Part shown: positions 1 through 20,480 of the stretch, one piece after another
Layout: each line of letters begins with the position of its first letter
Position numbering within the stretch: the first letter of the stretch is position 1
Virus record (IMG/VR): IMGVR_UViG_3300008263_000025
Coordinates: 1 to 20,480 of that record
Direction: 5' to 3' (one strand)
Length of the DNA: 20,480 nt
DNA from: a virus
The notes under the pieces: model-generated
Seen by the model: only the letters and a program-made list of their open reading frames with translations
Databases searched by the model: none
What the model was told of the DNA's origin: nothing
Translations under genes and position numbers: made by a program

Positions 1-164
1 TGGGCCGTGTTGACCTTGACCTGCTGCGCGGCGATCTGTGTGTCGAGTTCGGTGTTGGCGCCCGTCAGCAGCAGCAACTGCGCCGCAAGCCGCGACTCGC
101 CGAAGTCGAGCTTGATCGTGTATTGGCCCTCTCCCAGGTCGGCCAGAATCGTGCCGCGCCCCAT
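1..164 (-). CDS. Tail-associated protein, N-terminal part (cut by window edge)
   Basis: The start codon ATG at 164-162 overlaps the TGA stop of the upstream LamG-domain gene (ATGA), so the two are translationally coupled. About 54 residues are visible, beginning MGRGTILADLGEGQYTIKLD. This short beta-rich opening is followed by a stretch with many Ala, Gln and Leu (RLAAQLLLLTGANTELDTQI) that looks helical or coiled-coil. I do not recognise a named domain. Its place at the distal end of the tail operon suggests a baseplate or tail-tip protein; that is inference from position only. The 3' end lies outside the window. Confidence 0.7.
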   Translation of the reverse strand, partial: MGRGTILADLGEGQYTIKLDFGESRLAAQLLLLTGANTELDTQIAAQQVKVNTA

Positions 165-1714
165 CAGGCCCGCTCCCCCACTTCCATGTAGGCGTCGCCA
201 TCGCCGACGTAGTAATTGATGTAGGAGACGACGAACTCCTCAGAGCTGGCGAAGACCCGCTGCGCCGGCCGCAGCAGCCAGTCAATTGAGCACCGCACGC
301 GCGTGCCGCCCTGGTTGATGCTGATGGACCTGATGCCCTGCATGATGCGGTTGTAGGCCGCGCTAGGGGTCTCGTTGGGGGCGAAGCCGGTGCTGTAGCC
401 GCTGATGGTGCAGGTGTAGCGGAATGGCCCCTGGTCGAAGGTCGTCGTCTGCACCGGTGCCGTGGCCATCTCGTAGGTGAGTGGGGCGGCCAATCCTGGC
501 ACGTCCACCAGGCGCGAGATCTTGAACTGCGTCGCCGAGTTGATGGCCGAGACGTAGGCCGACACCGCAGGCACCACGCACTGGACGTAGTTGCTCAGGC
601 CGGTTTGCAGCGTGGCCTGCCAGCTCGAGATCGGCACCCGCACCGTGCCGCTCGGGGTGGTCAGGTCCATCACGTAGTAGGTGGTGGCGTCGCCAATGAC
701 CTCGGTGAAGTCGTGCGTGGCCAGCGGCGTGGCCGAGCCGAGCATGGACGGCACGTCGGCGCGAGCGAAAAGATGCCATGCCAGCGGGTTTGCATTGCCC
801 AGCATGGTGGGCGCATCGGCGCGAGCGAATAGGTGCCATGCAACGATTTGCTCAGGCCCCAACATGGACGGGGCGGACGCATAGGCAAGCGACTGCTGCC
901 CCAGAATTTCAGGCTGGCCAAGTGGGCCTTCGGCTAAAGCAATGGCCCTTGGCTCAACCAGAGCCAAAACACTAGGAGAGCCTAGTGGGCCAGAATCTGC
1001 AGCCCTAGCGACTAAGGGGCCTGAATTTGGAAATGGTGAGGTTGGAGCAGTGAAACTAGCGGTATAGCGTGCAACGCCTTTTGTAATTCTTAGGTCATCA
1101 ATATACCCGTGAGCATATGTTGCAAGATCTCCTCGAGACCCCAGCCGCAATCCTTCAGTGCCGCCTAAAGTGTAAGATGTATTATCAGATACAGATTGTT
1201 TTAGAGTGCCGTCTAAAAAACACCTGACAGTTCCACTTTGGCGCGCAAAAGCAATATGACACCATCCTAATGGTGTTACTGCTGTATTGGTTGAAACTAT
1301 TGTTGCAGAGCCGTCAGATGCTCCAAGACCAATTGAATCTGTAACTGGCCCTGGGCTTGAATCTCCAGCTTGCCATATCTGAAAAGTCCCGGCAGTGTTT
1401 GTGCTGCTTGGATGAGCAATGATTCGCCTATATGGCGATTGTGTGGCAGCGGACGAACTGTAAAACCAGAACTCAACAGTAAAATCACCGGTGCCAAAAT
1501 TAAAATCCGAACTAGCTGCTACGTCTAGATAATCTCCGTTTCCGTCAAGGTAAACACTTGCGCCGCCAAATTTAGATTGCGTTGTACTGATTGCGGCATT
1601 GCCATTAGCGGTTACCGTTTTAGGTGTCGGCGAGTTATCTGTAAACGTAGTGCTCCCATTCGCTCCATCAAAATGGAGCAGCAGGGAGACACTGTTGTAA
1701 TTCGGATCAGACAT
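164..1714 (-). CDS. Tail/baseplate protein with N-terminal LamG-like lectin domain
   Basis: 516 residues. Residues 1-210 form a LamG/concanavalin A-like jelly-roll: LLLHFDGANGSTTFTDNS near the N-terminus, GDFTVEFWFY in the middle, and the closing motif YIDDLRITKGVARYT. Such domains on phage tails usually bind cell-surface sugars. Five imperfect repeats of about 20 residues follow (residues 236-336), each with the pattern A-x-A...P-x-x-LG. The C-terminal 180 residues are beta-rich and look structural. The gene follows two small tail genes and is coupled to the next gene by ATGA. DNA for the lectin domain and first repeats (about 915-1714) is clearly richer in A and T than the C-terminal half, which suggests domain import. 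Exact tail role is not known; a side fibre or baseplate component fits. Confidence 0.8.
   Translation of the reverse strand: MSDPNYNSVSLLLHFDGANGSTTFTDNSPTPKTVTANGNAAISTTQSKFGGASVYLDGNGDYLDVAASSDFNFGTGDFTVEFWFYSSSAATQSPYRRIIAHPSSTNTAGTFQIWQAGDSSPGPVTDSIGLGASDGSATIVSTNTAVTPLGWCHIAFARQSGTVRCFLDGTLKQSVSDNTSYTLGGTEGLRLGSRGDLATYAHGYIDDLRITKGVARYTASFTAPTSPFPNSGPLVARAADSGPLGSPSVLALVEPRAIALAEGPLGQPEILGQQSLAYASAPSMLGPEQIVAWHLFARADAPTMLGNANPLAWHLFARADVPSMLGSATPLATHDFTEVIGDATTYYVMDLTTPSGTVRVPISSWQATLQTGLSNYVQCVVPAVSAYVSAINSATQFKISRLVDVPGLAAPLTYEMATAPVQTTTFDQGPFRYTCTISGYSTGFAPNETPSAAYNRIMQGIRSISINQGGTRVRCSIDWLLRPAQRVFASSEEFVVSYINYYVGDGDAYMEVGERA
707..1010 (-). repeat. Five tandem ~20-residue repeats (60-bp period)
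   Basis: In the LamG-bearing tail gene the protein repeats as ARADVPSMLGSATPLATHDF, ARADAPTMLGNANPLAWHLF, AYASAPSMLGPEQIVAWHLF and two more divergent copies toward the lectin domain. The two copies nearest the C-terminus share long near-identical DNA at a 60-bp period (for example GGCGCGAGCGAA at 758-769 and 818-829). The repeats probably act as a linker or beta-repeat shaft between lectin and structural parts. Confidence 0.75.
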
Positions 1715-1716
1715 GC

Positions 1717-2112
1717 TCAGCCGATAGTCGCGCTGACCAAGGTCACGGGACCGCCAGAAACAATTGACAGGGTATTGAGAACCAGCTTGCCGCTCACCGC
1801 TGCGGTGCCAGCCTGGGTTGGCAAACTCAGGTGAATAACGCCATCGGAGTCCGTGAACTCGCCGTAGGCTGCCGTGCCGGTGGCGTCTGCGCTGGTGTCC
1901 TCGGTGGCGGTCACGTCAAACGTGAGCACGCCCGTCCCAGAGCTCACCGTTCCGCAGGGGTCGCCGAGCGGGATGTTGGCCAGCAGGACGTCGCTGGCGT
2001 CGCGGATCTTGAGCCGGCCGGCAGCAGAGCCGGCGTCGATCAAGGTGCGAAACGCCTTGTGAGCCTCCTCCTTGGCCTTAACGGAATAGGTAGCAGATGC
2101 GGGTACAGCCAT
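1717..2112 (-). CDS. Small beta-rich tail protein, function unknown
   Basis: 131 residues, starting MAVPASATYSVKAKEEAHKA. There is a strong Shine-Dalgarno AGGAG six bases before the ATG. The protein is Thr-, Ala- and Val-rich with alternating hydrophobic residues (for example GVLTFDVTATEDTSADATGT), typical of phage beta-sandwich virion parts. I see no signal peptide or membrane segment. It lies 4 bases before the LamG-domain tail gene and just after another small tail gene, so a minor tail or tail-tip role is likely. I do not recognise the family. Confidence 0.75.
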   Translation of the reverse strand: MAVPASATYSVKAKEEAHKAFRTLIDAGSAAGRLKIRDASDVLLANIPLGDPCGTVSSGTGVLTFDVTATEDTSADATGTAAYGEFTDSDGVIHLSLPTQAGTAAVSGKLVLNTLSIVSGGPVTLVSATIG

Positions 2113-2113
2113 G

Positions 2114-2473
2114 TCAATCTCCTGAAAGTTTGGATTTCACCAACAGCGTCAGCGTGCCGGTGCTCTGGGTGGATGTGTAGGCCTCTGGGGCCGCCAGATA
2201 GAGGCCGGTTGGCACAGAGACCTGGACCAGCGCGTACAGCCTCACCAGGCGCTCTACAGCGTCTTGCTGGGCCTTGGAGGCGATGGCCCAGACAAGCTCA
2301 ATGGTCTTGTCGGCCTGCGCCAGGCCAAAGTCGTTGAAGACCGCGCCGCCGTCCAGCGTGGCGATTCGGGTCACGCGCCTGCGGGCCTCGCCGAAGTCGG
2401 AACGTTCGGCGTTGACCTCCAGCTCAATGACGCCCAGCGGGTCGAAGGTCGGGGTGCTCAGTCGGATCAGCAT
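2114..2473 (-). CDS. Putative minor tail protein following the tape measure
   Basis: 119 residues from the ATG at 2473 (MLIRLSTPTFDPLGVIELEV). A longer reading from 2509 exists, but 2473 starts one base after the tape-measure stop, has a GGGGA-type ribosome site, and gives a clean beta-rich N-terminus. The middle (ATLDGGAVFNDFGLAQADKT) and the helix AQQDAVERLVRLYALVQVSV are distinctive, but I cannot name the family. Its position directly behind the tape measure is where siphophages usually keep a distal-tail or baseplate hub protein, so that role is possible by synteny only. Confidence 0.75.
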   Translation of the reverse strand: MLIRLSTPTFDPLGVIELEVNAERSDFGEARRRVTRIATLDGGAVFNDFGLAQADKTIELVWAIASKAQQDAVERLVRLYALVQVSVPTGLYLAAPEAYTSTQSTGTLTLLVKSKLSGD

Positions 2474-2474
2474 G

Positions 2475-4229
2475 TCAAGTCCCCACCAGCAGCTCGAGGC
2501 CGTCTGCATTCACGCGGGTCTGGATGGTCTTCAGAATCTCCCACATGAACGCCTCCAGGTGCGGCTGAAGGCCTTTCCCATCAATCTGGATCAGCGCGTT
2601 GCCGCGCTGCAAAGATGCCGTTCTTGATTGATTCAGATTGATCTGGGATTCAATCAGCTGTCTCTGCAAATCCAACGCTTGTTCCCTAATCTTGTTTTCT
2701 ATCTTCAACTGCTCTTGGACCAGTTCGAGCTTCTCCAGACCGAAAAACCCTTCAATGTCCCCGAATGCACTGAAGATGCTGCTGATGACATCGCCGGATG
2801 ATTCGACCGTCGCTGAAAGTGATTTGAGCGCGAACTCGAATTTCTGGGCATCAGCAACGGCCTGGGCAATCTCGAGCTTGACGCGCGACTCGATGAGTTT
2901 GATACGCTCGTTGGAGGCAATGCTCTGGAGCTTGGCGGCGTAATCTTGGGCCGCCTTGGTTGTCTCGAGATACAGCTTCTGTTCTGCCAGCTGCTGCTTT
3001 GCCAGTTCTGCGCTCTTGTCTTTGACCTTGCCCTTTGCATCGGTCAATTCTTTGGCTGACGCCACCTGCGCGATCATCGCCTTTTCTTCGTCGCCGAGCG
3101 CTACGGCCAGGCCGGCGCTTGACGTCGCCGTTTTCTTTGTGGCGTCGTCAAGGCCAAGGAATTTGGGCACAAGGCCATCGACAGAAGCGGCGGCCTTGTC
3201 AAAAGATTGGCCAATGGCCGTCTTAAATCTTTCCGCCTCTTGACTGTTTCGCTCTATGGCCTGGGCAAGGGTAATGTTGCCCTTTGTGAAATCGCTTAAC
3301 GTGCCAGAAGTTGAAACGATAGCGGCAACAGAGGTGCCCAACGCTTCCGCAAATAGAACGATGGCGGCAGTTGATCCGGCCACAATGACGGTGGTGCCTT
3401 CGATTACTTTTACGAGCAATCGAAATGCCCCGGCGTCTCCAATCGTCACCTGCGCTTCCGTGATTGAATTCTTGAGCCTGGACAGCTCATTATTGAAACT
3501 GCTGAAATCCGCCGAGCCGAACTGCGTCTTTAGCTGTTCTGCGACTTTGATCAGCTCAGGGATTCCGATCTTGCCCTTGGAAATCAGGTCGAAAAACTCT
3601 TCGTTGGTGACGTTGAGCGACTGGGCAAAGGTGTTGAAGAACCCCGGCAGGCGCTCCGCAACAGACTTCAAGTCATCCAGCTCAAACTTGCCTTTGCTGA
3701 CGCCTTGCGCGAGCTGTGTGAAAGCGCCAGAGACATCCGCGCCACTGGTGCCAAGCGCAGCAAAGGCGGTCGCAAAGCCTTCAAACACCAAGCGCGAGCC
3801 TTCGCCTTCAGCCGCCGTGCCCTTGGCCGCCGCCGCAAACGAGGCATAGGCACCGGCTGCGCCGCGAACTTCAACACCAAGCCGGTTGGCGGTGCTGGTG
3901 ATGAAGTCCAGCTCTTTCTGCGCCGCCTCGCTTGATCCTGTCACCAGCTTGAGCGTGTTGCGAAACTGCTCGAAGGCGACGTTGGCGTCGATGAAATCCT
4001 TGATGACCAGCGAGCCCGCCAGGGCCTGCAGCGCTACCGTTGCAGACGCAATGCCGGCCCTGTTGCCGCCAATTCGATCTAGCTGGTCGTTGGTGCCGCT
4101 CAGCGCCCTGGTTGAGGTATCAGCATTGCCAGACAGCGCTGCAAGGTCTCGCTGAATCCCAGCAATAGCCGCATTGGTCTGGTTCTGACCCCTGAAAATC
4201 AGCTCAACGGTTTGTTGAATGTCGGCCAT
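2475..4229 (-). CDS. Tail tape measure protein
   Basis: 584 residues. Residues 60-260 match the phage tape-measure domain: VAFEQFRNTLKLVTGSSEAA, then NRLGVEVRGAAGAYASFAAA, then GKFELDDLKSVAERLPGFF. A hydrophobic stretch lies near residues 275-300 (TTVIVAGSTAAIVLFAEALG). The C-terminal part is long helical and charged, with coiled-coil character (residues about 385-540). The protein spans the tail lumen and sets tail length; by the usual ~0.15 nm per residue this would suggest a tail of roughly 85-90 nm (inference). It sits directly behind the chaperone pair, as expected. The gene start overlaps the end of the frameshift extension by 26 bases. Confidence 0.93.
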   Translation of the reverse strand: MADIQQTVELIFRGQNQTNAAIAGIQRDLAALSGNADTSTRALSGTNDQLDRIGGNRAGIASATVALQALAGSLVIKDFIDANVAFEQFRNTLKLVTGSSEAAQKELDFITSTANRLGVEVRGAAGAYASFAAAAKGTAAEGEGSRLVFEGFATAFAALGTSGADVSGAFTQLAQGVSKGKFELDDLKSVAERLPGFFNTFAQSLNVTNEEFFDLISKGKIGIPELIKVAEQLKTQFGSADFSSFNNELSRLKNSITEAQVTIGDAGAFRLLVKVIEGTTVIVAGSTAAIVLFAEALGTSVAAIVSTSGTLSDFTKGNITLAQAIERNSQEAERFKTAIGQSFDKAAASVDGLVPKFLGLDDATKKTATSSAGLAVALGDEEKAMIAQVASAKELTDAKGKVKDKSAELAKQQLAEQKLYLETTKAAQDYAAKLQSIASNERIKLIESRVKLEIAQAVADAQKFEFALKSLSATVESSGDVISSIFSAFGDIEGFFGLEKLELVQEQLKIENKIREQALDLQRQLIESQINLNQSRTASLQRGNALIQIDGKGLQPHLEAFMWEILKTIQTRVNADGLELLVGT

Positions 4230-4497
4230 CTTGCTGCTTCTTCTCGTAGTACGCCGCCCAGATTGTCAGTTCTTCGTCGGTCAAAAAACCCTGCGGGATG
4301 ATGTCTGGGCGGTGCTGGTAGAGGTAGCCGCCGCGCAGTTCCAGGAATGCGAGCGCTGCGCTCAGTCCTGGGTCTTCTGCGAGGCGGCGCTTGGCTTTAC
4401 AAGATCGGCGCCCTGGCCTGTGAGCTCGCTGATCTTGTTGGTCAGCATCAGGAACTCGATCGGAAAAGCCTCGGCCAACTTCACCGCCGCGGCCAGG
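4204..4497 (-). CDS. Tail assembly chaperone, -1 frameshift extension (gpT-like)
   Basis: After the TGA at 4500-4498 the -1 frame relative to the chaperone gene stays open to the TGA at 4206-4204. It contains no ATG, GTG or TTG except one TTG about 28 codons before its end, so it can hardly start by itself. Beyond the zero-frame stop it encodes a protein-like tail: AKRRLAEDPGLSAALAFLEL, then GYLYQHRPDIIPQGFLTDEE, then WAAYYEKK. A Trp-Tyr-Tyr ending just before the tape measure is the usual layout of lambda G-GT type chaperones, which are made by programmed -1 frameshifting. I found no textbook slippery heptamer; the CTTGTAAAG stretch near 4404-4395 or the TTTT near 4465 are weak candidates. 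The junction is therefore uncertain. Confidence 0.65.
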   Translation of the reverse strand, partial: PGRGGEVGRGFSDRVPDADQQDQRAHRPGRRSCKAKRRLAEDPGLSAALAFLELRGGYLYQHRPDIIPQGFLTDEELTIWAAYYEKKQQDGRHSTNR

Positions 4498-4817
4498 TCA
4501 ACCCTTGGGGCCACCGAGCCGGACACCAGGATCTCCAAGCGCTTGGCAATCTCGCCAGGCGTGTCGCCACTGATGCCCAGGGCCTGCCGGATGGCGTTGG
4601 CCTGGTCTGCCTTGGTCGCTATGGCCTTGACGATGCTGTCAATGCTGGATTGCCGTTTCTCGGCCTCCAGTGCGGTGTGCAGCTCGCTGGCGGTCAGCCC
4701 GCGGACCTCCCACTCAGGTGCTTCGCCTTCGTCGAAAAAAAACGCGAGCGCCTCAACAGCCACTCGCGCCTTCTTCGACTCGAACCTTGCCTGCTCGAAT
4801 CGATTCAGATCAAACAT
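4362..4817 (-). CDS. Tail assembly chaperone (gpG-like, zero frame)
   Basis: 151 residues (MFDLNRFEQARFESKKARVA). The protein is highly helical and charged, with no membrane segment. It lies between tail tube and tape measure, the fixed position of tail assembly chaperones that coat the tape measure before tube polymerisation. The start ATG overlaps the tail-tube stop (ATGA) and has a GAGGTG ribosome site. A second open frame at -1 extends past its TGA and into the tape-measure start, the expected partner product. Identification rests on gene order, size, composition and the overlapping frame rather than a named motif. Confidence 0.8.
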   Translation of the reverse strand: MFDLNRFEQARFESKKARVAVEALAFFFDEGEAPEWEVRGLTASELHTALEAEKRQSSIDSIVKAIATKADQANAIRQALGISGDTPGEIAKRLEILVSGSVAPRVDLAAAVKLAEAFPIEFLMLTNKISELTGQGADLVKPSAASQKTQD

Positions 4818-5791
4818 CAGCCCACCTCAGTTGCGCGCTCCGTCGCGGAAATGGTGCAGGCGGCCTGGATGCTGTCGCCGGCCGGGAAGGTGCGCGACAC
4901 ACCCAGCTTGCCCTGCGTCAACAGATACGGCGACTTGTAGCGGTCAGGGAAGAACTTGAACCAAAGGTCTTGGTTCTTCAGCTGCACTAGGCCATCAGCC
5001 ACGCCGTCCTGCAGGTAGGCCGTGAAGCTGCCCTGGTTGAGCGTGGACGCGGTGGACCCCAGCGTGCTGCCGTAGACCTGCACGGAGGTCAGGCTGTGCG
5101 TGGTCTCGGGCGGCACGAAGTCCGATGCCAGCTGCACATCGGAAAAGATAGGCGCAGCAAACGAGGCGTAGACACGTTTCGGCACTGGCCCGGTGTGGAT
5201 CTCCGGCAGCGCGGCCAGGAAGGTCACAGACCCTGCGCTGTAGTTGATGTCGAACAGCGGGTAATCTGCGCGCTCCGTGTGCGTGCCAACCACCGTAAAA
5301 ATCTCAGCGGCGGTCACCAGCGCAGCGCTCACAGAACTAGTGCGAACCTGGCCAATTTCCACCGAGTCCACCGCAATCAGCGGAGGCCCGCCGTTGGCCC
5401 CGCGCGTTTCGGAGAACGCCGTGCTGTCAACGCCAGAGACTGCCGCAATGGCCCCGCTGGAGTTGATGGTAATGCTGGTGATGTTGTGCGTGTCGGTCGA
5501 GACGCCGCGCGTGATCGTCGCGGTGCCGGCGCTGACGCTGGTCACGACGCCGTTGAGGTTCAGCGTCAGGGCGGCGACGTTAACCTTGTTGTTGTCGGAT
5601 GCGTGAGGCGTGACTGCGCCGCCCGTCAGCAAGCCGTTGGGCAGCACGACAGGAGCATAGCCCGCGCGCTTGGACCACAGCGAGGCCGAGCTGGTAAAGG
5701 TGGTTTCGTCTCCTGAGTTCGTCAGGGTCGTCATCGAGGTGGAGGTCTGCCCCGCCTCGTACTGGAGTTTCGCGTTTTCAGCGGTTGCCAT
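4817..5791 (-). CDS. Major tail (tube) protein
   Basis: 324 residues (MATAENAKLQYEAGQTSTSM). The protein is beta-rich with many Thr, Ser, Ala and Val. It starts with an AGGAG site seven bases upstream and lies just downstream of the coat-protein region and upstream of the chaperone and tape measure. A segment near residues 60-110 (ASDNNKVNVAALTLNLNGVV, ATITRGVSTDTHNITSI) has the look of an inserted repetitive beta domain, perhaps Ig-like and displayed on the tube surface. The C-terminal half (PLFDINYSAGSVTFLAALPE, DLWFKFFPDRYKSPY) is conserved-looking core. The tail-tube role is inferred from order and fold-like composition. Confidence 0.8.
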   Translation of the reverse strand: MATAENAKLQYEAGQTSTSMTTLTNSGDETTFTSSASLWSKRAGYAPVVLPNGLLTGGAVTPHASDNNKVNVAALTLNLNGVVTSVSAGTATITRGVSTDTHNITSITINSSGAIAAVSGVDSTAFSETRGANGGPPLIAVDSVEIGQVRTSSVSAALVTAAEIFTVVGTHTERADYPLFDINYSAGSVTFLAALPEIHTGPVPKRVYASFAAPIFSDVQLASDFVPPETTHSLTSVQVYGSTLGSTASTLNQGSFTAYLQDGVADGLVQLKNQDLWFKFFPDRYKSPYLLTQGKLGVSRTFPAGDSIQAACTISATERATEVG

Positions 5792-5993
5792 CGTTGGGCT
5801 CCTGGTTCAGGTATTTTGGCGGTCGTCCGCGCCGCCTGGGCATTTCTGCTGGTTGCGGTGAAGCATCAGGAAGTGGCGCTGCCCCGTACAATCGATGCAC
5901 GGCAGGGTCAAAATCTGATGCGTTCATGATGACCCACTCACCTTGAGACGGGTGAGTGGGCATCACGCGGACGGTTTCGATGATTTGAGGCAT
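5778..5993 (-). CDS. Small protein with AT-hook-like C-terminus
   Basis: 71 residues from the ATG at 5993 (MPQIIETVRVMPTHPSQGEW). The ATG overlaps the coat-protein TGA (ATGA), and the gene overlaps the tube gene by 14 bases. A VIMNASDFDPAVHRLYG core is followed by a Pro-rich linker and PRRRGRPPKYL, which resembles an AT-hook (GRP core with flanking basic residues). Small proteins with an N/K-x-SDFDP core are common beside phage coat genes, but their job is not established. DNA binding is possible from the GRPPK motif. A longer reading from 6062 overlaps the coat gene and is less likely. Confidence 0.75.
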   Translation of the reverse strand: MPQIIETVRVMPTHPSQGEWVIMNASDFDPAVHRLYGAAPLPDASPQPAEMPRRRGRPPKYLNQEPNDGNR

Positions 5994-7138
5994 CAGCCCA
6001 GCAGGATGGCGACGTGCTCGGGCTTGATGACCTTCACGCCCCAAGCGCAGCTGATTTCCCACTGCATCTGCCTGTACTGCGGGTACAGCGCCACCTCGAA
6101 CGACAGGCCCGAGCGCGGGTCCACGATGGAGGTGCGGTCGGAGGCCAGGTCGCCACTGGCAGGCAGGGCCGGCAGGCGCTGGGCCAGGATGATGGCCGAG
6201 CGGCTGAAGCCCATGTTACGCACAGAGCTGGCTGTGACGGTGATAGCCGTGGCCGATGCGGGAATGGCTTGGCGCAGGCCGGTAGGCTCCAGCACAATCG
6301 TGCCGCCGTTGCTGACGTCGGTATCGCCAGTCATCACGACGTACTGGTTGCTGTCGTTGGCAAATGTGATGACGTCACCGGCCACGATGGTGCCCGTGCC
6401 TGCAGAGGCCAGGGTAATCGTCGTGGCACCAACAGCGTAACCTGCGTTGTTGGTGGTCGCGTTTGCAGCAGTTCCCTTCGTGTGCGTCCTGACCTGTGCC
6501 GACTCACGAACCATCATGCCGTTGATATCCAACAGCACACCCTGACGCAGCATGCTGTCACCGAACTCTTGCGAGGACGATGCCTGCTTGCCGCGCAGAT
6601 TGGCGCCGGCCGCGGTGTCCAGCACCAGCTGCATGTCGCTCAGAGGCGAGCCGTTGTCGGCCAGGATCTTGCGCGTCAGCGATGCGGCGCTGTAGTCGCC
6701 GGCGGTGCCAAATGGCGTAGTGCCTGCGGTGCCAGCAGCGCGCGAGGAGTCAAGATACAAGGCCGCAATGTCGGCCTCGATTTCGTTGACCAGGGTGCGG
6801 ATGGCCTGCTGGATCTGCGCGCCTTGGATGGCTGCAGCAGCGGGGCCAGAGCCACGCTCTTCCTCGCCCGTCCAGCGGATCGGCACCCGGCGTGCCTTGG
6901 TGATCTTGATCTCCATGTCGCCAATGGTCTGGTCGCCATCATTCGGAGGCGTGACGCCAGCCGTGATGTTGCCAGCAGAGGCAGCCGGCGCGACGAACGA
7001 GCGCACGGACTGGTTGACCGCGGCGCGCGAGGATTGCGCATCCAGGGTCACAGCGGGAATGAAACCAACCAGCTCACGGGACACGACGTCCAGATTGCTG
7101 TACAGGGTCGGGATGAGATTCGTAAGGGTGGCACCCAT
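5993..7138 (-). CDS. Major capsid protein, P22 coat (gp5) type
   Basis: 381 residues. The N-terminus LTNLIPTLYSNLDVVSRELV and GFIPAVTLD matches the P22-like coat family, as does VPIRWTGEEE and the C-terminal FSRSAIILAQRLPALPASGD. Residues about 215-300 (HTKGTAANATTNNAGYAVGA, TIVAGDVITFANDSNQYVV) are a beta-rich insertion in the place of the P22 I-domain. The protein has the HK97-like fold in this family and builds the shell on an internal scaffold, whose gene lies just upstream. The start has a GGAG site 8 bases before ATG. Somewhat shorter than P22 gp5 (430 residues). Confidence 0.92.
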   Translation of the reverse strand: MGATLTNLIPTLYSNLDVVSRELVGFIPAVTLDAQSSRAAVNQSVRSFVAPAASAGNITAGVTPPNDGDQTIGDMEIKITKARRVPIRWTGEEERGSGPAAAAIQGAQIQQAIRTLVNEIEADIAALYLDSSRAAGTAGTTPFGTAGDYSAASLTRKILADNGSPLSDMQLVLDTAAGANLRGKQASSSQEFGDSMLRQGVLLDINGMMVRESAQVRTHTKGTAANATTNNAGYAVGATTITLASAGTGTIVAGDVITFANDSNQYVVMTGDTDVSNGGTIVLEPTGLRQAIPASATAITVTASSVRNMGFSRSAIILAQRLPALPASGDLASDRTSIVDPRSGLSFEVALYPQYRQMQWEISCAWGVKVIKPEHVAILLG

Positions 7139-7156
7139 GGTAAGAACTCCAGAAAG

Positions 7157-7828
7157 TTAGACGAGTTGGACGCCTGACTTTGCAGCCTCTACCCGTTGAG
7201 CGGGTGCAAGTGCTTCAAATTCGGCGCGGGTCATGGTCTTGGGTCCACCGCCTCCAGCGTTGGACGCACGGACTCCAGCACCTCCCGTGCCGGTCGATTT
7301 AAGCAGCTCGGGACGGGCTTTCGCAATCCCTGCGATCCCGTCCTTGACCGGAATCATACGCCCATCTTCGGTCTTGAACAATAGGTCATCTCCTTCCCAG
7401 GTCAGGCGCTGTGAAACGAAGGTTTCGACGAGATCGCGCGCGACAAACTCATGCCCCGATAAAGCCTCGGCGATTGCGGCCTTCTGCAAGCTGCCGCGAA
7501 ACTTGCCGCTGATCTCGTCGCGCTGAGTTGTCGCCTCCTGCAATTGGCGCTCCATGCGCTTGAGCTTGGCGTCGTATTGCTTCGCGGCCTCTGCTGCGCC
7601 CTTAGCATCGGGCAACAGATCCAGATCCTCTAGGCTATCAATACCCAGGCGCTCCATCAGCGCGTTCTGGTCCGCTTCGAGCTTGGCCAGCTTGTCCTTC
7701 ATGCCGCGACGGCCATTGATCGACTCCTGGCGCGCCGCGTCGCGTTGCCCTTGCAGATCATCGACGTAGCTTTTCAGCGCGGTAAATTTCTCGTCTCCGA
7801 GGGCTTCCTTGAGGTTTTCGATGTCCAT
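7157..7828 (-). CDS. Scaffolding protein
   Basis: 223 residues. The N-terminal two thirds are charged coiled-coil (DEKFTALKSYVDDLQGQRDA, KLAKLEADQNALMERLG, YDAKLKRMERQLQEATTQRD). The C-terminal part is Gly-rich (STGTGGAGVRASNAGGGGPK) and ends in the helix RAEFEALAPAQRVEAAKSG. This layout and the position immediately before the coat gene are typical of phage internal scaffolds, which guide procapsid assembly and then leave. The start has GGAGA six bases before ATG. No serine-protease motif is seen, so it is probably not a protease-scaffold fusion. Confidence 0.85.
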   Translation of the reverse strand: MDIENLKEALGDEKFTALKSYVDDLQGQRDAARQESINGRRGMKDKLAKLEADQNALMERLGIDSLEDLDLLPDAKGAAEAAKQYDAKLKRMERQLQEATTQRDEISGKFRGSLQKAAIAEALSGHEFVARDLVETFVSQRLTWEGDDLLFKTEDGRMIPVKDGIAGIAKARPELLKSTGTGGAGVRASNAGGGGPKTMTRAEFEALAPAQRVEAAKSGVQLV

Positions 7829-7839
7829 CGTCTTCTCCG

Positions 7840-8157
7840 TCAGATTGCAAACTGCTCAAGCGTTGCGCCGGCAGCCAGTGCCGTGGTCAGCCACCGGGGT
7901 TTCAGGCCGCGACCGGTCCAAGTGTTGCCAGCGTCGTCGCGGTACTTAGGCGCGACGGTGGCGCGAGGCGTAGACTTCTCTTTGACCGGGCTCTTTGCAA
8001 CTTTCGCGGAGTCGGTCACAATGTCGCTAGGCGTGAGGCCATAGGTAGACATCAGGGTCTTGATCTGCGAGACCGCAGACGCCCGCTCCGCGCGGGTTTG
8101 TTCGGCGATCTGGCGCTCGAGTTCTGCTTTCTGTGCGAGTAGTTCATTAATGCTCAT
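7840..8157 (-). CDS. H-NS family nucleoid-associated protein (phage-encoded)
   Basis: 105 residues. The N-terminus is a coiled-coil oligomerisation segment (LLAQKAELERQIAEQTRAER). The C-terminus, residues 71-105, is the H-NS DNA-binding domain: KYRDDAGNTWTGRGLKPRWL then LEQFAI, with the TGRG loop that inserts into the minor groove of AT-rich DNA. H-NS proteins silence AT-rich or foreign DNA; phage copies may silence host or phage genes or counteract host H-NS. Here the gene is the first of the late head-tail operon and sits 12 bases before the scaffold gene. It faces the portal gene across a 50-bp shared start region. No clear Shine-Dalgarno is present. Confidence 0.9.
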   Translation of the reverse strand: MSINELLAQKAELERQIAEQTRAERASAVSQIKTLMSTYGLTPSDIVTDSAKVAKSPVKEKSTPRATVAPKYRDDAGNTWTGRGLKPRWLTTALAAGATLEQFAI

Positions 8158-8207
8158 TGGTAAATACGGTGAGTTAAAGTGAAACGAACCTGCAATATAC
8201 CAGTGAT
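8158..8207. promoter_or_regulatory. Divergent start region between H-NS and portal operons
   Basis: Only 50 bases separate the two opposite start codons. The region is AT-rich relative to the surroundings and includes TTAAAG (8174-8179), GCAATATACC (8192-8201) and, on the minus strand, GTATATTGC. A plus-strand reading with TTAAAG and TATACC spaced by 16 bases would put the transcript start almost at the portal ATG (near-leaderless). Neither gene has a good Shine-Dalgarno. Both late operons must be driven from here or from further away. Promoter boxes are weak suggestions only; autoregulation by H-NS is possible. Confidence 0.45.
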
Positions 8208-9554
8208 ATGGCCAATCAAGATATAACGCGCTTCAAATTCATAGGCTTCGCGCTAAACGGCGACGGCCCATTTCGCCCTCTCATCAGCTTCGACAGCAAG
8301 GCACGCCCCATCGCGGTGGCGTCGTCGTACCTGATCCAGTACCCGCGCGAGAGTGAAACCAAGTACGCGCGCCGCAATGAGATTGCTTGGTACGCCTCAC
8401 CGCTGGCCCAGGTCGTTTCTCGATTCGCCGGATACCTTGCAAGTCGGCCCGCCGTGCGCGCCATGGCCAATCCGCTGTACGAGGCGATGGCCGCCGACAT
8501 CGACGGCAAGGGCAACACCATCGACAGTTTCTGGTCTCAGTTTGTGGTTGAGGCCAAGGCGCGCGGCAGCATGCTGCTGCTGGTGGACATGCCCCCGGCC
8601 ATGGCGCCGACGCTTGAGCAGCAGGTAAGCTCCAGGGTTGCGCCGTACTGGACCAGCATCAAGCCCGAGCTCCTTACCGACTACCAAATCGGCGACGACG
8701 GGAAGTTTACTTACGCGGAGTTCTCGGGCAATTTTACGCTGGAGACGGGCGAGAGAGTCGATTGCACATGGCACTTTGACCTGACCTCCTGGCGTGCCAT
8801 AGATGGCCAGCTGCGCATCCTGGCCCAGGGTGAGCACCCACTGACGGAGTGCCCGCTGCTGATATTCACTGAGGGCGGCGATTTCCCATACTTCGGCCCG
8901 TTCTCGCCGATCGCGGACCTGTCGCGCAGGATGTTCAACCTGGATAGCGAGCTGGACGAAATCCTGCGCTCGCAGACGTTTAGCCTGCTGACCATGCAGG
9001 TGTCCGAGAACTCCACGGACGCCCAGAAAGTCCAGGCTGCGCAGGTCGTTGGCGAGACCATCGGCAGCAGCAACCTGATGGTGCATAGCGGCAGCACGCC
9101 GGCCTTCATCGCGCCACCGGACGGCCCTGCGCGGATTTACCTGGACCGCATTGCGGCGCTGAAGGATCAGATCAACGAGATAGGCCTGGTGATCGCGTCC
9201 TCCTCGCAGCGCGAATCCGGCCTAGCCCTGCAAATGCGGTTCCAGGCGCTGAACTCCGAGCTGGCGAAGTTTGCCGGCAGGATGGAGAGCCTGGAGCGCC
9301 GGGCCTGGGAGCTTTCGCGCCAGTGGCTGGGCCTGACCACCGCGCCGCAGATTTCTTGGTCGCGCGACTTCAACCTAGCCGACGTCGTGGCCGAGCTGGA
9401 CATTCTGGCCAGCATGATCGGTGCGGCCATGCCAACCGAAGTCATTGCCGAGCAGCAGAGGCGCATCGTGTCGGTGCAGTTTGCCGGCCTTGGGCAAGAG
9501 CAACAGGGCCAGATTCATGCCGCGATAGATCAGCGGCTTCTGGAGCAAGCATGA
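8208..9554 (+). CDS. Portal protein (DUF4055-like)
   Basis: 448 residues. The N-terminal region YLIQYPRESETKYARRNEIA and WYASPLAQVVSRFAGYLASR, the middle LLLVDMPPAMAP, and the C-terminal IASSSQRESGLALQMRFQAL and LERRAWELSRQWLGL are typical of portal proteins of the DUF4055/SPP1 gp6-like group. The portal forms the 12-fold ring through which DNA enters and leaves the head. It is the first gene of the plus-strand operon, opposite to terminase and coat genes. The initiator ATG lies only 50 bases from the divergent H-NS start and has no clear ribosome site. The stop overlaps the next start (ATGA at 9551). Confidence 0.88.
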   Translation: MANQDITRFKFIGFALNGDGPFRPLISFDSKARPIAVASSYLIQYPRESETKYARRNEIAWYASPLAQVVSRFAGYLASRPAVRAMANPLYEAMAADIDGKGNTIDSFWSQFVVEAKARGSMLLLVDMPPAMAPTLEQQVSSRVAPYWTSIKPELLTDYQIGDDGKFTYAEFSGNFTLETGERVDCTWHFDLTSWRAIDGQLRILAQGEHPLTECPLLIFTEGGDFPYFGPFSPIADLSRRMFNLDSELDEILRSQTFSLLTMQVSENSTDAQKVQAAQVVGETIGSSNLMVHSGSTPAFIAPPDGPARIYLDRIAALKDQINEIGLVIASSSQRESGLALQMRFQALNSELAKFAGRMESLERRAWELSRQWLGLTTAPQISWSRDFNLADVVAELDILASMIGAAMPTEVIAEQQRRIVSVQFAGLGQEQQGQIHAAIDQRLLEQA

Positions 9555-9901
9555 GCGCCGAAGTGCACAATCTCAGCGTCGAAAAAGGCGCCAGCTACGA
9601 GCAAATCATCCGGTGGACGGATGACGACGGAGCGGCCATCAACCTGAGCGGCGCCACCGCGCGCATGCAGGTCCGCGCTGCCACCAACGTAACGACGGTT
9701 CTTTTTGAGGCCACCACGGCAAACGGCAAGCTGGCAATTGCAGGCGATCTCGGGCAGATCACGCTGACCATCACAGCCGCAGAGTCGGCCGCCTTTACCT
9801 GGAGCTTCGGCAAGTACGATCTGGAGATCGTCACCGCAGGCGGCTTGGTCTATCGCCTGATCAGGGGCACCATCAGCATCAGCGCAGAGGTCACGCAATG
9901 A
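9551..9901 (+). CDS. Small beta-sandwich phage protein, function unknown
   Basis: 116 residues from the ATG at 9551 that overlaps the portal stop. The protein reads MSAEVHNLSVEKGASYEQII then RWTDDDGAAINLSGATARMQ, and ends YDLEIVTAGGLVYRLIRGTI. This pattern (ligand-like strand, W-x-D-D-D-G, L-x-G-A-T-A-R-M) is widespread among phages as a small protein upstream of fibre genes, with Ig-like beta structure, but no defined role. It is coupled to the fibre gene downstream by an ATGA overlap at 9898. It could be a head-fibre or neck accessory. Confidence 0.8.
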   Translation: MSAEVHNLSVEKGASYEQIIRWTDDDGAAINLSGATARMQVRAATNVTTVLFEATTANGKLAIAGDLGQITLTITAAESAAFTWSFGKYDLEIVTAGGLVYRLIRGTISISAEVTQ

Positions 9902-10554
9902 GCATCGTCACCATCGTCGAACGCGGGCCGCAGGGGCCTGGCGGGGATCTCGGGGCCTACGGGTCGTTTGTGAGTCTGACAAACCAGACCATCGCCTCCG
10001 CGACCACAGCCTATGCGGTGGCGCTGGGCACCACGGCGGAAAGCCGAGGAATCTCAATTGTCGATGGCTCGAAGATCACCTTTGCCGAGGCCGGCACCTT
10101 CGCTCTGTCGTTTTCGCTGCAGCTGCACAACTCGAACAACAACATCCAGACCGCTCGCGTCTGGTTGCGCAAGAACGGCGCGGATCTGGAAAACACCAAT
10201 TCGATTTTCGACATTCCAGGCCAGCACGGTGGGTCCGATGGAGCGCTGATCGCCGCGACCACCATAGTGGTCACTGTGGCCGCTGGAGACAACCTGCAGC
10301 TCTACTGGTCTGCCAGCAGCACTCAGGCCTTCCTGCAGTACTTGGCCGCCGGCACCAGCCCCACCAGGCCGGTGACGCCTTCGGCCATCGTCGCGGTGCA
10401 GCAGATCATGTTCAGCGCCACGGCTCCGCTGCAGTTCATTGCCAACTCTTCAGAGCCTGCAACGCCCACGGGCGGCGGCATCCTGTTCGTCGCCTCGGGC
10501 GCCTTGAAGTACAAGGGCAGCTCTGGCACCGTCACAACCCTGGCCGCGGCCTAA
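9898..10554 (+). CDS. Fibre protein with short collagen-like stem and C1q/TNF-like knob
   Basis: 218 residues. Near the N-terminus are five Gly-X-Y triplets (GPQGPGGDLGAYGSF), a short collagen-like stem. Residues about 25-150 look like a C1q/TNF-type jelly-roll: VSLTNQTIASATTAYAVALG, GTFALSFSLQLHNSNNN, ARVWLRKNGADLENTNSIFD. This is a common trimeric knob in phage fibres. The C-terminus (GGGILFVASGALKYKGSSGT) resembles short tail-fibre end repeats. It is presumably an exposed virion fibre. It sits between the portal and neck genes, so it may decorate the head or neck rather than the tail tip (inference). Confidence 0.8.
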   Translation: MSIVTIVERGPQGPGGDLGAYGSFVSLTNQTIASATTAYAVALGTTAESRGISIVDGSKITFAEAGTFALSFSLQLHNSNNNIQTARVWLRKNGADLENTNSIFDIPGQHGGSDGALIAATTIVVTVAAGDNLQLYWSASSTQAFLQYLAAGTSPTRPVTPSAIVAVQQIMFSATAPLQFIANSSEPATPTGGGILFVASGALKYKGSSGTVTTLAAA

Positions 10555-10565
10555 AGGACATCATC

Positions 10566-10865
10566 ATGGCAAAGCTCTACGTTACCGAATTCCAGTTTCT
10601 CGAAAACGCCAACGACATCGGCGGCGTCCCCCAGGCGGCCAAACTGCCGGGCACCACCAACGTGGTGACCTTCACGACCAGCAGCGTACAGTCTGCCGTT
10701 TTCGGGGCCAACACCCGGTTCGTGCGCGTGGTGTCTGACGCGCCGGCCTGCCTAGCATCTGGCACCAACCCGACGGCGACCACCAGCGGGCTGCGCCTGG
10801 CGGCCGAGGCCACCGAGTATTTCGGCGTCACGCCTGGCCAGCGCCTTGCAGTGATTGGGGCCTGA
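10566..10865 (+). CDS. Small virion-associated protein, function unknown
   Basis: 99 residues, MAKLYVTEFQFLENANDIGG, with a good AAGGA site eight bases before the ATG. The protein is beta-rich; its C-terminal half (RFVRVVSDAPACLASGTNPT, LRLAAEATEYFGVTPGQRLA) resembles small phage proteins thought to be decoration or fibre-associated. The ATEYFGV..GQ.LAVI ending is recognisable to me only as a recurrent phage motif. It lies between two fibre-type genes, so a structural role is likely. Confidence 0.75.
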   Translation: MAKLYVTEFQFLENANDIGGVPQAAKLPGTTNVVTFTTSSVQSAVFGANTRFVRVVSDAPACLASGTNPTATTSGLRLAAEATEYFGVTPGQRLAVIGA

Positions 10866-10867
10866 CC

Positions 10868-12109
10868 GTGCTGGGCCAGAACATTGGCCGCGTGGGCCTG
10901 CCGGACATGGCCAGCGGGGGGCGGCCGTCGCTGTCGTTCAACTTTGCGGCGATGCCGGCCTTAGACCCGAGGATCACCTTCACCCGAGCGTCCACTGGCA
11001 CGTTCTTCGACTCTGCTGGAGTGCTGACCAGCGCAGCCGTTGACGCCCCACGCTTCGACTACAACCCCAGCACGCTGGCGGCTCGGGGGCTGCTGATTGA
11101 GGAGGCGAGGACGAATTTGGTGTTGCAGTCTGAAGACTTTGCAACTACTTGGGGGCAAACCGCCTCACCTATTGTTTCTACAAACACAACTGTTGCGCCT
11201 GACAATACGACAACGGGGGACACAATAGGCTCCACAGCAACGGGCAGCTATGTATTTCAGAGTATTACGTTTACGGGAGATGGTACAAAGGCTTTTTCTA
11301 TCTTTATAAAACAAGGGACTTCTACTGTTAATAGGTTGTTTGTTAGAGATACAACAGCAGGGATAAATAGAGGCCTAACAGATGTAACTTGGACTGTTGG
11401 AGTCCCATCCGTTGTTGTAACAAATGGGTCTTTGCTAAGTTTGACGCAATTATCTAACGGGTGGTATCGCGTACAAGTTGCAGTTGATAGTGTTGTTGCT
11501 GCTAACTCAAATCAGTTAAGAATTCAGCCGGATACTGCAACAGGTACTGGAACAGTCATTTTGTGGGGTGCTCAGTTAGAAAATGGAGCCTTCCCCACCA
11601 GCTACATCCCCACCACTGTCGCACAAGTCACTCGCAACGCCGATCTGGCTTCAGTGAATACGCTGAGTCCTTGGTTTAATGCCACGGAGGGGACGTTGTT
11701 TGCGGAATTTTCGGTCTATACGTCCATCGGAAGTAAGGCAATTGCCGGTATTACAGACGGAACCACCAATAACCGAATTCAGTTTTTTGCAAGTGCAGCC
11801 GACCCATACAACGTCTCGCCTCGTCTTGTGTCTGGTGGTGTTGCAACAAACCCATCGCCTGCTGGTAGCGTAACAGTTGGATCAACAGGTAAAGCAGCAC
11901 TTGCTTACGCAATAGGTACAAATCAAGGTGGCATTTCTGTAAACGGCAGCGCGGTAAATCAATCAAGCCCTGCATCTGCATTTGGCAGCGTAACGCAACT
12001 TGAACTTGGCAAAGGCTCGGGCCTTACTCAAACCAACGGCTACCTCCGCCGCATCACCTACTACCCCCGCCGCCTGAGCAATGCCGAGTTGGTCAGCATA
12101 ACGAGCTAG
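10868..12109 (+). CDS. Spike/fibre protein with lectin-like domains (head-spike type)
   Basis: 413 residues from a GTG at 10868; an ATG at residue 14 is an alternative. The N-terminus has SLSFNFAAMPALDPRITFTR and ASTGTFFDSAGVLTSAAVDA, then RGLLIEEARTNLVLQSEDF: the entry motif of phage head-spike fibre proteins. Residues about 90-250 are one jelly-roll, ending in GAQLENGAFPTSYIPTTVAQ. The C-terminal 150 residues form a second LamG-like module ending GYLRRITYYPRRLSNAELVS. Such proteins usually bind surface polysaccharide. DNA from about 11100 to 12000 is much richer in A and T than both flanks, which suggests the binding domains were acquired from another source. Confidence 0.82.
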   Translation: MLGQNIGRVGLPDMASGGRPSLSFNFAAMPALDPRITFTRASTGTFFDSAGVLTSAAVDAPRFDYNPSTLAARGLLIEEARTNLVLQSEDFATTWGQTASPIVSTNTTVAPDNTTTGDTIGSTATGSYVFQSITFTGDGTKAFSIFIKQGTSTVNRLFVRDTTAGINRGLTDVTWTVGVPSVVVTNGSLLSLTQLSNGWYRVQVAVDSVVAANSNQLRIQPDTATGTGTVILWGAQLENGAFPTSYIPTTVAQVTRNADLASVNTLSPWFNATEGTLFAEFSVYTSIGSKAIAGITDGTTNNRIQFFASAADPYNVSPRLVSGGVATNPSPAGSVTVGSTGKAALAYAIGTNQGGISVNGSAVNQSSPASAFGSVTQLELGKGSGLTQTNGYLRRITYYPRRLSNAELVSITS

Positions 12110-12111
12110 TC

Positions 12112-12738
12112 ATGGCAAAACCACGCATCGATCTTACTGGGCGCTTGTTTGGCCGTTTGACGGTCAAGAGCAGGATTGTTCCACTTAAAGGACGGACGCT
12201 GTTTGTCTGCGCTTGTGAGTGCGGCAAAGAAGTTACCTTGAACGGTTCTGATCTTCAGACAGGAAATACAACGTCATGCGGCTGCCTTCGGGACGAAAAA
12301 ATCGCAAAGGTCAATTACAAACATGGCGCGGCTTCATGTAATGACCTAACTGGCGCATACCGTTCGTGGCGCACCATGAAAGACAGGTGCTACAACGAGG
12401 ACAACAATCGCTTCTATGCTTACGGCGCACGCGGTATCAAGGTGTGCGACAGGTGGCGCGATTCGTTTGAGAACTTTTTTGCGGACATGGGTGAGCGGCC
12501 AGACGGATACACGCTTGACCGCATTGATGTCAATGCAGATTACAGTCCAGAAAACTGCCGCTGGGCTTCCACATCCGAGCAAGCCCGCAACCAGCGCACA
12601 AATGTCTGGTATCAGGTTGGTGATGAGCGAATGATTCAAGCTGACGTTGCGCGGGCTTTAGGTATTCACCCGTCGCAAGTTCTTGGAATGCGCCGCAGAG
12701 GCGAATTGCCGCCGCACATTCAGGCCATCACAGCATGA
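12112..12738 (+). CDS. HNH-type endonuclease with zinc-finger N-terminus
   Basis: 208 residues. The N-terminus IDLTGRLFGRLTV is followed by a likely Cys4 zinc site (C33, C35 or C37 with C56 and C58 in TSCGCL). Next come HGAASCNDLTGAYRSWRTMK, YGARGIKVCDRW and FFADMGERP. The nuclease signature is YTLDRIDVNADYSPENCRWA (D136, R139-region, N148), typical of phage HNH homing-like enzymes. The C-terminus (ADVARALGIHPSQVLGMRRR) is a helix-turn-helix-like DNA-binding segment. It starts two bases after the spike-gene stop and is not needed for virion building. It is probably a free-standing mobile endonuclease that entered behind the spike gene. Confidence 0.85.
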   Translation: MAKPRIDLTGRLFGRLTVKSRIVPLKGRTLFVCACECGKEVTLNGSDLQTGNTTSCGCLRDEKIAKVNYKHGAASCNDLTGAYRSWRTMKDRCYNEDNNRFYAYGARGIKVCDRWRDSFENFFADMGERPDGYTLDRIDVNADYSPENCRWASTSEQARNQRTNVWYQVGDERMIQADVARALGIHPSQVLGMRRRGELPPHIQAITA

Positions 12739-12773
12739 CCTACGACCCCTTCGACCCATTCAACGAGGTGCCC

Positions 12774-13076
12774 ATGTACACCGATTACTTCCTGAAATTT
12801 GCTGACGAAGCCGAGGCCAACGCGGCGCTGTTCACCGAGCAGACCCACGTGCAAGACGATGTGGCCGAGACGGTCAAAGTCCCCCGCTACGCGGCTGTTG
12901 ACGTGATTGGCACCATCTACAAGCCCACGGGCAAGTCGTTGAAGACGGCTGAAGGCCCGGTGCCCGAGATGAAGGCTGTCCCCGGCTGGCATGTCAACGT
13001 GCGCCACACCGCTGAGGCCCCGGAGCTGGAGGCTTTCCGCGTGTTTCCCGAAACCCCCAGCAGGACATGGGCATGA
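12774..13076 (+). CDS. Small phage protein downstream of fibre genes, function unknown
   Basis: 100 residues from the ATG at 12774 (MYTDYFLKFADEAEANAALF), which has GAGG five bases upstream. An in-frame ATG at 12735 overlaps the HNH stop but lacks a good ribosome site. The C-terminal motif PGWHVNVR and the preceding DVIGTIYKPTG recur in small proteins next to fibre genes in many phages of Proteobacteria; I know no established function. It may be fibre-associated or a fibre chaperone. It overlaps the next gene at ATGA (13073). Confidence 0.75.
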   Translation: MYTDYFLKFADEAEANAALFTEQTHVQDDVAETVKVPRYAAVDVIGTIYKPTGKSLKTAEGPVPEMKAVPGWHVNVRHTAEAPELEAFRVFPETPSRTWA

Positions 13077-13342
13077 CAGACGACGACTTCAAACGCCTTG
13101 AAGGCAAGGTTGACAAGCTGGCCGAGGCCATCACGAAGCTGGTTCTGGTCGAGGAGCGCCAGGCCAATCAAGGCGAGCGGATCGGGCGTGTGGAGCAGCG
13201 CGTTGCAGCTGTCGAGACGGCAGTCGCCAAAACAGATCGCACCGTGCAGATGTGGATCAACCGCGGCATCGGCGTCTGGGGCTTGGTGGTCCTGGTTTTC
13301 ACGATGGTGCAGTTCGGTTCGAAGTTCTTTGGGGGCAAGTGA
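13073..13342 (+). CDS. Coiled-coil protein with one C-terminal membrane segment
   Basis: 89 residues from the ATG at 13073, which overlaps the previous stop (ATGA) and has AGGA eight bases upstream; an ATG at 13067 is an alternative. Residues 5-60 are a charged heptad-like coiled coil (FKRLEGKVDKLAEAITKLVL, GERIGRVEQRVAAVETAVAK). Residues 64-82 form one hydrophobic segment (GIGVWGLVVLVFTMVQF), followed by a basic end. The layout resembles XhlA-like membrane-associated phage proteins, which work with holins. The position in a neck operon makes a lysis role uncertain. The gene is coupled to the neck protein by a TGATG overlap. Confidence 0.75.
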   Translation: MTDDDFKRLEGKVDKLAEAITKLVLVEERQANQGERIGRVEQRVAAVETAVAKTDRTVQMWINRGIGVWGLVVLVFTMVQFGSKFFGGK

Positions 13343-13779
13343 TGGCCATCAGCGTCCAGGTCGGCGACATCCAAAGCGTCATCAATCGCCTGACGGCTAT
13401 TCCTGTCGGGCTGGAGAAGTACGTCATCAACAACATGGCGCAGGTGGCGTATGACGAGGCCGAGCGCGGCGCGGACAAGCACACCAAGACGGGAACGCTG
13501 CGCCAGGCCCTGTACAACCGCGCAATTCCTGACGGCCGCGCTATCGGGCATGACCGCAACCGCGCGCCATACGCGGCGTTTGTCTTGCTCGGCACCAGGC
13601 CGCACAAGATCCTGCCAAAGCGCAAGAAAGCCCTGCGCTGGGCGTCGGGCGGCAAGTTCTTCTTCGCAAAGTCCGTGAACCACCCAGGGTATCGCGGTGA
13701 CAATTACCTGCTGCGCGCTGCCACCGAGGCCGTGCGCCAATTTGACCGCATCGTGCGCACAGGGATGGCCAAGCAATGA
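13342..13779 (+). CDS. HK97 gp10-like neck/minor tail protein
   Basis: 145 residues from the ATG at 13342, overlapping the previous TGA. The motifs QVAYDEAERGADKHTKTGTL, RNRAPYAAFVLLGTRPHKIL, KFFFAKSVNHPGYRGDNYLL and AATEAVRQFDRI match the HK97 gp10 family, which closes the head-tail junction in siphophages. The R-A-P-Y-A-x-F-V-x-x-G-T core is diagnostic. It is followed by a small gene and a tail-terminator-like gene, the usual order of the neck module. A long upstream in-frame reading from 13252 is a shadow of the membrane protein. Confidence 0.87.
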   Translation: MAISVQVGDIQSVINRLTAIPVGLEKYVINNMAQVAYDEAERGADKHTKTGTLRQALYNRAIPDGRAIGHDRNRAPYAAFVLLGTRPHKILPKRKKALRWASGGKFFFAKSVNHPGYRGDNYLLRAATEAVRQFDRIVRTGMAKQ

Positions 13780-14081
13780 CAGTTCTGAACTACCCCGACG
13801 CTTACTTGGCAAAGTACTGCACCGTGGACCGCGAGACGCGCGCGTTTGACGAGGTTGATCTGCTAGGCACATTTTCCACGGCCTGGCGCAATCGGCTGGC
13901 GGTGCTCAAGACTTACATTCTGGCGTGCCTTGAGAACCAGGCCGACGCCGAAGACCTGTTCACCGCCAAGCTGGCCAGCTACCGCAAGGAGTTCGACAGC
14001 ATGCTGGCCCAGGCTCGAGGCGCCACGCCTGACGAGTCGGGCAATACGCTGATCTTCAACGTGCCGTTGGAGCGGGCATGA
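13776..14081 (+). CDS. Small neck-module protein, function unknown
   Basis: 101 residues, MTVLNYPDAYLAKYCTVDRE, starting at an ATGA overlap with the gp10-like gene. The protein is helical, with a central segment AWRNRLAVLKTYILACLENQ and a charged helix ADAEDLFTAKLASYRKEFDS. I cannot assign a family. Its place between the gp10-like and tail-terminator genes suggests a head-tail connector role, but no motif supports this directly. Confidence 0.75.
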   Translation: MTVLNYPDAYLAKYCTVDRETRAFDEVDLLGTFSTAWRNRLAVLKTYILACLENQADAEDLFTAKLASYRKEFDSMLAQARGATPDESGNTLIFNVPLERA

Positions 14082-14440
14082 ACGCCGCGCTTGAAGCCGC
14101 ACGCGACGCATTCGCCACCATCCCAGGGGTCAAGTCCTGCAAGATCGGCCTCGAGGCCAATCTATCGCCCGAGGACTACCCGATGATCCGCATCGTGCCG
14201 TTCCGGATTACGCCGGGGCGGCCATATGGCAATCGCAGCTCGGAAACGTTCGTCTACTTCGGCGTGCCGGTGGCAAACTCCGAGGGCCTGGAGTCGGTCT
14301 ACGAGTCGCTGTTCGATCTTGAGGGCAAGATCCTGGAAAAGCTCAAGACGCTCCAGGGACGATACATCGAGACGGTTACCGACGAGGACCGCATCGACAC
14401 CTACAAGCTGATGTCGATCCGTTGCTTCCTTGAGGGTTAG
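14078..14440 (+). CDS. Tail terminator/completion-like protein
   Basis: 120 residues. It starts with a helix (MNAALEAARDAFATIPGVKS), then strands (YPMIRIVPFRITPG, TFVYFGVPVA) and a helix (GLESVYESLFDLEGKILEKL), ending in DTYKLMSIRCFLEG. This alpha/beta order and size fits tail-terminator proteins such as lambda gpU, which cap the tail tube. It is the last gene of the plus-strand operon. Its TAG (14438-14440) overlaps the TAA of the converging gene, leaving no space for a terminator. Family assignment is by layout, not by a clear motif. Confidence 0.72.
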   Translation: MNAALEAARDAFATIPGVKSCKIGLEANLSPEDYPMIRIVPFRITPGRPYGNRSSETFVYFGVPVANSEGLESVYESLFDLEGKILEKLKTLQGRYIETVTDEDRIDTYKLMSIRCFLEG

Positions 14441-14604
14441 TCTCGGTCGTCTCCATATTCCTCGCGCTCCTCTTTCCACTTCTCAAAACATACGGCTGCG
14501 CGCTGGCCCACGTTGCTAAAGTCTTCGCGCATGGTCGGATTGGCCATGCAGCGGGCAATGAAATCATCGCGGCCCTCATCGGGGCCCGGTTGAGGAATAG
14601 GCAT
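14437..14604 (-). CDS. Small conserved late phage protein (Cys-containing, head module)
   Basis: 55 residues from the ATG at 14604 (MPIPQPGPDEGRDDFIARCM), overlapping the minor head gene by 29 bases, with GGAG about ten bases upstream. The pattern MPIP-P..DE-x-D-x-FI-x-RCM, then REDF, then QRAAVC-x-x-W recurs as a small phage protein or as the tail of head-module proteins. Function is unknown. A longer reading from 14715 is a shadow of the minor head gene. The stop overlaps the tail-terminator stop from the opposite side. Confidence 0.75.
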   Translation of the reverse strand: MPIPQPGPDEGRDDFIARCMANPTMREDFSNVGQRAAVCFEKWKEEREEYGDDRD

Positions 14605-16516
14605 TTGCGGCTTGCTCCAGGTTGACGATGCGATAAACCGGGTTTGAGCCGGCGTTGTGGACTGCAAGCGCAGATTCGCCGGCCTGGACTCTGGCCAGCT
14701 TGTCGCGCGAGCCAATTATCTTCGCGGCGATAGGCTCGGATAATCGGTTAAGAAAATACTGATCAGCCTCGGAGTCCTCCTGTGCCTGGCGCCCGCTGAG
14801 GTCCAGGCGTGGGGAGCTGATGCACTTGCAATTGTGCGTCACAATGCCATTGCATGTATAATGACCTTGTTCCGTCTCAAGGTTGTAGACATGGCCAGAA
14901 AAATTGAATCTATTGACGTCGATTATGTTGTCAACCAGTACAGCGCCGGTCGATCCATTTTGGATATTTCTGGCGAGTTCAGCGTCAGCCGCAACGTCAT
15001 CGAACGCAGGCTGATTCAAGCCGGGGTCCAGCTTCGGGGGCAGAGCGAAGCCAGCATCGTCAGGATGAGCAAGCTCACCAAAGACCAAAGGCTCGCACTT
15101 GCTGCAAACGCTCACAACTCCATTCGAGGCACGAAGCGCAGCTTTAAGACCTTGGTCAAATGCGCCATCGCCAAGCAAGCGAGTCAGTCCTCCGTCAGCG
15201 AACACGAGCAACGAATCATGCATGCCTTGCGCGGCCAAGGCATCGACCCTATCCCACAGCTTGCGATTGGCCCCTATAACTGCGACCTTGCCTGCTATCC
15301 CGTCGCCGTGGAAGTGTTCGGTGGTCAATGGCACTTCTCTGGTCGCCACCTTGCTCGAACTGAAAAACGCATCCGCTATCTCGGCAATGCGGGCTGGCAT
15401 GTGCTGATGCTGGTCGTCGATGAAGGAGTAGCCCACTACCGATTCGGCGCCGACACGGCTGATCACATTGCCACCTACGTTCAGCAAGCCCGCAGCAATC
15501 CATCCGGCGCTCGTGAGTACAGGGTGATTGACTGTCGCGGTCACACGTTGGCCGGTGGCCGTTGTGATGACGACCATATCTCCGTCATACCAGCGTTTAC
15601 TAACCGCCGCGATGTTGACAGCGGACGTTATGAGCGCGTCGCCAGGTAAACAAAACGGGTGGAAGGGCGGATTCGGGGCCTTGGCTTTCGGGTACACCCC
15701 ACGGCCAAGCCCGTACTGATCGCGGCCGGTAATCAGGTCACAGATGCACGGCGCGGTGCTGGTGCGGCTCCTGCGGATCTGGACAAACTCCAGATCTTCG
15801 TCTTCCAGCTGGATCTGCGCCTCGCGCTGGGAGTATGCCCGGTGCGCCTCGGTCCTGGCGATGCGCTCGGCAAAGTACCGCGTGCGCTCGTAGAACGCCG
15901 TTTTAAGCGTCTTTTCCAGCTCCACCCTGCCCACGGTGCCCTGAATGTCTTCTATCGCGTCCAGGGCCTGGCTGTAGGCCGCGCGCAGGGCTGGCGTTGA
16001 CAGTCCGTCCACCTGGATGCGCGCAAAGGCCTGGGCCATCTTGCGCCGCACGGGATCCGGGTCCAGGATCTCTCGCATGTACTTCGGCAGCTTCGGGTTC
16101 TCGGGATTGATCTGCAGCGGCTCAGCGTCTGGCTCTCGAAACCCGTAGCCTTCGAACAGCTGCAACGCCAGGCGCTTGGAGTCCTGATAGCCGCGCACGT
16201 TGCGCTGCACGATGCCGGCCACGATGTTGGAGACGTCCTGCGCCTCGGCGTACAGCTTGCGCGATAGGGAGACGGGTCCGATGTTGATGGCCAAGGCCGA
16301 CTCGGTGCCTACGCTGCGCTGAAGCACTGCGGACAGCGATGCGGCCATTAGGTCGGCGAACTCACCGGTAAATGAGTCCATCACCCGCGTGATGGCATCG
16401 CGCGGCGCAGTGCCGCGGCGCATCAGGTCCATCGCGCGCCGGTAGGCGGCGAGCACCTGCGCTTCGACGTCGGCCGAAAGCTGGTCCAATAGTGCGAGTT
16501 CTTCGGCTGGTGTCAT
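14576..16516 (-). CDS. Minor head protein (SPP1 gp7/Mu F type) carrying an intein
   Basis: 646 residues as translated. The host protein is split: N-extein residues 1-288 and C-extein 563-646, so about 372 residues after splicing, a normal size for gp7/Mu F proteins. The family motif A-R-T-E (RIARTEAHRAYSQREAQIQL, residues 219-236) is followed by TAPCICDLITG and then the PPFHPF-CKC motif, which the intein interrupts exactly before its first Cys. These proteins enter the procapsid and help packaging or DNA ejection. The gene overlaps the large terminase by ATGA at 16513 and the following small gene by 29 bases. Without splicing the conserved HP-x-C-x-C region would be broken, so splicing is probably needed for function. 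Confidence 0.9.
   Translation of the reverse strand: MTPAEELALLDQLSADVEAQVLAAYRRAMDLMRRGTAPRDAITRVMDSFTGEFADLMAASLSAVLQRSVGTESALAINIGPVSLSRKLYAEAQDVSNIVAGIVQRNVRGYQDSKRLALQLFEGYGFREPDAEPLQINPENPKLPKYMREILDPDPVRRKMAQAFARIQVDGLSTPALRAAYSQALDAIEDIQGTVGRVELEKTLKTAFYERTRYFAERIARTEAHRAYSQREAQIQLEDEDLEFVQIRRSRTSTAPCICDLITGRDQYGLGRGVYPKAKAPNPPFHPFCLPGDALITSAVNIAAVSKRWYDGDMVVITTATGQRVTATVNHPVLTSAGWIAAGLLNVGGNVISRVGAESVVGYSFIDDQHQHMPARIAEIADAFFSSSKVATREVPLTTEHFHGDGIAGKVAVIGANRKLWDRVDALAAQGMHDSLLVFADGGLTRLLGDGAFDQGLKAALRASNGVVSVCSKCEPLVFGELAHPDDAGFALPPKLDPGLNQPAFDDVAADAELARNIQNGSTGAVLVDNIIDVNRFNFSGHVYNLETEQGHYTCNGIVTHNCKCISSPRLDLSGRQAQEDSEADQYFLNRLSEPIAAKIIGSRDKLARVQAGESALAVHNAGSNPVYRIVNLEQAANAYSSTGPR
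14857..14862 (+). promoter_or_regulatory. Perfect -10 box for the antisense endonuclease gene
   Basis: TATAAT, preceded directly by TG, lies 28 bases before the endonuclease ATG. A poor -35 candidate, TTGTGC at 14832-14837, is 19 bases upstream. The transcript would start near 14869, followed by AAGG (14879-14882) and ATG at 14891. An inverted repeat ATTGTG-CGT-CACAAT (14831-14845) covers the -35 region and could be an operator. The box lies in DNA that on the minus strand encodes the conserved intein end (HYT of GHYTCNGIVTHN), so coding constraint and promoter overlap. Confidence 0.6.
14891..15649 (+). CDS. Vsr/EDxHD-like homing endonuclease, antisense within the intein
   Basis: 252 residues. 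The start is the ATG at 14891, with AAGG eight bases upstream; a GTG at 14834 would lie before the TATAAT box. Residues 8-50 are a helix-turn-helix (VVNQYSAGRSILDISGEFSV, SRNVIERRLIQAGVQLRG). Residues 102-178 are a PD-(D/E)XK core of Vsr/EDxHD type: SEHEQRIMHALRGQGI (E104, E106), IGPYNCDLACYPVAVEVFGG (D132, E141), QWH (H148), then TEKRIRYLGNAGWHVLMLVV. That layout is known from phage and intein-linked homing nucleases. The gene fills the intein: the TAA stop at 15647-15649 is the complement of the intein's second codon (Leu TTA). It reads in exact codon register against the sense frame. It probably cuts intein-less alleles of the minor head gene. Confidence 0.82.
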   Translation: MARKIESIDVDYVVNQYSAGRSILDISGEFSVSRNVIERRLIQAGVQLRGQSEASIVRMSKLTKDQRLALAANAHNSIRGTKRSFKTLVKCAIAKQASQSSVSEHEQRIMHALRGQGIDPIPQLAIGPYNCDLACYPVAVEVFGGQWHFSGRHLARTEKRIRYLGNAGWHVLMLVVDEGVAHYRFGADTADHIATYVQQARSNPSGAREYRVIDCRGHTLAGGRCDDDHISVIPAFTNRRDVDSGRYERVAR

Positions 16517-17748
16517 AGGCCTTGAATCCTAACCGCTGCAGCGCCTGAGTCGCGCTGGCGGATCAAAGGGTTTAGCGCATAACGCACAGCGTCGATTCCG
16601 TGATTCCAAGCGTCCACGACATCGGGCATGATGTCGCCCGTTAGCCGATCCACGCGGTAGCTGTACAGGCTGGTCTCCTTGATCAGATGCTTGCATCGAG
16701 GATGAATCACGATCTCGGCGTAACTGCGCAAGTGCGCAATGCCGTCGTTGACACTGCCCGGCCATTTGGCCACTGGCACCACCCTGGGCAAGCCGTGCCG
16801 TTGCAGGTAGCTGATGGACTCTGGACGGGCGCTGTCGGCGCGCATGGTGTGCTGCTGCACCCCTGGTATCAACTGCGCCAGAAAATCGGTTGTAGCGTCG
16901 ATTTCGAGGCCTTTGGCCTGTGCTTCGTGGTCAACCCAAACGCGAGAGTCTTTGATCCAGCAGCGCACCGCGGCGGTCGGGTCTTGCGCAAAGCCAAAGT
17001 CCAGGCCGTAATAAGGCCCGTCCCAGGCAGGCCCGCCTGCTTCAAAGTCGCGCACTGCGACCTTGCCGGCCAGCACCTGGGCATCGCTTTTGGTCAGGTA
17101 GGCGCCGTCCCAGACATGCGCATATGTGCCTGGATCCATCATGGCCTCCTGGCGGCGGCGCAGCTCGTCCAGCTCGGGCGGGAAAAACGGATTGTCCTGC
17201 CAGTTGATCTCGACAATTTTTGACCGGTCTGGCGGCCGCTTTCTAAACCGCGTGTCTACCGGGCTGTTGTCCAGGCGCGGGTTCCACAGCACCCACATCT
17301 CGGCCTTGGGCTGGCGGAAAACGGTCGGCTCGAGATCCAGCCAGGCCGACTCGGGCACGTCCTCTGCCTCTTCGACGATGGTCAGGTCGATCTTGGCCGT
17401 GGACTTCACAGCCGTAATGTTGTTGCGCAGGCCGCGGAACAGAAACTCCGTGCCGTTGCGTCCGCGCAGGTAGTCCACCCCGACGTCGTAATGAGCTGCG
17501 AGCCACGGGTATGCCGCAATGGCCGCCTTGAGCTCGGCATGGAATGACTCTTTGATGCTCACCTGCAGCTCGCGCGTGCACAGCACCCGCAGCGGCTCGA
17601 TGAAACCCCAGATGGCCGCCATGAGGGCCATGCTGAAGCTCTTGCCGCTGCCGCGGCCGCCGTAGACGCCGCGGTACAGGTATGCCCCCCTGGGTTCTTT
17701 GAAAACCCCGAGGATTTTCGGCGGCAGCTCGACGCGGGCCGTGGTCAT
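16513..17748 (-). CDS. terL: Terminase large subunit
   Basis: 411 residues. The Walker A motif is GGRGSGKS (residues 30-37), and the Walker B is LTIVEEAEDV (122-131). The motor-coupling segment is VLWNPRLDNSP (153-163). The nuclease domain shows YYGLDFGFAQDPTAA (D250), MRADSARPES (D305) and DVVDAWNHGIDAVRY (D379, D386), the three acid clusters of the RNase H-like nuclease. This is the PBSX-type Terminase_3 family. It cuts concatemeric DNA and drives it into the procapsid through the portal. It overlaps the small terminase by ATGA (17745) and the minor head gene by ATGA (16513), so all three are translationally coupled. Confidence 0.96.
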   Translation of the reverse strand: MTTARVELPPKILGVFKEPRGAYLYRGVYGGRGSGKSFSMALMAAIWGFIEPLRVLCTRELQVSIKESFHAELKAAIAAYPWLAAHYDVGVDYLRGRNGTEFLFRGLRNNITAVKSTAKIDLTIVEEAEDVPESAWLDLEPTVFRQPKAEMWVLWNPRLDNSPVDTRFRKRPPDRSKIVEINWQDNPFFPPELDELRRRQEAMMDPGTYAHVWDGAYLTKSDAQVLAGKVAVRDFEAGGPAWDGPYYGLDFGFAQDPTAAVRCWIKDSRVWVDHEAQAKGLEIDATTDFLAQLIPGVQQHTMRADSARPESISYLQRHGLPRVVPVAKWPGSVNDGIAHLRSYAEIVIHPRCKHLIKETSLYSYRVDRLTGDIMPDVVDAWNHGIDAVRYALNPLIRQRDSGAAAVRIQGL

Positions 17749-18170
17749 TCAGATTTTGCGATCAGCTCAATTCTGTGAACCAGCGGCGATTTATCGTCTC
17801 CGCTGATCTCGAGTTTCTCGCCGTATTTTTTCGGCGCCAGTTTCGATAACAGCCACTTGCGAGTATCTACCTGGAGTTTGTGCTTTTGCACGGCGGCCCA
17901 GTCTTTACGGCCATCGGGGGTTTCTCCGACATCGACGTCGGATAACTCCATGACCTCTTGGGCGATGCGTTCGACGAAGTTCTCGCGCGCCTGCGCGTAC
18001 CTGTCGGCCAGCTCCGCATCCTGCCCAACCCACAGCATGAACGTCGGCATCGGCACGCCGGCCTGCTGGCAAGCCTTAAAGCAGCTCATGCCAAAGTCCA
18101 TCGCCTTGATGACCTTCTCCGCGACTTCGGCCCGCTCAGGGCTTCCTGGCTTGGTTCGTTTGTTTGCCAT
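17745..18170 (-). CDS. terS: Terminase small subunit
   Basis: 141 residues from the ATG at 18170 (MANKRTKPGSPERAEVAEKV), which has AGGAG five bases upstream; an earlier in-frame ATG at 18194 lacks such a site. The N-terminal half is a helix-turn-helix-like DNA-binding region (AMDFGMSCFKACQQAGVPMP, TFMLWVGQDAELADRYAQAR). The C-terminal half (DWAAVQKHKLQVDTRKWLLS, KLAPKKYGEKLEI) is typical of small terminase subunits. It recognises the packaging site and hands DNA to the large subunit, whose gene overlaps. The repeat-rich region just upstream may hold its pac or cos site. Confidence 0.9.
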   Translation of the reverse strand: MANKRTKPGSPERAEVAEKVIKAMDFGMSCFKACQQAGVPMPTFMLWVGQDAELADRYAQARENFVERIAQEVMELSDVDVGETPDGRKDWAAVQKHKLQVDTRKWLLSKLAPKKYGEKLEISGDDKSPLVHRIELIAKSE

Positions 18171-18188
18171 GTTTGCTCCTATGTTAGT

Positions 18189-18202
18189 GACCACTCATGG
18201 TC
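18189..18202. promoter_or_regulatory. Inverted repeat upstream of the small terminase
   Basis: GACCA-CTCA-TGGTC, a short perfect inverted repeat with a four-base centre, lies 18 bases before the small-terminase ATG. It could be an operator or a recognition half-site. I could not find convincing -35 and -10 boxes next to it. Confidence 0.35.
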
Positions 18203-18233
18203 TCAAAAACGGGTCCGGCGCTTGTCGCTGGAC

Positions 18234-18407
18234 TCTACGCGTTCTACACCTCTACGCGTAGAACGCGTGATTTTCAAAACCCCTCCATGTGCGTGCGCAT
18301 GTGTGTGTGCATGTGTATTAGTATAGACATGGTGTAGAACGTGTAGAACGTGTAGAACTCCAATGCTGACAACAACTTAGAACGTGTAGAGAGTCTACGC
18401 GTTCTAC
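18234..18407. repeat. Cluster of GTAGAAC repeats (candidate origin or regulatory/packaging site)
   Basis: The intergenic region 18171-18403 has no gene. It holds TCTACGCGTTCTAC at 18234-18247 and again, identical, at 18394-18407. The palindrome TCTACGCGTAGA lies at 18251-18262, running into GTAGAACGCGT (18258-18268), which pairs with 18237-18247. Three perfect tandem copies of GTGTAGAAC lie at 18332-18358. TAGAACGTGTAGA at 18378-18390 faces the last copy across three bases (13-base arms, one mismatch). The stop codon of the primase gene lies inside the last repeat. Iteron-like repeats beside a primase-helicase fit a replication origin. A terminase site or a repressor operator array are alternatives. 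Confidence 0.7.
18286..18317. other. Alternating pyrimidine-purine tract (Z-DNA-prone)
   Basis: From CATGTGCGTGCGCATG through the GTGTGTGTGCATGTGTA run, 32 bases alternate strictly between pyrimidine and purine. The tract lies in the middle of the repeat cluster and is followed by the AT-rich TATTAGTATAGACAT. Such tracts can take left-handed form under negative supercoiling and help strand opening. Whether this one does is not known. Confidence 0.6.
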
Positions 18408-20480
18408 TCGTCCTTGACCCAGGCCCGGAAACTGCGCCCGTTTGTCGATTTGGTGATGACCGTTCGCCAGCCGAGCACTCGCATCACCCGACCGACCCGT
18501 TTCTGTGCGATCTGGTCATGGCGACCGATCTCAATCTTCAAACAGTCAGACAAAATCTCTGATGTTGTCGGACGATTCTGATTCCACAGCCATCCTCCGA
18601 TGACGGATTCCCATGAGTCGGAATCGCGCCTGGACTCAACTTCTTCGTTTTGAAGGTCCATCGGGACGTCCCACCATGAGCCGCCATCGTTGAACAGGTG
18701 GACGGCTTCAGCAAAGAGCTGGTCTCGGTTGTCACGCAGCCAATCGTGGTTCACGTTGCCGCAGCGAACGGGCCAGAACCGGCGTGCTCCAGTTTCGTCT
18801 CTCTGCCAGTCGTCGCGGTTCGTTGTGCAGGCCAGAACAGTTTGTCTCGGATGGTTTTCTGTGTTCCTTCCGTAGCTTTTTCTATATCTATCCATCTGGC
18901 AAGAGATAATGCCTTTGATTCGCTCAACCTCTGCGCGAGTAAATGAGTGCATCTCTGCAATCTCGACCAGCATGTGGCCTTTCAGGACTTCGTAGAAGTC
19001 TTTGTGCGTCACGTTTTCATGACACTCTGTGAACCACTTGCCTCCGAGGATGCGCAGCGCGGTGGACTTGCCGGCCCCTTGCGTTCCCTCCAGAACAGGC
19101 ACGGTATCAACCTTGCAGCCTGGCCGAAACACGCGGGCCACCATTGACATGACCCAGCAGCGTCCTACGGCGTCGGTGTAGGCGTTTTCTGGGGCTCCAA
19201 GGCCTTCTGACATCAGGTAGGACAGGCGGCGCACGCCGTCCCAGCCAAGCGACTTCAGCCAGTCCTTGCACTCGTTGCGCGTGTCGTGGAAGGCGGCCAC
19301 CACAGCAGCGTCATGACAGGTTTGCAGGCCTATGCGCGTGAGTCCTACGTGGCGTTGCATGTAGAGCTGCAGCAGCACGTCGTCGGCGTCTTTCCACTGG
19401 CGTTCCTCGCCCTGCCATGTGGTCATGATCGTGTCGAGAAACTCGTCGTACCAAATCTTGCCGCGCAGATTTGGATCAGACTCAATCGCCCTGACCACGT
19501 TGTCAAGGTTCATGATCGGCGTGCCGTTCGGCATCAGCACCAGATCAAGCTGTTGCCGAGCGTCGATCTCGCCTGTCTCTGGATCGATTGACGGTGGGAT
19601 GGCGACCGCTGCGCTAGGTCGCCACTTTGTCGCCCGTGGCACCATGAAAGCCTTGCAGTCGTCCCAGCACGCAAAGTCAGCGTCGGCTGCGTCCCACCCG
19701 TCCGGTTGGCCCGAAACGTCCAGAATCTTGACCTCGGCCGCACTGGTGGCGATGATCTGGGCCACGCGCTCCATGGCCTTTCGGCCAGGCTCATCTGCGT
19801 CCGGCCATAACAGCACCTTGCGGCCTGCCAGCGGCGTCCAGTCGGCCTTGTCTGCGGCCATTGCGCCTGCTGGCCACGTCACCGCCACATAGGGACCGCT
19901 GAACCGTCGCGCAGCGTCTGCGGCCTTCTCGCCTTCGACCACCAGCACCGCAGCGCCAGGACGCTCTGCAATCTCTTGGAGACCGTACAGCGGACGCGGC
20001 GATGGCCACTGGCCCATGCCCCAGCGCTCACCGTTCCACGTCCACGGGACAATCTGCTTGCGCTCGCCCGCAGGCTCGTAGCGGGCCACGTAGCCCAGCA
20101 CCTCGCCGTCTGCGTTGCGGTACGTCCACCGCGCCGATGGCTTGTCATAGCGAGTGTGCACACACGGACACTCGGCGAAGTCGGCAGGCACTGGCGTGAC
20201 AACGCGCCTCGCTGGTTCTGCCGGTGGAGCTGCGTGCGCATGACCGTTAACGCGCTTGGCCGGTTTTGTCTCACCGCCGAGATGGCGATATGCATCGCCC
20301 ATTGGCAGCTCGTAGATCGCGGCGTACAGGCTCACCAGATCGCTGCCGTGGTCACCAGTTGCGAAGTCTGACCACGCGCCTGTTGCAAGGTTGACCTTGA
20401 GGGATTGACCGGCGGCACCGCTGAGATCGCCAGCGACCCAGGAATTGCCGCGCTTGCGGCCGGCTGGCAGCCAGGATGCG
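18404..20480 (-). CDS. Primase-helicase (Toprim plus VirE/D5-like), 5' end beyond window
   Basis: About 691 residues are visible and the frame is open to the right edge. An internal GTG at 20335 is not the start: upstream in frame lies LPAGRKRGNSWVAGDLSGAA, then LKVNLATGAWSDFATGDHGS, the usual N-terminal zinc-primase-like module of phage primases. A Toprim-like part follows (VLVVEGEKAADAA and LLWPDADEPG, near 19940 and 19800). The C-terminal part is a VirE/VapE family SF3-like ATPase with Walker A EGTQGAGKST (near 19065-19095), VEIAEMHSF, ACTTNRDDW and the arginine-rich GARRFWPVRC. It probably primes and unwinds DNA at the phage origin. The repeat cluster begins inside its stop codon. Confidence 0.92.
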   Translation of the reverse strand, partial: ASWLPAGRKRGNSWVAGDLSGAAGQSLKVNLATGAWSDFATGDHGSDLVSLYAAIYELPMGDAYRHLGGETKPAKRVNGHAHAAPPAEPARRVVTPVPADFAECPCVHTRYDKPSARWTYRNADGEVLGYVARYEPAGERKQIVPWTWNGERWGMGQWPSPRPLYGLQEIAERPGAAVLVVEGEKAADAARRFSGPYVAVTWPAGAMAADKADWTPLAGRKVLLWPDADEPGRKAMERVAQIIATSAAEVKILDVSGQPDGWDAADADFACWDDCKAFMVPRATKWRPSAAVAIPPSIDPETGEIDARQQLDLVLMPNGTPIMNLDNVVRAIESDPNLRGKIWYDEFLDTIMTTWQGEERQWKDADDVLLQLYMQRHVGLTRIGLQTCHDAAVVAAFHDTRNECKDWLKSLGWDGVRRLSYLMSEGLGAPENAYTDAVGRCWVMSMVARVFRPGCKVDTVPVLEGTQGAGKSTALRILGGKWFTECHENVTHKDFYEVLKGHMLVEIAEMHSFTRAEVERIKGIISCQMDRYRKSYGRNTENHPRQTVLACTTNRDDWQRDETGARRFWPVRCGNVNHDWLRDNRDQLFAEAVHLFNDGGSWWDVPMDLQNEEVESRRDSDSWESVIGGWLWNQNRPTTSEILSDCLKIEIGRHDQIAQKRVGRVMRVLGWRTVITKSTNGRSFRAWVKDE

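Follow-up and report, generated by a model that had tools for sequence, protein, structure and literature searches.

A repeat array 3' of a phage vapE gene as a probable replication origin

Anatomy of the array and its neighbours

The window, that is, the whole stretch of DNA analysed here, is a 20,480-base linear virus record. It holds a vapE helicase gene, left open by the record's end, and the terS gene of an Sf6-like small terminase. An earlier note on this DNA had pointed to a sizeable non-coding region between a replication gene and a small terminase gene. That description was borne out: no other gap between likely genes of the ORF list is as large, and the region has vapE (PF05272) on one side and terS on the other. 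The features of the locus are as follows.

18404..20479, minus strand: vapE, encoding a primase-like N-terminal part, a PF05272 AAA+ helicase and a predicted C-terminal winged helix; the gene is open at the end of the record
18404..18616, minus strand: the C-terminal domain of VapE (residues 313-382 of the helicase half), a predicted winged helix and the putative reader of the iterons
Between the terS start codon (18168-18170) and the vapE stop codon (18404-18406): noncoding stretch of 233 bp
18378..18407, no strand: proximal inverted iteron pair, overlapping the vapE stop codon; retained in close relatives
18332..18358, plus strand: three tandem 9-bp iterons GTGTAGAAC, in the TGTAGAACG register; all copies change in concert in relatives
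18320..18347, minus strand: promoter-like site TCTACA-16-TATACT, pointing to terS and overlapping the tandem iterons; a consensus match only
18269..18331, no strand: 63-bp spacer between the iteron blocks, proposed melting region
18286..18318, no strand: 33-base alternating purine-pyrimidine tract, Z-DNA-prone
18234..18268, no strand: distal inverted-iteron block, containing the 12-bp palindrome TCTACGCGTAGA at 18251-18262
18234-18247 and 18394-18407, minus strand: two identical 14-mers GTAGAACGCGTAGA
18234-18268 and 18378-18406: hairpin-forming pairs
18241 (minus), 18258, 18334, 18343 and 18352 (plus), 18401 (minus): exact GTAGAAC copies of the array
17745..18170, minus strand: terS (PF20901, E 2.5e-24), a neighbour that we do not judge to be part of the origin

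Read on the vapE strand, the array starts with an inverted pair into which the vapE stop codon falls, continues with the three tandem 9-bp copies and the 63-bp spacer, and ends with a second block of inverted copies. Two iteron blocks (18234-18268 and 18332-18407) thus lie on either side of the spacer (18269-18331). The repeats listed in the earlier note (the 14-base pair, the 12-base palindrome, the three tandem 9-base copies and the hairpin pairs) were all found. The note had also named GTAGAAC as the shared core of a 175-base cluster, and its copy number is far above that of shuffled sequence. The motif occurs 7 times in the window, versus 0.82 expected, and 0 of 100 shuffles reached 7. Six of these exact copies, in both orientations, fall inside 175 bp between vapE and terS; one stray copy lies at 15890. 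A search for TAGAACGYGTAGA with up to 2 mismatches returned 5 sites in the window, all within the array (0.41 expected; 0/100 shuffles). The promoter-like site occurs once, versus 0.1 expected. Cumulative GC skew showed no switch at the array in the window and three longer relatives, and so lends an origin there no support.

VapE matched PF05272 with an E value of 1e-71; PHROG helicase/primase matches were also found, DUF5906 matched more weakly and Pox_D5 gave no match. In an AlphaFold2 model of the helicase half (mean pLDDT 92.8), the C-terminal domain folds as helix-helix-helix-strand-strand (HHH-EE), an arrangement that we read as a winged helix in the predicted structure. The best solved structural match of the helicase half was PriRep1 with double-stranded DNA (7pds; TM 0.85, E 1e-27), so that VapE has the PriRep/Rep helicase fold found in the rep-ori modules of PICI/SaPI type.

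Other genes of the window have features of their own. The portal gene (8208-9554) and a gene block to about 14440 occupy the plus strand (8208-14440), and the TerL, TerS, minor head, major head and tape measure genes occupy the minus strand (14437-18170); such a strand switch inside the structural genes is unusual. The minor head gene (14576-16516, minus strand) carries an intein (PF14890). Opposite the intein segment, in codon register, runs a 271-aa HTH-plus-nuclease-like ORF (14834-15649, plus strand) with a weak match to PF18741 (MTES_1575), and with DUF559 and HTH matches in relatives. By tblastn, the antisense protein was found in 129 phage records. Among eight divergent phages (the window and phages of Salmonella, E. 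coli, Gordonia, Aggregatibacter, Idiomarinaceae, Pseudomonas and Vibrio), the antisense frame outscored the intein frame in 28/28 pairwise comparisons; the gene is unannotated in all seven named phages, and in the relative PhiSTP2 a stop interrupts the antisense frame close to its 5' end. The segment looks like an intein and its homing-type endonuclease encoded on opposite strands of the same DNA. Among published cases, a nearest parallel is an HNH gene read out of frame on the same strand within a phage methylase insertion (PMC11855218). Amid the tail-side genes, a 208-aa ORF (12112-12738, plus strand) has a weak C-terminal HTH_17 match, below the cut-off; from its appearance, it may be a homing gene of the free-standing HNH type.

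Co-transfer of the array and the helicase half of vapE

We retrieved 24 relatives using the VapE protein; a search of genome contigs with VapE found no relative. The array is retained in close relatives of the window. Four contigs (L020-L023) display a natural exchange. Their vapE primase end (window 20480 to about 19602) is 89-91% identical in DNA to the window and their terS segment (window 18200-17765) 88-94% identical (over the two segments, 88-94% in L020 and L021). The intervening 1.4 kb, comprising the helicase half and the array, has no DNA similarity to the window, and the arrays of these contigs bear TGTCCCT-type iterons instead. Conversely, L007, L012 and L017 have the helicase and the array and lack terS; a ParB-like gene, which contains …YAKNSRTHSDAQV…, stands in its place. 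The array is also unchanged in L044, L057, L059 and L061 although their TerL is only about 39% identical. Thus, the array follows the helicase half rather than the packaging genes.

These exchanges bear directly on whether the array is a packaging site (pac or cos) read by the small terminase, as the earlier note had suggested among three readings. The array directly precedes terS, and in some phages the small terminase recognises bent or repeated DNA close to the gene that encodes it. However, array and terS are decoupled both ways, and a pac or cos site would be conserved with its terminase: the array was swapped in L020-L023 despite terS identities of 86-94%, and it stayed unchanged in the three contigs without terS and in the four with a distant TerL. 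We consider the packaging reading very improbable.

A binding site for a phage repressor, also raised in the note, is just as improbable, as is a centromere-like site of a ParB-like protein. The array does consist of short inverted repeats, typical of operators, and the ParB-like gene is the next gene after it in L007, L012 and L017. However, the scattered copies at promoters that an operator would predict were absent: in seven longer relatives (13.7 to 39.6 kb, possibly incomplete themselves), the iteron sites sit at one locus per genome, with zero copies at other promoters or elsewhere. The same array precedes terS, with no ParB-like next gene, in the window and in L003-L006, and its iterons co-vary with the C-terminal domain of VapE (see below). 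Exact 16-mer matches also turned up in viral contigs with no related vapE in the retrieved stretch, as single matches without an array in L027, L028, L030, L031 and others and as two or three matches in L034 and L047; we read these matches as chance or unrelated.

Iterons, VapE and the spacer across phages

Two profile-based scans and one protein scan yielded 228 usable vapE loci, or 93 after removal of near-duplicates. In 57 of the 93, the most repetitive 300 bp start between -140 and +480 of the vapE stop, versus 8.4 expected (nominal p 7e-36, a value that assumes independent loci); a first pass over 49 loci had placed the peak of repetitiveness beside vapE in 34, versus 4.3 expected. The other 36 of the 93 loci have no such peak beside vapE. 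A repeat array 3' of vapE is thus a recurrent feature of these phages. It is seen in Marinobacter PS3, Pseudomonas LPPA36 and Staphylococcus StauST398-2 as well, with a different repeat unit in each and, in LPPA36, one small gene between vapE and the repeats. The PF05272 domain of PS3 has been described as an auxiliary metabolic gene able to aggravate pathogenicity, with no origin named (PMC8424206). The repeats 3' of this gene (GenBank MF959999) point to an ordinary replication helicase.

Forty-four arrays with good support (a score of at least 5) were extracted de novo, many of them with a unit spacing of 8-11 bp. Once in register, most are close to TGTnnCCnn (TGTAACCCG, TGTTACCCG, TGTTTCCGA, TGTAGCCGA, TGTCCCACT, TGTCACCAC); the window iteron TGTAGAACG deviates from this frame at positions 6-7. 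Because the registration step favours the TGTnnCCnn frame, the trimer count on raw cores is the fairer number: TGT/ACA is the most over-represented trimer and lies in the core 8-mer of 25/44 arrays, versus 5.8 expected from the loci.

Among near relatives, all the copies of one array shift together (TTCTAC, TGTAAC, TGTTAC, TGCTAC), as expected for sites that one protein reads. Across 41 helicase-array pairs, the distance between iterons followed the distance between VapE C-terminal domains (Mantel r 0.42), also when the AAA+ domain was controlled for (partial Mantel 0.22, p 0.0002), while the reverse control, iteron versus AAA+ domain with the C-terminal domain controlled, gave 0.06 (p 0.13); the iterons differed by 1.4 letters on average where the domains were ≥70% identical and by 4.3 where identity fell below 30%, and shared ancestry inflates both the Mantel figures and this trend. 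For this reason, the natural exchange in L020-L023 is cleaner evidence than the Mantel figures. Column-by-column pairing of residues with iteron letters was likewise confounded by shared ancestry, and we do not claim it as a code. Judging from these sequence comparisons, the iterons are probably bound by the winged helix at the C terminus of the neighbouring VapE.

The 33-base alternating tract in the spacer is the longest such run of the window (the next is 16), and the longest run in 500 order-1 Markov sequences was 24. Thirty-bp windows of the spacer contain 50-67% AT, so that it is not markedly AT-rich, as the spacer of a PICI/SaPI-type rep-ori would be. The spacer core near ACTAATACA is mostly retained in near relatives while the iterons change. 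The longest alternating run of a locus falls beside the vapE stop in 27 of the 44 with an array, versus 4.4 expected, and in 4 of the 36 without one, versus 3.4 expected. Several arrays, for instance that of the Staphylococcus phage, have no alternating run. Alternating purine-pyrimidine runs are able to adopt Z-DNA, and we infer that the tract may do so here or may help in melting. Our literature search, which covered few subscription papers, found no publication linking Z-DNA or alternating purine tracts with iterons or phage origins.

A probable replication origin

Taken together, these results are best explained if the array is the replication origin of the phage, which we consider very likely. 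Of the three readings in the earlier note, this is the one that finds support: the array follows the helicase half, and the layout recurs in many phages. We propose that VapE is an origin-binding initiator and self-loading helicase. Its C-terminal winged helix would bind the 9-bp iterons TGTAGAACG, inverted and tandem in two blocks, and VapE, encoded immediately upstream, would assemble on both blocks. It would then open the alternating purine-pyrimidine spacer between them and load itself as a ring helicase, after which the primase-like N-terminal part of VapE, or a partner, would prime synthesis. The model is weakest where it assigns melting to the spacer.

VapE might instead bind the array for gene control, either for autoregulation or to govern terS and the late genes through the promoter-like site, with the origin elsewhere. 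That site does overlap the tandem iterons and is directed to terS, and the co-variation evidence suits any VapE-bound site. However, the array lies at the 3' end of vapE and not at its promoter, it is retained when the downstream gene changes, and its two blocks around a long spacer resemble proven rep-ori modules (PMC6092414). Gene control is thus unlikely, if somewhat less so than a packaging site or an operator.

The closest likeness for an origin is the rep-ori of PICI satellites, in which the origin lies 3' of rep and two iteron sets surround an AT-rich region, a layout shared, according to its authors, by no other known replicon (PMC6092414). Here too, the array immediately follows the helicase gene, its first iteron pair overlapping the vapE stop codon; two iteron sets surround a spacer; terS can come next; and VapE shares the fold of PriRep1, a SaPI helicase (VapE-type PriRep). 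The window differs in its spacer, an alternating purine-pyrimidine tract that is not clearly AT-rich, and in the primase part fused at the N terminus of VapE. Since the record has TerL, portal, major head, scaffold and tape measure genes, it is a phage and not a satellite. By sequence, then, the layout matches that of a PICI/SaPI rep-ori, here in full tailed phages, with the Z-DNA-prone spacer as an apparent variant.

Streptococcus thermophilus phage Sfi21 provides a second comparison. Its 302-bp phage-inhibitory element is origin-like and blocks incoming phage (PMC6356513). The annotated Sfi21 origin follows the 3' end of a D5-type helicase gene and has an AT-rich core flanked by inverted repeats. 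In both phages, a noncoding element of this build, a core between inverted repeats, thus follows a helicase gene. However, the Sfi21 helicase matches Pox_D5/DUF5906 and not PF05272, its core is strongly AT-rich and its repeats are unrelated beyond a GTA resemblance. At iteron plasmid origins of the RepA/RepE type, winged-helix domains of the initiator read short repeats; here, by contrast, the proposed initiator is itself an AAA+ helicase and the units are 9 bp long, in both orientations and 3' of the gene.

More broadly, and with a chance that we put a little short of even, VapE helicases may mark out a large class of origins in tailed phages: the iterons would share a 9-bp frame TGTnnCCnn, whose variable letters the C-terminal winged helix reads, the helicase half and the origin would form one swappable cassette, and a Z-DNA-prone alternating purine-pyrimidine tract would replace the AT-rich melting region in many members. 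Such arrays place a likely origin in many phages that have no annotated one. The many naturally matched helicase-iteron pairs would make a specificity code testable, and with an alternating spacer in place of an AT-rich core, it becomes a question how such an origin melts. As Sfi21 shows, elements of this kind can serve as phage-inhibiting decoys. Finally, an origin layout called unique to PICI satellites would extend to full phages, which bears on the source of satellite replicons.
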